From contig PHAG01000002.1 in NCBI GenBank assembly GCA_002841625.1, forward strand, positions 62,001-126,000: 64,000 bases of DNA, read 5' to 3'. Each line of letters begins with the position of its first letter. Positions within the stretch are counted from its first letter, which is position 1. The position numbers and the translations under genes were made by a program. Of the stretch, positions 1 to 64,000 are shown in pieces. Under the pieces are notes generated by a model that was given only the letters and a program-made list of their open reading frames with translations, searched no databases and was not told the origin of the DNA. The DNA is from Firmicutes bacterium HGW-Firmicutes-1. Lineage in GTDB: Bacteria; Bacillota; Clostridia; Lachnospirales; Vallitaleaceae.

Positions 1-462
1 TTGGCTGTTGGTGAAAGTCATAGCGAGATGTATCGTATGCTTGAAGCAGTTGTTCCACATTTACCACAGGGCAAACCAACTTATCTTATGGGTGTTGGAA
101 CGCCAGAAAATATACTTGAAGGTGTTGCGAGAGGTGTTGACTTTTTTGATTGTGTTTATCCAACAAGAAACGGAAGACATGGGCATGTTTATACGAATTA
201 TGGTAGGCTAAACCTATTTAATGCGAAATTCCTTACAGATGATAAACCCATTGAGGAAGGCTGTGGTTGTCCAACTTGTCAATCATATAGTAGAGCATAT
301 ATAAGACATCTTCTAAAAGCTAAAGAAATGTTAGGTATGAGGCTTTGTGTGTTGCATAATTTATATTTTTACAATTCAATGATGGAAGAAATTAGAGAAG
401 CAATTACGAACAATCGTTTCATAGAATATAAAGCTAAGAAGCTTGAGGGCATCAACAATTAG
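1..462 (+). CDS. tgt: Queuine tRNA-ribosyltransferase (TGT), C-terminal part
   Basis: C-terminal 153 residues of bacterial tRNA-guanine transglycosylase, which exchanges guanine-34 for preQ1 in GUN-anticodon tRNAs during queuosine synthesis. The stretch PTYLMGVGTPENILEGVARG, then FFDCVYPTRNGRHG with the catalytic aspartate (residue 50 of this fragment), and the zinc ligands C88, C90, C93 and H119 are all present. Full-length enzymes have about 375 residues, so the start lies before the window. The leading TTG is an internal leucine codon, because the alignment continues upstream. A VOC gene follows 12 nt after the stop, so the two may be cotranscribed. The frame is intact to the stop codon and the identification is firm. 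Confidence 0.96.
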   Translation: MAVGESHSEMYRMLEAVVPHLPQGKPTYLMGVGTPENILEGVARGVDFFDCVYPTRNGRHGHVYTNYGRLNLFNAKFLTDDKPIEEGCGCPTCQSYSRAYIRHLLKAKEMLGMRLCVLHNLYFYNSMMEEIREAITNNRFIEYKAKKLEGINN

Positions 463-474
463 AAAGGAATCATT

Positions 475-870
475 ATGAAACTTAGCCACATTGGTGTTTG
501 GACGAATGATTTAGAAGGGTTGAAAAATTTTTACGTTACTTATTTTGGAGGTAAGACGCGCGAAAAATATGTTAACCCTGTTAAGAAATTTGAATCTTAT
601 TTTATAGACTTTGAAGGTAATGGTAGTGTAAATCTTGAAATAATGAAGTTGGCTACAACATTAGAGAGTGGACAAAATCAGACAGGTGAAATGAATGGTT
701 TCGCCCATATAGCATTTTCAGTAGGTAGTAAGGAGCAAGTGGATCTTTTAACAGAAAGACTTGCTTTAGATGGTTACGTAATTGTGAGTAAGCCAAGAAC
801 TACAGGTGATGGATACTATGAAAGTTGTATTCTTGATCCGGATAGAAATCATATAGAAATAACAATATAA
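475..870 (+). CDS. VOC (glyoxalase/dioxygenase-fold) family protein
   Basis: A 131-residue single-module vicinal-oxygen-chelate protein made of two beta-alpha-beta-beta-beta repeats. The four usual metal-ligand positions are visible as H5 (SHIGVWTNDLE), E55 (VNLEIM), H78 (FAHIAFSV) and E128 (NHIEITI), so it probably binds a divalent metal as a dimer. Related clostridial proteins are annotated as lactoylglutathione lyase-like, but the substrate cannot be read from sequence and most clostridia lack glutathione. An AAAGGA Shine-Dalgarno precedes the ATG. It sits between tgt and a TauE-type permease, 5 nt before the latter, which suggests one transcript. The family is certain; the function is unknown. 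Confidence 0.85.
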   Translation: MKLSHIGVWTNDLEGLKNFYVTYFGGKTREKYVNPVKKFESYFIDFEGNGSVNLEIMKLATTLESGQNQTGEMNGFAHIAFSVGSKEQVDLLTERLALDGYVIVSKPRTTGDGYYESCILDPDRNHIEITI

Positions 871-875
871 ACTAC

Positions 876-1622
876 ATGTTAGGAATAACTATTTTGGATG
901 AATTTATTATTATTGGATTAATAACCGTATTTGTATCAGCGCTCATTCAAGGAATTACTGGATTTGGTTTTGCATTAATCGCAGTACCTATTTTATCTAC
1001 ATTTTTATTGCCTAAAGATATTGTTCCTATTGTAGTGATTTATAGCTTATTAATGAACATCCTTATGTATATAAGGAAAAGAACTATTGTTCATTTTTCA
1101 GAGCTTAAAACTCTGATTATATTTAGTTCAATTGGTATACCTATTGGTGTATACCTACTTAACCTCTTAGATGCAACTATCATTAAGCTAGTAGCTGGAA
1201 TCACAATCATTTTGACCGCACTTGCTTTGATGGTTGGATGGGAATGGAAGGGTAAAAACCTTCAGCTTACAACAGCTATTGCGGGACTTACTAGTGGTGT
1301 ATTAAATGGAAGTACCTCGATGAGTGGACCACCCATTGTATTGCTTTTACTAAATCAAAAAGTTGATAAGGAGCATTTTAGAGCCTATTTACCAGCTTTT
1401 GGGATCATAACGAATGTAATAACTATAATCTTTTTGATGTTGGGTAGAAATTTCAATGCAACACAACTAAAAAACATGGTGATATTCAGTCCTGCATTAT
1501 TTTGCGGACTTTTTATTGGTTCAATTGCAGTTAGATTTATAAATGAATATTTTTTTAGACGTTTTAGCCTGATACTAATCTTGGTAACAGGTGTTTATAC
1601 ACTATACTCAGTTCTGTTTTAA
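876..1622 (+). CDS. TauE/SafE family sulfite/anion permease
   Basis: A 248-residue integral membrane protein with about eight hydrophobic segments. It opens with a glycine-rich first helix (ALIQGITGFGFALIAVPIL) and has a second, repeat-related block near residues 138-160 (TSGVLNGSTSMSGPPIVLLL). The repeated G-F-G and S-G-P-P type motifs are those of the TSUP/TauE-SafE family, which moves sulfite, sulfonates or other organic anions across the cytoplasmic membrane. The substrate is not predictable here. The ATG at 876 has no Shine-Dalgarno. A TTG at 894 lies 9 nt downstream of AGGA and may be the real start, removing six residues. The gene ends 12 nt before a hairpin-rich repeat element. Confidence 0.83.
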   Translation: MLGITILDEFIIIGLITVFVSALIQGITGFGFALIAVPILSTFLLPKDIVPIVVIYSLLMNILMYIRKRTIVHFSELKTLIIFSSIGIPIGVYLLNLLDATIIKLVAGITIILTALALMVGWEWKGKNLQLTTAIAGLTSGVLNGSTSMSGPPIVLLLLNQKVDKEHFRAYLPAFGIITNVITIIFLMLGRNFNATQLKNMVIFSPALFCGLFIGSIAVRFINEYFFRRFSLILILVTGVYTLYSVLF

Positions 1623-1633
1623 ACATCTATTAA

Positions 1634-1773
1634 GGTTATAAAACCTCCGCATTCGCTACGGTTTCGTAACCGAATGTAAGCTTCGCTTGCACATCAGTGG
1701 GGGGATTGACCACCCACCGATGTTGGAATTAGTTCCCCCACTTAAGAAGTGGGAAACTTCTTCCATTCGGTTA
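1634..1773. repeat. Hairpin-rich palindromic element (MITE or IS200/IS605-end-like)
   Basis: A short non-coding element packed with stem-loops: GGTTATAAAACC (1634-1645), CATTCG (1650-1655) with CGAATG (1671-1676), CATC/GTGGG (1692-1701) with CCCAC/GATG (1713-1722), and CCCACTT (1737-1743) with AAGTGGG (1747-1753). TAACCGAATG at 1667-1676 is inverted as CATTCGGTTA at 1764-1773, so the inner part has 10-bp terminal inverted repeats. The composition (G/C runs, hairpins) differs from the surroundings. Such hairpin sets occur at ends of IS200/IS605-type elements and in MITEs. No transposase is present, so the type is inferred. The right repeat supplies the stop codon of the convergent HD-domain gene. 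Confidence 0.55.
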
Positions 1774-2457
1774 AACAAGTGACTTTTCTGATATATGATA
1801 TATAATCTTAAGAATATTTGATTTCTCATCAATATCATTGGTCAGTTTATAACATGTAGTTAGAAAATTAACAACATTAGCTAGTTCATTATCTTTATTT
1901 TCATCTGATAACTCACTTCTACCTAATCTATCACATAAATTAAACAATCCAATTTCAGCACAGGACACTTCTGACATCATTTCCTCAATTTTAGAAAAGG
2001 GTAGTTTTTTTGTTATAAATAGTGGCTGCATATGCCATCGTACAAGCTTGCAAACATCATCAATAAACAAATTGTCTTGAGTTAAGCAATCTAAAAATGC
2101 TTTTGCAAGTCTAGCTCCTGCAATATCATGATTGTATGAGGTGATTTTTCCATTTCTTATTTTTGTTGTCGTGCCTTTTCCAATATCATGCAACAAACTT
2201 GCCCACATAAAAACACGTTTATTAGAACTTAAGTGATTATATCTTGCAGCATAATCAACTACTTGCATTGTATGCTCCCATACGTTTCCTTCAGGATGAA
2301 ACTTAGGATTTTGTTCTGTTTTCATTAATTTAACTAAATCATGAAAAGGTTGCGTTTGGGGAAAAATATTATTACGTACCAACTCTCTAAAATAACAAGA
2401 TGGTTTATCGTCATTTAATAAGTGCTTCTCGAATGAAAAAAAGATTGAAGCTTCCAA
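1771..2457 (-). CDS. HD-domain metal-dependent phosphohydrolase
   Basis: A 228-residue HD-superfamily protein. The pattern is H62 (VWEHTMQVVDYAAR), H90-D91 (SLLHDIGKGTTT), H110 (YNHDIAGARLA) and D177 (LCDRLGRS), which supplies the expected metal ligands. The layout resembles the HD domain attached to some tRNA nucleotidyltransferases and stand-alone clostridial HDIG proteins, so it probably hydrolyses a phosphoester or nucleotide; the substrate is unknown. The start is TTG at 2457, behind GGAAGGTG. The TAA stop lies inside the terminal inverted repeat of the adjoining palindromic element, so the original C-terminus may have been altered by insertion. It is transcribed opposite to the preceding genes. 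Confidence 0.82.
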   Translation of the reverse strand: MEASIFFSFEKHLLNDDKPSCYFRELVRNNIFPQTQPFHDLVKLMKTEQNPKFHPEGNVWEHTMQVVDYAARYNHLSSNKRVFMWASLLHDIGKGTTTKIRNGKITSYNHDIAGARLAKAFLDCLTQDNLFIDDVCKLVRWHMQPLFITKKLPFSKIEEMMSEVSCAEIGLFNLCDRLGRSELSDENKDNELANVVNFLTTCYKLTNDIDEKSNILKIIYHISEKSLV

Positions 2458-2636
2458 GTGAACACCTTCCTTTAATTAAAGCCTTAATACTATTATAGCC
2501 TTTGAGGGTAATAATATTTTGGAAAAGTTTAGAGATTAATTGAAATATTAAGTTGAAACAATCACCTGTATTTGATAGAATAAGATAAATGGCAATGGAT
2601 ATAAAATAATAGCGGATTAGCAAGGAGAGATTAAAG

Positions 2637-3062
2637 ATGAAAAAGTTAATAAAAAGCAGTATTTTTCTTATGGTATTATCAGCAATTGGTTTCTTTGCAT
2701 ATAAGTTTTCATTAAGACTTAAAGAAATCAAAGAAAAGTATGAAAATTGCATCTCTTTTACAGGTAAAGAATTGAAGTTCGATGGAGAAGAAATTGATGG
2801 TGGGTCTTATGCAATTATGTTTAGTGGAGTAGAAATGGATTTTACTGGTGCGACTTTAATAAATGATGCTACACTTGATCTTTATGGGGAGTTTTGTGGT
2901 ATAAGTATTATACTGCCAGAGGATTGGCAAGTTGTTGAAGAGGGTGAATCTTTTAGAAGTGGATTTTCTAGCCAGATTGACACCTATGAAATTGATGAAA
3001 CAAAGCCAATTTTATATATTAACTACAATGTACGATATTCAGGTTTAGAAATTAAACATTAA
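2637..3062 (+). CDS. Membrane-anchored protein with LiaF-like beta-repeat domain, function unknown
   Basis: A 141-residue protein with one N-terminal membrane segment (about residues 5-24), short basic and acidic flanks, then a beta-rich domain with repeating glycine and alternating hydrophobic residues (SYAIMFSGVEMDFTGATL and so on). The pattern resembles the right-handed beta-repeat domain in the C-terminal parts of LiaF-like and DUF2154 cell-wall-stress proteins, though no specific family is assigned. AGGAGAG precedes the ATG and a clear intrinsic terminator follows within 50 nt, so this is a monocistronic gene. The domain presumably lies on one face of the membrane as a small sensor or anchor; this is inference only. 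Confidence 0.6.
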   Translation: MKKLIKSSIFLMVLSAIGFFAYKFSLRLKEIKEKYENCISFTGKELKFDGEEIDGGSYAIMFSGVEMDFTGATLINDATLDLYGEFCGISIILPEDWQVVEEGESFRSGFSSQIDTYEIDETKPILYINYNVRYSGLEIKH

Positions 3063-3073
3063 TATGAATAATT

Positions 3074-3105
3074 AAAATCACAAGGTTTACTTTGTGATTT
3101 TTTTG
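3074..3105 (+). terminator. Rho-independent terminator
   Basis: AAATCACAA pairs with TTGTGATTT around a short loop and is followed by a run of T. It lies 12 nt after the stop of the small membrane-anchored protein gene. Confidence 0.88.
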
Positions 3106-3152
3106 TTTTCTTCATGTATCGAAAATTTTCTTGCAGTAATCATATCTAAGAG

Positions 3153-3181
3153 TTGCAATTAGAATATCTATATGATATAAT
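3153..3181 (+). promoter_or_regulatory. Sigma-A type promoter for the DegV gene
   Basis: TTGCAA at 3153-3158 and TATAAT at 3176-3181 are separated by 17 bp, about 75 nt before the DegV start codon. Confidence 0.7.
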
Positions 3182-3258
3182 CCAAAATAACAACAAGTAG
3201 TATTGGATACCATATAACCTTGTGTAGATATCTACTTAAACTTTGGAGGTAATAGGAT

Positions 3259-4107
3259 ATGTCAAAAATTGCAATTGTAAGTGATTCTGCATGTGACCTA
3301 CCGTCATATATAGTAGAAAAGTATGACATCAAGATTCTGCCCCTTAGAGTAATCTATGAAAATGCAGAGTACAGAGATGGAATAGACATACAACCTCAAG
3401 AGGTTTATGACAGACTAGAAGAAGAGATTCCTAAGACATCACTGCCAGAGCCAGTTGAAGTAATTGAGCTCTTTGACAAGCTCGTTGGAGAGGGATATAC
3501 AGATGTTGTTTGCATAGCCTTATCAGCCAAGTTAAGTGGAACGTATAATCTGATGCAGTTAATAGCAAACGATTATGACCAACAAAAATTAAATATAAAA
3601 GTAGTGGATTCTAAGACCTTGTCAATGATTTTAGGCTTTATTGTGTTAGAAGCAGCGATGAAAGTAAAAGACTCAGGCACTATAGATGAGGTGTTAAGTA
3701 CAATTTCTATTATTCGCAACAAGATACAAGGATGTTATGTGCTTAAAACATTAAAGTTCTTAAAAAAGGGTGGACGAATTGGAAAGGTAGAAGGTACTGT
3801 TGGAGAACTATTAGATATCAAACCGATTATTGGAATTGACGATGAAGGTGCTTATTATACAATTCATAAAGCAAGAGGCAGAAAGAAATCAATACAAAAA
3901 ATTAAAGATTTGATTGAAGATCATTTTAAAGGTAAGTTGATTAATATATCAATTATTCATGGCGGAGCGGAAGAAGAAGCAACTTCACTTTTGGAGTATG
4001 TGAAGAAGTTGTATAATATTAATCAATGTTTTATCACTCAAATAAGTCCTGCTCTTGGAGTACATACCGGACCTGGATTAATCGGATATACGGCTTACGA
4101 AGTATAA
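3259..4107 (+). CDS. DegV family fatty-acid-binding protein
   Basis: A 282-residue DegV (EDD-fold) protein, full length for the family. It opens with KIAIVSDSACDLP, has the lipid-headgroup-binding KTSLPEP loop (T60, S61), then ALSAKLSGTYN (about 87-97), and ends with the conserved HTGPGLIG (269-276). FakB-type members hand fatty acids to the FakA kinase for acyl-phosphate formation, but many DegV paralogs have no assigned role and no fakA is nearby. GGAGGT lies upstream of the ATG. It has its own promoter, and the next promoter (thiT) begins within 10 nt of its stop, so it is a single-gene unit. Confidence 0.93.
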   Translation: MSKIAIVSDSACDLPSYIVEKYDIKILPLRVIYENAEYRDGIDIQPQEVYDRLEEEIPKTSLPEPVEVIELFDKLVGEGYTDVVCIALSAKLSGTYNLMQLIANDYDQQKLNIKVVDSKTLSMILGFIVLEAAMKVKDSGTIDEVLSTISIIRNKIQGCYVLKTLKFLKKGGRIGKVEGTVGELLDIKPIIGIDDEGAYYTIHKARGRKKSIQKIKDLIEDHFKGKLINISIIHGGAEEEATSLLEYVKKLYNINQCFITQISPALGVHTGPGLIGYTAYEV

Positions 4108-4112
4108 AAGGA

Positions 4113-4141
4113 TTGACAAATGCCATTATTTGGTATAATAT
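4113..4141 (+). promoter_or_regulatory. Promoter for the TPP riboswitch/thiT transcript
   Basis: TTGACA at 4113-4118 is followed by TATAAT at 4134-4139 (15-bp spacer) or the overlapping TAATAT at 4136-4141 (17-bp spacer), about 30 bp before the aptamer. Confidence 0.65.
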
Positions 4142-4172
4142 TTGTCTTGTTCCACAATCAAAAATATACAAT

Positions 4173-4324
4173 CGCTAGGGGAGCCGCAAGGCTGAGAAAG
4201 TTGAACTGACCCTTAATACCTGAACCGGATTATGCCGGCGGAGGGAAGCATATAATATAATTTATTATATCTATATACTTATGTCAGACAGCGCTTCCTG
4301 CGAAATATCAAGGAGGCTTTTTTT
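4173..4324 (+). promoter_or_regulatory. TPP (THI-box) riboswitch with expression platform
   Basis: The aptamer (about 4174-4250) shows GGGGAGCC, GGCTGAGA, ACCCTTAATACCTGAACC and GGATTATGCCGGCGGAGGG, the core of the thiamine pyrophosphate riboswitch. Helix P1 closes with GCT (4174-4176) and AGC (4247-4249). In the expression platform GCTTCCT (4293-4299) can pair with the Shine-Dalgarno AGGAGGC (4311-4317), which is followed by seven T (4318-4324), so one hairpin is both a terminator and an SD-sequestering stem. GGAAGC (4244-4249) at the aptamer end can instead pair with GCTTCC (4293-4298), the expected antiterminator. TPP binding should therefore switch thiT off. Confidence 0.96.
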
Positions 4325-5002
4325 ATGATAAAACAATTTCAAGATGCTTTATCAAGTGGTGATTTACAAAACGTTATAACTTCAACAGTAGGACAAATAA
4401 TAATTTGGGCGATTGCCGTAACTTTGTTACTTGCAATTATGGTTGTAAGTGGAAAAAACAAGTCAACGAAAATCAAGATCAAGCAATTAACGTATTCATC
4501 AATAGCAATCGCGATTGCTACGGTATTATCTTTTATTAGAATAATCAAACTACCACAGGATGGCTCAGCTACTCTGTGTAGCATGCTATTTATTGTACTT
4601 ATTGGTTATTGGTTTGGTGTTAAGCAAGGTGTACTTTGTGGATTAGTTTATGGACTGCTACAATTGGCATTAGGCGGTTGGGTTATGCACCCAATTCAAT
4701 TATTACTAGACTTTCCATTAGCATTTTCTGCACTTGGGCTAGCAGGTTTATTTAGAAATAGTGAAAATGGTTTGATGAAGGGTCTTATCGTTGGAGCTTT
4801 TGGAAGGTTTGTCTTCCACTTTATATCAGGGGTAGTGTTTTTTGGTTCCTATGCACCAGAAGGGTTTTCCCCAGTGACTTATTCAATAGCTTATAATATT
4901 GCTTATATTGGAATAGAAGTATTTTTGACAATTATTATATTGATCATACCAGCGTTTGATACAGCTATGAAGGCAGTGAAAAGAAACGCATTAAGTGAAT
5001 AA
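4325..5002 (+). CDS. thiT: Energy-coupled thiamine transporter ThiT (ECF S component)
   Basis: A 225-residue polytopic membrane protein of the ThiT family, the substrate-binding S component that works with the shared ECF ATPases and EcfT to import thiamine. The conserved ThiT core includes GVKQGVLCGLVYGLLQ and HPIQLLLDFPLAF (122-134). The N-terminal 45 residues add a hydrophobic segment beyond the roughly 180-residue minimal ThiT, ending in a basic stretch (KNKSTKIKIKQ). The TPP riboswitch directly upstream confirms the substrate class. The ATG immediately follows the T-run of the riboswitch hairpin, so translation and transcription are controlled at the same place. A strong terminator closes the unit. 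Confidence 0.95.
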   Translation: MIKQFQDALSSGDLQNVITSTVGQIIIWAIAVTLLLAIMVVSGKNKSTKIKIKQLTYSSIAIAIATVLSFIRIIKLPQDGSATLCSMLFIVLIGYWFGVKQGVLCGLVYGLLQLALGGWVMHPIQLLLDFPLAFSALGLAGLFRNSENGLMKGLIVGAFGRFVFHFISGVVFFGSYAPEGFSPVTYSIAYNIAYIGIEVFLTIIILIIPAFDTAMKAVKRNALSE

Positions 5003-5013
5003 GCAATAATTGA

Positions 5014-5048
5014 AAAAATGGTTGTACCCTTGTGTACAACCATTTTTT
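5014..5048 (+). terminator. Rho-independent terminator after thiT
   Basis: AAAAATGGTTGTAC pairs with GTACAACCATTTTT around a short loop, followed by TTGTTGTT. Confidence 0.92.
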
Positions 5049-5171
5049 GTTGTTAAAAAGTTTCTGCATTTGGAATAAATATTTTAGCATGAGTGAGCAT
5101 CTAATCACGTATTCTTTAATATTCAGGTTCTTAAAAAGTATCGTAGCTCATAATTAGCTTTAAGATGACTA

Positions 5172-5200
5172 TTTACTTTTGTATATTCATATATTATAAT
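5172..5200 (+). promoter_or_regulatory. Probable sigma-A promoter for ccdA
   Basis: TTTACT (5172-5177) and TATAAT (5195-5200) are separated by 17 bp, 35 nt before the ccdA start. The -35 is one base from consensus at two positions. Confidence 0.6.
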
Positions 5201-5234
5201 ATATAAGAAGTGAATGCATAAGGAGGGAGATTTT

Positions 5235-5921
5235 ATGAATGACGTAAATTACTTATCAGCCCTAGTATCAGGCATTATAACATTCTTTTTGCCTTGTATT
5301 TTACCATTACTACCGGTGTATTTTGGATATTTAGCAGGCGAAGCAATAACCAATTTAGACAATAGCAAGATAAAAATTAGGTTGATGACAAATGCATTAG
5401 GCTTTGTTCTAGGAATTACCTTGTTAAATGTTTTATTAGGCTTTGGAGCCAGAGCAATTACAAAACCATTACTGGAATATCAAGATATATTAAGAGCCAT
5501 TGGCGGAATTATAATGATATTGTTTGGAGTATATTTCGCAGCTGGACTTAAATGGATGTTCTTTGAAAGAGAAAGAAAAATTAGGTATCATAATTATTCT
5601 CCAAGTTTCATCAAATCCTTTATTTTAGGTATTACCTTTAGCTTTGGCTGGTCGCCTTGTTATGCACCAATTGTTGGGAATATTTTAATTATATCCAGTT
5701 TTGAGCATAATTACTTTAGAGCTGGTACCTTGATGTTGGTTTATTCTTTAGGCTTTGGTACAATGTTTTTGCTTTCTGCTTTTTTAGCAGGAGTATTTGT
5801 CAAGAATTCAAAAAAGATTTACCCATATTTAAATACAATAAAAAGAGTTGCAGGAATTATCATGATTGTTATGGGAATATTGTTACTTACTGATCAACTA
5901 TCTATATTAAATATGAATTAG
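5235..5921 (+). CDS. ccdA: Cytochrome c biogenesis protein CcdA family thiol-disulfide transporter
   Basis: A 228-residue CcdA/DsbD-beta type membrane protein with six predicted segments. It carries reducing equivalents from cytoplasmic thioredoxin to extracytoplasmic thiol proteins. The two redox cysteines are C21 (FFLPCILPLLP) and C142 (GWSPCYAPIVG), each next to proline as in CcdA. The ATG at 5235 is chosen over the in-frame ATG at 5214 because AAGGAGG lies between the two, just ahead of 5235. Its natural acceptor, a thioredoxin-fold lipoprotein, starts 16 nt after the stop, so the pair forms a surface thiol-reducing module. No cytochrome c or haem-lyase genes are near, so other extracytoplasmic proteins are likely clients. 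Confidence 0.92.
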   Translation: MNDVNYLSALVSGIITFFLPCILPLLPVYFGYLAGEAITNLDNSKIKIRLMTNALGFVLGITLLNVLLGFGARAITKPLLEYQDILRAIGGIIMILFGVYFAAGLKWMFFERERKIRYHNYSPSFIKSFILGITFSFGWSPCYAPIVGNILIISSFEHNYFRAGTLMLVYSLGFGTMFLLSAFLAGVFVKNSKKIYPYLNTIKRVAGIIMIVMGILLLTDQLSILNMN

Positions 5922-5936
5922 CAAAGGGTGGTATAT

Positions 5937-6581
5937 ATGAAAAACGTTATTAAAGTTCTGATAATAAGTATGTTTATAATGATTTTTTTAGTTGGATGTC
6001 AACCCAAAGACAAGAAGTCTGAGGAAGCAGAAAAAGAACAAAAGGAAACTTCACAAAATGACAAGGAAGAAGATGACCTAGAGGAAGAAGAGGATAATTC
6101 GAAAGATGATAAAGCCAAAGATGAAAATGGTGATGCATTTCAGGCAGAAGCAGAAGCATTGGCATTAGATTTTTCATTGAGTGACGGTAAAGGCAATATG
6201 ATAAATGTTGCAGATTACAATGATAAGTTTGTGTTTTTGAATTTCTTCACTACATGGTGCGGGTACTGTATGGAAGAAATGCCAGAATTTCAAACAGTTT
6301 ATAATCAATATAAGGATGATGTTGAAATTATCATTGTAAATGTGAATTTTGAAGATGATCAAAGTGTTGAAGATGTTGTCAAATGGTATGAAGAAGAGGG
6401 CTTTACTTTCCCAATGTTAATCGACGAAGGTGTAGAACAAACAGAAGCTTTTTATCCTTATGTGACAGGATTTCCAACTACATTTGTTTATGCAAAAGGT
6501 GGAGAGTATCTTGGATATTTATCAGGAGGACTTAATGAAGCTTCGATGAAGGAAATCATTGAAGGATATATGGATAAGTAA
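5937..6581 (+). CDS. TlpA/ResA-like thioredoxin-fold lipoprotein
   Basis: A 214-residue exported thiol-disulfide protein. It has a hydrophobic signal ending in the lipobox LVGC (lipidated C21), a long Lys/Glu/Asp-rich linker (about 22-75), and a TlpA/AhpC-TSA-type thioredoxin domain with active site WCGYC (107-111) and the cis-proline region GFPTTFVYAKGG. It probably sits on the outer membrane face and is kept reduced by the adjacent CcdA. Start ATG 5937 is preferred to GTG 5928 because AGGGTGG is correctly spaced for it. The charged linker is unusually long and acidic and may serve to cross the wall. A perfect hairpin terminator overlaps the stop codon. Confidence 0.9.
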   Translation: MKNVIKVLIISMFIMIFLVGCQPKDKKSEEAEKEQKETSQNDKEEDDLEEEEDNSKDDKAKDENGDAFQAEAEALALDFSLSDGKGNMINVADYNDKFVFLNFFTTWCGYCMEEMPEFQTVYNQYKDDVEIIIVNVNFEDDQSVEDVVKWYEEEGFTFPMLIDEGVEQTEAFYPYVTGFPTTFVYAKGGEYLGYLSGGLNEASMKEIIEGYMDK

Positions 6582-6625
6582 AACACAATCAACGACATGA
6601 TGATATGTCGTTGATTGTGTTTTAC
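6581..6625 (+). terminator. Rho-independent terminator after ccdA-tlpA
   Basis: A perfect stem of about 19 bp, built on AACACAATCAACGACAT and its complement ATGTCGTTGATTGTGTT, starts within the stop codon and ends in TTTT. Confidence 0.88.
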
Positions 6626-6794
6626 TAGGATAGTTTGGCATAAATAATTATAAAAGTTCTTTGATTTTAAGTGATAGTATTTTGTCTATTATACGATGTA
6701 AGGCCATTTTTTTGTTAAATAACTAGTTTGTTGAGGCAAAGCTATGATATAATAATGATTATTAGGGACTATATTATTTGAGGAGTTGATTCAT

Positions 6795-7289
6795 ATGATG
6801 TGTGATAAGTGTAATGAGAGAGCTGCTACTGTAGTGATAACTCAAATAGTCGGCGATAAAAATATAAAGTTATATTTATGTGAAAAATGTTCTAGTGAGA
6901 CAGATGGCCTCACGAGGGAAGATCATAATTCGTTTCAACATTTTTTAAGCGGATTAATCAATGCAAAAAGCACCCCTCAAAAAAACGAACTATTAAAATG
7001 TGAAAAATGTGGTATGACAATTGATTCTTTTAGAAAAAATAGTAAAGTAGGTTGCGCAAACTGTTATAAAACCTTTAGTAGTTATTTTGAATCTTTAATT
7101 AAAAGAATCCATGGCAATAGTGAGCATACAGGAAAGAGACCAGGTAAGTTAGACGTGGAGATAAAAGCAATGCAAAAAATTGACTCATTACAAGTTGATC
7201 TTAAGACTGCGATTGTAAATGAAGAGTATGAGCTTGCTGCACGTTTAAGAGATGAAATTAGAGGTCTCAAGCAAGGAGGCAATGTATGA
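6795..7289 (+). CDS. mcsA: McsA, zinc-finger activator of protein arginine kinase McsB
   Basis: A 164-residue McsA homolog: four CxxC pairs (C3/C6, C29/C32, C69/C72, C87/C90) forming zinc-binding modules, then a C-terminal UVR motif helix pair (about 133-160, DLKTAIVNEEYELAARLRDEI) shared with UvrB/UvrC and ClpC. McsA activates McsB, the kinase that tags proteins for ClpCP. The ATG at 6795 (or 6798) fits GAGGAG; the upstream TTG at 6786 does not. TATAAT at 6748-6753 may be the -10 but lacks a convincing -35. The stop overlaps the mcsB start (ATGA). No ctsR gene or CtsR box precedes it, unlike the Bacillus operon. Confidence 0.95.
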   Translation: MMCDKCNERAATVVITQIVGDKNIKLYLCEKCSSETDGLTREDHNSFQHFLSGLINAKSTPQKNELLKCEKCGMTIDSFRKNSKVGCANCYKTFSSYFESLIKRIHGNSEHTGKRPGKLDVEIKAMQKIDSLQVDLKTAIVNEEYELAARLRDEIRGLKQGGNV

Positions 7290-8332
7290 TAAAATGGTAT
7301 GAAAAAGACAATGAGGATTGTAAAGGAGTTATCATTTCTAGCAGAATAAGACTTGCAAGGAACCTAAATCAATATCCATTCCCTAATAGTATAGAGGACA
7401 ATGATGCACAACAATTAGTGGATGATGTAAAAAAAGCCATGTTCTCAGCTAATGAGTATGCTATAGATCTTTTCGAAGAAATTAAAATGGAAAATGTAAG
7501 GCAAGTAGATAAGATTGCTATGATGGAAAGACATGTAATTAGTCCCCATTTTATTGGAGTAAAAAAACCAAATACATTACTTATATCTCATGACGAAAGC
7601 ATTAGCATTATGGTTAATGAAGAAGATCATATTCGGATACAATCAATGCAGGTGGGTATGAATTTATTAGAAGCACTTGAACATGCTAATAAGATCGATG
7701 ATTTGCTTGAAGAAAAATTAACCTATGCTTTTGATTCGAAGCTAGGTTACTTAACCTCTTGTCCTACGAATCTCGGTACAGGACTCAGAGCCTCCTATAT
7801 GGTTCATTTGCCAGCACTTGAGACGACAGGTCAGCTAAAGTTTTTATTGGATGCAATAGGCAAATTTGGGTTAACAGTGAGGGGGATTTATGGAGAAGGT
7901 TCTGATGCACAAGGAAGCATTTTTCAAATTTCTAATCAATTGACCTTGGGTATAAATGAACAAGAAATTATTGATAATTTAACAACTGTAACAAAGCAAA
8001 TTGTTGAACAAGAGCTTATTGTTAGAAATAAATTTTTAAATGAAAGAAGGCTTGAATTTGAGGATGCCATTTACCGTTCTTATGGTATACTAAGTAATGC
8101 AAGAGTATTGACTTCAAAAGAGGCAATGACATTATTATCTGATATAAAGTTAGGATTTGAGCTTGGTATATTGAAGAATGATCAAGAAAAGCCAATTAAT
8201 ATATTTGATTTAATGACCAGAATTCAACCTGCTAATTTGCAAAAGATTGAAATGAAGCACTTATCCTTAAAGGAACGAGATATTGCAAGAGCAACATATA
8301 TAAGAGAAAATATAGTAAAACTAGTAAAGTAG
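7286..8332 (+). CDS. mcsB: Protein arginine kinase McsB
   Basis: A 348-residue phosphagen-kinase-fold enzyme that phosphorylates arginine side chains on misfolded or regulatory proteins, marking them for ClpC-ClpP. It shows ISSRIRLARN (17-26), NEEDHIRIQ (about 111-119) holding the catalytic acidic residues, and the guanidino-kinase cysteine loop SCPTNLGTGLRAS (158-170, C159). Length matches the family. Translationally coupled to mcsA by a 4-nt overlap and followed by clpC after 18 nt, so the three form one proteolysis operon. All key residues are intact. Confidence 0.97.
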   Translation: MIKWYEKDNEDCKGVIISSRIRLARNLNQYPFPNSIEDNDAQQLVDDVKKAMFSANEYAIDLFEEIKMENVRQVDKIAMMERHVISPHFIGVKKPNTLLISHDESISIMVNEEDHIRIQSMQVGMNLLEALEHANKIDDLLEEKLTYAFDSKLGYLTSCPTNLGTGLRASYMVHLPALETTGQLKFLLDAIGKFGLTVRGIYGEGSDAQGSIFQISNQLTLGINEQEIIDNLTTVTKQIVEQELIVRNKFLNERRLEFEDAIYRSYGILSNARVLTSKEAMTLLSDIKLGFELGILKNDQEKPINIFDLMTRIQPANLQKIEMKHLSLKERDIARATYIRENIVKLVK

Positions 8333-8350
8333 AGCAAGGAGGAAGACATT

Positions 8351-10786
8351 ATGATGGGAAGATTTACAGAAAAAGCACAGAAAGCCATTCAATTATCTAA
8401 AGAAGTAGCTGGTGAATTGGGTCACGATTATATCGGAACAGAGCATCTTTTACTGGGATTAATTAAAGAAGGTGAAGGTCTCGCTGCTTTTGTACTTAGA
8501 AATCAAGGTATGACTTATGAAATAATTGAAGAAAAGATAAAAGAGGTTATTGTAGGTAACCCTATTCAAGTTGCAAATGGTGGTGAGTTCACACCTAGAG
8601 TAGAACGAATTCTAGAGATGAGCTTAAGAGAAGCTGTCAATATGAATACAAAAATGATAGGAACTGAGCATATACTCATTGCACTCCTTAGAGAAAGTGA
8701 TTCAATGGCAGCAAAGCTAATTGAAATATTAGGTGGGTCTAAACAAAAGATTTATCAAGAAATTGTCAAAGCATTGGGCCAGGATTCAAATAATTCCAAG
8801 TTAACGCCTAATACAGAAGCTAGTCAAGCAACTAATACACCAGTATTAGATCAATATAGTAGGGACCTTACTAAATTAGCTAAGGAAAATAAATTTGATC
8901 CCATCATTGGTAGGGATAAAGAGATTGAGCGAGTCATACAAATATTAAGTAGAAGGACTAAAAATAATCCTTGCTTAATTGGTGAGCCGGGTGTAGGTAA
9001 AACCGCAATAGCGGAAGGATTAGCTCAAAAGATTAATCAAGGAAACATACCAGAGACATTAAAAAATAAAAGAGTAGTAAACCTTGATTTATCCTCAATG
9101 GTTGCAGGATCAAAATACCGTGGGGAATTTGAAGAACGTATTAAGAAGGCGATTGCCGAAATAATTCAAGCTGGGAATGTTATTTTATTTATTGACGAAT
9201 TGCATACAATTGTTGGAGCGGGTTCAGCTGAAGGAACTTTAGATGCTAGTAATATATTAAAGCCATCACTTGCAAGAGGAGAGCTTCAATTAATAGGTGC
9301 AACAACACTTAATGAATATAGAAAATACATTGAGAAGGATTCTGCTTTAGAAAGAAGATTCCAACCAGTTACAGTGAATGAACCTTCTGAAGAAGAAACG
9401 ATTGAAATTATCAGAGGCTTAAAGCATATGTATGAAAATCATCATAACGTTAAGATAACTGATGAAGCCATCAATTCTGCAGTTAAGCTTTCTAATCGTT
9501 ACATTACAGATCGATTTTTACCAGATAAAGCAATTGATGTAATTGATGAGGCCTGCTCAAAAGTAAGATTAAGTACTTATGTTGCACCTCCAGACATTAA
9601 AGAAATGGAAAACACCTTAGAACAACTTGAAGAAGAAAAAGTAGAAGCTATCAAGGCAGAGGCTTATGAAAAAGCCGGTGAATTAAAAAGAAAACAAAAT
9701 GAAATTAAAGATAAGTTAGATAAAGCAAAAATCGAATGGCAAACCAAAAACTCTATGGCAGATCAAGTAGTAGATGATGAAGAGGTAGCAGGGATTATTT
9801 CAAGTTGGACTTCTATTCCAATTAAAAAGTTAACTGAAGAAGAAGGTGAAAGACTTAAAAATCTAGAGTCTGTATTACATGAAAAGGTAGTAGGTCAAGA
9901 TGAGGCTGTAGTAGCTGTTTCAAAAGCGATAAGGCGTGGTAGGGTTGGACTTAAAGATCCTAACCGTCCAATTGGTTCGTTTTTATTTTTAGGGCCTACT
10001 GGAGTTGGAAAGACAGAGCTTTCAAAGATATTAGCAGAAACTTTATTTGGTGATGAATCTGCATTAATAAGAGTAGATATGTCAGAATATATGGAAAAGC
10101 ATAGTGTATCTAAGTTAATTGGATCACCTCCAGGTTATGTAGGCTATGATGAAGGTGGACAGCTCAGTGAAAAGATAAGAAGGAAGCCTTATTCAGTTCT
10201 TCTCTTTGATGAGGTAGAGAAAGCCCATCCTGATGTTTTTAACACACTTTTACAGGTTTTAGATGATGGGCATATAACCGATGCACAAGGAAGAAAAATC
10301 AACTTCAAAAACACTGTAATCATTATGACTTCAAATGCAGGAGCACGAAATATAATTGCTCCTAAGATCTTAGGTTTTTCATCCTCAGAAGATGAGAAAA
10401 AAAGTTATGGTGATATGAAAAAGAATGTTATGGACGAGGTAAAACGCTTATTTAGACCTGAGTTCTTAAATAGGATAGATGAAGTAATTGTATTTCATTC
10501 TTTAACCAAAGAACACATTGTAGAGATTGTTGATATTATGGTAGGTATGTTAGCTAGTAGAATGAAAAAGAACATGGGGATTGAAATTCATATGACCGCT
10601 GAAGCCAAAATTCATATGGCTGAGGTAGGTTTTGATAAAAGTTATGGTGCTAGACCTTTAAGAAGAGCTATCCAATCTAAAATTGAAGATAGATTGGCAG
10701 AAAAAATTCTAGAGGGTATCATCAAAGAGGGTGACCATGTAACCATTGATCTTAACAACGAAGAGCTTGTATTTGATTTGAAGTAA
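8351..10786 (+). CDS. clpC: ATP-dependent Clp protease ATP-binding subunit ClpC
   Basis: An 811-residue class I Clp/Hsp100 unfoldase that feeds substrates to ClpP and, with McsB, degrades phosphoarginine-tagged proteins. Order: double Clp-N repeat (about 1-145), first AAA+ domain with GEPGVGKT near 212 and the Walker B LFIDELHT, a middle domain containing a UVR-like [17 protein letters not shown] helix (about 435-455), and a second AAA+ with GPTGVGKT near 547, [15 protein letters not shown] and an [14 protein letters not shown] pore loop, ending in the ClpB_D2-small domain. AAGGAGGA precedes ATGATG. No truncation is seen. About 150 nt without any obvious gene follow. Confidence 0.98.
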
Positions 10787-10934
10787 TATATAAGTTTGTA
10801 ACCTACTATGGCAGTTTGAAGGAAAGTTCTGGATAACCAAAGAAAATAGAATTAAGTTACACTAGCAATTGAAAAGGAAATAATATATAATGTATATATT
10901 CAACACTTATCGACAAATTAGGAGGGTTTTTTAG

Positions 10935-11345
10935 ATGGCTGGTATAGAAGAATTAATTAGAGTTGAGGATCAAGGTGCTATTAGCTTTGGAAATTACTTA
11001 GCAGACTCTAAACAGAAGAAACAGGACTTTGAAGTTGATGGTGATGTGTATAAAGTAAAAACATATAGTGCAATGACAAGACTTGAAAAGAACAGTCGAC
11101 TATTATATGAATCAATACCTGGAACAACAGTATATAATTTTTCTTTAGATGAAAAAGAATTAAGCTTTACTGTAGAAGGGGTTGAAGATGCTCAGATCAC
11201 TGTTGAATTAGAAATTGAACAAGAATATAAAATTTATATTGATCAAATGCAACTTGGAAAGATGAAGTCCAATCTTGCGGGAAAATTAAATTTGAGTGTG
11301 GATTTTAGTAATGGAAAGCAAGAAGTTGTAATTAAAAAAGTATAA
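10935..11345 (+). CDS. Conserved clostridial protein of unknown function (endosialidase-like annotation)
   Basis: A 136-residue soluble acidic protein without signal or membrane segment. It reads MAGIEELIRVEDQGAISFGN and continues as a beta-rich fold with LLYESIPGTTVYNF (about 55-69) and GVEDAQITVELEIEQEY. Similar proteins in Clostridia near clpC/radA are, as I recall, sometimes labelled endosialidase chain, but no catalytic motif is visible and I do not assign a function. AGGAGGG sits 9 nt ahead of the ATG, and an intrinsic terminator follows within 10 nt, so it is its own short unit or the last gene of the clpC operon. Its place between two stress-related operons is the only functional hint. 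Confidence 0.75.
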   Translation: MAGIEELIRVEDQGAISFGNYLADSKQKKQDFEVDGDVYKVKTYSAMTRLEKNSRLLYESIPGTTVYNFSLDEKELSFTVEGVEDAQITVELEIEQEYKIYIDQMQLGKMKSNLAGKLNLSVDFSNGKQEVVIKKV

Positions 11346-11351
11346 TGAAGA

Positions 11352-11386
11352 AGCTTTCATTTCGCAAGAGATGAGGGCTTTTTTTA
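11352..11386 (+). terminator. Rho-independent terminator
   Basis: AGCTTTCAT pairs with ATGAGGGCT (two G-U pairs) and runs into seven T residues. Confidence 0.8.
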
Positions 11387-11390
11387 AACG

Positions 11391-11420
11391 CTGCGTATAA
11401 ATAACAATGTTATTTAACGC
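11391..11420. repeat. Interspersed palindromic repeat, copy C (partial)
   Basis: These 30 nt are identical to 54844-54873 in the fliE-fliF gap. The sequence is itself near-palindromic (AAATAACA facing TGTTATTT, closed by GCG and CGC), and is followed here by GATTTTTTGTG, resembling the GATTTTCTTG end of the longer copies. It lies between a terminator and the radA promoter. Confidence 0.8.
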
Positions 11421-11441
11421 GATTTTTTGTGTACACTTTTA

Positions 11442-11470
11442 TTGACCAATACATCCTATCAAGCTATAAT
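11442..11470 (+). promoter_or_regulatory. Sigma-A promoter for radA
   Basis: TTGACC (11442-11447), a 17-bp spacer and TATAAT (11465-11470), 35 nt before the radA start. Confidence 0.82.
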
Positions 11471-11505
11471 AAGTGATAGATAACAACTGAAAGGGGCTTT
11501 ATATC

Positions 11506-12885
11506 ATGTCAAAAACGAAAACAGTATTTATGTGCCAAGAATGTGGCTATGAAAGCCCAAAATGGATGGGTCAATGTCCTGGTTGTAGCCAATGGAATAC
11601 TTTAGTAGAAGAGCTAAAATTAAAAAAGCCTGTCTCCAATTTTACCAATTCGAGTATTGATATACATACAGATCAAAAACCAAGATCGTTATCAAATATA
11701 GATACTGAGGATGACAATCGCTTAAAAACAAATATCCAAGAGTTTGACAGAGTTCTTGGAGGGGGAATTGTTGATGGTTCTTTAACACTTGTTGGTGGTG
11801 ATCCCGGTATAGGCAAGTCAACTATATTACTGCAAATGTGCCAGAGTCTTTCAGAACAAGGAACGAAAATTCTATATATCTCCGGTGAAGAATCTCTTAA
11901 ACAAATAAAAATGAGAGCAGATAGACTAGATGTAAAAGGTAGTAATGTAATGCTATATGCGCAGACCTCTTTGCAAATTATCGAAACAGTAATTGGTAAT
12001 GAGAAGCCAAATGTCGTTATAGTAGATTCAATTCAAACTATGTTTAGTGAAGATGTAACTTCTGCACCAGGGAGTGTTTCTCAGGTTCGAGAAGTGACAA
12101 GCAGATTATTGCGTATTGCCAAGGGATTGAATGTTTCGATCTTCATAGTAGGACATGTTACAAAGGATGGATCCATTGCAGGACCAAGAGTATTAGAGCA
12201 TATGGTAGACACTGTGCTCTATTTTGAAGGTGAAAGAAGTGTTTCCTATAGAATATTAAGAGCAGTAAAAAATAGATATGGGTCAACTGATGAAATTGGT
12301 GTTTTTGAAATGCGTGATAAGGGACTGGTAGAAGTTTCAAATCCTTCTGAATATATGCTCACTGGAAGACCTTTAGGTGAAGCAGGATCAATCGTCACGT
12401 GCTGTATGGAAGGAACGAGGCCATTACTCGTCGAGGTACAAGCTTTGGTAAGTCCTACTAGCTTTGGAATGCCAAGAAGAGCATCAACAGGGACAGATTA
12501 TAATAGAGTAAATCTATTAATGGCAGTATTAGAAAAGAAGATTGGTATGCAACTTGGAAATTATGATAGTTACGTTAATATTGCAGGTGGTATTAAGATT
12601 TCAGAACCGTCGTTAGATTTAGGTATCATAATTGCAATTGCATCAAGTTTTAAGAATGCTAGTATAGATGAAAAAACGATTATAATGGGGGAGGTGGGCT
12701 TAACTGGTGAGGTTCGAGGGATATCATTATGTGATAAAAGAATCCTAGAGGCAGAAAAGTTAGGCTTCACAAGGTGTATCATTCCCAAAGCCAACTATAA
12801 AGCTTTAGATCATAAAAAAGGGAAAATAGAAATCATAGGAGTAGAGTCTGTTAGGGAAGCTATTGAATTTTCACTTGGTTATTAA
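11506..12885 (+). CDS. radA: DNA repair protein RadA/Sms
   Basis: A 459-residue RadA, a RecA-like helicase that promotes branch migration of recombination intermediates. It has an N-terminal zinc finger (C10, C13, C24, C27), Walker A GGDPGIGKST (97-106), the RadA-specific KNRYGS motif (255-260), and a C-terminal Lon-protease-like domain (about 280-459) that acts as scaffold, not protease. Length is standard. Start ATG 11506 follows GAAAGGGG. It has a strong promoter and ends at a bidirectional terminator facing the GAF gene. Together with dprA and comM later in the window it covers several natural-transformation functions, although no uptake genes are here. Confidence 0.97.
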   Translation: MSKTKTVFMCQECGYESPKWMGQCPGCSQWNTLVEELKLKKPVSNFTNSSIDIHTDQKPRSLSNIDTEDDNRLKTNIQEFDRVLGGGIVDGSLTLVGGDPGIGKSTILLQMCQSLSEQGTKILYISGEESLKQIKMRADRLDVKGSNVMLYAQTSLQIIETVIGNEKPNVVIVDSIQTMFSEDVTSAPGSVSQVREVTSRLLRIAKGLNVSIFIVGHVTKDGSIAGPRVLEHMVDTVLYFEGERSVSYRILRAVKNRYGSTDEIGVFEMRDKGLVEVSNPSEYMLTGRPLGEAGSIVTCCMEGTRPLLVEVQALVSPTSFGMPRRASTGTDYNRVNLLMAVLEKKIGMQLGNYDSYVNIAGGIKISEPSLDLGIIIAIASSFKNASIDEKTIIMGEVGLTGEVRGISLCDKRILEAEKLGFTRCIIPKANYKALDHKKGKIEIIGVESVREAIEFSLGY

Positions 12886-12902
12886 TAAGTAAATATTTAT
12901 TT

Positions 12903-12965
12903 AAAAAAAGGGTTATAATGGAATTTTCGCAAGCATTTGCGATATTCTATGCTAACCTTTTCGTT
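12903..12965. terminator. Bidirectional terminator between radA and the GAF gene
   Basis: Nested stems AAAAGGGTTA with TAACCTTTT (bulged) and TCGCAA with TTGCGA. A-rich tract before and T-rich tract after give U-runs on both strands, as expected between convergent genes. Confidence 0.8.
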
Positions 12966-12998
12966 TATTTTTATTAAAAAGGAAGGCACTTCATTTTC

Positions 12999-14921
12999 TT
13001 ATGACTCAAATATTGCTAAGAATGAAGAAAAGTCATCAAAATCTGTACCTAGCATATAAGACTTTAATTGATAAGTTTGATCTGCATTCACTAATTCTTC
13101 TATCTTTAATAAATCATCTGGATTATTAGTTAGAATAAAGGTGTTTCTTTTGTCGATATTGTAAACATTTTTAAATGCTCCTTGAAGTGTCTTCGACATA
13201 ACTGATTGCGTAAAATGTACGGCCTTAGCATGATAAATATGTACAATGTACAAGTTAAGACTAAAGTCAACGGCTTCATCTAATTGAAGTTGAAGATGAT
13301 CAAGAAACATATAGCTATAATCAGGTTGGTAAGTTTGTTTAATTCTTTCGGCATATTGTAGCTGATGAATGACGGGAGCTATATGAGTTGCAATAGCATC
13401 GAAGGATACAAGGCTTTCTTCTGTTATAAAAATTTTGGTTCTACTTCGAAGTAATGCAAAAAATCCTATAAGCTGAATGTCAACGCCTTTAATATAAACA
13501 GGAATCATAACCAAGCCAGCCCCAGGCTTTATAAAAGCATCAATAATAGCATCGGGTAGAAAATCAACAATTTTATCCTCTTCATAAACCAATATAGGTT
13601 CTCCATCAAACAAAGGCAAAAAGGAAAATCGCATTTGTATTTGCTCATCTGTGTCCCTAATATTTATTTTGTTAGAAATAGTAAAAGCTTGTTTTTTGTA
13701 ATCGAATAGTGCAAAAAACCCCATTTCTATACCGAAAGACACGTTTAATGTATTCATAACTAAAGAGATTACTTGGTCATGAGTCTGAGCACTGTTCATG
13801 TTTTTCATAAGCATATTCAAATTAAGCAAATCGTTTAATTTATTGCTAACAAGCTTTTTTTGTCTTTCTATTACTTCAATATAAAAAACATTATTAATTG
13901 CAATATAAGTAGCAGACGCAAGACTTTCTACCAACTCGAAAATACTATTATCATATACTGTATCATTAACCTTTGCGCCAAGGGTAACAAAACCTACAAG
14001 TTGAGAGGATTTTTTTAGTAACACAATATATTCAGGATTAATTTTGCTGATAATGTCTTCGCCATTAAAAAAGTTGTTAATGAATAGATCTGTTGACTTT
14101 TTATCATTCATATCTATCAATACCGGCAATGATGCTACGTGGTTACTATTTGGAAAAAGAGTAATCTCTAGTTTTTGGTTGTAGATTAAAACATTTTTGT
14201 AACTCATTAATTTATAGTTTTCACTAATTGGATCTTTAATGAAAAAGGTAGTGTTATTACTTTGAGTTAATTCAGAAAAAACACCAATAGCGAGTTCGCA
14301 TAGACTAGGAAGCGACAACTCACTTAAAAGTGCTTTAGTAGAATGATTCATAGCAAACAAGTTGAAAATTTTCTCATCTAGCTGAATCTTAGTTGTTTCT
14401 AGAGCCTTATAGCTAGAATAATTTGTAAAAGCTGTTGAATAAAGGTTCATTAATGCACTTGCAACTTCTTCATCAGCTGAATCAAAAGGTTTAGATTCGG
14501 ATCTCTTCACAGCAATAAGACCAAAAAAACTTTTATCCATAATTAAAGGAATACAAAAGTCTGGTTTAAATAGATCATTAATTTCTTTAGGAAGTAAGCT
14601 TAAAATTTGTTTTTCGTATATCAAACCAGCATGAAAATATACTATTTGGTTATAATGATCGTTATATTCGAAGGAAAAGGTTTCGTCATAGCCCATTGAT
14701 TTAAAGATTGAGTATGAGCTTTCGTTTTTGAAGTATAAAACCATCTGATTAGGAAGGAGTAGATCGTTGCAAAATTCAAAGGCATAAGTCATAAGCTGGT
14801 CTAATTCAAACCGTTGCGAGAAAAATTCTATAGCACTAATAATTCCAGAATATCGCACTAACTGAGCGTCAATTTCTGAAGAGGTTGATTTTTTTTGTTT
14901 GTTATCCGTTTTATAGGGCAT
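12999..14921 (-). CDS. Multi-GAF domain cytoplasmic sensor-like protein
   Basis: A 640-residue protein without membrane segments. At least two, probably three, GAF-type modules can be traced: about 20-165 (ending PLIMDKSFFGLIAVKRSESKPF), about 195-340 (ending LVGFVTLGAKVND) and about 355-510 (ending IQLIGFFALLRSRTKIF). The last 100 residues (LNLYIVHIYHAKAVHF onward) loosely resemble the layout of a degenerate nucleotide-cyclase domain but have no GGDEF or other catalytic motif, so this is only a suggestion. It shows no kinase or DNA-binding domain. AGGTGATC precedes the ATG. It is downstream of, and 12 nt from, the FapA-like gene, so the two are cotranscribed. Confidence 0.75.
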   Translation of the reverse strand: MPYKTDNKQKKSTSSEIDAQLVRYSGIISAIEFFSQRFELDQLMTYAFEFCNDLLLPNQMVLYFKNESSYSIFKSMGYDETFSFEYNDHYNQIVYFHAGLIYEKQILSLLPKEINDLFKPDFCIPLIMDKSFFGLIAVKRSESKPFDSADEEVASALMNLYSTAFTNYSSYKALETTKIQLDEKIFNLFAMNHSTKALLSELSLPSLCELAIGVFSELTQSNNTTFFIKDPISENYKLMSYKNVLIYNQKLEITLFPNSNHVASLPVLIDMNDKKSTDLFINNFFNGEDIISKINPEYIVLLKKSSQLVGFVTLGAKVNDTVYDNSIFELVESLASATYIAINNVFYIEVIERQKKLVSNKLNDLLNLNMLMKNMNSAQTHDQVISLVMNTLNVSFGIEMGFFALFDYKKQAFTISNKINIRDTDEQIQMRFSFLPLFDGEPILVYEEDKIVDFLPDAIIDAFIKPGAGLVMIPVYIKGVDIQLIGFFALLRSRTKIFITEESLVSFDAIATHIAPVIHQLQYAERIKQTYQPDYSYMFLDHLQLQLDEAVDFSLNLYIVHIYHAKAVHFTQSVMSKTLQGAFKNVYNIDKRNTFILTNNPDDLLKIEELVNADQTYQLKSYMLGTDFDDFSSFLAIFES

Positions 14922-14933
14922 ATGATCACCTCA

Positions 14934-16529
14934 TTAAGTAGTCTTGAATTGATTATTAATAACATAAAAAGATTGGGGTACGCTAACAACCTTTGAAACC
15001 ACATGAAGATGCTTAGCAATTTCAATTGTTACATTCGTATAAACAGTTTTGTTTATCTTAACTTCGCCATCACCTTTACAATGTAGGTAGGAAATATATT
15101 TCTTTTTTTTCTCATATAAGGTCTTAAGTTTTTTGTTGAGACTGTCATAGGCCTCTTCTAACTCGGATAATATATGACGTTGTTTTGCATCTAAATTGTT
15201 TGGTGAGTATATGGATAGTTTTTGGTTCAAATATACAATTTGTTCCTTTACAGTATCTATTTGAGTGTTTATACCATCGTATTCTTCTTTATAAGCAACT
15301 CGATTAAAACCTAAAACGGTAATATGAGTAGGTACATCAGCACGGCTACCAATTTCACCTGAAACAACTCTAACGGTTGCCTCAATATTTCCACCAATTA
15401 TTTTACTGTTTAGTGATTCTAAAATAACTTCTTTTGCTTTGATATTAGTATTCATTGCATAATAACCTATGTTAACGGAACCGTTACATTCAATGGTGCA
15501 ATCAGCAGCAAACTTAGTGTATAAATCACCATCACAAATAATCTTAGCTTTGTTTTTTCCTGCTATTCCACCTCGAATATAAATGCTTCCTTCACGGCTT
15601 TCAATTGTGTCGATACCACCTAAACCAATCTTGCCCATAATTTGTATATTATTATTAGCTTTCACAGAAAAGTTGTCTTCAACTGAGTTTTTGACCTCAA
15701 CATGACCATCGAAATCAATATTGCCAGTTTCAAAAGAAACTTTGCCATCAATTTCTAGATAATTACAAATTGCTAGAATGCCATTTTCGTATACAACAGC
15801 ACCAACTCTTTTTGCAGTTAAAATTGTTTTTGTTTCATCTTCATTTAAATCTTCGTCAATCGTTTTTTTGTCATAAACAAGCTTATGTTGTTTGCCTGGT
15901 AGTGCTGGAACTGCATTTCCAAAAACTGATTTTCCTGGAATACCTAGAGTAGGTTCAATGCGTTCCCCGACCCAGTCGCCTCTTTCAACTTTATTGATTA
16001 AATTTAATTCATAATGGTTTACTTTGCCATCATCGAATACTTGAGGTTTAAGTTCGTCTATTTCATATAACTTAATAATTGCATCATCACCAGGAAGCGG
16101 TAACATGCCCTTTGCAATTGTAAATTTATCTAATGGAATCATTGATGACATAACTTCTTGTAAATCAATGCCAAATATAATACCCTGATCCCTGCAGGCA
16201 ATTACGATTAATTCCAGTAACTCCTTTTTATCATACACAACAAATTGCTCAGGAGTTAAATTAATTGTTGCATAAGCTTTTAGTTGGTCGTTACTTGAGG
16301 ATAATTCTATAATTGGTTTGTATTCACCAATGTTTACCAATTGTTCAATTGCATTAGTTATAGCGGCCTTTAGAGCAATGAATTGAGTGATTTTAATTCT
16401 AGGGAAACTCTTGAGTATTTCTTGAAAAGCTGTAAGATCATACTTTTTTTGTAATACCTTAATATATACTTGATCTTCTTCAAGAATAATTTCTACATTT
16501 TCACTTGTATATATAATATCATTGAACAA
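14934..16529 (-). CDS. FapA (DUF342) family beta-helix protein
   Basis: A protein of about 531 residues with the FapA/DUF342 architecture: an N-terminal region with GRGD-type turns replaced by KGMLPLPGDD and the conserved ERGDWVGERIEPTLGIPGKSVFGN segment, a right-handed beta-helix (about 250-400, with repeats such as GNIDFDGHVEVKNSV and GSIYIRGGIAGKNKAKI), and a coiled coil (about 415-470). Members are linked to filament polymerisation and, in Vibrio, to flagellar assembly. A GTG at 16538 extends the frame, but GGAGGTG overlaps that codon, so TTG at 16529 with 6-nt spacing is preferred. The GAF gene follows in the same operon. Confidence 0.85.
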   Translation of the reverse strand: MFNDIIYTSENVEIILEEDQVYIKVLQKKYDLTAFQEILKSFPRIKITQFIALKAAITNAIEQLVNIGEYKPIIELSSSNDQLKAYATINLTPEQFVVYDKKELLELIVIACRDQGIIFGIDLQEVMSSMIPLDKFTIAKGMLPLPGDDAIIKLYEIDELKPQVFDDGKVNHYELNLINKVERGDWVGERIEPTLGIPGKSVFGNAVPALPGKQHKLVYDKKTIDEDLNEDETKTILTAKRVGAVVYENGILAICNYLEIDGKVSFETGNIDFDGHVEVKNSVEDNFSVKANNNIQIMGKIGLGGIDTIESREGSIYIRGGIAGKNKAKIICDGDLYTKFAADCTIECNGSVNIGYYAMNTNIKAKEVILESLNSKIIGGNIEATVRVVSGEIGSRADVPTHITVLGFNRVAYKEEYDGINTQIDTVKEQIVYLNQKLSIYSPNNLDAKQRHILSELEEAYDSLNKKLKTLYEKKKKYISYLHCKGDGEVKINKTVYTNVTIEIAKHLHVVSKVVSVPQSFYVINNQFKTT

Positions 16530-16608
16530 GATTTTCACCTCCGATGATGGTTCATAGTGAGCTATATTTTAGATTTTTTAATATTTATTTATTTTTATTC
16601 TAATATTG

Positions 16609-16638
16609 ATTATACAGCGAATTCATTCATAAAAGCAA
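16609..16638 (-). promoter_or_regulatory. Promoter for the FapA-GAF operon
   Basis: Read on the minus strand: TTGCTT (16638-16633), an 18-bp spacer and TATAAT (16614-16609), 80 nt before the FapA start. The rest of the 16540-16820 gap is very AT-rich and shows no convincing gene. Confidence 0.6.
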
Positions 16639-16835
16639 GAAAAATCAACAAATTAGAAGCAAAAATAATGTATTATATGGTCAAAATGACAATTGCGATG
16701 TTTGCAATTGCTAAAATTCTACTAAAATTTCTTTTTATAATAATTTATTAATTTATGGGTATACTATTATTGTTACTGTATTATAAAAAAATGGATTAGT
16801 TTTATGTATTTATAATCAAAATGAGGTTGATGATT

Positions 16836-17006
16836 ATGCAATTTAATGAATTCAGACAATTTATTTCAACATTTCAAGAAGCGAGTACAGAAGATAAGAT
16901 TGAAATGTATTGTACATCAGTAAATCTTACTGAAGAACAATATATGCAATTGCTTCGAACCTTTCCTCCAGGGGATATAAGAAAACTTGAAAAAGCTTTG
17001 TACTAA
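16836..17006 (+). CDS. Small protein of unknown function (56 aa)
   Basis: A 56-residue polar protein, MQFNEFRQFISTFQEASTED, continuing to TFPPGDIRKLEKALY. It looks helical and has no membrane segment or cysteine pair. GAGGTTGAT precedes the ATG at 16836; the in-frame ATG at 16821 would overlap that site. A good intrinsic terminator begins at its stop codon, which supports a genuine short transcript. Its repeated E/D and aromatic pattern, with a T-E-E-Q-Y-x-x-L turn, recalls small regulators such as SinI or Spo0E only in size, and I see no family motif. Confidence 0.6.
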   Translation: MQFNEFRQFISTFQEASTEDKIEMYCTSVNLTEEQYMQLLRTFPPGDIRKLEKALY

Positions 17007-17035
17007 AACTGATGATAATAGTTCATCAGTTTTTT
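17005..17035 (+). terminator. Rho-independent terminator
   Basis: AAACTGATG pairs with CATCAGTTT and is followed by TTTATT. Confidence 0.88.
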
Positions 17036-17101
17036 ATTTAACGAGAATTTGACTATTCTGTCATTTTATATTGTAAAGCTATTTTTTTGTATTAGATTTT
17101 G

Positions 17102-17130
17102 TTGACTGATTTTTGCTTTTGATATACTAT
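17102..17130 (+). promoter_or_regulatory. Possible promoter for the 17.2-20.1 kb gene group
   Basis: TTGACT (17102-17107) followed by TATACT at 17123-17128 (15-bp spacer) or TACTAT at 17125-17130 (17-bp spacer). Confidence 0.5.
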
Positions 17131-17161
17131 TAAGATATATTGGAAAAAGAAGGATGATTGT

Positions 17162-17488
17162 ATGAAAATTGGAACCAATTTATATTGTAGTGCTTTCATC
17201 AGCCAGCAAAAGCAAGAAAAATATTTAAAAAAAATTAGAAACAGAAAAAACATGAGGAATATACATATCCTCATTTATCGAATGAACAATGTTAATCTTC
17301 TTGAATTGGTTAGCACAAGAGAACTATATAGACTAGATAGTAGAGAAGATGGAATTTATGTAATAGGAATTGTACAAAATAATGAAGAAGCCTACGAATG
17401 GATTGGTACTCTTGTTTCTAATACCTTATTGCACTTTAATGAAATTAATAAACAGACTTTATTTAGGGAGCTAGAATGTGATGTATAA
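17162..17488 (+). CDS. Hypothetical protein (108 aa)
   Basis: A 108-residue basic protein with a Lys/Arg-rich stretch at about 18-32 (KQEKYLKKIRNRKNMRN) and a more ordered C-terminal half (IYVIGIVQNNEEAYEWIGTL). No membrane helix, no recognisable motif. The start ATG is preceded by AGAAGGATG. Its end overlaps the start of the TIGR01906 membrane protein by 11 nt, which suggests translational coupling and a shared role. I do not recognise the family. Confidence 0.6.
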   Translation: MKIGTNLYCSAFISQQKQEKYLKKIRNRKNMRNIHILIYRMNNVNLLELVSTRELYRLDSREDGIYVIGIVQNNEEAYEWIGTLVSNTLLHFNEINKQTLFRELECDV

Positions 17489-18173
17489 ATTTTATTCTAA
17501 AGCAATTGCCATAGTGTTTTCATTAACGCTTTTCTTTGTCTTGTTATTTGCTTCTGTTAATATAATAGTTTATAATATGGATTATTATAAATGGCATTAT
17601 GAGAAAAGAGATATTGATATAAATACAGGCATGGAAATGAATGATCTAGTTATGGTAACCGAAAAGCTATTAAATTATTTAAAAAATGATGATGATAACT
17701 TAAACATGAAAAAATTAATTAATGGAAAAGTTGAAGAAGTTTTTGGAGATCGGGAAAAGTCTCATATGGTTGATGTGAAAAAAATGTCTGTAGCTGCAAC
17801 GGCGACTAGAAATTATGGGGCCATATTAGTAATAGCTATAATCACATTGGCATATATAAATAATAAAAAATTATTTTTATATATATTATCATCAATTAAG
17901 TATGTATTTATAGGAACAACAGCTATTGTTTTAGGCATAGGAGCGTTGTTGCTTATAGACTTTAATAAATATTTTACTATATTTCATGAAATATTTTTCA
18001 CGAATGATTTGTGGTTGTTAGATCCACAAACGGATATACTTATTAATATGGTTCCTGAAGTATTCTTTTTTAATACTGCAATGCTAGTGATTCTGTTGTT
18101 TCTTTTGATATCTTCGATAGTCATTGTTGGAGCTGAAAAAGCAAAGAAAAAAATGAAAATAAAACTTGGGTGA
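17478..18173 (+). CDS. TIGR01906/DUF1461 family integral membrane protein
   Basis: A protein of 231 residues (GTG 17478, or 230 from ATG 17481; AGGGAG fits either). It has one N-terminal membrane helix (about 8-33), an extracytoplasmic loop with YYKWHYEKRDIDINTGMEMN and DREKSHMVDVKKM, and three further helices (about 112-130, 135-157, 195-218). The YxxxxYEK, TGMxxxDL and REKxHMxDV pattern is that of the TIGR01906 (DUF1461) family, widespread in Clostridia and lactobacilli and of unknown function. It overlaps the preceding small gene and is 6 nt from the DUF2953 gene. Confidence 0.8.
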   Translation: MMYKFYSKAIAIVFSLTLFFVLLFASVNIIVYNMDYYKWHYEKRDIDINTGMEMNDLVMVTEKLLNYLKNDDDNLNMKKLINGKVEEVFGDREKSHMVDVKKMSVAATATRNYGAILVIAIITLAYINNKKLFLYILSSIKYVFIGTTAIVLGIGALLLIDFNKYFTIFHEIFFTNDLWLLDPQTDILINMVPEVFFFNTAMLVILLFLLISSIVIVGAEKAKKKMKIKLG

Positions 18174-18179
18174 TTTATC

Positions 18180-19091
18180 ATGATTGTACTGTTGTTAATT
18201 CTAAAAATAATACTAATTATAATTGCAGTTATTTTATCAGTTGTTATGTTTTTGCTCATTTTGATTTTATTTGTTCCAATATGTTATAATATCAAGGGAG
18301 AAAAATATGATGAGATTGTTCTTGAGGGTAAAGCCAGTTGGTTATTAGACGTTATCAAGTTAAAAATTTCTTTTAAAAAAGAAGTTGCATACTCAATTAA
18401 AGTTTTTTGGAAAACGATATATTCTTCGCAAGTAGAAGAACCAGTTCGTAAAAATAAAACATCATCAAATAAGAAGAACGTTAAAGAAAGCAAATTAGAA
18501 GAAAAAGCTTATCAAGAAAAAGGCCATGATGTTAATAAAGATGATATTCTAAAAAGAGCATCAAATGATACAGATAAGAAAACTGACAAAGCAAAGGATG
18601 ATTTGAAAAACACAACTACTTCATTTGCAAAGGCTGAAGATAATAAGAAGATAAAAGAAAAAAAAGTTAAGAAAAAAAATAAGAAGATAAAGATTAAGAA
18701 GAAAAGGGTGAAAGAAGAGTCATCTAATTTAAAGGATGTTTTTCACAAAATCCAAGCCTTTCTCAAAGAGGATTATTATAAAGGAGTAGTGAAATTTGTA
18801 ACCAATCATGGCTGGAAGATGATCAAATCAATTCTACCTAGGAAGATTAGATTACATCTACAATTTGGTACTGATGATCCAGCAATAACAGGCTATATTC
18901 TTGGAGTAGTAAGTATATTTTATGCTGTAACAGGTAATAGTATGGTTATTGAACCTGATTTCGATAAGAGAATACTAAAAGGAAACTTTGATATAAAAGG
19001 CAGAATTTTTATCTTCATTCTTGTATATCATGCGTTGAAGATTATTCTAGATAAAAGAGTAAAAAAACTAATTGCAGAATATAATCATTAA
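18180..19091 (+). CDS. DUF2953 domain protein (YtfI-like)
   Basis: A 303-residue protein: an N-terminal hydrophobic segment (about 1-30), a short beta-like region (LEGKASWLLDVIKLKISF), a very lysine-rich low-complexity middle (about 85-185, with runs such as KIKEKKVKKKNKKIKIKKKR), and a C-terminal DUF2953 domain (about 190-303, LHLQFGTDDPAITGYILG). In Bacillus the YtfI protein of this family is encoded right before ytfJ, and the same pair occurs here, 11 nt apart, so it is likely sporulation-associated. The lysine-rich insert may bind nucleic acid or acidic lipids; that is inference. Confidence 0.82.
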   Translation: MIVLLLILKIILIIIAVILSVVMFLLILILFVPICYNIKGEKYDEIVLEGKASWLLDVIKLKISFKKEVAYSIKVFWKTIYSSQVEEPVRKNKTSSNKKNVKESKLEEKAYQEKGHDVNKDDILKRASNDTDKKTDKAKDDLKNTTTSFAKAEDNKKIKEKKVKKKNKKIKIKKKRVKEESSNLKDVFHKIQAFLKEDYYKGVVKFVTNHGWKMIKSILPRKIRLHLQFGTDDPAITGYILGVVSIFYAVTGNSMVIEPDFDKRILKGNFDIKGRIFIFILVYHALKIILDKRVKKLIAEYNH

Positions 19092-19102
19092 GGAGGTTTA
19101 TT

Positions 19103-19507
19103 ATGGAATCGATTTTTAAAAACAATGTAGACTCGTTATTAAGTGGTATGGAGAATTTTATTTCTACTAAAACAGTAGTGGGGGAAGCAATTTATTTAAA
19201 TGATACGATTATTTTGCCTCTCGTAGATGTTACCTTTGGAGTTGGCGCAGGTGCATCAGAAGGTAAGGATGAGAAGAAAAATAGTGGAGCTGGTGGCGGA
19301 GGTCTAGGTGCTAAAATAAGCCCAAGTGCTGTTTTGGTAATCAAGGATGGACATACTAAGCTGGTAAATATTAAAAATCAAGATAGCTTAACTAAAATTA
19401 TTGATTTGGTACCTGACATTATGGATAGATTTATGAGCAAAGATAAAAAAAAGAAAGATACATCAGAAAATAATGTGGTGAATAAAGAAGACATGGGTGA
19501 TTTGTAA
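19103..19507 (+). CDS. ytfJ: Sporulation protein YtfJ/GerW family
   Basis: A 134-residue YtfJ (GerW) homolog: an N-terminal helix, ETVVGEA-like TKTVVGEAIYLNDTIILPLVDVTFG, then the glycine-rich signature (GVGAGASEGKDEKKNSGAGG, 47-66) and GAKISPSAVLVIKDG. A short charged tail ends the protein. In Bacillus the protein is made in the forespore and is needed for germination response. AAGGAGG precedes the ATG. The DUF2953 partner is upstream, as in Bacillus (ytfI-ytfJ). All family hallmarks are present. Confidence 0.9.
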   Translation: MESIFKNNVDSLLSGMENFISTKTVVGEAIYLNDTIILPLVDVTFGVGAGASEGKDEKKNSGAGGGGLGAKISPSAVLVIKDGHTKLVNIKNQDSLTKIIDLVPDIMDRFMSKDKKKKDTSENNVVNKEDMGDL

Positions 19508-19540
19508 AAATGCATAACATTAAGTATTTGAGGTGATTAA

Positions 19541-19774
19541 TTGAAAAAATTCGCACCAATTATTATTGTGTTAATAATGAGCAATTTGCTTATGTTTTAT
19601 CTTTTTGGTCTTATAGTAATAGCGATTATTGCTCGCAACTTCATTTTATCGATGATACTTGGTGTTATTGCCATCTGTATTATCGGAGTTATCATCGCTT
19701 TAATAGTGACACTTAGGGTTAGGTTAAAAGAAATTGATAAGGAGGATGAAGAAGATGATCTTAGTAAATACTGA
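19541..19774 (+). CDS. Small two-helix membrane protein
   Basis: A 77-residue protein with two closely spaced hydrophobic helices (about 4-30 and 35-60) and an acidic C-terminal tail (LKEIDKEDEEDDLSKY). Initiated by TTG at 19541, with GAGGTGAT 3-10 nt upstream. No family motif is recognised. It overlaps the following YbjQ gene by 20 nt; the AAGGAGG for that gene lies inside this one, so their translation is probably coupled. The YtfJ gene is 33 nt upstream. Confidence 0.6.
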   Translation: MKKFAPIIIVLIMSNLLMFYLFGLIVIAIIARNFILSMILGVIAICIIGVIIALIVTLRVRLKEIDKEDEEDDLSKY

Positions 19775-20066
19775 TTACATATCAGGTAAAAAAATTGAAA
19801 CTATTTCCATTGTAAAAGGTTCTACAATTCAATCTAAGCATTTAGGTAAAGATATTATGAGTGGCTTTAAGACCATTGTTGGAGGTGAATTAACTGCATA
19901 CAATGAAATGATGAATGAAGCAAGGGCGATCGCTACTAAGAGGATGGTTGATGAAGCTACTACCTTGGGAGCTGATGGAATTGTAAATATCCGTTATGCA
20001 TCAAGTGCAATCATGCAAGCTGCAGCAGAGGTAATTGTTTATGGTACTGCGGTAAAATTTGTATAG
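19755..20066 (+). CDS. YbjQ (DUF74) family heavy-metal-binding-like protein
   Basis: A 103-residue YbjQ/UPF0145 protein: it starts MILVNTDYISGKKIETISIV, then KGSTIQSKHLGKDIMSGFKT, GGELTAYNEMMNEAR and GADGIVNIRYASS. The family forms a pentameric beta-rich domain related to dodecin-like and metal-binding folds; physiological role unknown. ATG 19755 is chosen since AAGGAGG (19739-19745) is 9 nt away, and length then matches the family. It is the last gene of the 17.2-20.1 kb plus-strand group and is followed by a large hairpin. Confidence 0.88.
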   Translation: MILVNTDYISGKKIETISIVKGSTIQSKHLGKDIMSGFKTIVGGELTAYNEMMNEARAIATKRMVDEATTLGADGIVNIRYASSAIMQAAAEVIVYGTAVKFV

Positions 20067-20100
20067 AGAGTAACGAATAAATAGATAAGCAAATCAATAA

Positions 20101-20142
20101 GGACGTTTCTGATAGCTTGATTTGAAGCTAAAAGAAACGTCC
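20101..20142. terminator. Long hairpin between convergent ybjQ-like gene and ychF
   Basis: GGACGTTTCT pairs with AGAAACGTCC, continuing through TAGCTT/AAGCTA around a 6-nt loop. No long T-run follows on either strand, so it is a weak terminator or an RNA-stabilising hairpin for two convergent transcripts. Confidence 0.6.
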
Positions 20143-20162
20143 CTATAAATATTTAATTGTTT

Positions 20163-21260
20163 CTATACGTTAAATCGGAATAATATAATATCTCCATCTT
20201 TTACCACGTACTCTTTGCCTTCGAGTCTAACAAGGCCTTTTTCTTTAGCTGTATTATAATTACCACATTTCATTAAATCATCATAGGATACTATCTCAGC
20301 ACGAATGAAACCTTTTTCAAAGTCAGAATGAATCTTGCCAGCAGCACCAGGTGCTTTGGTTCCTTTTGTTATTGTCCATGCTTTGGTTTCTTTTTCACCT
20401 GCGGTTAAATAGCTTATTAGGCCGAGGATGTGATAACTTGCATGTATGAGTTTATCCAGACCACTTTCTTTTAAACCAAGATCTTCAAGAAACATCTTTT
20501 TCTCATCATCCTCAAGTTCAGAGATTTCTTCTTCTATTTTAGCACAAACAACAAAAACCTCGGAGCCTTCATTTTCAGCAAAGGCTCTTACTGTTTTCAC
20601 ATTATCATTTGTTTCTCCATCATTCATTAAGTCATCTTCTGTAACATTTGCAGCAAAAATAACAGGTTTATATGTCAGTAAGTTTAAGGACTCAACAAAA
20701 AGTGCATCGTCAATTTGATCAAACTCCATATTTCTTGCAGATACACCAAGCTCGAGGCTGTCCTTAATTTGATTTAGAAGGTCAACTTCCTTTTGAGCGG
20801 TTTTGTCTGTTTTTAGAGATTTGATTGTTTTGGAAAGTCTTCTTTCCAAAATTTCAAGATCAGAAAAAATCAATTCAAGATTGATTGTTTCAATATCTCT
20901 GAGTGGCCCGATTGAACCATCAACATGAATAACATTTGTATCCTCAAAGCATCTAACTACATGTACAATTGCATCTACTTCTCTAATATTAGATAAAAAT
21001 TTATTTCCAAGACCTTCACCCTTACTTGCACCTTTTACTAACCCAGCAATGTCCACAAATTCAATTGCGGCAGGGATAGTTTTAACTGAATTATATAGCT
21101 CAGTAAGGCGATCAAGTCTTTGATCTGGCACGGTTACAATTCCGATATTGGGATCGATTGTACAAAAAGGGTAATTTGCAGATTCTGCTCCTGCTCTTGT
21201 TAAAGAATTAAAAAGTGTGCTTTTCCCAACATTTGGTAATCCTACTATTCCTAGTTTCAT
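20163..21260 (-). CDS. ychF: Redox-regulated ATPase/GTPase YchF (OLA1)
   Basis: A 365-residue Obg-family P-loop protein that binds ATP and ribosomes. G1 GLPNVGKST (7-15), G2/G3 PNIGIV and [17 protein letters not shown], a coiled-coil insert (about 130-190), the altered G4 ANVTE in place of NKxD that is typical of YchF and explains ATP preference, and a C-terminal TGS domain ([20 protein letters not shown] onward). ATG 21260 is chosen because AAAGGA is properly spaced and the family begins [10 protein letters not shown]; the frame extends 20 codons further without support. It is a single minus-strand gene with its own promoter. Confidence 0.97.
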
Positions 21261-21331
21261 ATCATATAATTCCTTTCTTTTCTGTAAGGTATTCATTTGT
21301 AAAAACATTAATACGATCAAATCACTTTGAA

Positions 21332-21360
21332 ATTATAACACATTAATGAACATGCCTCAA
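21332..21360 (-). promoter_or_regulatory. Promoter for ychF
   Basis: On the minus strand TTGAGG (21360-21355), a 17-bp spacer and TATAAT (21337-21332), about 70 nt before the ychF start. Confidence 0.7.
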
Positions 21361-21762
21361 GCATACATTTGTAATAACACTTTGCGAAAATTGTTGCATT
21401 TTGTAGTTATGAGGCAACTTTTCACAAATATCAAAGAAACAATTGATTTTTTATCTTAAATGATTTATTATGATTAAGAATTGTTTTGCAATTTCTTATC
21501 GATTAAACTTCATAAATAACTCATCGAGTAAGATGAGATCTAATGTAGTTGCGTAACCATGAAGTATTTGGTTCTGTTTCATGGGTAAAATTTGCATCAT
21601 TAAATTAAAAAGTACCATGAAGAGAATAAGGATTTTGGTTTTGACCAATTTTCTTGTCATAATATAGTAAGTCCAATAGTTGCTATAGATCTGAATAAAT
21701 GTTTCTTAGTCAAAATGTGGTAATATATGGTATGATTGAAAAAAGTAAAATCGAGGTGGAGT
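21361..21762. other. Intergenic region between ychF and lgt
   Basis: About 400 nt of AT-rich DNA between divergent genes without a supported gene. It contains two small stem-loops, CTCATC/GATGAG (21520-21537) and CCATGAA/TTCATGG (21557-21584), and ATTTTCTTGTCATAATATA near 21640, which resembles the end of the interspersed repeat family. No clear promoter for lgt was found. Confidence 0.5.
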
Positions 21763-22632
21763 ATGAATAGTCCAGATATTATATTTCCGAATATAAATAT
21801 AGAATTTATGAGCATTGATCCTGTAGCATTTACCTTTTTTGGGATAGAGGTCTACTGGTATGGAATAATAATTTGTACAGGTATTCTAGCGGGGCTGTTT
21901 GCTGCAGTATCAGTCGCAAAAAAAACGAATCAAAATCCTGATGTTTATTCTGAGTTATTGATTTATGCTTTAATTGGAGCGATAATTGGTGCAAGATTGT
22001 ACTATGTTGTCTTCTCTTGGGATCAATATAAGGATAATTTGATGGATATCTTTGCATTGAGAGAGGGTGGGCTTGCAATTTATGGTGGCGTAATTGGGGC
22101 GGCCATCGTATGTGTGATTTTTGCAAAAATAAAAAGGCTAAACACGTGGTTACTCGTGGATACAGGTGTTATAGGCTTAATTCTTGGACAAGCAATAGGA
22201 AGATGGGGAAACTTTTTTAATATGGAAGCTTTTGGGGGTTCTACAAATAGTTTTTTGGCAATGGCTATGAAAGTTTCAAAGGTGAAATATATTCCGAATG
22301 AAGTTTATGAAAAGATGATTACAATAAACGATGCAGCTTATATTCAAGTTCATCCAACATTCTTTTATGAATCAATGTGGTGTCTCGCTGTGTTTGCCAT
22401 TCTAGTATTTTATCGTAAGCATAAAAAATTTGATGGAGAATTGTTATTTATATACTTTATTGGGTATGGACTTGGAAGGTTTTGGATAGAAGGTCTTAGA
22501 ACGGATCAATTACTAATTGGTAGCTTGGACATTCCAGTCTCACAATTATTATCAGCAATATTAGTTGTTGGAGCAACAATAGGCATCCTTATTAAGAGGA
22601 AAAAATCTAGGAAAGGCATTAGTGATCTGTAG
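21763..22632 (+). CDS. lgt: Prolipoprotein diacylglyceryl transferase
   Basis: A 289-residue multi-spanning enzyme that transfers diacylglycerol from phosphatidylglycerol to the lipobox cysteine of prolipoproteins such as the thioredoxin-like lipoprotein in this window. It has seven predicted helices, EGGLAIYGGVIGA (101-113, tyrosine at the position of the E. coli histidine, as usual in Gram-positives) and the Lgt signature GRWGNFFNMEAFGG (146-159), then HPTFFYESMWCL and GYGLGRFWIEGLR. Start ATG 21763 fits GAGGTGGAG; an in-frame TTG at 21736 does not. A Spo0E-like gene begins 2 nt after the stop. Confidence 0.97.
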   Translation: MNSPDIIFPNINIEFMSIDPVAFTFFGIEVYWYGIIICTGILAGLFAAVSVAKKTNQNPDVYSELLIYALIGAIIGARLYYVVFSWDQYKDNLMDIFALREGGLAIYGGVIGAAIVCVIFAKIKRLNTWLLVDTGVIGLILGQAIGRWGNFFNMEAFGGSTNSFLAMAMKVSKVKYIPNEVYEKMITINDAAYIQVHPTFFYESMWCLAVFAILVFYRKHKKFDGELLFIYFIGYGLGRFWIEGLRTDQLLIGSLDIPVSQLLSAILVVGATIGILIKRKKSRKGISDL

Positions 22633-22634
22633 AA

Positions 22635-22817
22635 ATGAATGCAAATAAATTGCAAGAAATCAGAGAAAAATTGAACCGCATGATAGAAAATAGCTCTGAT
22701 GCTGATGAAATACTTCAAGTTAGTATGGAGCTAGATGAATTAATTGGAAACTATATGGAAAGACAAAACACGAAAAAAAATTGTGAAAATGAAACTAAAA
22801 ATGTTGCAAAAAAGTGA
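22635..22817 (+). CDS. Spo0E-like aspartyl-phosphate phosphatase
   Basis: A 60-residue two-helix protein with the Spo0E/Rap-type small phosphatase signature: MNANKLQEIREKLNRMIENS followed by SMELDELIGNYM (about 30-41), a variant of S-x-E-L-D-x-L-I. Such proteins dephosphorylate Spo0A~P and delay sporulation. No strong Shine-Dalgarno precedes the ATG, so it may rely on termination-reinitiation from lgt two nucleotides upstream. A strong terminator separates it from mraZ. Family assignment rests on the motif and size, and is likely but not certain. Confidence 0.78.
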   Translation: MNANKLQEIREKLNRMIENSSDADEILQVSMELDELIGNYMERQNTKKNCENETKNVAKK

Positions 22818-22910
22818 CAGAATGCATATATTAACGAATAGATTTTGACGCAACGCAATAAAATGTACTAGTTTTCAGTGTATTTGTTAGATGAATTTTA
22901 TTTAAAATAG

Positions 22911-22940
22911 CAAGCCTTAAATTGAGGCTTGTTTTTTTTT
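22911..22940 (+). terminator. Rho-independent terminator before the dcw cluster
   Basis: CAAGCCT pairs with AGGCTTG and is followed by ten T residues. Confidence 0.93.
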
Positions 22941-22952
22941 ATTCAAAAGAGC

Positions 22953-22981
22953 TTGATTTTTCTGGGGAAATGTACTATTAT
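22953..22981 (+). promoter_or_regulatory. Promoter of the mraZ division cluster
   Basis: TTGATT (22953-22958), a 17-bp spacer and TATTAT (22976-22981). Transcription would start near 22988, immediately before the MraZ boxes. Confidence 0.72.
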
Positions 22982-22992
22982 TATGGTTATAA

Positions 22993-23027
22993 GTGGGTGA
23001 ATGTGGTGCTCGGTGGTAAATTGTGGA
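22993..23027 (+). promoter_or_regulatory. MraZ operator: four GTGG repeats with 10-bp period
   Basis: GTGG begins at 22993, 23003, 23013 and 23023 (GTGGG, GTGGT, GTGGT, GTGGA), exactly one helical turn apart and just downstream of the -10. Direct repeats of this kind are the known binding sites of MraZ, encoded by the first gene. Confidence 0.82.
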
Positions 23028-23058
23028 GAGTATTATGATTTCAAGGTAGGTGACTAGA

Positions 23059-23490
23059 ATGTTTATAGGCGAATACAATCATGCTATGGATGAAAAAGGC
23101 AGAGTAATTATGCCTGCTAAATTCAGAGAGGGACTAGGAGAAACTTTTTATATTACAAAGGGTTTTGATGAGTGTTTATTTGTATTTGCTGAAGAAGAAT
23201 GGGAAAACTTTAGACATAAGCTAGATAGTAACGCCTTAAAGAAAAAAGACTATAGAAAGTTACAAAGAATATTTATTGCATCTGCTAATGATTGTACCTT
23301 GGATAAACAAGGAAGAGTGTTGCTTTCAACACCACTTCGTGAATATGCTGGAATAGAAAAAGATATGGTAATCATTGGAGTATCAAATAGAATTGAGTTA
23401 TGGTCTAAGGAAAAATGGGATGCTTATAATAATGATGAAGACTTTGATTTATCTGAATTAGCGGAACAGCTAGACGATCTAGAATTGTAA
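23059..23490 (+). CDS. mraZ: Division/cell-wall cluster transcriptional regulator MraZ
   Basis: A 143-residue MraZ with two AbrB/SpoVT-type swapped-hairpin halves: MFIGEYNHAMDEKGRVIMPA (1-20) and LDKQGRVLLSTPLREYAGI (about 77-95). It forms ring-shaped oligomers that bind direct repeats before its own gene. The ATG at 23059 is preferred to GTG 23050, giving the classic MFIGEY start with AGGTGAC upstream. It heads the dcw cluster, 42 nt before rsmH, and the four-box operator upstream indicates autoregulation. Confidence 0.97.
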   Translation: MFIGEYNHAMDEKGRVIMPAKFREGLGETFYITKGFDECLFVFAEEEWENFRHKLDSNALKKKDYRKLQRIFIASANDCTLDKQGRVLLSTPLREYAGIEKDMVIIGVSNRIELWSKEKWDAYNNDEDFDLSELAEQLDDLEL

Positions 23491-23532
23491 TAGAAAAAGA
23501 GATTGAATCAAGGATGAGTGGAGGCTAAAAAA

Positions 23533-24486
23533 ATGGAATTTAATCACACCTCAGTATTGTTAAATGAATGCATAAATGGATTGAATATCAGCCAGAACGG
23601 TATCTATGTTGATGGCACATTAGGAGGCGCAGGTCATTCTTTTGAAATATGCAAGAATTTATCAAATAATGGTAGATTAATAGGAATAGATCAGGATGAA
23701 ATGGCTATAGTTGCTGCTAATGAAAGATTAAAGCCTTATTCACAGCTAGTAACAATCGTTAGAGAAAATTTTTCTTCTTATAAGAATATAATAAAAGAAT
23801 TAAATATAGAAAAAGTGAACGGAATATTATTGGATCTTGGTGTGTCATCTTATCAACTTGATAATGCTGAGAGAGGTTTTTCTTATATGCAGGATGCACC
23901 TCTAGATATGAGAATGGATCAAAGACAAGAAAAGACAGCGAAAGATATTGTGAATGGTTATTCTGAGAAAGAGTTGTTCATTATACTTAAAGCATACGGA
24001 GAAGAACGTTTTGCCAACAATATTGTTAGAAACATTGTTCGAGCTAGGACGGAAAGACCTATTAATACAACTGCAGAACTTGTCGATATTGTCTCTAGGT
24101 CTATACCTGCAAAGAACAAAGCAACAGGCGGACATCCTGCAAAAAGAACTTTTCAAGCTATCAGAATTGAATTAAACAGAGAGCTTTCAGTACTTAAGGA
24201 AACGATTGTCGATATGATAGAATCCTTAGATCAAGATGGAAGATTATGTATTATTACATTTCATTCCTTGGAAGATCGTATTGTTAAGGAGATGTTTAGA
24301 GAAGCAGAAGATACCTGTATATGTCCGATAGATTTTCCTTATTGTACTTGTGGCAACTTGCCGAAGGGTAAGGTGCTAACTAGAAAACCAATATTACCAA
24401 AAGACGAAGAATTAGAAAACAACTCAAGATCTAAAAGTGCAAAACTAAGAATATTTGAAAGAAAGGACGGTATTTTTCATGGATAA
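23533..24486 (+). CDS. rsmH: 16S rRNA (cytosine-1402-N4)-methyltransferase RsmH
   Basis: A 317-residue Rossmann-fold SAM-dependent methyltransferase (formerly MraW) modifying C1402 in the decoding centre. It begins [16 protein letters not shown], has the SAM loop [12 protein letters not shown] (about 25-36), [20 protein letters not shown] and the C-terminal [18 protein letters not shown] 23533 follows GGAGG with 8-nt spacing; the GTG at 23518 lies at the SD itself. The stop overlaps the ftsL start by 8 nt, giving translational coupling in the division operon. Confidence 0.97.
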
Positions 24487-24994
24487 GAGATATGGAAAAA
24501 ACAATGAAATCTTAATTTCTGGAAATAATGCGATTCAATTAGAACGCAATTATTTTAAATGGGATGAATCAGAAGAAAAAATTCAGAAACCAAAAAAGAA
24601 AGCTATTCGCCATGAAAAATCAAATCCTATCTATACAATGGTTCTAATTTCTGTTATAGTAACAACATTGGTTGTAACTGTGATACTATTAAAAACACAA
24701 TTTAGTGTTTCTGATAATGCAGAAAGAATTATTCTTTTACAACAAGAGTTGGTTGAAATTAAGAAAACCAATGACCAAATTGAAAGTGATATTCATAAAA
24801 GCGTCAATATGGATGAAATTTATAGAATGGCTACCGAGGAATTAGGAATGGTACAAGCAGGTAAAAACGATATTAAATATATTCAATCAGAAGATATATC
24901 TTATACTGTTCAATATGCTGATGTAGACGTTTCAGAAGACGAAGAAGGAGCCAATGTTGGCAATATACTAGCTTTTATTTCAAAGGGTTGGTGA
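24479..24994 (+). CDS. ftsL: Cell division protein FtsL-like
   Basis: A 171-residue bitopic membrane protein: a charged cytoplasmic N-terminus (1-48), one membrane helix (about 51-72), then an extracytoplasmic leucine-zipper coiled coil (about 78-108, [20 protein letters not shown]) and an acidic tail. Sequence conservation of FtsL is low; identity rests on topology, size and position between rsmH and the PBP gene. FtsL with DivIC and DivIB activates the FtsW-PBP synthase at the septum. ATG 24479 lies inside the end of rsmH behind AAAGGACGG. Confidence 0.88.
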
Positions 24995-25001
24995 TTTTTA
25001 A

Positions 25002-26792
25002 ATGAAAAAGGATTTATATAAAGGAGAAATGAAAAAGCATTTAATTGCTGTTTTCATTCTCTTTATTTTTGCTTTTACAGCACTGATAGTAAGAGTGGTG
25101 TATATTAATATCCGAGATAATCAAAATTATAAGACAAGTGTATTGTCGCAGCATGTGAGTACCTTAACCAAATCAGATGTTATTGCTGCAAAACGAGGTT
25201 CGATTTTGGATAGAAATAGTACGGTTTTAGCAGAGAGCGTTAAGGTATACAATGTTATATATGATCCGGGAGTTTTAAATCAAAATAAGAAAGAAATAAT
25301 AGATGCAACGAATTTGACTTTAAGCAGTACAATACCAGGTATAACGATTGCACAGCTTAATGAATTATTAGTTAAAAATAAAAATAGTCATTATCAAATT
25401 ATTGCACGTGAATTAGATTATAACGCAGTAAAAGGCATTGATGAAAGTATAAAAGATAAGAGTATACAGGGTGTTTTTTTAGAGGCACATTACAAACGTA
25501 TTTATCCATATAATACAATGGCATCTGATGTTATTGGATTTTTTAGTAACACAAGTGGTGGTAGCTACGGAGTTGAAGAATACTATCAAAGTGATCTTTG
25601 TGGTAAAGATGGAAGGTTATTTGGAGCACTTGACGATGGAGCTATTGTAAATCAGGAGGAAGTACCGCCCAAAAATGGCAACCAAATCGTACTAACGATA
25701 GACTTTGGCATACAAAAATATGTTGAAGAAGCAATCTTGAAATATTATGAAGAGCATGATGCAAAAAGTGTTAATGTTATTGTGATGAACCCTAAAAATG
25801 GGGAAATTTTAGCGATGGCTTCTCATCCTAATTATAACTTAAATGATCCATATAACCTTACAGATATTGTTGATGCATCTGTTTTAAGTAGCATGACAGA
25901 CGAAAACAAATATGAACAAAGATATCAACTATGGAGAAACTTCATGGTTAGTGATACCTATGAACCTGGATCGACTTATAAGCCATTTGTTATTGCAGCA
26001 GCACTTGAAGAAGGGAAAATAAGCTTAAATAGCACGTATCAGTGTGATGGTGGGAAAAAAATCCATGGACATTATATTAGGTGTTGGAAGGAAGGAGGAC
26101 ATGGCGTTCAAACTGTGTCAGAGGCTCTTGCAAATTCGTGTAATGTTGCTTTAATGGAGATTGGAGAAGCACTAGGGAAAGATGATTATTTTTCGTATCA
26201 ACAAATGTTTGGTTTTGGTGCCAAAACAAATATTGATGTTCTTGGTGAAGGTAAGGGAGTATATAATACCTACGAACAAATTGGTCCAGTAGAGCTTGCT
26301 ACAGGCTCATTTGGACAAGGGTTTAATGTCACGCCAATTCAACTTACAGCTGCATTTTCATCCTTAATTAATGGGGGATACTTATATGAACCATATTTAA
26401 TGAAGGAAGTAATTGATGAGGATGGCAAAACGATTATGCATAAGCAACCTCAATTAATAAGACAAACCGTGTCAGAAGATACATCAAAGAATCTGATTAA
26501 ATCCTTAGAAACTGTTGTAGATGATGGTACTGGAAATAAAGCCTCGATAGAAGGTTATAGAATTGGTGGTAAAACTGGAACAGCTGAAAAAGGGAATCGA
26601 TTAGACGATTTGTATATGGTGTCATTCATAGGCTTTGCCCCCGTGGAAAATCCTCAGTTAATAACACTTGTAGTTATTGATGAGCCAGACGTAATTAATC
26701 CCGATAGTGGATTAGCATCAAAAGTCTTTACAGATATTATGACAAAAGTATTGCCATATAAAACTATCTTTAGTACGCTTGAAATAGATTAG
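25002..26792 (+). CDS. pbpB: Class B penicillin-binding protein (FtsI/PbpB type)
   Basis: A 596-residue septal peptidoglycan transpeptidase. N-terminal membrane anchor (about 12-34), pedestal/dimerisation domain beginning AAKRGSILDRNSTVLAES, and transpeptidase domain with SxxK STYK (S324), SCN (379-381) and KTGT (524-527). There is no PASTA tail. It is the first of two adjacent class B PBPs and corresponds in position to Bacillus pbpB, the essential division PBP partnering FtsW. It starts 8 nt after ftsL. The three active-site motifs are canonical, in contrast to the next gene. Confidence 0.94.
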   Translation: MKKDLYKGEMKKHLIAVFILFIFAFTALIVRVVYINIRDNQNYKTSVLSQHVSTLTKSDVIAAKRGSILDRNSTVLAESVKVYNVIYDPGVLNQNKKEIIDATNLTLSSTIPGITIAQLNELLVKNKNSHYQIIARELDYNAVKGIDESIKDKSIQGVFLEAHYKRIYPYNTMASDVIGFFSNTSGGSYGVEEYYQSDLCGKDGRLFGALDDGAIVNQEEVPPKNGNQIVLTIDFGIQKYVEEAILKYYEEHDAKSVNVIVMNPKNGEILAMASHPNYNLNDPYNLTDIVDASVLSSMTDENKYEQRYQLWRNFMVSDTYEPGSTYKPFVIAAALEEGKISLNSTYQCDGGKKIHGHYIRCWKEGGHGVQTVSEALANSCNVALMEIGEALGKDDYFSYQQMFGFGAKTNIDVLGEGKGVYNTYEQIGPVELATGSFGQGFNVTPIQLTAAFSSLINGGYLYEPYLMKEVIDEDGKTIMHKQPQLIRQTVSEDTSKNLIKSLETVVDDGTGNKASIEGYRIGGKTGTAEKGNRLDDLYMVSFIGFAPVENPQLITLVVIDEPDVINPDSGLASKVFTDIMTKVLPYKTIFSTLEID

Positions 26793-26820
26793 CACACTAA
26801 AAGTTGCGTTAAATTAAAAT

Positions 26821-26844
26821 CTATTTTCAAGCAACTTGAAATAG
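26821..26844 (+). other. Stem-loop in the pbpB-spoVD gap
   Basis: CTATTTTCAAG pairs with CTTGAAATAG (one bulged T) around CAA. No T-run follows, so this is more likely an mRNA processing or stabilising hairpin than a terminator. Part of it repeats the last 16 nt of pbpB (26778-26793). Confidence 0.5.
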
Positions 26845-26922
26845 AATAGCTTGCTTCATTTAATAAAAGTATAATTGCTCTTGAGTATCATAAAATATAA
26901 TTAAAAAGACTTAGGATATTTT

Positions 26923-28674
26923 ATGGAAAGAGTGAAAACATTTCATAGGAAGAAAATAGTATTTATATGTAGTGTAGTTATATTATTATTAATTGCGTTA
27001 ACGATTAGAGTAGGATATTTAATGATTTTTGAGGCGAATTTTTTACAAGAGAAAGCAGAACAGTTACATAATAGAGAACGTTCAATTAAATCAAAAAGGG
27101 GTATAATTTATGATAGAAATGGTATCCCTATTGCTGTTAATCAGTCAGTAACTAGAATATCGGTTATACATAATCAAATAACTGAACCAGAGAAAGTCAC
27201 AAAACTACTATCTGAAAAGCTGGAACTTGAATATGAATATGTGGAGAAAAAAGTTAAGAACAGAGTTGCTATTGAAATTATTAAAAAAAATGTTGATAAA
27301 ATAGTAGCGGATGAGATTAGAAAGCTTGATTTAGATGGGGTAATGATCGATGAAGATTATAGGCGAATTTATCCTTTTGAAAATTTAGCAGCTCATGTGA
27401 TTGGTTTTGTTGGGTCTGATAATCAAGGTATCATAGGATTAGAAGTTCAATATGACTCCTTTTTAAAAGGTAAGAATGGCATGATCTATACGCAGACGAA
27501 TGCCAAGGGCATTGAAATAAATAACGTTGCTGAAACCAGAGAAGAACCAATTGATGGTCAAAATTTAAATGTTAGTATAGATATAAATATCCAACAATAT
27601 GCCCAGCAGGCACTAGAAAAGGTACTTATATCAAAAAAGACAGAAAAAGGTTCTATCATCGTTATGAATCCTCAAAATGGTGAGATTTATGCAATGGTAA
27701 ATAAACCTGATTTTAACTTAAATGATCCTTTCTATTTAGAAAATAAGAGTCTAACTGGTAAAGAAAAAGAGAACGCACTCAATCAGCTTTGGAGAAATTA
27801 TGCGATTAATGATACTTATGAACCTGGGTCAACCTTCAAGGTTGTAACTACATCAGCAGGACTCGAAGATAAAGTGGTCTCCTTGACGGACACTTTTAGT
27901 TGCCCAGGATATGCAATTGTAGAAGATAGACGTATCAGATGTCATAAATATGGAGGTCATGGAGCTGAAACTTTTTTGGAAGGTGTACAAAATTCCTGTA
28001 ACCCAGTTTTTATGGCTGTAGCAGAAAGATTGGGCGTTGACCGGTTCTTGTATTATTTAGACAAATTTGGTTTAAATGAAAAAACAGGTGTTGATTTGCC
28101 AGGCGAAGCGGTGAGTATTATGCATAAAAAAGAAAATATAGGACCAGTGGAGCTTGCAACGATGTCTTTTGGCCAATCATTTCAAATTACACCTCTTCAA
28201 CTGTTAAGAGCTGGAGCTGCAGTAGTAAATGGTGGGAAATTAGTGACACCACACTTTGCAGTAAATGTAACAGATCAAAAAGGAAATATTCTTAAAACTT
28301 TTGAATATGATACCTCAAAAAGAGCTATAAGTGAAGAAACTTCTGTATTGATGTGCTCTATATTAGAAAGTGTTGTATCAGTAGGAACTGGAAGAAATTG
28401 CTTTATTAAGGGATACGAGGTTGGGGGTAAAACTGCTACATCTGAAAAGTTACCTAGAAGTAGTAATAAATATATTTCTTCATTTCTAGGCTTTGCTCCA
28501 GCGGATAATCCACAGGTAATGATTTTAGTTATAGTAGATGAACCTAAAGGGATATATTATGGAGGTACTGTAGCAGCTCCAGTGGCTAAAGAGTTGTTTG
28601 AGAACATTCTACCTTATTTAGGAATAGATCCGGTATATGAAGAGTTAGATCAAGAAAATGAAAGCGTAGAATAA
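26923..28674 (+). CDS. spoVD: Class B penicillin-binding protein, SpoVD type
   Basis: A 583-residue class B PBP: membrane anchor (about 11-35), SKRGIIYDRNGIPIAVNQS pedestal start, SxxK STFK (S303), SCN (358-360), and KTAT (503-506) where most PBPs have KTGT. The KTA variant followed by SEKLPRSSNKYISSFLGFAP is, as far as I recall, typical of a SpoVD-like clostridial subgroup. Order ftsL-pbpB-spoVD-murE matches Bacillus, where SpoVD with SpoVE makes the spore cortex. No PASTA domain is present, unlike Bacillus SpoVD. A vegetative role cannot be excluded. AGGATATTTT is a poor SD, and the 130-nt gap may hold a separate promoter. Confidence 0.87.
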   Translation: MERVKTFHRKKIVFICSVVILLLIALTIRVGYLMIFEANFLQEKAEQLHNRERSIKSKRGIIYDRNGIPIAVNQSVTRISVIHNQITEPEKVTKLLSEKLELEYEYVEKKVKNRVAIEIIKKNVDKIVADEIRKLDLDGVMIDEDYRRIYPFENLAAHVIGFVGSDNQGIIGLEVQYDSFLKGKNGMIYTQTNAKGIEINNVAETREEPIDGQNLNVSIDINIQQYAQQALEKVLISKKTEKGSIIVMNPQNGEIYAMVNKPDFNLNDPFYLENKSLTGKEKENALNQLWRNYAINDTYEPGSTFKVVTTSAGLEDKVVSLTDTFSCPGYAIVEDRRIRCHKYGGHGAETFLEGVQNSCNPVFMAVAERLGVDRFLYYLDKFGLNEKTGVDLPGEAVSIMHKKENIGPVELATMSFGQSFQITPLQLLRAGAAVVNGGKLVTPHFAVNVTDQKGNILKTFEYDTSKRAISEETSVLMCSILESVVSVGTGRNCFIKGYEVGGKTATSEKLPRSSNKYISSFLGFAPADNPQVMILVIVDEPKGIYYGGTVAAPVAKELFENILPYLGIDPVYEELDQENESVE

Positions 28675-28745
28675 TTGAACTCTATGCAGAAATTAAAATT
28701 TATGGTAATATAGTTAAGACAATTTTGAAGTGCTGGAGGTACAGT

Positions 28746-30197
28746 ATGAAATTAAGCGGATTATTAGACGAATTTGAGATAACCTTATTAAAAGGTGACT
28801 TAGACATAAACATAAAAAACATAATCAATGATTCTAGATCAGTAGAAGAAGGAAGTTTGTTTATTTGTATTGATGGATTTGAAACGGATGGACATAAGTA
28901 TATTGAAAGTGCTATAAAAAAAGGTGCAAAAGCCATATTGGTTCAAAAAAAGGTAGAGGTTGAGGAAGATATAACAGTCGTGCAAGTGGAAGACACAAGA
29001 AAAGCATTAGCACTTCTTTCGAGTAAATACTACAATCATCCTTCAAATAAGTTTGAACTTATTGGAATTACTGGAACGAATGGGAAAACATCAACTGTAT
29101 TTCTAATAAAAAATATCCTTGAAAGCTTTAAGAAAAAAACAGGTATCATTGGAACCATTGAAAATAGAATTGGAGACGAAGTTTTTGAGACTTCTAGAAC
29201 AACTCCTGAATCAAATGAATTACAAGAGTTATTTTCAAAAATGGCAGAGGCCAATGTGAATGATGTAATCATGGAAGTTTCTTCTCATGCATTAGATCTT
29301 CATAGAGTTGATGGAAGTATGTTTGATATTGGTGTATTTACGAATCTTTCATTAGATCATCTTGAATATCATAAAACCATGGAAAATTATCGAGATGCAA
29401 AGTTGAAACTTTTAAATATGTGCCCAATAGGTGTTATTAATATAGATGATACGGTAGGTGTATATATGGTTGAAAATAGCAACTGTAAAAAATACATTAC
29501 TTATGGGTGCGACAATGATAAGGCTTCGTTAAATGCAAGTAAAATATCAAATAAGATCTCTGGTACTTCATTCTATTTGACATTGAATGGAGAAGAGCAC
29601 CTTTTTGAAATACAAACGCCAGGTAAATTTAGTGTTTATAATGCATTAGCAGCAATCGGTGTTTGTATTGCGTTAAATGTACCAGTAGAAATAATTAAAA
29701 AATCACTAAAAGAAAAAAGCACAATAAAAGGAAGATTTGAAACCTTTATTAGTAAGGAAGGTTTTTTTGTGATAGTTGATTATGCACACACACCAGATGG
29801 ATTAGAAAATGTATTAGATACAATTCTTGAAGTGTCATTAGGTAGGGTTATTACCGTATTTGGCTGTGGTGGAGATAGAGATCGTTCTAAAAGGCCTAAA
29901 ATGGGAAAAATTGTTGGAGAAAAATCAGATTACTCGATTATTACATCCGATAATCCTAGAACTGAAAATCCAGAACTCATTATGAAAGAAATTGAAGAAG
30001 GAATAAATACAACAGATTGTTTTTATGAAATAATTGAGAGTAGAGAACTAGCAATAGAAAACGCATTATCAATAGCAAAAAAGGATGATATTGTACTTAT
30101 AGCTGGAAAAGGTCATGAAGACTATCAGATCATTGGTACAACAAAAAACTACTTTGATGATGCAGAATTAGTTAAAAAGATTCTATCTAAGAAGTAG
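28746..30197 (+). CDS. murE: UDP-MurNAc-L-Ala-D-Glu:meso-diaminopimelate ligase MurE
   Basis: A 483-residue Mur ligase adding the third peptide residue to the peptidoglycan precursor. ATP-binding GITGTNGKTST (107-117), the carbamylated-lysine region and HTPDGLENVL are intact, and DNPR (402-405, in SDNPRTENP) is the signature for meso-diaminopimelate rather than lysine, so the wall is of DAP type. ATG 28746 follows GGAGG; an in-frame TTG at 28725 overlaps the SD. mraY follows directly; murF, usual at this place, is missing. Confidence 0.97.
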   Translation: MKLSGLLDEFEITLLKGDLDINIKNIINDSRSVEEGSLFICIDGFETDGHKYIESAIKKGAKAILVQKKVEVEEDITVVQVEDTRKALALLSSKYYNHPSNKFELIGITGTNGKTSTVFLIKNILESFKKKTGIIGTIENRIGDEVFETSRTTPESNELQELFSKMAEANVNDVIMEVSSHALDLHRVDGSMFDIGVFTNLSLDHLEYHKTMENYRDAKLKLLNMCPIGVINIDDTVGVYMVENSNCKKYITYGCDNDKASLNASKISNKISGTSFYLTLNGEEHLFEIQTPGKFSVYNALAAIGVCIALNVPVEIIKKSLKEKSTIKGRFETFISKEGFFVIVDYAHTPDGLENVLDTILEVSLGRVITVFGCGGDRDRSKRPKMGKIVGEKSDYSIITSDNPRTENPELIMKEIEEGINTTDCFYEIIESRELAIENALSIAKKDDIVLIAGKGHEDYQIIGTTKNYFDDAELVKKILSKK

Positions 30198-30247
30198 ATG
30201 CATAAAGTAATTATGAATAGATTGAATATTTTCGAGGTGAACAAAAG

Positions 30248-31213
30248 ATGAATACTGCTTTTATTGTACCAATATTGTTAGCATTTATTATTACAGTAAT
30301 TATGTGTCCTATTGTCATTCCCTTTTTGACTAGATTAAAATTTGGTCAATTTATAAGAAATGATGGTCCAAGGACTCATTTGAAAAAAACAGGAACGCCT
30401 ACCATGGGTGGAGTTGTTATTGTGTCAGGTATTTTGATAACATCATTATTCTATATAGAAACGAATCCAGAGATCATACCAATTCTTTTTATGATGATAA
30501 GTTTTGGTGTATTAGGGTTTTTTGATGATTACATTAAAGTTGTAATGAAGCGTTCCTTAGGACTTAGAGCCTATCAAAAAATGCTTGGTCAGTTGTTAAT
30601 ATCTGGTGTTTATTGTTACTATATTATAAACAATACTTCAATTGGAACTAAAATAATTCTTCCATTTTCGAATGGGATATATATTGATTTAGGATGGGGA
30701 TTTATCCCATTTATTTTTATAGTAATCCTTGGTACTGTAAATGGAACGAACTTAACTGACGGATTAGATGGATTGGCATCTTCGATTACAATTCTAGTTG
30801 CTACATTTTTTACTGTAGTCAGCATAGGCGTTGGTTCTAACATTTCGCCGATTACTGGAGCTGCAGCAGGAAGCTTATTGGCTTTTTTACTATTCAATTC
30901 TCATCCTGCCAAGGTATTCATGGGGGATACAGGCTCTCTAGCTCTTGGAGGTTTTGTAGTTTCAACAGCAATTTCACTTAATATGCCACTATTCATTCTA
31001 ATTGTTGGGTTTATTTACTTGGCGGAATGTATATCGGTTATACTTCAAGTTTCATATTTTAAAGCAACTGGCAAACGCATTTTTAAGATGGCGCCAATAC
31101 ATCATCATTTTGAACTACTAGGATGGAAAGAAACGAAGGTTGTTGCAGTGTTTGGAATCATCACTGCTATATTGTGTTTGATTGGTTTGTACGGTTTAAA
31201 TGGATTCTTCTAG
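30248..31213 (+). CDS. mraY: Phospho-MurNAc-pentapeptide transferase MraY
   Basis: A 321-residue ten-helix membrane enzyme that makes lipid I from UDP-MurNAc-pentapeptide and undecaprenyl phosphate. The motifs FFDDYIKVVMKRSLGL (Mg-binding aspartates), NLTDGLDGLA and the HHH loop MAPIHHHFELLGWKE are all present. It begins at ATG 30248 behind GAGGTGAAC. Located between murE and murD, standard for the dcw cluster. Confidence 0.98.
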   Translation: MNTAFIVPILLAFIITVIMCPIVIPFLTRLKFGQFIRNDGPRTHLKKTGTPTMGGVVIVSGILITSLFYIETNPEIIPILFMMISFGVLGFFDDYIKVVMKRSLGLRAYQKMLGQLLISGVYCYYIINNTSIGTKIILPFSNGIYIDLGWGFIPFIFIVILGTVNGTNLTDGLDGLASSITILVATFFTVVSIGVGSNISPITGAAAGSLLAFLLFNSHPAKVFMGDTGSLALGGFVVSTAISLNMPLFILIVGFIYLAECISVILQVSYFKATGKRIFKMAPIHHHFELLGWKETKVVAVFGIITAILCLIGLYGLNGFF

Positions 31214-31252
31214 GCATTTAGAAAAGCGACAGATAGTCGGAGGATAAAAACG

Positions 31253-32608
31253 ATGGAATTAAATAATAAAATGGTTATGATTATTGGCATGGCCAGAAGT
31301 GGAATAGGTTCAGCAAAACTTTGCTATCAACAAGGTGCAACGGTAGCAATCTATGATGGCAAGGATAAATCAGGTTTTGAGGACATTATTCATTCATTAG
31401 CTGAATATAATTTTACGTATTACTTTGGTGAATTTGATAAAAGCTTATTAGACTCTTTAGATTATATGATCTTAAGTCCAGGAGTGCCAACAGACTTATC
31501 TTTTATTGAAAAAGCTAAGGATAAGGGAATCAAGGTAATTGGAGAGATTGAATTAGCCTATGCTTTTTGTAAGTCAGAAATAATTGCTATTACTGGAACG
31601 AATGGAAAAACGACAACTACTTCACTCGTTGGTGAAATAATAAATGCCATTCATTCAAATACATTTGTTGTTGGCAATATTGGTAATCCCTTTACAAATG
31701 TAGTACTTGATACGAAAGAGGATGGTATTGTTGTTGCCGAAATAAGTAGCTTTCAACTTGAGTCGATTAAGACGTTTAAACCAAAAGTAAGTGCAATATT
31801 GAATTTGACCGAGGATCATTTAAATAGACACAAAACCTTTGAAAATTATGTTGGAGCTAAGCTTCGCATTACAGAAAATCAAGATGAAAACGACTATTCA
31901 ATTTTAAATCATGAGGATGAATTATGCAAAGAGTTAGCTAAAAAAATTCGTGCTCAAATTCTTTGGTTTTCCATGAAGGAAGAAGTAGAAGGCGTATATT
32001 TCAAGAACAATAAGCTAATGGTTAATTATAACGGTATTCATGAGGAAATAATGTCTATGATGGATGTAAAGTTACTTGGTAGCCATAATATTGAAAATAT
32101 TATGGCAGCAATAGCAATATCCTTGTGTATGAACATTCCTTTTGAAACAATTAAAACGATTATTACAAGCTTTAAGGGCGTAGAACATAGAATAGAATTT
32201 TCTGGTGAGATTAAGGGTGTAAAATATTACAATGATTCAAAAGCAACCAATCCTGATGCTGCAATAAAAGGCATCATGGCAATGGTAACACCAACTGTAC
32301 TTATTGCAGGTGGTATGGATAAGGGAAGTGAATATGATCAGTGGATACGCTCTTTTGACAACAAGGTGAAAATCTTAATTTTATTTGGAGAAACGAAGGA
32401 AAAGATTAAGCAGTCAGCTATTTTATGTGGATTTCATTCCGTTATAATCGTAAATACGCTTGAAGAAGCTGTGTTACAAGCGTCAAGGACTGCTGAAGAA
32501 GGTGATTGTGTTTTGCTTTCACCTGCGTGTGCTAGTTGGGATATGTTCACAAGCTATGAAGAAAGAGGAGATCTCTTTAAGAAACTCATAACAACATTAA
32601 CAGTGTGA
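31253..32608 (+). CDS. murD: UDP-MurNAc-L-alanine:D-glutamate ligase MurD
   Basis: A 451-residue cytoplasmic Mur ligase. An N-terminal Rossmann domain (MVMIIGMARSGIGSAKLC, LSPGVP), the ATP loop ITGTNGKTTTTSLVGEI (about 114-130), and the C-terminal KGVEHRIEF, YYNDSKATNPDA and LSPACASWDMFTSYEERG motifs are conserved. It adds D-glutamate as the second peptide residue. GGAGG at 31239-31243 precedes the ATG by 9 nt. The ftsW start follows 13 nt after the stop. Confidence 0.97.
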   Translation: MELNNKMVMIIGMARSGIGSAKLCYQQGATVAIYDGKDKSGFEDIIHSLAEYNFTYYFGEFDKSLLDSLDYMILSPGVPTDLSFIEKAKDKGIKVIGEIELAYAFCKSEIIAITGTNGKTTTTSLVGEIINAIHSNTFVVGNIGNPFTNVVLDTKEDGIVVAEISSFQLESIKTFKPKVSAILNLTEDHLNRHKTFENYVGAKLRITENQDENDYSILNHEDELCKELAKKIRAQILWFSMKEEVEGVYFKNNKLMVNYNGIHEEIMSMMDVKLLGSHNIENIMAAIAISLCMNIPFETIKTIITSFKGVEHRIEFSGEIKGVKYYNDSKATNPDAAIKGIMAMVTPTVLIAGGMDKGSEYDQWIRSFDNKVKILILFGETKEKIKQSAILCGFHSVIIVNTLEEAVLQASRTAEEGDCVLLSPACASWDMFTSYEERGDLFKKLITTLTV

Positions 32609-32621
32609 GGAAGTGAATTGC

Positions 32622-33794
32622 TTGAACAAATCGAAAAAGAAAAGAAATATAAAAGTAAGAAGAGATAGTAGCAAAGGCTCATCAGTTGACATTACATTGG
32701 TATTTGTTATTTTATTCTTGATTGTTTTTGGAATCATTATGATCTATAGTTCGAGTTATTATGCTTCTTATGAAACCTATGGAAATCATATTGAATTTTT
32801 AAAAAAACAATCGTTATGGTGTATTATTGGGGTTCTAACCATGTATCTAATATCTCAAATCCCTTATAAATTTATCACGCAATTTTGGTTGCTTATTTAC
32901 GGAAGCTCAATCGTATGCTTGATTTTAGTTCTATTTATTGGCGATGAAATCAATGGGGCAAAGAGATGGTTAGATTTTAAAATAATTGGATTTCAACCCT
33001 CAGAGCTAGCAAAGTTAGCTACAATCATTGCTATGGCGGTTGCAATCACTAGTACCCAAAAATACATAACAAATTTAAAGGTATTTCTTCTTAATATGTT
33101 CATTGTAATTTTACCTACTATATTAATTGGATTACAAAATATGAGTACTGCCTTTGTAGTTTTTGCAATTGGATCATCAATGGTATTTGTTGCACTTCCA
33201 AACTTTAAATCTATTTTTAAATTTATGGTCTTGCCCTGTGGCATCTTAGTTGGATTGCTATTCATATTTAAAAATGTATCAAGTTTCTTTATCAAAGGAT
33301 ATCAAATGGGCAGATGGGAGACTTTCGTAAATGGACCTTGGTCAGATCCACAAGGGAAAGGGTATCAAACAATTCAATCCTTGTATGCTATAGGATCAGG
33401 TGGATTTTTTGGGAAAGGGTTAGGCTACAGTATGCAAAAAAATGGCTTTATACCCGAAGCTCATAATGATATCATTTTTTCAATAGTATGTGAAGAATTA
33501 GGTCTTTTTGGAGCAATTGCACTTATTATGTTGTTTATACTACTCATTTGGAGATGTATGGTAATTGCTAGCAAGGCAAAAAATATATTAGGGCTTTTAA
33601 TTGTATCGGGTGTAATGGTACAAATTGCTATTCAAGTTATCATAAATATTGCTGTAGTAACAAATTCTATGCCTACTACCGGTATGCCACTACCTTTTAT
33701 TAGCTATGGGGGCTCCTCATTACTGTTTCTAATGATAGAAATGGGATTGGTATTAAATGTCTCACGGCATATCCAAACAACAGAGGAAAGGTAA
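32622..33794 (+). CDS. ftsW: SEDS glycosyltransferase FtsW/SpoVE
   Basis: A SEDS-family peptidoglycan glycosyltransferase of about 390 residues with ten membrane helices: early VDITLVFVILFLIVFGIIMI, GAKRWLDFKIIGFQPSELAK, the extracellular loop with QGKGYQTIQSLYAIGSGG, and the C-terminal GMPLPFISYGGSSL. It works with the class B PBPs upstream. Position after murD corresponds to Bacillus spoVE, so it may serve division, cortex or both. The start is probably TTG at 32622: AGGAAGTG gives good spacing for it, whereas GTG 32613 overlaps that SD. Confidence 0.94.
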   Translation: MNKSKKKRNIKVRRDSSKGSSVDITLVFVILFLIVFGIIMIYSSSYYASYETYGNHIEFLKKQSLWCIIGVLTMYLISQIPYKFITQFWLLIYGSSIVCLILVLFIGDEINGAKRWLDFKIIGFQPSELAKLATIIAMAVAITSTQKYITNLKVFLLNMFIVILPTILIGLQNMSTAFVVFAIGSSMVFVALPNFKSIFKFMVLPCGILVGLLFIFKNVSSFFIKGYQMGRWETFVNGPWSDPQGKGYQTIQSLYAIGSGGFFGKGLGYSMQKNGFIPEAHNDIIFSIVCEELGLFGAIALIMLFILLIWRCMVIASKAKNILGLLIVSGVMVQIAIQVIINIAVVTNSMPTTGMPLPFISYGGSSLLFLMIEMGLVLNVSRHIQTTEER

Positions 33795-33893
33795 TTATTA
33801 TAATAAAAAAGTAATATAACAACATAGTCACAATATTTCTTTTATTGAATACTATATCTATATAGATTTGCTATTTTTTGGAGGTAGCAGTAT

Positions 33894-35147
33894 ATGGGTA
33901 AGTACTCAGTGGTAGGTGGAAATCGTCTTGAAGGTGATTTAACTGTCCAAGGTTCTAAAAATGCAGTGTTACCAATACTAGCAGCAACGATTTTAAATAA
34001 AGGTAAGTCCTATTTGCATAATTGTCCAAAAATATTAGACGTATATAATATGATCAATATATTAAAAGCAATTGGTTGCAGTGTTAATTGGCAAGATAAT
34101 GTTTTAATCATTGATTCAAGTGTAATTACTACAGATAAAATACCTGAAAATTATGTTCAAACAATGCGATCATCAATTATCGTACTTGGGTCAGTATTAG
34201 GTAGATTGAAAAGCGTAATGATTTCATTTCCAGGAGGGTGTTCCATTGGCGTTCGTCCGATAGATTTACACATAAAAGCTTTAAAGCAAATGAACATTAA
34301 TATTTTTGATACGAGTGGATTTTTAAAATGTACCACCAATGAAATAAAGGGAAGTACAATTCATTTAGACTATCCAAGTGTTGGTGCAACAGAGAATGTA
34401 ATGTTAGTTGCTGTTTTATCCTCTGGTACTACAAAAATTTATAATGCTGCTAAGGAACCTGAAATCATAGAATTAGAAATTTTTCTAAATGCTATGGGAG
34501 CAAAAATAAGTGGTGCTGGAAGTGATTGTATAATGATTCAAGGTGTTAAGAAACTTGATGATGTTGAATATCAAATAATGCCTGACCGCATTGTAGCAGG
34601 CACCTTTTTAGCCGCAACAGCTATTACTGGTGGAGAGCTATTGTTGCAAAATGTTCATGCAGATCATTTAGATTCAATATGTTGTAAATTAGAAGAAATG
34701 GGTTGCTTCATTAACAGCAAGAATAATAAACTTTTCATTAGAAGTGATGGGGATCTTAAAGCTATAAACTTAATTAGAACGCAACCCCACCCAGGCTTTC
34801 CAACTGACATGCAAGCTCAAATTATGGCATGCTTATCTATAGCAAAAGGTACGAGTATTATCTCAGAAACCATTTTTGAATCAAGATTTAAACATGTTCC
34901 AGAATTATCTAAAATGGGTGCGGATATTATAATTGAAGGAAGACTAGCAATTATCAAGGGTGTAAATAGGCTACAAGGATCAGAAGTCTTTGCTGAAGAT
35001 TTACGAGGTGGCGCAGCTCTTATTATTGCAGGTTTAGCGGCAGAAGGAAATACAGTTGTTCATAACTCTCAACATATAAGAAGAGGTTATGAAGATTTTG
35101 ATGATAAACTAAAACAATTAGGTGCAAATATTAGTTATATTGATTAA
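33894..35147 (+). CDS. murA: UDP-N-acetylglucosamine 1-carboxyvinyltransferase MurA
   Basis: A 417-residue EPSP-synthase-fold enzyme transferring enolpyruvate to UDP-GlcNAc, the first committed step of peptidoglycan synthesis and the fosfomycin target. GSKNAVLPILAA (20-31) and the active-site cysteine C116 in FPGGCSIGVRPIDLH are intact, so fosfomycin sensitivity at this residue is expected. GGAGGT precedes the ATG. It lies where murG/murB stand in Bacillus; neither of those is in the window. Confidence 0.97.
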   Translation: MGKYSVVGGNRLEGDLTVQGSKNAVLPILAATILNKGKSYLHNCPKILDVYNMINILKAIGCSVNWQDNVLIIDSSVITTDKIPENYVQTMRSSIIVLGSVLGRLKSVMISFPGGCSIGVRPIDLHIKALKQMNINIFDTSGFLKCTTNEIKGSTIHLDYPSVGATENVMLVAVLSSGTTKIYNAAKEPEIIELEIFLNAMGAKISGAGSDCIMIQGVKKLDDVEYQIMPDRIVAGTFLAATAITGGELLLQNVHADHLDSICCKLEEMGCFINSKNNKLFIRSDGDLKAINLIRTQPHPGFPTDMQAQIMACLSIAKGTSIISETIFESRFKHVPELSKMGADIIIEGRLAIIKGVNRLQGSEVFAEDLRGGAALIIAGLAAEGNTVVHNSQHIRRGYEDFDDKLKQLGANISYID

Positions 35148-35160
35148 TATAGGTGATAAA

Positions 35161-35955
35161 ATGTCGAAGGTAATTCACATAAGAAGCAAAAAAAAACAAA
35201 AGAATAAAGTGGAAAATAAAACAAATAAAAGAAACAATAAGAATAATCATTCTGCAGGAAGATATATACTTATTATAGCTTTTGGATTAGCAATTATGCT
35301 ATTTCTTGTTACGAGACTCTTTAGAATTGAACATTATGAAATTGAAGGCAATCGGTTATATTCCAATGATGAAATTATGGAGATACTTAAAGTAGAACCG
35401 AATTCTAATATTTTAAATGTTTATATGAATGCAAGTAGAAACTTAGATGAGTTTCCTTATCTAAATAGTGTAAATGTGGATTTTAAGAGCTATAACAAGG
35501 TTAAAATAACTGTTCAGGAGAAACAAATCATCGGATATATCTTTTATTTAAGCGAGTATTTATGCATTGATAAGGATGGTTATATTGTTGATTATGTAGA
35601 TTCAGAAAGTTTAGATGAAAAAATAGCGATTTTAGAAGGTCTTTTTACGGAAACCTTAGTGTTGGGAGAAAAGATTAATTTACCTAAGAGTATTATTGAT
35701 ATATGTCTTCTGTTTCACAAAGCAGAGCTTAAATATGGATTAAATATTGATACAATTAATTTTAATGGAAATAGCACATCTAATATTTCATTGATTGTTA
35801 ACCATGTTGATATTGAATTTGGGAATATGACTTTCTTTAATGAAAAAATTCAAAGCATAAAAGACATACTTCCACAAATTCCGCCTGAAGATACAGGGAC
35901 TTTATACCTAGGAAATGATGGGAGTACTAGCTATTTCGAAAAAAACCTTGAATAA
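35161..35955 (+). CDS. divIB: Cell division protein DivIB/FtsQ
   Basis: A 264-residue bitopic membrane protein. A basic cytoplasmic region (1-35, KKKQKNKVENKTNKRNNKNN), one helix (about 38-57), a POTRA domain beginning RIEHYEIEGNRLYSNDEIME, then the beta domain of FtsQ/DivIB type. It scaffolds FtsL and DivIC at the septum. ATG 35161 is 13 nt after the murA stop and follows AGGTGATAAA. The frame extends back into murA without a better start. Identity rests on the POTRA motif and cluster position. Confidence 0.93.
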   Translation: MSKVIHIRSKKKQKNKVENKTNKRNNKNNHSAGRYILIIAFGLAIMLFLVTRLFRIEHYEIEGNRLYSNDEIMEILKVEPNSNILNVYMNASRNLDEFPYLNSVNVDFKSYNKVKITVQEKQIIGYIFYLSEYLCIDKDGYIVDYVDSESLDEKIAILEGLFTETLVLGEKINLPKSIIDICLLFHKAELKYGLNIDTINFNGNSTSNISLIVNHVDIEFGNMTFFNEKIQSIKDILPQIPPEDTGTLYLGNDGSTSYFEKNLE

Positions 35956-35969
35956 AATTAAAATTTATG

Positions 35970-35998
35970 TTGATAAATTGGGTAAAAAAATATATGAT
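35970..35998 (+). promoter_or_regulatory. Promoter for ftsZ
   Basis: TTGATA (35970-35975), a 17-bp spacer and TATGAT (35993-35998), 65 nt before the TTG start of ftsZ. Confidence 0.68.
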
Positions 35999-36062
35999 AT
36001 TAATGAAGGAATTTAATTGAAAAATTATTAAAATAGATATACCTTAGTTAGGAGGATATAAA

Positions 36063-37187
36063 TTGCTAGAGATAAAGATGAATGAGGTTAGTAGTGTAGC
36101 AAAAATTGTAGTCATTGGTGTTGGTGGTGGCGGAAATAATGCAGTAAACAGAATGATAGATGACAAATTAAACGGTGTTGATTTTGTAGCTGTCAATACA
36201 GATATTCAAGCATTACAGAGCTCTAGAGCAAGCATTAAAATTCAAATTGGTGAAAAGTTAACAAGAGGTCTAGGGGCAGGTGCTAATCCTGATGTTGGCC
36301 TTAGAGCAGCTGAAGAGAGCAAGGAAGAATTAACACAAGCTATCAAAGGTGCAGATATGATATTTGTAACTGCTGGTATGGGGGGAGGCACTGGAACAGG
36401 TGCAGCTCCTGTTATTGCGCATATTACAAAAGAACTAGGTATTTTAACGGTTGGTGTTGTAACAAAGCCTTTTGATTTTGAAGGTAAGACTCGTATGAGA
36501 AATGCAGAAATGGGTATTGCTGAACTTAAGAAGGTTGTAGATACTTTAATTGTTATTCCAAATCAAAAATTGTTATCAGTTATTGATAGAAGAACGACAG
36601 TTACAGATGCTTTTAAGAAGGCAGATGAAATACTGCAACAAGCTGTTCAAGGTATTTCTGATACTATTTATACTCCTGGTATTATCAATCTTGACTTTGC
36701 AGATATTGCAACGGTTATGTCGAGTAAGGGCATTGCACATATTGGAATTGGTAGAGCTAAAGGTGATAACAAAGCTGAAGAAGCAGCACGTCTTGCTATA
36801 TCAAGTCCATTACTTGAAACTACAATTGATGGAGCAAGAGATATGCTTATCAATATTAGTGGTGACTCAAATATGTCAATGTACGATGCAAGTGAGGCGA
36901 TTGGCTTGATTCAAGAAGCGACTGGAAATGAAGCCAATATTATTTACGGACAAATTATTGATGATTCATTGGTTGATGAAATTGTGATTACAGTTATTGC
37001 TACTGGTTTTAGTAAACACATTGACGGTTCAATGGATGTTGAAGTATTACCATTCCTAAAGTCATCAATGACGCCAAAAAGTGAAACAAGCTATACAAAA
37101 CAAGAAGCAGCAGTATACGATAAGGTTGATCAGGATCATGATGATCAAATTATTGATATACCACCGTTTTTACAAAGACGTAAATAA
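36063..37187 (+). CDS. ftsZ: Cell division GTPase FtsZ
   Basis: A 374-residue tubulin-like GTPase forming the division ring. [14 protein letters not shown] (18-31), the GTP signature GMGGGTGTG (105-113), the T7 loop NLDFADI, and the conserved C-terminal tail [10 protein letters not shown] (365-374) that docks partner proteins are all intact. The C-terminal linker is short. Start is TTG at 36063 with AGGAGGATATAAA directly upstream; a later ATG at 36078 lacks an SD. ftsA is absent, as in many Clostridia, so another membrane tether such as SepF must serve. A terminator follows. Confidence 0.98.
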
Positions 37188-37210
37188 GTTAAAATAGCCA
37201 ACAAGTATAA

Positions 37211-37237
37211 GGGCGTTCTTCGGAACGCCTATTTTTA
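37211..37237 (+). terminator. Rho-independent terminator after ftsZ
   Basis: GGCGTTC, TTCG tetraloop, GAACGCC, then TATTTTTATT. Confidence 0.93.
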
Positions 37238-37248
37238 TTGGAAAAAAA

Positions 37249-37357
37249 GCTTGACGATTTTCTTGTTGATAAGAAAAGTCTTATTTATGAAATTGGAAAC
37301 GCGGCATAAGTGTAACGAGAATTATAATTTGCATAGCCGATTTTCTTGTCATATAAA
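37249..37357. repeat. Interspersed palindromic repeat, copy B
   Basis: AATTGGAAACGCGGCA (37291-37306) matches 15 of 16 positions of copy A at 54803, and GCCGATTTTCTTG (37336-37348) is identical to 54880-54892. A related GATTTTCTTGTTGATAAG lies at its left edge. It lacks the 32-nt central palindrome of copy A. It separates the ftsZ terminator from the spoIIGA promoter region. Confidence 0.72.
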
Positions 37358-37387
37358 GGATTAATTTTTTTGTTATTTGAGTGTCAT

Positions 37388-37422
37388 TGCGACAAAAAAC
37401 AATCGCTAAATTCCTATATAAT
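37388..37422 (+). promoter_or_regulatory. Candidate Spo0A-controlled spoIIG promoter (22-bp spacer)
   Basis: GCGACA (37389-37394) and TATAAT (37417-37422) are separated by 22 bp, the unusual spacing of the Bacillus spoIIG promoter. The complement of 37388-37396, TTTGTCGCA, differs by one base from a 0A box (TTTGTCGAA) and overlaps the -35, as in Bacillus. Confidence 0.5.
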
Positions 37423-37482
37423 AATCATAGCTTGATTGTGAAGCATAGCAATAAAGTAATTGCTAAGGTTAGGAGGCGAGGC

Positions 37483-38391
37483 GTGTACATAGAAGTATAT
37501 TTGGATGTTGTCTTTGCAGTAAATTTCATTTTGGATTTTATTATTTTGTTGCTTGAAAGAAAAATTAGCAGAAGAACAATTTCTTTAAATCGAGTATTTT
37601 TAGGTGCATTCGTAGGGGCTGTACTAATGTGTATTATAGTACTTGTTCCTAAACTAAATTACATAGTTTATTTAGCCTTTAGCTACTTTATTTCTAGTGC
37701 AATTATTGTTTTTGTAACTTTTAGACCAACAAAATGGATAGAGCTAATTAAGCTTACTTTATTGTTGTACATGATAGCAATTTTACTTGGTGGCATCATA
37801 TTCTCCCTTTATTATTATTCTAGAATTGGCCTTGGTTTAAATCGAGTATTTACGAATGGAATAATGAATGGTTTGGATTTGCAAATGTTGCTTTTGTTTG
37901 TTTGTATGGCAATTATCATATGGATGATTTTTATAAATATATTCTTTAAGGCTATGAATGTTTCTAAAAATATATATGAGGTTGGCATATTCTATCATGA
38001 AAAAGAAATGAAAATAAGTGCACTTTTAGATACAGGAAATACGTTATATGATCCTATTTCAAATTGGCCAGTAATTATTGGTGAAATTGAAGTGTTAAAA
38101 GATTATTTTGATGAAAATAGCTTCTTAACTTTAAAAAATATGACTTCAAATATTTATGATATTCAAAGCATTGAAGAGATTAAAAACGAACTGGGTTTGA
38201 ATGTTAGATGGATACCTTATACATCATTAGGAAATGAAAATGGTATGCTTGTGGGTATCGTACTAGATAAGGTTATAGTACATAAAGGTAAGGTACAAAA
38301 AGAAAATAAAAATGTTGTTTTTGCATTGTATAATAAAAAACTTTCTAATGATAATAGTTACAATGTATTATTACATCCAAAATTGATATGA
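37483..38391 (+). CDS. spoIIGA: Sigma-E processing peptidase SpoIIGA
   Basis: A 302-residue sporulation protease: five membrane helices (about 1-150) and a C-terminal retroviral-type aspartic protease domain with ALLDTGN, the catalytic D183 being at the same number as in Bacillus. It cleaves pro-sigma-E after a signal from the forespore. GTG 37483 is chosen because AGGAGG lies 6 nt upstream and the product then begins MYIEVYLDVVFAVNF like other SpoIIGA; the open frame reaches back to 37381 without an SD. sigE follows by 12 nt. Confidence 0.95.
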   Translation: MYIEVYLDVVFAVNFILDFIILLLERKISRRTISLNRVFLGAFVGAVLMCIIVLVPKLNYIVYLAFSYFISSAIIVFVTFRPTKWIELIKLTLLLYMIAILLGGIIFSLYYYSRIGLGLNRVFTNGIMNGLDLQMLLLFVCMAIIIWMIFINIFFKAMNVSKNIYEVGIFYHEKEMKISALLDTGNTLYDPISNWPVIIGEIEVLKDYFDENSFLTLKNMTSNIYDIQSIEEIKNELGLNVRWIPYTSLGNENGMLVGIVLDKVIVHKGKVQKENKNVVFALYNKKLSNDNSYNVLLHPKLI

Positions 38392-38403
38392 TAGGGGGAA
38401 AAC

Positions 38404-39138
38404 ATGATGAGCCAACTTGCGATTCAGAACATTAAAATCAACTTGTTAAACAAGTTTAAAAGAATATTAGTTATGAATAGTGGTGAGATTCACTATATCG
38501 GGGGTACAGAAATATTACCCGCACCACTAGGTACGAAAAAAGAGATGGAAGCTATAGCGAAACTAGGAACTGAAAATGATCTAGAGGTAAAGGCAATATT
38601 AATAGAACATAATTTAAGATTAGTAGTATACATAGCTAAGAAGTTTGAAAATACGGGTATTGGTGTTGAAGACCTCATTTCAATAGGTACAATTGGCTTA
38701 ATTAAGAGTATTAATACCTTTAAGCCAGATAAAAATATTAAATTAGCTACCTATGCCTCAAGATGTATAGAAAATGAGATACTAATGTATTTAAGAAGAA
38801 ATAACAAGACTAAAATGGAGATATCATTTGATGAACCTCTTAATGTGGATTGGGATGGTAATGAGCTTCTTCTATCAGATATATTAGGAACAGAGGAAGA
38901 TGAAACTTATAAAAATATTGAGGATGATGTTGATAAAGAACTTCTTAAGCTAGCGTTATCTAAACTTTCGAAGAGAGAAAGAACGATTGTTCAATTACGC
39001 TTTGGCCTTGATAATTACGGCGAGGAGATGACACAGAAAGAGGTTGCTGATTTACTTGGCATATCACAATCATATATATCAAGACTTGAGAAAAAAATTA
39101 TTAAAAGATTACAAAAGGAAATAATTAGAATGCAATAG
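38404..39138 (+). CDS. sigE: Sporulation sigma factor E (pro-sigma-E)
   Basis: A 244-residue sigma-70 family protein for the mother-cell programme. An amphipathic pro-sequence (about 1-28, [20 protein letters not shown]) is followed by the processing region [12 protein letters not shown] (29-39), region 2 ([32 protein letters not shown]) and region 4 with the helix-turn-helix [20 protein letters not shown]. It is extremely similar to Bacillus SigE, including [19 protein letters not shown]. Start ATG 38404 or 38407 behind AGGGGGAA. Cotranscribed with its protease gene. Confidence 0.98.
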
Positions 39139-39161
39139 AGAGTATATTTAGCAGTGGACTG

Positions 39162-39202
39162 GTAATCATTTAAGTATAGACTATTAGATGATTACTGGAG
39201 GT
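39162..39202 (+). promoter_or_regulatory. Hairpin abutting the sigG ribosome-binding site
   Basis: GTAATCAT (39162-39169) pairs with ATGATTAC (39188-39195); GGAGG of sigG begins 3 nt further. In read-through mRNA from spoIIGA-sigE it would crowd the SD and could keep sigG translation low before forespore-specific transcription. Confidence 0.55.
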
Positions 39203-39208
39203 TCTCAA

Positions 39209-39982
39209 ATGATTAATAAAGTTGAAATATGTGGCGTAAACACTTCGAAATTACCAATCCTAAAAAACAAAGAAAAGGATGAACTGTTTAAGAAAATACT
39301 TGAAGGGGATCAGGAGGCCAGAGAAACGTATATAACCGGCAATCTTAGACTTGTGCTGAGTGTTATACAAAGATTTAATAATTCTGGTGAAATGGTCGAT
39401 GACCTTTTCCAGGTTGGATGTGTTGGCTTGATAAAAGCAATTGATAATTTTGACGTCACACAAAATGTTAAATTTTCAACTTATGCTGTTCCTATGATAA
39501 TTGGTGAAATACGAAGGTATCTAAGAGATAATAATAGCATTAGAGTTAGTAGATCCTTAAGAGATATTGCTTATAAAGCTTTACAGGTAAAGGAAATGCT
39601 TATTAAAAAGTGTGATAGAGAGCCAACAATTGAAGAAATCGCCAAAGAGTTAGAACTACCTAAGGAAGACATTATCTTTGCGCTTGATGCAATACAAGAT
39701 CCAATATCATTATTTGAGCCAATATACAATGATGGAGGAGAGTCGTTGTATATTATGGATCAAGTGAGTGATAAAAATAATAAAGAGGATAATTGGATAC
39801 AATCTATATCCTTGAAAGATGCGATGAAAAAATTATCTGAAAGGGAATATGATATTGTTAAGTTAAGATTTTTTCAGGGAAAAACACAAATGGAAGTAGC
39901 TAATGAAATTAGCATATCTCAAGCACAAGTCTCGAGACTAGAAAAGTCTGCAATACATCACATGAAAAGATATTTGAAGTAA
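39209..39982 (+). CDS. sigG: Forespore sigma factor G
   Basis: A 257-residue sigma factor nearly collinear with Bacillus SigG: NKVEICGVNTSKLPILKN start, NLRLVLSVIQRFNN, DDLFQVGCVGLIKAIDNFD, STYAVPMIIGEIRRYLRDNN, DPISLFEPIYNDGG and HTH MEVANEISISQAQVSRLEKS. It drives late forespore genes. ATG 39209 follows GGAGG; the ATG at 39188 lies in the hairpin. Located 70 nt after sigE, conserved in spore formers; in Bacillus it has a sigma-F promoter, which I could not delimit here. Confidence 0.98.
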   Translation: MINKVEICGVNTSKLPILKNKEKDELFKKILEGDQEARETYITGNLRLVLSVIQRFNNSGEMVDDLFQVGCVGLIKAIDNFDVTQNVKFSTYAVPMIIGEIRRYLRDNNSIRVSRSLRDIAYKALQVKEMLIKKCDREPTIEEIAKELELPKEDIIFALDAIQDPISLFEPIYNDGGESLYIMDQVSDKNNKEDNWIQSISLKDAMKKLSEREYDIVKLRFFQGKTQMEVANEISISQAQVSRLEKSAIHHMKRYLK

Positions 39983-39997
39983 AGATGATGTGACGAG

Positions 39998-40270
39998 GTG
40001 ATTGTAATAGTACGCATATATGATATGAAGCAAAAGGAAGTAATCAATAGTTCGGATGGTGTTAGGCTTGGTTTTATCAGTGATATCGAAGTTGATATGA
40101 AAAATGGTAAAATATTAAAGATATTTGTTCCTGGACCATCAAAGATTCTAGGTATGTTTGGAAGTCAAAAGGAATATGCAATTCCATGGGACTCAATAAC
40201 AAAGATTGGAGAAGACATTATTTTAGTTGAAATTGATGTTGATAAGGCATTGATGGAATCAAAGTATTAA
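39998..40270 (+). CDS. ylmC: YlmC/YmxH family PRC-barrel sporulation protein
   Basis: A protein of 86-90 residues with a PRC-barrel-like fold: RIYDMKQKEVINSSDGVRLG, FISDIEVDMKNGKI, FVPGPSKILGMFGSQKEYAI and PWDSITKIGEDIILVE. YlmC/YmxH members are conserved next to sigG in spore formers; the role is unclear. The start is uncertain: family members normally begin at the residue encoded here by GTA (40010). GTG 39998 is the only standard start codon and would add four residues, but GAGGTG (39995-40000) overlaps it. Confidence 0.85.
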   Translation: MIVIVRIYDMKQKEVINSSDGVRLGFISDIEVDMKNGKILKIFVPGPSKILGMFGSQKEYAIPWDSITKIGEDIILVEIDVDKALMESKY

Positions 40271-40313
40271 GATATGACGAAATAAATCAATCAATGTCTA
40301 AATCCATTGTACA

Positions 40314-40342
40314 TTGACAACATAACAATCCCCCTGTATAAT
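40314..40342 (+). promoter_or_regulatory. Consensus sigma-A promoter for nrdR
   Basis: Perfect TTGACA (40314-40319), 17-bp spacer, perfect TATAAT (40337-40342). About 90 nt of leader precede the nrdR start. Confidence 0.9.
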
Positions 40343-40437
40343 ATTTTTAACCAATAGGAAACTTATGCAGTTAATTGTCTTGAAATTCAAGCAGCTTAAT
40401 GTAGAGAACTAGGTTGGTAATATAGGGGGATAACAGT

Positions 40438-40893
40438 ATGAAATGTCCATATTGTGGCACGGAAAACATTAAGGTAATTGATTCTAGACCTTCAGAAGAA
40501 AATAATGCAATTAGAAGAAGAAGACAATGCGAACAATGTGAACGAAGATTTACAACCTATGAAACGATTGAAAATGTACCGCTAATTATTATTAAGAAGG
40601 ATGAAACAAGAGAACCCTATTCAAGAGAAAAGGTTATGTCTGGCTTACTGAGGTCATGTCATAAACGACCAGTTCCGATGAGTGAAATAGATAGAATGAT
40701 TAACGACATTGAAAACACATTGTATAATACTATGAAGAAAGAAGTTGAAAGTAGTTATATAGGCGAATTGGTTATGGAAAAGCTTAAAGATGTTGATGAG
40801 GTTGCATATGTAAGATTTGCTTCCATTTATCGAGAGTTTAGAGACATCAATACTTTTATGGACGAATTGAAGAAAATATTAAAAGAAAAATAA
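40438..40893 (+). CDS. nrdR: Transcriptional repressor NrdR
   Basis: A 151-residue regulator of ribonucleotide reductase genes. Zinc ribbon with C3, C6, C31 and C34 around MKCPYCGTENIKVIDSRP, the RRRRQCEQCERRFTTYE segment, and an ATP-cone domain (about 47-137, IIKKDETREPYSREKVMSG). NrdR senses ATP/dATP and binds NrdR boxes near nrd operons; none of these are in the window and no box is seen at its own promoter. AGGGGGAT precedes the ATG. A branched-hairpin terminator follows. Confidence 0.97.
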   Translation: MKCPYCGTENIKVIDSRPSEENNAIRRRRQCEQCERRFTTYETIENVPLIIIKKDETREPYSREKVMSGLLRSCHKRPVPMSEIDRMINDIENTLYNTMKKEVESSYIGELVMEKLKDVDEVAYVRFASIYREFRDINTFMDELKKILKEK

Positions 40894-40898
40894 TAACG

Positions 40899-40962
40899 GG
40901 GTCAAGCTTAATTAATTATCACCTTTTAGGTAATAATTACGATAGGTCTTGGCTCATTTTTA
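40899..40962 (+). terminator. Elaborate terminator after nrdR
   Basis: Outer stem GGGTCAAG/CTTGGCTC (with G-U pairs) encloses a second stem TAATTATCACC/GGTAATAATTA; ATTTTTATAG follows. Confidence 0.75.
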
Positions 40963-40972
40963 TAGTTATAAC

Positions 40973-41002
40973 TTGACAAAAAGTGATTCCTCAAGGTATT
41001 AT
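40973..41002 (+). promoter_or_regulatory. Promoter for the CymR-like regulator gene
   Basis: TTGACA (40973-40978), an 18-bp spacer and TATTAT (40997-41002). Confidence 0.8.
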
Positions 41003-41018
41003 ATATAAAACAGATAGA

Positions 41019-41031
41019 AATACTAGGAATT
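41019..41031 (+). promoter_or_regulatory. Candidate CymR operator before cymR
   Basis: AATACTAGGAATT matches 11 of 13 positions of AATACTTGGTATT before cysK (41591-41603). It lies between the -10 element and the start codon, a position suited to autorepression. Confidence 0.55.
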
Positions 41032-41045
41032 AAGAGGTGGTATCA

Positions 41046-41480
41046 ATGAAAATTTCTACCAAAGGACTTTATGGTTTAAGGGCAATTATGGATTTGGCAA
41101 TTCATTCAAAGGGAGAATTAGTTGCATTAAAGCATATTGCAGAAAGACAAGAAATATCAGATGCTTATTTGGAGCAAGTGTTTTCATCGTTAAGAAAAGC
41201 AGGCTTAGTGAAGAGTCAAAAAGGTTCTCAAGGCGGTTATTTGCTCGGGAAAGCTATGAAAGATATTACTGTTGGTAATGTTTTATTGGTTCTTGAAGGC
41301 GAACTGTTCCCATATGATGAAAATGCAAATAATAACTTAATTGACCAGCTACTAATTGAAGAAGTGTGGCAGGCAATGAATAGGAGCATTGCTCAAGTTG
41401 TAGATAGTTTAACTTTAGAGGATTTGGTAAATCATTATTTGATTTTAGAGCAAGAAAATGATCCGATGTTCTATATATAA
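41046..41480 (+). CDS. cymR: Rrf2 family regulator, CymR-like
   Basis: A 144-residue Rrf2 protein: winged-helix N-terminus MKISTKGLYGLRAIMDLAIH, IAERQEISDAYLEQVFSSLR, then GSQGGYLLGKAMKDITVGNVL. The three cysteines that bind an Fe-S cluster in IscR/NsrR are absent, as in CymR, the repressor of cysteine metabolism that acts in complex with CysK. The neighbouring cysK and metY genes and the shared operator-like motif support this. ATG 41046 follows GAGGTGG; GTG 41037 overlaps it. A direct target assignment is inference. Confidence 0.87.
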   Translation: MKISTKGLYGLRAIMDLAIHSKGELVALKHIAERQEISDAYLEQVFSSLRKAGLVKSQKGSQGGYLLGKAMKDITVGNVLLVLEGELFPYDENANNNLIDQLLIEEVWQAMNRSIAQVVDSLTLEDLVNHYLILEQENDPMFYI

Positions 41481-41539
41481 GCAAGGGCTGATTTAAACCT
41501 AGAATTCCGATAGGAAATAATAAAAAAGTTAAAAATGTG

Positions 41540-41568
41540 TTGACAAGAAAGAATATCCAACATATAAT
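41540..41568 (+). promoter_or_regulatory. Consensus promoter for cysK
   Basis: Perfect TTGACA (41540-41545), 17-bp spacer, perfect TATAAT (41563-41568). Confidence 0.9.
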
Positions 41569-41589
41569 TAAATATAACAAAACAAATAA

Positions 41590-41604
41590 GAATACTTGGT
41601 ATTC
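41590..41604 (+). promoter_or_regulatory. Candidate CymR operator before cysK
   Basis: GAATAC, TTG, GTATTC: a perfect 6+3+6 inverted repeat about 20 bp after the -10, sharing AATACTNGGNATT with the site before the Rrf2 gene. Confidence 0.62.
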
Positions 41605-41633
41605 AAGAATAAATGAAAGGATGGAATAATCAT

Positions 41634-42575
41634 ATGTCAAAAATAGCAGGTAATTTAACAGATTTAATTGGTAACACACCATTATTGGAGGTTCAAAACT
41701 ACAGTAAGAAAAAAGAAGTTGGTGCAAGAATACTTGCAAAACTTGAATATTTCAATCCAGGTGGAAGTGTAAAGGATAGAATCGGTTTTTCAATGATACA
41801 AGATGCACAGGAACGTAATTTACTCAATAAAGATTCAGTAATTATTGAACCAACAAGTGGGAATACTGGAATTGCGCTGGCATACATTAGCGCAGCTAAA
41901 GGGTATAGAGTCATTTTAACAATGCCAGAGACAATGAGTATCGAGAGAAGAAACTTATTAAAAGCATTGGGTGCAGAGCTTGTTTTGACCCCAGGCCCTG
42001 AAGGAATGAAAGGTGCAATAAAGAAGGCGGAAGAACTTGTGAATGAAATTCCAAATGCCTTCATGCCTGCACAATTTGATAACCCAGCGAATCCAAAAAT
42101 ACACAGAAAAACTACAGCAGAAGAAATTTGGAGAGATACGGATGGTCAAGTTGATTTCTTCGTAGCAGGTGTTGGAACGGGTGGAACGATTACAGGTGTT
42201 GGTGAAGCATTAAAACTAAAAAACCCAAATATTAAAATCATAGCAGTTGAACCAGTAGATTCACCAGTTATTTCTGGAGGTAAACCAGGTCCTCATAAAA
42301 TCCAAGGCATTGGTGCAGGCTTTATTCCTAAAAATTTAAATGTTGAGATCATTGATGAAATCATTCAGGTTAAAAATGAAGAAGCATTTGAAACTTCCAA
42401 AGAATTGGCAAAAACCGAAGGCTTATTAGTAGGTATATCATCTGGAGCAGCAGCTTTTGCAGCAACTGAACTAGCGAAGCGTCCTGAAAATCAAGGAAAG
42501 ACAATTGTTGTGTTGTTACCAGATACAGGTGAAAGATATTTATCAACTGTATTATATCAAGAGGCTACCAACTAA
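41634..42575 (+). CDS. cysK: Cysteine synthase (O-acetylserine sulfhydrylase) CysK
   Basis: A 313-residue PLP enzyme forming cysteine from O-acetylserine and sulfide. The PLP lysine is K47 in [15 protein letters not shown], the substrate loop [12 protein letters not shown] (about 70-82), the phosphate-binding [13 protein letters not shown] and the C-terminal [11 protein letters not shown] are present. ATG 41634 is chosen over ATG 41613 since AAAGGATGG lies between them. CysK also serves as the sensor partner of CymR in Bacillus, fitting the neighbouring regulator. metY follows after 93 nt. Confidence 0.96.
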
Positions 42576-42656
42576 GAGCTAACCATAGAAGAATAATAAG
42601 TATGTTAAGTTTGCTTTTTAGTAAAAGATAAATGAATAAAATTTGCTGACAAATAA

Positions 42657-43958
<1,302 letters not shown>

Positions 43959-43966
43959 AAAAAGCT

Positions 43967-44016
43967 GGACGGTTTTTAACCTTTTTAAATAGGTATAAGA
44001 ACCGTCCATTGTTTTG
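43967..44016. terminator. Terminator between metY and the convergent FUSC gene
   Basis: GGACGGTT (43967-43974) pairs with AACCGTCC (44000-44007), with further inner pairing AACCT/AGGT. TTGTTTTGTTG follows on plus and a T-rich run on minus, so it may act in both directions. Confidence 0.82.
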
Positions 44017-44070
44017 TTGATTTTCATAATTTCTTTTCTTGTTGTTCAGCAGAAATGAATGATTTGATTA

Positions 44071-45123
44071 TTATAATTCTTCAGACATCGTTTTAAGAAC
44101 ATCATTTATTTGTGTAAAGTTTGCCCAGAGTCGAGATGTATATTGATTATGATTATCAACTTGTGGTGGATTATATTTCTCTGTGAATATGATTAGGTTG
44201 TTATTTGCATTTTCAAAATATTCAGAGAAACCAAGCAAGGATTTGATTAGTTGCTCACTATTTGATACAAAGACTTCTTGATCAATAAGAGATAAGCTTT
44301 CATTATTTAATATATAAGTTGAATCATATATTAAATGAGTGATGGTTCTAATTGACAAGAGGTTTTTTTCTAGGTTAACAAGGTTTAAATAGTTATTCTT
44401 TATATGTAACTTATTCATATATGCTGCTTCTTTTTCTTTATCCTTAATAAGAGAACATAACCAGTCAATGCCATTAAAGGTTTGAGGTAAATTGTTTCTT
44501 TCTTGGATTAATGTCTGTGACGAATGATTAACGATTCCTTCTTGTACCTTTTTCAAATGAATTGCTAATGAGTTGAAAATAAATGCGATTCTTTTTCTTT
44601 CCATTTTTTTATAGGAAAACAAGGAAAATATAAAATTATAGAAAATTGCAATAAATACACCGACACCAAGGGCTAATATTCTTAATTGAAAGGTTAAGAG
44701 TACACTAGGACTACCATCAGCTGCCAATTGAATATATTGAGTCATATAGATGGAGGTGAAAATTGCAACAGGAGAAACCTCTCGCCAATTAATTTTTAAA
44801 CAAAGGAATAAGGTTGCGCATATGGAAAGGGCAATCGTCCAAAGATTGATTCCTAAAATTGATATAATGATTGCGGTACATAAAGCGCCCAGAAGTGTCG
44901 CATAAATTTGCTTTAAACCGCTTCGAATACCCGTTATTGTAACTGGTTCTAAAGTAAGGAGCAAGCCAAACAAAACAGATATCATATCCTTGCTTACAAA
45001 TTCAAACTGAATTGCTATAGTATAGGCAGTTATTACAGCTATAAATGCCTTGAGAATATATAACTTTGAATCAAATAAGTGAGCTTCCTTTTTTAGTATT
45101 ACATATTGAGTCCATTTAAACAT
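44071..45123 (-). CDS. FUSC/aromatic acid exporter family membrane protein
   Basis: A 350-residue protein with an N-terminal half of about six membrane helices (about 22-175) and a cytoplasmic helical C-terminal half (about 180-350). The segment DMISVLFGLLLTLEPVTITG and GLKQIYATLLGALCTAIIIS match the ArAE/FUSC pattern of small-molecule exporters (aromatic carboxylic acid exporter family in Gram-positives). Substrate unknown. AAAGGAGAATCCC precedes the ATG. It is monocistronic, with a promoter divergent from rarD. Confidence 0.8.
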   Translation of the reverse strand: MFKWTQYVILKKEAHLFDSKLYILKAFIAVITAYTIAIQFEFVSKDMISVLFGLLLTLEPVTITGIRSGLKQIYATLLGALCTAIIISILGINLWTIALSICATLFLCLKINWREVSPVAIFTSIYMTQYIQLAADGSPSVLLTFQLRILALGVGVFIAIFYNFIFSLFSYKKMERKRIAFIFNSLAIHLKKVQEGIVNHSSQTLIQERNNLPQTFNGIDWLCSLIKDKEKEAAYMNKLHIKNNYLNLVNLEKNLLSIRTITHLIYDSTYILNNESLSLIDQEVFVSNSEQLIKSLLGFSEYFENANNNLIIFTEKYNPPQVDNHNQYTSRLWANFTQINDVLKTMSEEL

Positions 45124-45152
45124 GGGATTCTCCTTTTATAATTAGTAGCTTT

Positions 45153-45182
45153 ATTGTATAGGAAGAGGCGTATATTGGTCAA
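45153..45182 (-). promoter_or_regulatory. Promoter for the FUSC family gene
   Basis: On the minus strand TTGACC (45182-45177), an 18-bp spacer and TACAAT (45158-45153), 30 nt before its start. Confidence 0.7.
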
Positions 45183-45209
45183 GTTAAATGATTTGGATGA
45201 ATAAAAAGA

Positions 45210-45238
45210 TGGACATCTAGTATTTTAAATATTACAAT
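45210..45238 (+). promoter_or_regulatory. Promoter for rarD-mscL
   Basis: TGGACA (45210-45215), a 17-bp spacer and TACAAT (45233-45238), 34 nt before rarD. Confidence 0.65.
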
Positions 45239-45271
45239 AGAAAAAATAGTAATTCAGAAAGAAGGAATAGT

Positions 45272-46204
45272 ATGGATCAGGGTAACAATCAAATGAAAGG
45301 TTATATATTGGCAACATTATCTTATGTAATATGGGGAATACTACCGCTATATTGGAAACAGCTAGCAAGTTGCACTCCTTTGGAAATACTTGCTAATAGA
45401 ATTATAAGCTCTTTTGTTTTTCTATTTGTAATCATATTCATTTCGAAGAAAAAGGGATTTCTTGGATATTTGAAAGATCGTAAAACGAGAGTAGCGTTAA
45501 TTCTAACAGGCGCTTTACTCACAGTTAACTGGTTCTTATTTATCGTTGCAGTTAATTCAAACCAAGTTGTTCAAGCAAGTCTTGGGTATTACATAAATCC
45601 ATTGATCAGTGTTGTATTAGGAATGGTAGTTTTAAAGGAAAAGATGAGTAAGCTACAAATTATGGCATTAATATTTGCGTTTTGTGGTGTTGCATATATG
45701 ACATTTAGTTATGGTGTTTTTCCATGGATTTCAATTGTACTAGCTACCACTTTTGCATTATATGGACTGTTAAAGAAAATATATGGATTAGACTCTATCT
45801 TAAGTCTTATGGGAGAGGTTATGATTATTCTTCCAATTATGATGGCTTATTGTATATTTCTATGGTATAAAGGTGAAAATCAACTTTTTGTTGGTGATCT
45901 TAAAGTTGTACTACTTATCCTATTTGCTGGTGTTGTTACAGTTGTTCCACTTTATTTGTTCTCTGAAGGAACTCATAGAATTCCTTTATCCTCGGTTGGT
46001 TTTTTGCAATATATTGCACCAACCATGATGTTGTTGATAGGTGTTTTGGTTTATAATGAACCATTTACAACGATTCACAAAATTAGCTTTGCCTTCATTT
46101 GGGTAGCAGTTATTTTATACGCTGCATCAATCATAAGTGGAAAAAAGAGCCAAATAGTCAAATATAAAATCGAAACAGATCATACGAATGAAGTTAAGGA
46201 GTAA
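45272..46204 (+). CDS. rarD: EamA family transporter RarD
   Basis: A 310-residue ten-helix drug/metabolite transporter of the RarD (chloramphenicol-sensitive) branch: GYILATLSYVIWGILPLYWK, NRIISSFVFL, LTVNWFLFIVAVNSNQVVQASLGYYINPL and FSEGTHRIPLSSVGFLQYIAPTMMLLIG. Substrate not established in the family. AAAGGAATAGT precedes the ATG. The mscL start is 4 nt after its stop, so the two are an operon. Confidence 0.93.
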   Translation: MDQGNNQMKGYILATLSYVIWGILPLYWKQLASCTPLEILANRIISSFVFLFVIIFISKKKGFLGYLKDRKTRVALILTGALLTVNWFLFIVAVNSNQVVQASLGYYINPLISVVLGMVVLKEKMSKLQIMALIFAFCGVAYMTFSYGVFPWISIVLATTFALYGLLKKIYGLDSILSLMGEVMIILPIMMAYCIFLWYKGENQLFVGDLKVVLLILFAGVVTVVPLYLFSEGTHRIPLSSVGFLQYIAPTMMLLIGVLVYNEPFTTIHKISFAFIWVAVILYAASIISGKKSQIVKYKIETDHTNEVKE

Positions 46205-46208
46205 TCAA

Positions 46209-46598
46209 ATGAGGAATTTAATTGAAGAATTTAAGAAGTTTATTTCAAGAGGAAATGTTATTGATTTAGCAGTTGGTCTATTAATTGGTAGTACCTTTGG
46301 TAAGGTTGTCACATCGTTGGTTGAGGACATCATTACGCCACCACTTGGTATGCTTATTGGGAAGGTGAAGTTTGAAGATCTTGAGTATATTATTCCGACA
46401 AGTACTGTAGCTATTAGATATGGTGCGTTTATTCAATCGATAGTTAATTTTCTCATTATTGGATTTTCAGTATTTATCGTAGTTAAATTAATGAATAGGT
46501 TTATTAAGAAAAAGGAAGACGTAAAGCCTATCGTGCAGCTAACTAGGCAAGAGATACTACTTGAAGAAATTAGAGATTTATTGAGGGCTAAAAGGTAA
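46209..46598 (+). CDS. mscL: Large-conductance mechanosensitive channel MscL
   Basis: A 129-residue two-helix channel that opens on hypo-osmotic stress. N-terminal amphipathic helix RNLIEEFKKFISRGNVIDLA, pore helix VGLLIGSTFGKVVTSLVEDIITPPLG (about 22-47), second helix (about 72-95) and a charged cytoplasmic helix ending LLEEIRDLLRAKR. ATG 46209 follows AAGGAG, inside the last codons of rarD. All features are standard. Confidence 0.97.
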   Translation: MRNLIEEFKKFISRGNVIDLAVGLLIGSTFGKVVTSLVEDIITPPLGMLIGKVKFEDLEYIIPTSTVAIRYGAFIQSIVNFLIIGFSVFIVVKLMNRFIKKKEDVKPIVQLTRQEILLEEIRDLLRAKR

Positions 46599-46651
46599 GG
46601 TAATATAGATTGCTTGAAGTTATGAAGAATCATGAATTTGTTATTATTGAA

Positions 46652-46689
46652 CACGCATCATTTGTAAATGTAGCTACAAATGATGCGTG
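46652..46689. other. Perfect 15-bp hairpin after mscL
   Basis: CACGCATCATTTGTA pairs fully with TACAAATGATGCGTG around an 8-nt loop. No T-run follows on either strand. It may be a 3' end-stabilising structure of the rarD-mscL mRNA or a protein site. Confidence 0.65.
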
Positions 46690-46791
46690 GGAAAATGGTG
46701 GTAATTATTTAGGTATCAAGTGTTAGCTGGCGTAGCTGAATGTAGAAATATTAAAGACCATAAATTCATTTAAGTAATCCTTAAATTTGTA

Positions 46792-46819
46792 TTGAACTGT
46801 ACAAATTCTATGTTATAAT
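46792..46819 (+). promoter_or_regulatory. Probable distal promoter for comM
   Basis: TTGAAC (46792-46797), a 16-bp spacer and TATAAT (46814-46819). It implies a leader of about 345 nt before comM. Confidence 0.6.
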
Positions 46820-46825
46820 ATTTTG

Positions 46826-47173
46826 TATAATCATTTCTTTTAAATGTAATTTATTCTTAAACTCTATATTTGAATTATCCGTCTTGTTATTTTTATTCTT
46901 AATTATCAACCCCATTACAACAAATATTTAAATGGTATTAATCCATTATCTTAAACAAATTATTCTAAGGCTAATTTTAAGCTTCTTTTTCGAAAGTTTT
47001 AATACTGAGTAATATTTCAGAAACAATTCTATTTCAGAAACAATTCTATTTCAAAACAATTCTAACTCGATACCAATTTACATTCCTTCCATTTTACCCA
47101 ATCACTTTAAAATCATATCTAATTCACAAATTCAATTTATATCAAATAAAAAGTCCAAGGGGGAAATTTAATT
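46826..47173 (+). other. G-poor leader region before comM
   Basis: About 350 nt without a supported gene. From 46861 to 47160 the plus strand has only about 18 G in 300 nt with C roughly twice as common, opposite to the neighbouring coding strand. No hairpins of note. A C-over-G, unstructured RNA of this kind is typical of Rho loading sites; this role is inference. It contains three tandem 17-nt repeats (47014-47063). Confidence 0.5.
47014..47063 (+). repeat. Three tandem copies of a 17-nt unit
   Basis: ATTTCAGAAACAATTCT at 47014-47030 and 47031-47047 (identical), then a third copy at 47048-47063 missing one G. Confidence 0.9.
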
Positions 47174-48712
47174 ATGTACAAAAAAGTAACCAGTGCTGCC
47201 TTAATGGGTATCAACGGGTATTTAGTTAGTGTGGAGGTTGATGTATCAGATGGCTTTCCAAGATTCGATCTTGTTGGATTGCCAGATAGTGCTGTCAAGG
47301 AAGCAATTGAGAGGGTGAGAACTTCAATAAAAAATTCTTCACTTACGTTTCCTTACAAAAGAATCACAGTCAATCTAGCACCAGCTGATATTAGAAAGGA
47401 AGGACCATCCTACGATTTACCAATCGCAGTTGGAATATTAGCCTGTATGGAGGTTGTAAATGAAGAAGCCTTGTTAAAAACACTAATACTAGGAGAGTTA
47501 TCCTTAAATGGTGATGTTAGGAGAGTAACAGGCATATTGCCTATGATTTATGCAGCATTTCAAGCAGGCTTTAAACATTGCATTGTACCTGTGGATAACG
47601 CAGAAGAAGCTGCAGTTGTAGAAGGAATAGATATCATAGGAGTAAACAGACTTGAAGAGGTTATCAAATACTTGAATATGGAGCTTGTAATAGCTCCAAG
47701 GCAAATAAACGTAAAGGAATTATTTGAATGGGAAAGGCCTTTTTATGACGAGGCTGACTTTACTGATATCAAAGGTCAAGAAAACGTAAGAAGGGCACTG
47801 GAAATTGCTGCTGCAGGCATGCACAATGTAATCATGATTGGTCCTCCTGGCTCAGGAAAGACCATGATGGCAAAAAGAGTGCCAAGTATCTTGCCGGATT
47901 TAACTTTTGAGGAAAGTATTGAAATTACAAAAGTGTATAGTGTAGCTGGTTTAATGAAAAAGAACCAGTCCTTAGTAACGAGAAGACCTTTTAGGTCACC
48001 ACATCATATCATATCAAATTCGGCACTTACGGGGGGAGGCAGGATACCTCATCCTGGAGAAATTAGTCTTGCTCATAATGGTGTTCTTTTCCTAGATGAA
48101 TTACCAGAATTTCAAAAAAGTGTATTAGAAGTTTTGCGGCAGCCGCTGGAGGAAGGAGAGGTAACGATATCTCGTGTACATGCTACGCTTACGTATCCTG
48201 CCAATTTCATGCTAATTTGTTCTATGAATCCTTGTCCTTGTGGATTCTACCCAGATCATGATAAGTGTAGTTGTACGCCTCCACAAATCAAGCGATATTT
48301 AAATAAAGTATCGGGGCCACTTCTTGACAGAATAGATCTTCATGTTGAGGCCTCTAAATTGGACCTAAAAGACTTAAATATAGCATTTATGCAGGAGTCT
48401 TCAAAAGCCATAAGAGAACGCGTTAAAAGCGCACACAGCATTCAAAAAGAGCGATTGAAAAATAGCCCATCATATTTTAATTCGAGTCTTTCAGTAGCGC
48501 AGATAAATGAATACTGCTTTGTAGAGAAACCAGCAGAGGAGTTATTGAAGGAAGCCTTCTTAAAATTAGGATTGAGCGCAAGAGCATATCACAGAATACT
48601 AAAGGTATCTAGAACGATTGCTGATCTCAATTCTTCTGAAACAATAAATGAGAAGCATATAGCGGAAGCAATTCAATATAGAACGTTAGATAGAAAGTAT
48701 TGGTCTCATTAA
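47174..48712 (+). CDS. comM: YifB/ComM family Mg chelatase-like AAA ATPase
   Basis: A 512-residue protein with an N-terminal Lon-protease-like S5 domain (about 1-165, AALMGINGYLVSVEVDVSDG), an AAA+ ATPase core with Walker A GPPGSGKTMM (about 220-229), and the C-terminal Mg_chelatase helical domain, including the zinc-type MNPCPCGFYPDHDKCSCTP (C x 4) between. ComM is a hexameric helicase for branch migration in transformation. AGGGGGAAATTTAATT precedes the ATG. It is followed after 50 nt by dprA, a functional companion in DNA processing. Confidence 0.95.
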   Translation: MYKKVTSAALMGINGYLVSVEVDVSDGFPRFDLVGLPDSAVKEAIERVRTSIKNSSLTFPYKRITVNLAPADIRKEGPSYDLPIAVGILACMEVVNEEALLKTLILGELSLNGDVRRVTGILPMIYAAFQAGFKHCIVPVDNAEEAAVVEGIDIIGVNRLEEVIKYLNMELVIAPRQINVKELFEWERPFYDEADFTDIKGQENVRRALEIAAAGMHNVIMIGPPGSGKTMMAKRVPSILPDLTFEESIEITKVYSVAGLMKKNQSLVTRRPFRSPHHIISNSALTGGGRIPHPGEISLAHNGVLFLDELPEFQKSVLEVLRQPLEEGEVTISRVHATLTYPANFMLICSMNPCPCGFYPDHDKCSCTPPQIKRYLNKVSGPLLDRIDLHVEASKLDLKDLNIAFMQESSKAIRERVKSAHSIQKERLKNSPSYFNSSLSVAQINEYCFVEKPAEELLKEAFLKLGLSARAYHRILKVSRTIADLNSSETINEKHIAEAIQYRTLDRKYWSH

Positions 48713-48762
48713 TGCGTAATCATTTAAATGAGCTATAAATAATAATTTAAAGGAGTAGTAAG

Positions 48763-49863
48763 ATGAATGAAGAACTATATTGGTTATGGTTATCTAATAT
48801 TAGTGGAATAGGTAGGAAAAAGAAAGATACACTCATAGAATGTTTTAAATCACCTCAAGGAGTATTTTTAGCAACTGATCAAGATATTAAGGAAATATGT
48901 GAAAGCTTTTCTTTTTTTAGAAAGAATGATTTAACAAACTTGTTAGCTTCAAGAAATATTGAAAGAGTTGAAGCTTTTGAAAAGAAATTAATTGCTGCAG
49001 GTATTCGGTTTTATTCTATAAATCATAAATTATATCCTAAACAATTAAAAAACATTTATGACCCACCATTTGTGATTTACACCAAAGGAAATTTACTAGA
49101 AGAAGCACAAATAAAAATAGCAATTGTTGGAGCAAGAAAATGCTCTACTTACGGGAAAAAAGTGGCAGAATATTTAGCTAAAAGGTTAGCAGAAAATAAC
49201 ATAGCCATTATAAGTGGTTTGGCAAGAGGTATAGATGCAGCAGCGCACAAGGGTGCACTTCTAGGAAGTGGCAAGACAGTCGCGGTACTTGGCTGTGGGG
49301 TAAATATTTGTTATCCAGAAGAGAACTATCAATTGATGAAGCAAATAATTGATACTGGATGTGTGTTGTCAGAAACTCCGGTAAATACACCTCCAATAGC
49401 AGGTAATTTTCCATTGAGAAATAGGATCATTAGTGGACTATGTGATGGAGTTGTAATTGTAGAGGCTGCTGCTAAAAGCGGTTCATTAATCACAGCAGAT
49501 TGTGCTTTAGAACAAGGCAAGGATGTATTCGCTATACCAGGTAAAATATTTGATCCTTTGAGTGAAGGCACCAATAGGTTGATTAAAATGGGAGCAAAGC
49601 CTGTATCGGATATAGAGGATATTTTAGAGGAATACATAGAATTGGCAGTAAAAACAAAAGAAAACACGACGGATATTACAAACACCCTCAATGAGGAGGA
49701 AAAGATGATTTGCTCCTGTATTAAATTTGAACCTGTACATCTAGAAACAATCATTAGACAACTTCCTATGGGGATTGATGCTATTCATTTTTTGTTGATT
49801 AAATTAGAAATGAAAGGAGTTATTGAACAATTACCTAATAAATACTTTGTGAAAAGTGTGTAA
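48763..49863 (+). CDS. dprA: DNA-processing protein DprA
   Basis: A 366-residue DprA that loads RecA on incoming single-stranded DNA. A short N-terminal helical domain (1-75), the Rossmann-like core with VGARKCSTYGKKVAEYLAKR (about 124-143), ISGLARGIDAAAHKGAL, GCGVNICYPEENYQL and GNFPLRNRIISGL, and a C-terminal winged-helix DML1-like domain (about 300-366). AAAGGAG precedes the ATG. A decayed partial copy of the same gene follows directly, so a tandem duplication occurred here. Confidence 0.96.
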   Translation: MNEELYWLWLSNISGIGRKKKDTLIECFKSPQGVFLATDQDIKEICESFSFFRKNDLTNLLASRNIERVEAFEKKLIAAGIRFYSINHKLYPKQLKNIYDPPFVIYTKGNLLEEAQIKIAIVGARKCSTYGKKVAEYLAKRLAENNIAIISGLARGIDAAAHKGALLGSGKTVAVLGCGVNICYPEENYQLMKQIIDTGCVLSETPVNTPPIAGNFPLRNRIISGLCDGVVIVEAAAKSGSLITADCALEQGKDVFAIPGKIFDPLSEGTNRLIKMGAKPVSDIEDILEEYIELAVKTKENTTDITNTLNEEEKMICSCIKFEPVHLETIIRQLPMGIDAIHFLLIKLEMKGVIEQLPNKYFVKSV

Positions 49864-49940
49864 GATTGTTTTGTATTTAATGAATAACCTCGGGTCTTGA
49901 GGATATGGCATTGTAAGCGTAAGCGGATGCTATTTTAAGG

Positions 49941-50313
49941 GAAGAAAGTGGCAGAATATTTAGCTAAAGAATTAGCAGAGAATAACAATGTTCTTATTAG
50001 TGAAGTGGAAAGTAAGCAAGAACAGATTCTTTATAATACGTACTTAAATCAACACAAAACATAGAAGCTACATTAGAGGAAATACATAGAGTATACGGAA
50101 AAAACAGTTGAAAATAAAACTGTTTTTGAAAAAACACTTGAAAAAGGGGAAAAAATGGTATATTCTTGTATCAGCTTTGAATCGATACATTTGGACACAC
50201 TATTTAGAAGGATATCAATGAATAGAGATGAGGTTCAATTATAGTGAATAAAGTTAGAACTTAAAGGCATGATTGAACAATTGCCGAATAAGTATTTTAT
50301 AAAAAAGGTTTAA
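49941..50313 (+). pseudogene. Degenerate partial second copy of dprA
   Basis: 49946-50001 repeats the Rossmann segment of dprA (KVAEYLAKELAENN, compare KVAEYLAKRLAENN). 50136-50313 repeats its winged-helix end: EKGEKMVYSCISFESIHLDT matches the EEEKMICSCIKFEPVHLET of dprA, and after in-frame TAG and TGA codons (50242-50247) IKLELKGMIEQLPNKYFIKK matches IKLEMKGVIEQLPNKYFVKS. About 200 codons between the two parts are deleted and further stops occur (for example TAG at 50062). No intact frame remains. It separates dprA from topA, whose SD overlaps its end. Confidence 0.92.
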
Positions 50314-50325
50314 TGGAGGATAGCA

Positions 50326-52404
50326 ATGGCAAAAAACTTAGTGATCGTAGAATCTCCAGCAAAGGCAAAAACAATAAAGAAATTTTTAGGTGCCAATTAT
50401 AAAATCGAAGCCTCCATGGGACATGTAAGAGATTTACCAAAAAGTCAAATGGGTATTGATATTGAAAATGACTTCGATCCAAAATACATAACCATTCGTG
50501 GAAAAGGAGAATTACTTGCAACCCTAAGAAAGGAAGTAAAAAAAGCAAGTAAGGTTTATCTCGCAACTGACCCTGACCGTGAAGGTGAAGCAATCTCTTG
50601 GCATTTAATGCATGCATTGAATTTAGAAGGTAAAACAACTTATAGAATTACCTTTAATGAGATTACAAAAAGTGCGATACAAAACTCAATAAAAAATGCA
50701 AGAGAAATAGATATGGATTTGGTTGATGCACAGCAAGCAAGAAGAATACTTGATAGAATCGTAGGCTATAAAATTAGCCCATTGCTTTGGAAAAAAGTTA
50801 AAAAGGGGTTAAGCGCCGGGAGGGTACAATCAGTAGCCTTAAAGATTATTTGTGATAGAGAAGAAGAAATCAATGCATTTATTCCTGTTGAGTATTGGAC
50901 ATTGGATGCTATTTTAAAAGATAAAACTTCAAAAGATGAATTTAAAGCACATTTTTATGGTATTGGTGATAAAAAGAAAGCATTATCCTCTATCGAAGAA
51001 GTTCAAGAAATAGAAAAAGCGATTAAGGGTAAGAATTGTACAATTTCTGATATTAAGGAAAAGGAAAGGATTAGAAAACCGTTACCTCCTTTTATCACAA
51101 GTACCATGCAACAAGAAGGATCAAAAAAACTTAATTTTTCTACTTCAAAGACAATGAGAATTGCACAGCAATTATATGAAGGGATAGAAATTAAAGACAA
51201 AGGAACGATTGGATTAATTACGTACTTGAGAACAGATTCAACAAGAATTGCTGATGAAGCACATGAATCAGCCATTGGTTATATAAGTGATAAATATGGT
51301 AGTGATATGGCTAATCCGATCAATACTGCTACTGATAAGAAAAGAAAAGTACAAGATGCCCATGAAGCTATACGCCCAACTTATGTTGAACTTGAACCTG
51401 AACAAATAAAGGATTCTTTATCTAAGGAACAATTCAAGCTATATAAATTAATTTGGTGTAGATATGTTGCAAGTCGTATGATGCCAGCTAAATACAATGT
51501 CAAATCTGTTAAGGTTGATATTGATATATATAGATTTACCGCAGCACTTTCTGTTTTAACTTTTGATGGCTTTCTAAAAGTATACAAAATTGACGATCAG
51601 GAAGAAGGACAAAATGAAGGCGATGATGAGGACGATCAAAAAATAACAAATATTAATATTGATTCCAGCTTAAAGCTTGTTGAAATAGATGATAAACAAC
51701 ACTTTACCCAACCTCCAGCTAGGTTCACAGAGGCATCTTTGGTAAAAACCTTAGAAGAAAACGGTGTGGGACGACCAAGTACTTATGCACCAACAATCAC
51801 TACCATTCTTGCTAGGAATTATATTTCTAAAGAAGCTAAACAACTGTTTCCTACCGAACTTGGTGAAATAGTAAGTGAAATACTCGTAGAGTATTTTAGC
51901 GAAATTGTTGATGTAGGTTTTACCGCTTCATTAGAAGAGCAATTAGATCATGTTGAAGAAGGTGACATGGAATGGAAAAATGTGATAAGAAAGTTCTATC
52001 CTCATTTTAGCGAAACAGTAGATAAAGCAGAGGTAGAAATTGGGAAGATAGAAATAAAAGATGAGGTATCAGACGTTCTTTGTGACAAGTGTGGAAGGAA
52101 TATGGTAATTAAGATCGGAAAATTTGGTAAATTTCTAGCTTGTCCTGGATTTCCGGAATGTAGAAATGCAAAGCCAATTTTTGAAAAAATAGATGATGTT
52201 CTTTGCCCTAATTGTGGCGCAGATATTTTAGTGAAAAAGACGAAGAAAGGACGTAGGTATTATGGATGTGAGAGCGGAGATTTTATGACGTGGAATAAGC
52301 CTACATCAGAAAAATGTAATATTTGTGGATCAATCATGATTGAAAAAGGTAAAAATTTAATGTGTATTAATGAAGATTGTAAAAACGTAGTGTCGAAAGT
52401 TTAA
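50326..52404 (+). CDS. topA: DNA topoisomerase I (type IA)
   Basis: A 692-residue omega protein relaxing negative supercoils. Toprim domain at the start (LVIVESPAKAKTIKKFLG, DPDREGEAISWHL), catalytic tyrosine Y300 in GLITYLRTDSTRI, HEAIRPTYVELEPEQI, EASLVKTLEENGVGRPSTYA, and three C-terminal four-cysteine zinc ribbons (about 582-690; CDKCGRNM, CPNCGADI, CNICGSIM). An acidic insertion (EEGQNEGDDEDDQK, about 425-440) interrupts the core. GGAGG precedes the ATG, overlapping the tail of the dprA relic. codY follows, as in Bacillus, but trmFO, xerC and hslVU are absent in between. Confidence 0.98.
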   Translation: MAKNLVIVESPAKAKTIKKFLGANYKIEASMGHVRDLPKSQMGIDIENDFDPKYITIRGKGELLATLRKEVKKASKVYLATDPDREGEAISWHLMHALNLEGKTTYRITFNEITKSAIQNSIKNAREIDMDLVDAQQARRILDRIVGYKISPLLWKKVKKGLSAGRVQSVALKIICDREEEINAFIPVEYWTLDAILKDKTSKDEFKAHFYGIGDKKKALSSIEEVQEIEKAIKGKNCTISDIKEKERIRKPLPPFITSTMQQEGSKKLNFSTSKTMRIAQQLYEGIEIKDKGTIGLITYLRTDSTRIADEAHESAIGYISDKYGSDMANPINTATDKKRKVQDAHEAIRPTYVELEPEQIKDSLSKEQFKLYKLIWCRYVASRMMPAKYNVKSVKVDIDIYRFTAALSVLTFDGFLKVYKIDDQEEGQNEGDDEDDQKITNINIDSSLKLVEIDDKQHFTQPPARFTEASLVKTLEENGVGRPSTYAPTITTILARNYISKEAKQLFPTELGEIVSEILVEYFSEIVDVGFTASLEEQLDHVEEGDMEWKNVIRKFYPHFSETVDKAEVEIGKIEIKDEVSDVLCDKCGRNMVIKIGKFGKFLACPGFPECRNAKPIFEKIDDVLCPNCGADILVKKTKKGRRYYGCESGDFMTWNKPTSEKCNICGSIMIEKGKNLMCINEDCKNVVSKV

Positions 52405-52432
52405 GGAAAGTGTTAGAATTTCGAAAAACAGC

Positions 52433-52461
52433 TTGTTATCTGAAAAAATATGTACTATAAT
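52433..52461 (+). promoter_or_regulatory. Promoter for codY
   Basis: TTGTTA (52433-52438), a 17-bp spacer and TATAAT (52456-52461), 47 nt before the GTG start. Confidence 0.75.
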
Positions 52462-52507
52462 GAAATTGTATTGTAAGTCAATGGTAATGTAGGAGGGATG
52501 CATCAAA

Positions 52508-53275
52508 GTGAGCGTTCAATTATTAGATCGGACAAGGAAAATTAACAGGTTATTACAAAAAACTGGAACGCAGAGAGTGATTTTCACGGATATTTGTGAG
52601 GTTATGAGCGAAATATTGAATTCAAATGTACTTGTTCTTAGTAAAAAGGGTAAATTACTAGCTATACATGAAATAAAGGGATTTATTCAAGTACGTGAGT
52701 TACTTACTGATAACATGGGCACATTTATTGACGATAAGCTCAGTGACAGGATCTTAAACATTCTTTCCACCAAAGAAAATATCAATTTGGAAACATTGGG
52801 ATTTACGAATGAGGTTACAACCAATAAAATTGTGGGCATGGTTGTACCAATTGACATCGCAGGAGAAAGATTAGGAACATTATTCTTATATAGACAAACA
52901 AAAAACTATCATATAGAAGACATTATTCTTGGGGAATATGGTGCTACGGTAGTTGGGCTTGAAATTATGCGATCTATAAATGATGAAAATTCTGAAGAAA
53001 CAAGGAAAACAGCCATTGTGAAATCTGCAATTGGTACACTATCCTTTTCAGAACAAGAAGCTATTAAGCATATATTTAATGAGCTTACAGGTAAAGAAGG
53101 AATTTTAGTTGCAAGCAAGATTGCAGATAAGGTAGGTATTACAAGATCTGTAATTGTGAATGCTCTACGTAAATTTGAAAGTGCAGGGGTTATTGAATCC
53201 AGATCGTTAGGAATGAAAGGTACATATATAAAAATTCTTAACGAAGTATTACTGGAAGAATTGGATAAAATTTGA
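52508..53275 (+). CDS. codY: GTP-sensing global transcriptional repressor CodY
   Basis: A 255-residue CodY: N-terminal GAF domain for branched-chain amino acids (LLDRTRKINRLLQKTG, FTDICEVMSEILNSNVLVLS) and C-terminal winged HTH (about 200-240, ASKIADKVGITRSVIVNALR, KFESAGVIESRSLGMKGTYI). It represses stationary-phase, nitrogen and motility genes when GTP and BCAA are high. Start GTG 52508 with AGGAGGG 11 nt before. The flagellar operon lies just downstream, and CodY is a known repressor of it in Bacillus. Confidence 0.98.
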   Translation: MSVQLLDRTRKINRLLQKTGTQRVIFTDICEVMSEILNSNVLVLSKKGKLLAIHEIKGFIQVRELLTDNMGTFIDDKLSDRILNILSTKENINLETLGFTNEVTTNKIVGMVVPIDIAGERLGTLFLYRQTKNYHIEDIILGEYGATVVGLEIMRSINDENSEETRKTAIVKSAIGTLSFSEQEAIKHIFNELTGKEGILVASKIADKVGITRSVIVNALRKFESAGVIESRSLGMKGTYIKILNEVLLEELDKI

Positions 53276-53298
53276 GGATGTAATAAATGGATTGATAT

Positions 53299-53330
53299 AA
53301 AAAAAGGGAGTGTTTTTCACTTCCTTTTTG
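53299..53330 (+). terminator. Rho-independent terminator after codY
   Basis: AAGGGAGTG pairs with CACTTCCTT around TTTTT, followed by TTTGG. Confidence 0.88.
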
Positions 53331-53373
53331 GTTTATTCGAAGAGAAAAGCTTGTAATTCTTTAGGTTGACATA

Positions 53374-53395
53374 ATTCTCGTTTTTGAACAAGAAT
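53374..53395. promoter_or_regulatory. Quasi-palindrome upstream of the flagellar operon
   Basis: ATTCTCGTT faces AACAAGAAT with one mismatched pair and a 4-nt centre. It lies about 95 bp upstream of the flgB promoter and could be a regulator site; the protein is unknown. Confidence 0.4.
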
Positions 53396-53488
53396 AATAT
53401 CAAACAAAATTAATAATTCAATAAAATGGTTTTTATTACAAAGTTATACAAATTGAATAAAATATTTTGTTTTTTTTAAAAGTATATA

Positions 53489-53517
53489 TTGTACATTTTC
53501 TCGTAAGCTGATACAAT
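53489..53517 (+). promoter_or_regulatory. Sigma-A type promoter of the flgB operon
   Basis: TTGTAC (53489-53494), a 17-bp spacer and TACAAT (53512-53517). It precedes a leader of about 85 nt before flgB. No sigma-D box is obvious, in line with a class of early flagellar genes read by sigma-A. Confidence 0.65.
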
Positions 53518-53609
53518 ATATAGTGGATATAGTAATAAATTGACGAATAATAATTGAATTGTTCGAAATTTAAAACCAATTCGTTTTTGAATTGAAAGCA
53601 GGTGATTTT

Positions 53610-53975
53610 ATGAGAATGCATAACAATACAGATGTATTATCAAAGGCCCTAGATGCTTCATCGTTAAAAGGAGAAGCAATTACCAATAACATAGCTAACG
53701 TTGATACTCCTGGATATAGAAGAAAAGATGTAGTTTTTGAATCTTATTTACAGCAAGCAATTGATTCGCATGGGAAAATCAAACCTGATTCGTTGTCTAG
53801 AGTGTTCCCAAAGGTCATAGAAGTAAATACAAATTTAGACTATAGGATTGATGGTAATAACGTGGATATTGATACGGAAATGGGATATTTGGCACAAAAT
53901 CAAATAAAATATAACACATTAATTAGTCAAGTCAATTACAACTTTAATAGATTAAAAATGGTATTAGATAGATAG
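53610..53975 (+). CDS. flgB: Flagellar basal-body rod protein FlgB
   Basis: A 121-residue rod protein, exported through the flagellar type III apparatus. LKGEAITNNIANVDTPGYRR with the ANVDTPGY rod signature and the C-terminal heptad helix (YNTLISQVNYNFNRLKMVL). Start ATG 53610 follows GCAGGTGATTTT; the TTG at 53592 has no SD. It heads the fla operon; flgC follows in 20 nt. Confidence 0.97.
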   Translation: MRMHNNTDVLSKALDASSLKGEAITNNIANVDTPGYRRKDVVFESYLQQAIDSHGKIKPDSLSRVFPKVIEVNTNLDYRIDGNNVDIDTEMGYLAQNQIKYNTLISQVNYNFNRLKMVLDR

Positions 53976-53995
53976 TTTGATTGGAGGTAGGAAAC

Positions 53996-54442
53996 ATGTC
54001 GGTATTTAATACAATGAATGTAAGTGCAACTGGTATGACTGCTCAAAGACTTAGAATGGATACCATATCTCAAAATATAGCAAATATCAATACAACACGA
54101 GGAGATAATGGTAGTGGCCCCTATAGAAGAAAGATAGCTGTGTTTGAAGAAATTAGTACGCAGAAGAATTTTTCTAACATGCTCAATCAATATTTGGGAG
54201 AGTATTCAAAGGTTGGCGGAGTAAAAGTGAAAAAAATAGCAGAAGATAAATCTCCTTTTATATCTCTTTATGACCCTACTCATCCTGATGCGAACAAAGA
54301 AGGATATGTTTTAATGCCTAATGTGAATTCGTTAGAAGAGATGACCAATCTTATTTCTGCAAATAGGTCCTATGAAGCTAATGTTACTGCATTTAATTCA
54401 AACAAATCTATGCTTTCTAAGGCACTAGAAATTGGCAGATAG
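53996..54442 (+). CDS. flgC: Flagellar basal-body rod protein FlgC
   Basis: A 148-residue rod protein: MSVFNTMNVSATGMTAQRLR, DTISQNIANINTTR, the central beta region with DPTHPDANKEGYVLMPNVN, and C-terminal EEMTNLISANRSYEANVTAF. With FlgB, FlgF and FlgG it builds the proximal rod. ATG 53996 fits GGAGGTAGGAAAC. Standard length. Confidence 0.97.
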   Translation: MSVFNTMNVSATGMTAQRLRMDTISQNIANINTTRGDNGSGPYRRKIAVFEEISTQKNFSNMLNQYLGEYSKVGGVKVKKIAEDKSPFISLYDPTHPDANKEGYVLMPNVNSLEEMTNLISANRSYEANVTAFNSNKSMLSKALEIGR

Positions 54443-54462
54443 TTTTAAAGGAGTGATAAATC

Positions 54463-54768
54463 ATGGCTTTGAATGTACAAGAATTATCAAAAATCGGAAA
54501 TATTGTTCTACCTGGAAGTGCTGGACCAAAAAGTAATAACGTAGCGTTTGATGAACTCTATAAATCAGCGATTGGTATGCTAGACGAAACCAATCAACTT
54601 CAAAAAACAGCTGAACAAAAAAGTATGGATTTTGCTCTAGGAAAAATAGATAATATACATGATGTAATGATTGCTCAAGAAAAAGCAAACATTGCATTAC
54701 AATATACCGTTAAAATGAAAAATGCTGTTATGGATGCGTACAATGAAATAATGAGAATGCAGCTATAA
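54463..54768 (+). CDS. fliE: Flagellar hook-basal body complex protein FliE
   Basis: A 101-residue helical protein linking the MS ring to the rod. VAFDELYKSAIGMLDETNQL, IHDVMIAQEKANIALQYTVK and the C-terminal MKNAVMDAYNEIMRMQL are typical of FliE. AAAGGAGTG precedes the ATG. A repeat element fills the gap to fliF. Confidence 0.95.
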   Translation: MALNVQELSKIGNIVLPGSAGPKSNNVAFDELYKSAIGMLDETNQLQKTAEQKSMDFALGKIDNIHDVMIAQEKANIALQYTVKMKNAVMDAYNEIMRMQL

Positions 54769-54773
54769 TGTTT

Positions 54774-54895
54774 TTGATTGACAAGGAAAGTTCCGCATAT
54801 GCAATTGGAAAAGCGGCAGATGGGCAACAAGTGTTGTTTAACACTGCGTATAAATAACAATGTTATTTAACGCTGCGAAGCCGATTTTCTTGATT
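54774..54895. repeat. Interspersed palindromic repeat, copy A (longest)
   Basis: It runs from TTGATTGACAAGGAAAGTTC to GCCGATTTTCTTGATTA, which are loosely inverted. It contains AATTGGAAAAGCGGCA (54803-54818) shared with copy B and a 30-nt near-palindrome (54844-54873) identical to copy C. It sits inside the flagellar operon between fliE and fliF, where read-through transcription is needed. Confidence 0.8.
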
Positions 54896-54932
54896 ACATA
54901 AAAAAGCAAGATCACTATAAAGGAGTGGCAAT

Positions 54933-56540
54933 ATGCCTGAATTTATCCGTAAAATAACTGGACAAATAACTACTTTTTGGAACAGTTTAAAATTAAAAAG
55001 TAAAATTCAAATCATTGTGGCTCTGGTAGTGTCCGCCGTTGCTCTAGGCATTTTGGTGTTTGTGTTAAGTCAGCCCACAATGACGAAGTATGCATCAGGT
55101 ATTGAACCTGATAAAATGAATCAGATTAAAGCGGTTTTAGATGAAGAAGCAATTGAATATGAAATAAGTGAAGATGCAACGACGATTTATGTTGATTCTA
55201 AGAGAAAGAAGGATGTTACTTTACTGACTGAAGAGTTAGGTGTTCTCTCTGATGCAGAAATGACTTGGGATGAAGCCCTTTCAAATTCGTTAACCACCAC
55301 CACAAATGAAAAACAAATTAAATTTCAATTAGCCTTTGAAGAAGAGTTAAATAATAAAATTGAAACATTAGATTCAATTAAGAATGCTTACGTTAAGCTT
55401 GACGTTGCTAAAGAGGATACAACAATATTTGATGAGACCAAAAAAAGCTCGGCAACAGTCATTCTTGAAACGAAACAAGAGCTAAACGAGGATCAGGTAA
55501 ATGGTATTGTTAACTTCCTGAAAAATGCAGTTTCAAACCTTGAAGAAGGAAGCATTTCTATTATGTCTACGAATGGCAAGCTGTTATATGATGGTTCATC
55601 AAAATCCAGTATGTCAGGTAATATTGGTTCCAAGCTTGACTATGAGTTTGCAAGAGAATTAAATGTTGAGGCTAAGCTTAGAAGTGTATTATTGGCTGGA
55701 GGAGAATTTGATGATGCCACAGTTTCGGTAGATTTGGCAATTAATTTCGATGAATTGTCATCTGTTTCTGAGCAAGTTACTGGCATCAACGGAACAAACA
55801 AAGGAGTTATTACTCACCAATACGAAAGTGAATCAGAAGGAACCAATACAGAAGCAGCAGGGGCACCTGGTACAGATACAAACGGTGAAGATCCTACTGA
55901 TGTAATGATAGATAATGGTTCGAACTCAAATAGTACGAATACTGTCAAGGAAACAGAGTATGCGCCAAGTAAAACTGTTACATCTGAAACGAAAAATATT
56001 GGAAACATTGTATATTCAGATTCTACAGTAACAGTAATATTAAATAAATTTGTTAAATATGATCAAGCTATTCTGGAAAGTCAGGATGCTTTAGGTGGTT
56101 TAACTTGGGATGAATTCAAGGCTCAAAATGATGTAAGAACTAAAATTGATGAATTAGATCCAGAGATTATTAATTTAGTCAAAACATCTGCAAAGATTGA
56201 TAATGTTGCAGTAATGGCTTATAGTAATCCGGTTTTTATTGAAAAAGAAGTAGAAGCAAATCCGATTTTAAATTACATACCAGTGCTTATCATTGTAATT
56301 CTTATTGGATTGTTAGGATATGCAGTATATAAAGGAACCAATCCAGTTGAAATCACTGAAGTTGAACCAGAATTATCAGTAGAAGATTTACTAGTTTCAA
56401 CAAAGAGCAAACAAGAATTAGAATCTATAGAATTTGACGGCAAGTCAGAAACTAGAATTCAGATAGAGAAATTTGTGCAAGATAATCCAGACGCAGTTGC
56501 TTTATTATTAAGGAACTGGCTGAATGAAGATTGGGAGTGA
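54933..56540 (+). CDS. fliF: Flagellar MS-ring protein FliF
   Basis: A 535-residue membrane ring protein with two helices (about 25-45 and 446-465). The periplasmic-side ring-building motifs are IVALVVSAVALGILVFVLSQ, the first RBM (DEEAIEYEISEDATTIYVDS), and a DSIKNAYVKLDVAKED segment; the C-terminal tail (about 480-535, ETRIQIEKFVQDNPDAVALL) binds FliG. A low-complexity Ser/Thr/Gly/Asn linker (about 290-345) lies before the last ring motif. AAAGGAGTGG precedes the ATG. fliG starts 4 nt after the stop. Confidence 0.97.
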   Translation: MPEFIRKITGQITTFWNSLKLKSKIQIIVALVVSAVALGILVFVLSQPTMTKYASGIEPDKMNQIKAVLDEEAIEYEISEDATTIYVDSKRKKDVTLLTEELGVLSDAEMTWDEALSNSLTTTTNEKQIKFQLAFEEELNNKIETLDSIKNAYVKLDVAKEDTTIFDETKKSSATVILETKQELNEDQVNGIVNFLKNAVSNLEEGSISIMSTNGKLLYDGSSKSSMSGNIGSKLDYEFARELNVEAKLRSVLLAGGEFDDATVSVDLAINFDELSSVSEQVTGINGTNKGVITHQYESESEGTNTEAAGAPGTDTNGEDPTDVMIDNGSNSNSTNTVKETEYAPSKTVTSETKNIGNIVYSDSTVTVILNKFVKYDQAILESQDALGGLTWDEFKAQNDVRTKIDELDPEIINLVKTSAKIDNVAVMAYSNPVFIEKEVEANPILNYIPVLIIVILIGLLGYAVYKGTNPVEITEVEPELSVEDLLVSTKSKQELESIEFDGKSETRIQIEKFVQDNPDAVALLLRNWLNEDWE

Positions 56541-56544
56541 TTAA

Positions 56545-57558
56545 ATGGCGTCAGATAAAGGTGTTATGAAAGGTGTTCAAAAGGCATCAATACTGTTAAT
56601 TGCATTAGGCCCTGAAAAATCAGCGCTCATATTTAAGCACCTAAAAGAAGAAGAAATTGAACAGCTTACACTTGAGATTGCAAATACAAGAAGTGTATCT
56701 CCTAAGGAAAAAGAGAAGGTATTACAAGAATTTTATGATATATGTTTAGCACAACAGTATATTGCTGAAGGCGGTATTGGTTATGCTAAGGATTTACTTG
56801 AAAAAGCCTTAGGAGCGGATAAAGCGATAGAAGTTATCGGACGATTAACTGCTTCTCTACAAGTTCGTCCATTTGAATTTGTTAGAAAAACAGATGCTGG
56901 ACAATTGCTTAACTTTATTCAAGATGAACATAATCAAACAATTGCATTAATACTATCTTATTTAAATCCTACTCAATCTGCTATGGTACTTGCAGCATTA
57001 CCGCAAGAGAAGCAAGCAGATGTTGCTAGAAGAATTGCGCAGATGGATAGAACTTCGCCAGATGTTGTTAAGGATGTTGAGGACATCTTAGAAAGAAAGC
57101 TATCCTCTCTCGTTACACAAGATTACACAATTGTTGGTGGCGTAGATGCTATAGTACAAATCTTGAACTCTGTAGATAGAAGTACAGAAAAACATATTAT
57201 GGAAACACTTGAAATTGAAGATACAGAACTTGCTGAAGAAATCAAGAAGAAGATGTTCGTATTTGAAGATATTATGTCCCTTGATGATAGATCTATTCAG
57301 AGGGTTCTTAGAGAAGTGGATAATAACGATTTAGCAATTGCACTCAAAGGTTCAGGAGAAGAAGTGCAAAATGTTATATTCAACAATTTATCAAAGCGTT
57401 TGGCGACTATGATCAAGGAAGATATGGATTATATGGGACCTGTACGTTTGAAGGATGTTGAGGAAGCTCAGCAAAAAATTGTTAATATCATTAGAAAGCT
57501 TGAAGATGCTGGTGAAATCGTTATTTCAAGAGGCGGAGGTGACGAGATAATTGTCTAG
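56545..57558 (+). CDS. fliG: Flagellar motor switch protein FliG
   Basis: A 337-residue rotor protein of three ARM-like domains: KGVQKASILLIALGPEKSAL, the middle EHNQTIALILSYLNPTQSAM and the torque-generating C-terminal domain with LDDRSIQRVLREVDNNDLAI. It couples stator ions to rotation and to CheY~P through FliM. It overlaps fliH by 8 nt. Full length, no changes in conserved charged residues are apparent. Confidence 0.98.
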   Translation: MASDKGVMKGVQKASILLIALGPEKSALIFKHLKEEEIEQLTLEIANTRSVSPKEKEKVLQEFYDICLAQQYIAEGGIGYAKDLLEKALGADKAIEVIGRLTASLQVRPFEFVRKTDAGQLLNFIQDEHNQTIALILSYLNPTQSAMVLAALPQEKQADVARRIAQMDRTSPDVVKDVEDILERKLSSLVTQDYTIVGGVDAIVQILNSVDRSTEKHIMETLEIEDTELAEEIKKKMFVFEDIMSLDDRSIQRVLREVDNNDLAIALKGSGEEVQNVIFNNLSKRLATMIKEDMDYMGPVRLKDVEEAQQKIVNIIRKLEDAGEIVISRGGGDEIIV

Positions 57559-58438
57559 TATTATCAAATCGTCATTTATTTCGTTATCAGAACAAAAAAA
57601 GACTATTGAAGTTATTCAAAATAACGATGCAAAAATCATTAATCCTAATTTTAATGTACAACATCATCAAGATGGGGTTGATGATGGATTCCAAATTAAT
57701 AGAGATTTGTATCGGTCGGATGACGCAAGTGAAGACCAATATGAAGATGAACATTATGAACAAGACCAACATGAAGAAGACCAGTACGAAGAACAATATA
57801 ATCATCCAGGATTACCCCAAAATGATGTAATAGAGGATGTAATGAAACAAGCTGAAGAAATCCTTGAAGGTGCAAAGGAGGCTGCTGTTTCAATTGAAGC
57901 GGAGGCCAATACCAAAGGTTATGATGAAGGTTTTAAGGCAGGAAAAAAACAAGCACTTAAGGAAGAACTAAAGTTAAGACAGAAATTAAAAGAAGAAATA
58001 GAAGCAGCAACGCAAGATAGAAAAAATTCCATTCATAAAATGCAACCCAAGGTAGCCGAAATAATTCAGAGGCTTGTTCTAAATATGATTGGTATACAAA
58101 AAATTGAACCAGAGATTATTTTATTTTTAATAAAGTTAGGATTAGAGGAAGTTGATTTATATGGAGATCTAATTATTAAAGTATCATCAGATGATTATGA
58201 TGAAGTAATACATAACAAAGATAAAATCGTAGAAAACTTAAGTGATAAATTAAGATTTGAGATTTTAAAGGATAATAAACTCAATAAAAATGATTGTATT
58301 ATTGAAACCTCACTGGGTAGCATAAATTGTAGCTTAAATGAAAGAATGGATGGACTTCTTAGACAGCTAGAGCTTATAGAAAAAAGCTATAGCTCAAATA
58401 CACCAATAGATTTAGGTGATAAAAATGAAAAAATTTGA
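57551..58438 (+). CDS. fliH: Flagellar assembly protein FliH
   Basis: A 295-residue negative regulator of the export ATPase FliI. An N-terminal extension holds an acidic, tyrosine/glutamine-rich tract (about 50-80, with EDQYEDEHYEQDQHEEDQYE), then a coiled coil with GxxxG-like AEANTKGYDEGFKAGKKQAL (about 113-134), and the C-terminal globular domain (IIKVSSDDYDEVIHN). TTG 57551 lies inside the end of fliG, behind GGAGGTGACG. It overlaps fliI by 14 nt, so all three are translationally coupled. Confidence 0.92.
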   Translation: MSSIIKSSFISLSEQKKTIEVIQNNDAKIINPNFNVQHHQDGVDDGFQINRDLYRSDDASEDQYEDEHYEQDQHEEDQYEEQYNHPGLPQNDVIEDVMKQAEEILEGAKEAAVSIEAEANTKGYDEGFKAGKKQALKEELKLRQKLKEEIEAATQDRKNSIHKMQPKVAEIIQRLVLNMIGIQKIEPEIILFLIKLGLEEVDLYGDLIIKVSSDDYDEVIHNKDKIVENLSDKLRFEILKDNKLNKNDCIIETSLGSINCSLNERMDGLLRQLELIEKSYSSNTPIDLGDKNEKI

Positions 58439-59732
58439 CTTTACTATATATGAAGACTTGTTTTCAAAGTCCTATATTAAGCATATAGGAAAGGTCACTA
58501 AAATTGTTGGCCTTACGGTAGAATCTCTAGGTCCTAATGTAAATATGGGCGAGGTTTGTAGAATAGTTTCTGACGGTGTATCGGTATTTGCTGAAGTTGT
58601 TGGCTTTAGAGAAAACAAAATATTGCTTATGCCCTTAGGTGAATTAACTGGGATTGGTTTAAATAGTACAGTTGAGGCGCTTGGTCACTCTCTTCAAGTA
58701 TCTGTAAGTAAGGATCTGCTGGGTAGAATATTAGATGGCTTAGGGAAACCTATGGATAACTTAGGACCAATTTATTCCAATACTTTGTATAACATTGAAA
58801 ATGATTCTCCCGATCCCCTGACAAGAAATAGAATTTCTGAGCCACTACCTATCGGAGTCAAGGCTATTGATGGGTTGTTAACGATTGGAAAAGGACAAAG
58901 AGTAGGTGTATTTGCTGGTAGTGGGGTTGGAAAAAGTACATTAATGGGTATGATTGCAAGAAATACCTCGGCAGATATAAATGTAATTGCATTGATTGGA
59001 GAGCGTGGAAGAGAAGTTAGAGAATTTATAGAACGAGATTTAGGTGAAGAAGGATTGAAGAGGTCGGTTGTAATTGTTGCAACCTCGGATAAGCCAGCAC
59101 TCATTAGACAAAAAGCTGCTAAAACTGCGACAGCTATAGCAGAGTATTTTAGAGATCAAGGAAATGATGTATTGTTTATGATGGATTCCTTAACAAGGTT
59201 TTCCATGGCACAAAGAGAGATTGGCTTAGCAATTGGAGAGCCACCAGTAAGTAGAGGTTATACTCCATCTGTTTTTTCAGTAATGCCAAAGCTACTTGAA
59301 CGTGCGGGCAATTCAGAGAAAGGTTCTATTACAGCATTATATACTGTACTTGTTGATGGAGATGATATGAATGAGCCTATTACTGATACTGCCAGAGGTA
59401 TATTAGATGGACATATTGTATTGTCAAGAAAGCTTGCAAACAAAAACCATTACCCTGCTATAGATATTTTGCAAAGTGTTTCAAGGGTTATGCCAGAGGT
59501 TGTATCAAGTGAGCATAAGAAGGCTGCTAATCAACTCAAAGCTTCTTTGGCCATTTATTCTGATGCGGAAGATCTTATTAATATTGGAGCATATTCTAAA
59601 GGAAGTAATAGCGAAATTGATTATGCAATTTCTAAAAATAAAGAAGTGAAAGAATATCTTCGACAAGAAACCGATGAGAAATTTGAGCTTAATGATGAAA
59701 TAGAGCTCCTCAAGAGCATATTTGAAAGCTAG
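58425..59732 (+). CDS. fliI: Flagellar export ATPase FliI
   Basis: A 435-residue F1-beta-like ATPase powering flagellar protein export. Walker A AGSGVGKST (164-172), ALIGERGREVREFIERDLGE, Walker B DVLFMMDSLTRFSMAQREIG and the C-terminal QSVSRVMPEVVS are all present. ATG 58425 follows TTAGGTGAT and lies inside fliH. fliJ starts 14 nt later. Standard length. Confidence 0.98.
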   Translation: MKKFDFTIYEDLFSKSYIKHIGKVTKIVGLTVESLGPNVNMGEVCRIVSDGVSVFAEVVGFRENKILLMPLGELTGIGLNSTVEALGHSLQVSVSKDLLGRILDGLGKPMDNLGPIYSNTLYNIENDSPDPLTRNRISEPLPIGVKAIDGLLTIGKGQRVGVFAGSGVGKSTLMGMIARNTSADINVIALIGERGREVREFIERDLGEEGLKRSVVIVATSDKPALIRQKAAKTATAIAEYFRDQGNDVLFMMDSLTRFSMAQREIGLAIGEPPVSRGYTPSVFSVMPKLLERAGNSEKGSITALYTVLVDGDDMNEPITDTARGILDGHIVLSRKLANKNHYPAIDILQSVSRVMPEVVSSEHKKAANQLKASLAIYSDAEDLINIGAYSKGSNSEIDYAISKNKEVKEYLRQETDEKFELNDEIELLKSIFES

Positions 59733-59746
59733 GGTGATGATAGAAT

Positions 59747-60199
59747 ATGGGAAGATTTACTTTTAAGCTTCAAAATGTTTTGGGTATTAAAGAAAAAATC
59801 GAAGAACAAAAAAAGATTGAACTAGGAAATGCAATGATTTATCTTGCGAAACAGGAAGAAATATTTAGCGCGCATAAAGATGCTCTAAATCTACATATTC
59901 AAACCTTTAATGAAAAAAACGGAAAAAGTGTTTTGGCAAAAGAGCTTATAGAACTTAACGGATATATTAAATATTATAAAGATGCTATTCAGTTTCAAAA
60001 AAATATTATTAATGAAGCAAAAGAAATGGTTGAGATGAAAAGAGAAGCATTAAATAAAGCATTGATTGAGAAAAAGACCTACGAAAAGCTTAAAGAATTA
60101 GCACTTGAAAATCATTTGTTAGAAGAACAAGCGCAGAATAACAAGCAAACTGATGAATTGAATAGTTACAATCAATTAATCAAATCTACAACACAATAA
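59747..60199 (+). CDS. fliJ: Flagellar export protein FliJ
   Basis: A 150-residue, almost fully coiled-coil protein (FTFKLQNVLGIKEKIEEQKK, then heptads to the C-terminus) that docks in the FliI ring and couples it to FlhA. Sequence conservation is low; assigned by the FRLQ-like opening (RFTFKLQNVL), length and place after fliI. AGGGTGATG precedes the ATG. Confidence 0.92.
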   Translation: MGRFTFKLQNVLGIKEKIEEQKKIELGNAMIYLAKQEEIFSAHKDALNLHIQTFNEKNGKSVLAKELIELNGYIKYYKDAIQFQKNIINEAKEMVEMKREALNKALIEKKTYEKLKELALENHLLEEQAQNNKQTDELNSYNQLIKSTTQ

Positions 60200-60214
60200 T
60201 CAGGAGGTAAAAAA

Positions 60215-61108
60215 ATGCGAGAGACACAAGAGCTTGAAGATGACGCAACGCCGGATAAAAACAATAAGTCTTCTAAGGAAAAAAAGCCACCAAAGGCGAA
60301 AAAGGCTCCTAAGGCGAAGAAACCTCCTAAGGCGAAAAAGCCACCAAAAGAGAAAATACCTCCTGCTGATAAACAGCCCAAAGTAGGTAAATCAAATGAT
60401 AAGGACAAAGGAAGCGGAAAGATACTTATGCTGTTTATTGTTCTTTTCGTATTCATAGGTGCATTTATATTGCTAGTGAAATTAGATGTTGGTGGGCTTG
60501 GATCTAAGGTGATTGGACCAAAATTAAAAGATGTTCCAGTGCTTAATCTTATATTGCCAGAGATGGAAGAAGCAATTGAAAATAATGATATTACTTCCTA
60601 TAATTTTGAAACGATTGATCAAGCAGTAGAAAGATTAAAAGCTACTGAAATTTTGCTAAAGGAAAAGGAAAAAGAAGCCGAAAAACTAATTGAGACTATT
60701 AATCTCAATAAGACTGAAATAGAGCGATTAAAAGTTTTTGAAGCGGAGCAAGTACAGTTTAAAAAAGACAAAGATGAATTTGACTTGCTTGTATCGCAAA
60801 AAGCTGCACCTGAAGCGTACATGACCTTTATAGAAAAAGCTTACCCAGAAAATGCATTAGAAATCTATGAAAGTTTAGTCAAAGAAAAGCAATTAAATGA
60901 AGAGATTGCTGAAATAGCAAAAATGTATGAAGAAATGAAACCAAAAAATGCTGCTGCAATATTAGAAGAAACAATCAGCAAAGATATTGATATGGCAGCA
61001 CAGATTTTATTGCAATTAGAGCCTTCTCAGGCAGGAGCAATTTTAGCTGCTATGGATTCAATCGTAGCAGATAAGATTTCAAGATATATGTATCCTGATA
61101 ATAATTAA
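60215..61108 (+). CDS. MotE/YlxF-like flagellar operon membrane protein
   Basis: A 297-residue bitopic protein. The N-terminus carries a Lys/Pro/Ala-rich tract of six-residue units (about 23-50, KKPPKA repeated four times) before one membrane helix (about 70-88), followed by a coiled coil (about 125-185) and a C-terminal MgtE-N-like helical domain (MKPKNAAAILEETISKDIDM, LEPSQAGAILAAMDS). This matches YlxF/MotE proteins encoded between fliJ and fliK, thought to help stator or hook assembly. AGGAGGT precedes the ATG. Confidence 0.87.
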   Translation: MRETQELEDDATPDKNNKSSKEKKPPKAKKAPKAKKPPKAKKPPKEKIPPADKQPKVGKSNDKDKGSGKILMLFIVLFVFIGAFILLVKLDVGGLGSKVIGPKLKDVPVLNLILPEMEEAIENNDITSYNFETIDQAVERLKATEILLKEKEKEAEKLIETINLNKTEIERLKVFEAEQVQFKKDKDEFDLLVSQKAAPEAYMTFIEKAYPENALEIYESLVKEKQLNEEIAEIAKMYEEMKPKNAAAILEETISKDIDMAAQILLQLEPSQAGAILAAMDSIVADKISRYMYPDNN

Positions 61109-61127
61109 ATAATGAGAAAGGAGGAAT

Positions 61128-62513
61128 ATGATGAACTCAGTTGCAGTAAGCAGGGTTGCAACTAACATGAGTAAAAACTTTGGACAAAAAGAAAAGACAA
61201 CTTCTAACGGCTTTGATTCAATCCTTGAAAGCTCAATGAAAACTAAAAAACTTGAAAGCACTACTAAATTAGGGCATCAAGACACTGAAATTCAGAAGAG
61301 TGAATACAAAGGAACAACAAAAGCCGAGCAAACCAATCAAAGTGAGCCTACAACCACAAAAAGCATTGATGTCAAAGCAGTAGAACAAAAGGTTCTTAAG
61401 CAAGTAGCTAAAAAGTTAGGTATTTCTGAAGAAGATTTAAATGAGATCATGTCTACTCTTAATATGAGCTTTATAGATTTGTTTTCAAATCAAGGAATAC
61501 AAACGGTAGTTAATGAACTTTTTGGAACAACAAATCAAGTAGAGCTACTTACCAATGAAGAAGCCTTTAGTGCTTTTAAAGACATCAAGCAGGAATTAAG
61601 TCAAATTTTAAACGAAGAAGCAATCAATTTTGTGGATTTACAAAAAGCGATTACAGAATACCTAAAGAATAGTACAGCACTTCCATTAAAAGATAATGGA
61701 GCAAGTAAAGAACCTATTATTAATGTTACTGATGAAATAAGTTTGGATACGAGTGAAGATACAAGCAAAGCTATAAGTGTCGAAGCTCAAAGTCAAACAG
61801 CTAATGTACAATCATCAAAGAACAATGTAAAAGTTGAAGTTGAGGATGCAAGAACTAAAGTGGAAAAATCAGTAGATAGTACTGTAGAAGCTAAGCCACT
61901 TGAAGTGAAAGTAGAAAGCAACAACAGTGATAACAAAAGTGATCAAGGCAATCGCAATAATAGCTTTGAAAACCATTTTAACAATGTACTATCTCATACA
62001 GTCGCTCACAAATTTGAAGTGGTTACAGCAAACGGTATTGAAGAAATTGTCCATCAAGAAACAACTGTCAAAGATATACTTACTCAAATTACAACCCAAG
62101 TAAAACTCTCGATAACAAATGATGCTAAGACAATCTTTTTGCAATTACAGCCAGAAAATTTAGGAAAAGTTGCTTTTTCAGTTAGAAGTGAAAACGGTAT
62201 GATGACTGGTCATATTGTAGCTGAAAATAATAGTGTTAGAGAAGTAATCGAACAAAATTTAGCTAGTTTAAGGACCAACTTAGAACAACAAGGCATTAAG
62301 TTAGATGAAATCAAAGTCGTTATTGGCAGCACAAATCAATTTTTTAACAAAAGCGACCAAGAAAATAATTCGAATCAGTTCACTAAAGGAAAAAGACGAA
62401 GAAGCATCGAAGGCGTTTCCCAAAGCTTTGATCCTAAATTACAAGATGTAGATGAACCACTTAGAAGCACCGGTTTAGAAGAAGAGGAACACTCAGTTGA
62501 TTATTCAGCATAA
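61128..62513 (+). CDS. fliK: Flagellar hook-length control protein FliK
   Basis: A 461-residue exported ruler protein. A long, poorly conserved Ser/Thr/Lys/Glu-rich N-terminal part (1-310) and the compact C-terminal Flg_hook domain (about 330-410, IFLQLQPENLGKVAFSVRSE, IEQNLASLRTNLEQQGIKLD, EIKVVIG). It measures hook length and switches export specificity. AGGAGG precedes ATG 61128 (a second ATG follows at 61131). The C-terminal tail after 410 is polar and charged. Confidence 0.93.
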   Translation: MMNSVAVSRVATNMSKNFGQKEKTTSNGFDSILESSMKTKKLESTTKLGHQDTEIQKSEYKGTTKAEQTNQSEPTTTKSIDVKAVEQKVLKQVAKKLGISEEDLNEIMSTLNMSFIDLFSNQGIQTVVNELFGTTNQVELLTNEEAFSAFKDIKQELSQILNEEAINFVDLQKAITEYLKNSTALPLKDNGASKEPIINVTDEISLDTSEDTSKAISVEAQSQTANVQSSKNNVKVEVEDARTKVEKSVDSTVEAKPLEVKVESNNSDNKSDQGNRNNSFENHFNNVLSHTVAHKFEVVTANGIEEIVHQETTVKDILTQITTQVKLSITNDAKTIFLQLQPENLGKVAFSVRSENGMMTGHIVAENNSVREVIEQNLASLRTNLEQQGIKLDEIKVVIGSTNQFFNKSDQENNSNQFTKGKRRRSIEGVSQSFDPKLQDVDEPLRSTGLEEEEHSVDYSA

Positions 62514-62526
62514 GGAAGGTGAAGAG

Positions 62527-63072
62527 ATGTCAGAAGTAAGCTCAGCAACCCAAAAAATAATGGAGAAATATGGTGTAACTAACAATGCAAGCACAAAAGG
62601 AAACGACTTAGGCAAAGACGCATTTTTAAACCTACTTGTTACTCAAATGAGATATCAAGATCCATTAAATCCAACAAGTGATAAAGATTTTTTAGCCCAG
62701 ATGGCACAGTTTTCATCCTTAGAGCAAATGCAAAACTTAAACACCAGTTCACAAATGTCTCAAGGATATGATTTGATAGGTAAAGTAGTCGAAGGAACAA
62801 TCATTAATGAAACTACTCTTCAATCAACAGAAGTAAAAGGGTTTGTAGATGCAGTAAATTTAAAAGCAGGTAAAACCTATTTGCTAGTTGATGGAAAAGA
62901 AATTGCACTTGATCAAGTTACAAAAGTAACCTATGTAGACTTTGATTCAGCATCAATAGAATCTTTAAACAAAGTAAATGAAGCTTTAAAAGCTATTCAA
63001 GAACAGCTTAAAAAACTATTGCCAGAAACTGAAACCGAAACCGAAACTGAAACCGAAACCGAAACCCCATAA
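62527..63072 (+). CDS. flgD: Flagellar hook capping protein FlgD
   Basis: A 181-residue hook cap, required for hook assembly. The N-terminal export/cap signature LGKDAFLNLLVTQMRYQDPL, NPTSDKDFLAQMAQFSSLEQ and MQNLN is followed by a short beta domain (LIGKVVEGTIINETTLQSTE, DGKEIALDQVTKVTYVD). It lacks the larger FlgD C-terminal domains. It ends in seven Glu-Thr dipeptides from a GAAACY hexanucleotide repeat. ATG 62527 follows GGAAGGTG; the frame reaches back into fliK. Confidence 0.93.
   Translation: MSEVSSATQKIMEKYGVTNNASTKGNDLGKDAFLNLLVTQMRYQDPLNPTSDKDFLAQMAQFSSLEQMQNLNTSSQMSQGYDLIGKVVEGTIINETTLQSTEVKGFVDAVNLKAGKTYLLVDGKEIALDQVTKVTYVDFDSASIESLNKVNEALKAIQEQLKKLLPETETETETETETETP
63025..63066 (+). 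repeat. Hexanucleotide repeat (GAAACY)7 in the flgD 3' end
   Basis: Seven contiguous GAAACT/GAAACC units encode (Glu-Thr)7 just before the stop codon. Unit changes keep the reading frame. Confidence 0.95.
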
Positions 63073-63149
63073 GTTCCTTCATAAGTAACTTTAGAGTATA
63101 AGATGAAGAAGAATTCAATTGGATTAGAAAATGACAAGGAGGGTCAAAA

Positions 63150-63542
63150 ATGAATATTCAAAATAGACCAATTCCCTCTATACAACAAGTACAAAGCGAA
63201 CACTTAGCTAGTACGAAAGTAAACAAACCCAACAATTTACCTACATCAAGTTTTGGAAGTATTTTACAGCAGAAGCTACAAGAAAAAGAACCTATAAAAT
63301 TTTCAAAGCATGCAAATATGCGATTAGATTCTAGAAATATAAAGCTTACTGACGAACAAATTCTAAAAATTCAAAATGGTATAAGTAAAGCAGAGGAAAA
63401 AGGTATTAAGGAATCATTGGTTTTAATTGATAACATTGCACTAGTTGTAAATATTGAAAATAAGACAGTAGTAACTGCATTAGATCAACAAGAAACAAGA
63501 GATTATGTTTTTACAAATATTGACGGTGCTGTAGTATTATAG
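63150..63542 (+). CDS. TIGR02530 family flagellar operon protein
   Basis: A 130-residue conserved flagellar-locus protein: a polar N-terminus, then FSKHANMRLDSRNIKLTDEQ, LKIQNGISKAEEKGIKESLV and a LVVNIENKTVVTALDQ end. It matches the TIGR02530 pattern of unassigned proteins located between flgD and flgE in Firmicutes. AGGAGGGTC precedes the ATG. Function unknown; position suggests hook assembly. Confidence 0.88.
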   Translation: MNIQNRPIPSIQQVQSEHLASTKVNKPNNLPTSSFGSILQQKLQEKEPIKFSKHANMRLDSRNIKLTDEQILKIQNGISKAEEKGIKESLVLIDNIALVVNIENKTVVTALDQQETRDYVFTNIDGAVVL

Positions 63543-63564
63543 CTGGACCTCGAGAAGGAAGCTA

Positions 63565-63592
63565 TTAATTCCTGAATGATAGAAGGAATTAA
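63565..63592 (+). other. Stem-loop before flgE
   Basis: TTAATTCCT pairs with AGGAATTAA around a 10-nt loop, with no T-run, 44 nt before the flgE start. Confidence 0.6.
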
Positions 63593-63635
63593 CACATGCA
63601 TTATAACAACTTACATATTAAGGAGGTCATTTATT

Positions 63636-64000
63636 ATGATGCGTTCGATGTACTCTGGTGTTTCCGGTTTAAGGATTCACCAAACAAAAATGGATGTTAT
63701 TGGTAATAATATTGCGAATGTTAATACAGTAGGCTTTAAATCAAGCCGTGTAACATTTAGTGAAGTATTTAGTCAAACGATTCAAGGTGCCAGTGGTGCT
63801 AGTGAAAATAGCGGTGGTACGAATCCAATGCAAATTGGACTTGGTGCAGGAATATCTTCTATTGATGTGGATATGACAGAAGGTGCTGCACAGAGAACAG
63901 ATAATCCATTGGATTTAAAAATTGAAGGTGATGGATTTTTTGTAGTATCGGATGTTACAGGAAATAAATTTTCAAGAGCAGGAGCGTTTAGAGTAGATGA
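63636..64000 (+). CDS. flgE: Flagellar hook protein FlgE, N-terminal part
   Basis: The first 121 residues of the hook protein: MMRSMYSGVSGLRIHQTKMD, VIGNNIANVNTVGFKSSRVT with the rod/hook ANVNT.GFK signature, GTNPMQIGLGAGISSIDVDM and NPLDLKIEGDGFFVVSDVTG. It opens with the D0 helix needed for export and polymerisation. AAGGAGG lies ahead of the ATG. The gene runs past the window edge. Confidence 0.97.
   Translation, partial: MMRSMYSGVSGLRIHQTKMDVIGNNIANVNTVGFKSSRVTFSEVFSQTIQGASGASENSGGTNPMQIGLGAGISSIDVDMTEGAAQRTDNPLDLKIEGDGFFVVSDVTGNKFSRAGAFRVD

Follow-up and report, generated by a model that had tools for sequence, protein, structure and literature searches.

The region considered here lies within a 64,000-nucleotide stretch of DNA from Firmicutes bacterium HGW-Firmicutes-1, referred to throughout as the window, and encompasses a run of genes on the plus strand. 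The first of these (47174..48712), a 512-amino-acid open frame that is 91% identical over 335 amino acids to its counterpart in a congeneric genome, is taken here to be a comM/yifB-like gene. It is followed by an intact dprA (48763..49863), which specifies a protein of 366 amino acids with a PF02481 match of 6.5e-80, and then by a 692-amino-acid open frame (50326..52404), 88% identical to that of the congener, which is presumably topA, the gene for DNA topoisomerase I. Between dprA and topA is found a second, decayed copy of dprA, which we call the relic. The genus is represented by the window genome and a single congener, the MAG HGW-Firmicutes-7 (G001). The intact dprA and the relic of the window are designated d0 and r0, and those of the congener d1 and r1.

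Comparison of positions 49864-50325 with the intact gene (48763-49863) by blastn returns two pieces of dprA, which are collinear, on the plus strand, and contained within 49935-50313. The first, at 49935-49987, corresponds to dprA nucleotides 387-439 (89% identity over 53 nt, E 5e-16), and a repeat search lengthens it to 49935..50012, or dprA nucleotides 387-464, with 79% identity over 78 nt; it represents the start of the Rossmann domain. The second, at 50061..50313, corresponds to nucleotides 850-1101 (67% identity over 253 nt, E 1e-17) and covers the winged-helix end as far as the ancestral stop adjoining topA. Around 385-410 nt of dprA are absent between the two pieces, which are separated by a stretch of about 48 nt (50013-50060). 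The best local score between the relic and dprA is 91, in comparison with a maximum of 36 among 300 dinucleotide shuffles. The similarity is thus beyond chance and found in more than one domain, and the relic is a decayed dprA copy. The reading frame of the first piece is ended by a TAG at 50062-50064, and the winged-helix piece carries one additional base near 50079 and two adjacent in-frame stops, TAG TGA, at 50242..50247. With stops in all three frames, and with no counterpart to the 5' part of dprA, the relic cannot encode the DprA protein. The initial annotation, which had described ordered dprA fragments with stops and a large deletion following the intact gene, is therefore borne out; the alternative that it raised, a likeness to dprA in the winged-helix domain only, fails, since the match extends beyond that domain. 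Besides dprA itself, the genome contains no further match to the relic at E <= 0.001. At gathering thresholds Rfam recognises no RNA family at the relic, and the sole match in the window is a TPP riboswitch elsewhere (RF00059, 4167-4263, plus strand, 66.6 bits). The junction that follows the relic (50314..50325, plus strand) consists of the relic stop, a GGAGG ribosome site and the ATGGC of the topA start, and matches the dprA-topA junction of genus g3, from which it follows that the relic occupies the ancestral place of dprA.

The congener also harbors a dprA relic at the equivalent place between dprA and topA, and is the sole other case, as no relic is present at any other dprA-topA junction examined. 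Elsewhere in the family topA starts 1-49 nt past the dprA stop in 15 of 15 other loci, and in one more locus it starts 16 nt past it, and two loci of genus g7 have gaps of 202 and 403 nt; the junction could not be judged in two family genomes, one with dprA at a contig end (G015) and one with no match (G019). Nor do dprA remnants occur in the long dprA-topA gaps (at least 57 nt) of 33 loci from the order, save for a 15-nt blastn match in L083. The relic of the congener opens with 32 nt that are 87.5% identical (E 1.7e-7) to the 3' end of the comM-like gene, indicating that the duplicated stretch extended into that gene; no comM-like piece was found in the relic of the window. The same part of the congener locus (about 815-1000 of L044) includes a palindromic hairpin and a run of T's located after the intact dprA, between d1 and r1, although the scan lists the hairpin on the minus strand only and the plus-strand T run is our own reading.

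The relationships between the four copies are not those of recent tandem duplicates, in which the copies of one genome would be closest. Across the tail of the gene the identities are 65% for d0-d1, 67% for r0-d0, 64% for r1-d0, 78% for r0-d1, 87% for r1-d1 and 83% for r0-r1 (by blastn, 80%, 88% and 84% for the last three). The relic of the window is thus only 67% identical to its own dprA but 78-80% identical to that of the congener. The duplication is accordingly not recent, in agreement with the initial annotation, whose description of the relic as a copy of dprA also stands; however, a simple copying of the adjacent gene does not account for the relic, in view of its greater likeness to the dprA and the relic (83-84%) of the congener. 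Informative tail sites group d1 with r1 in 12 cases, r0 with r1 in six and r0 with d1 in one. Most of the sites joining the two relics fall in the opening part of the tail or at its extreme end, and most of those joining d1 and r1 in its middle, a split that may point to gene conversion in the congener. The odd one out is d0, which implies that the relic was not copied from its neighbour after the species split; d0 may be a paralogue of greater age or an allele acquired by transfer, the latter in keeping with the second option of the initial annotation.

A common pseudogene origin of the two relics may be indicated by a single base that is missing from each at ATAGC-ATTG and by the similarity of the large deletion at its left end, although the deletion ends are not identical. 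Their differences are distributed over all three codon positions (12, 12 and 19 of 83-85 each), and 32 of about 246 tail sites have changed on the branch of the window relic. Identity between the two species at 4-fold sites is 47% for topA, 46% for the comM-like gene, 36% for dprA and 59% for a codY-like gene. A sequence that had been dead since the split would be expected to show comparable values, but the identity of the relics is 83-84%. This likeness may in part stem from recent death or from conversion, but it was sufficiently unexpected to lead to a search for a conserved element.

Such an element is found in the winged-helix piece at 50138..50166 on the plus strand. It reads TTGAAA-N17-TATTCT, is located 159 nt before topA, and is identical in the relic of the congener. 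Hexamers at -35 and -10 that are 17 nt apart constitute the sigma-A promoter layout, and the element, as scored by a promoter scan, matches nine of the 12 hexamer positions with a spacing inside the 16-18 nt range, although chance yields equally many sites per region. A blind scan of the region gave no excess of sites (nine against 8.9 expected, both strands), and in the interval from dprA to the start of topA it revealed no second promoter-like site on the plus strand. Differences between r0 and r1 amount to 7 of 69 positions inside the element and 36 of 183 outside it, a contrast that is not significant for an independently defined window (Fisher 0.09; 0.08 for the core). Conservation between two relics is on its own suggestive, and we do not rest the case upon it; the remainder of the relic likewise shows more conservation than would be expected of long-dead sequence, so that its death may simply be recent.

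More is learned from the intact dprA genes of relatives, where the homologous codons of the winged-helix domain read TTGnnn-N17-TAnnnT. In six genomes of genus g3, the DNA of dprA codons 303-325 is 91-100% identical in all 15 pairs, with third positions 87-100% identical. In the four bins of the gene core, by comparison, third-position identity is 40-77% for every pair except G003-G013, two close relatives with higher values throughout, which leaves 14 pairs in this range. For the order as a whole, 246 genomes were searched in one set, 235 of which had a match; 126 loci were parsed, and 121 were aligned after five (L053, L056, L059, L116 and L122) had been dropped before counting as fragments, second copies or a repeated place. 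These loci are the better matches rather than a random draw. Expected codon counts were taken from the codon use of the same locus, and the z-scores, like the other order-wide statistics, ignore shared descent. The leucine codon that supplies the TTG of the -35 hexamer is CTT in 95 of 111 loci, where 28.1 are expected (z 15.2, the highest of 104 columns). At the -10 hexamer, aspartate is encoded by GAT in all 60 of 60 loci (34.3 expected) and tyrosine by TAT in 106 of 112 (84.7 expected). The excess of CTT, GAT and TAT, uncorrected for shared descent, indicates that the hexamers are under selection at the DNA level in these relatives, as would be required of a sigma-A promoter. Among the 14 highest-scoring columns, nine belong to the stretch that runs from the -35 hexamer to just past the -10 hexamer, and five are elsewhere, including two serine columns (z 6.4 and 6.9).

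Of the 121 loci, 89 carry the complete site, which occurs in 12 of the 19 families sampled, including loci with a G+C content of 57-59% (L026, L076 and L121). Its occurrence varies with the distance between dprA and topA: 71 of 79 loci have it where the gap is below 40 nt, 14 of 31 at 40-119 nt, four of nine at 120 nt or more, and neither of the two in which topA was not found. Eight of the 32 loci that lack the site thus have a gap below 40 nt. The difference between short and larger gaps (71/79 against 18/40) has a Fisher value of 2.5e-7 when shared descent is ignored, and the link is largely driven by family f18, in which the site is found in none of 18 loci. When a promoter was sought instead in the gaps (57-403 nt) of 19 element-less loci, the shuffle fraction exceeded 0.05 in all 19; good-looking sites were seen in L101 and L119, and ATGACA-18-AAGAAT is common to L081, L087 and L093, again at a shuffle fraction above 0.05. 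Outside the order, where the alignment is less sure, the site is found in three of 35 loci, 28 of which are labelled as the same class and seven of which are named contigs assigned outside the order by their titles. The three loci (L169, L170 and L171, families f65 and f72) have CTTGATT with TATAAT at 17 nt in the homologous dprA codons, and are possibly an independent or older case of an embedded promoter.

Within the family, the site is found in 16 of the 16 dprA copies that touch topA (a gap of no more than 49 nt) and in none of the four separated copies, although the latter represent two lineages rather than four, one consisting of d0 and d1 and the other of the two g7 copies, which lie 403 and 202 nt from topA. 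In the intact dprA of the window, codon alignment with relatives places the eroded promoter position at 49688..49716 (plus strand), where both hexamers have been lost and the sequence reads TCAATG-N17-TGCTCC, in contrast to the TTGnnn-N17-TAnnnT of topA-abutting relatives. The intact dprA of the congener retains TTGATA with TATTCA, one -10 base short of the rule.

We consider it likely, on the strength of these sequence comparisons, that the promoter of topA lay within dprA and that, once dprA had been duplicated, the copy on the side of topA decayed in its coding function and kept the promoter. In the ancestral state, which would still hold in much of the order, the topA promoter would sit in the 3' end of dprA, among the winged-helix codons and with a sigma-A type layout. 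In the genus of the window, either a tandem duplication of the dprA region or the insertion of another dprA allele would then have followed. The topA-touching copy, freed from making protein, would have lost its middle and gained stops, and its promoter piece would have been retained because topA still needed a promoter. The intact copy upstream, no longer adjacent to topA, would have lost the promoter and kept the protein. In the congener, the hairpin with its T run could also stop read-through from dprA. The relic is probably not inert, as it retains a predicted promoter that is under DNA-level constraint in intact dprA genes of much of the order and that the adjacent dprA has lost. From these comparisons we infer that the element functions as a promoter, that topA is transcribed from it, and that the relic has been preserved by selection for this role. 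For the wider generalisation, we are inclined to believe that a sigma-A topA promoter is carried in the winged-helix codons of dprA in most of the sampled families, and that in one genus a copy has been reduced to a promoter carrier.

Other explanations of the element have to be set against this. The relic might be an ordinary decaying pseudogene, in which a dprA copy died recently in both lineages, the remnant is inert and the site survives by chance. The spread of r0-r1 differences over all codon positions is what decaying sequence would give, the key bases could persist by luck with 32 of about 246 tail sites changed, and the contrast between the element and the rest falls short of significance; however, this account leaves aside the synonymous constraint at exactly the element codons across much of the order, the retention of the site in both relics with its loss from both intact copies, and the 16/16 versus 0/4 contrast within the family, and we regard it as unlikely. 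Alternatively, the codons could be conserved for some other reason at the DNA or RNA level, such as regulator binding, mRNA structure or translation. The case for a promoter is one of sequence conservation, and some of the nine top-scoring columns at the element lie outside the hexamers, which speaks for such a reason. Against it, constraint is strongest at the TTG and TAnnnT positions, whose spacing of exactly 17 nt is the sigma-A layout, and no Rfam family is recognised there; we give this possibility little weight.

The origin of the second copy is a separate matter. A foreign allele may have replaced the native dprA next to the relic, which would then be the remnant of the native gene. This is compatible with the promoter explanation, as it bears only on the source of the second copy, and we treat it as a tentative proposal, somewhat less probable than its converse. 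It would account for the grouping of the relic with the dprA and relic of the congener (12, six and one informative sites) and for the d0 and d1 tails being only 56% identical in protein when the cores are 79% identical and topA 88%; in 14 pairs of genus g3, the corresponding values are 76-88% for cores and 73-91% for tails. However, d0 and d1 are about equidistant from the g3 outgroup (63-69% and 61-67% in the core), which does not indicate a foreign source, and the same pattern would be expected if an old tandem duplication had been followed by gene conversion in the congener. Recombination between the two species could also have carried the relic together with the start of topA and so explain the relic-relic likeness. 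This was suggested by topA codons 1-50, in which 41 of 49 same-residue codons are identical, above the bins that follow, although the last bin is equally high (32 of 38). The idea is weakened by a similar topA-start excess in pairs from other genera that have no relic (for example 44/49 and 46/49, though not in all 19 pairs), and was set aside as very improbable.

In some respects the proposed arrangement mirrors systems that are already familiar. Promoters located within upstream genes are a known kind, as with the heat-shock promoter of Escherichia coli rpoD within dnaG, and here too the start signal of a housekeeping gene would be embedded in the preceding coding sequence. In contrast to rpoD, the site in the window is made visible by synonymous constraint across much of an order, and in this genus the host copy is dead. 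In duplication-degeneration-complementation, or subfunctionalisation, two copies share out the ancestral roles, as the dprA copies appear to do; however, the roles divided here would be a protein and the promoter of the next gene, and one copy ends as a pseudogene. The relic resembles ordinary bacterial pseudogenes in its stops, frameshift and internal deletion, but unlike them it keeps a site on which constraint acts in functional dprA genes. The nearest precedent found, a distant case that speaks for the promoter explanation, is in Neisseria meningitidis, where dprA, smg and topA are described as co-transcribed, a promoter has been predicted midway along dprA, and TopA can still be detected in a dprA null mutant (PMC5817196). 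As in the window, dprA precedes topA in that cluster; however, the organism belongs to another phylum, smg lies between the two genes, the site is a program prediction elsewhere in dprA, and the available text shows neither a relic nor constraint across species (PMC5817196). As far as the accessible portions of open-licence papers extend, no report was found of a gene copy worn down to the promoter of its neighbour, and beyond the Neisseria meningitidis prediction no paper was found on a topA promoter inside dprA; the portion of PMC12448304 that was available makes no mention of a topA promoter.

If the promoter explanation is correct, the expression of topoisomerase I would be tied to the coding sequence of a DNA-uptake gene in much of a Clostridia order, and a silent codon constraint in dprA would be explained. 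The removal or recoding of dprA in such bacteria could then disturb topA. Some bacterial pseudogenes may persist as regulatory DNA, which would serve as a warning, and the genus of the window would provide a natural experiment in which the protein role of a gene has been separated from the regulation of its neighbour.

Two further observations concern topA itself. Its first 50 codons (50326-50475 in the window, and the same codons in other genera) show fewer silent changes than the rest of the gene in several genus pairs, hinting at a further DNA- or RNA-level constraint at the topA start. Finally, identity between the two species is 87-98% in 60-nt bins across 52282-52521, from the last part of topA into the region preceding the codY-like gene, as if a promoter of the next gene were located there.
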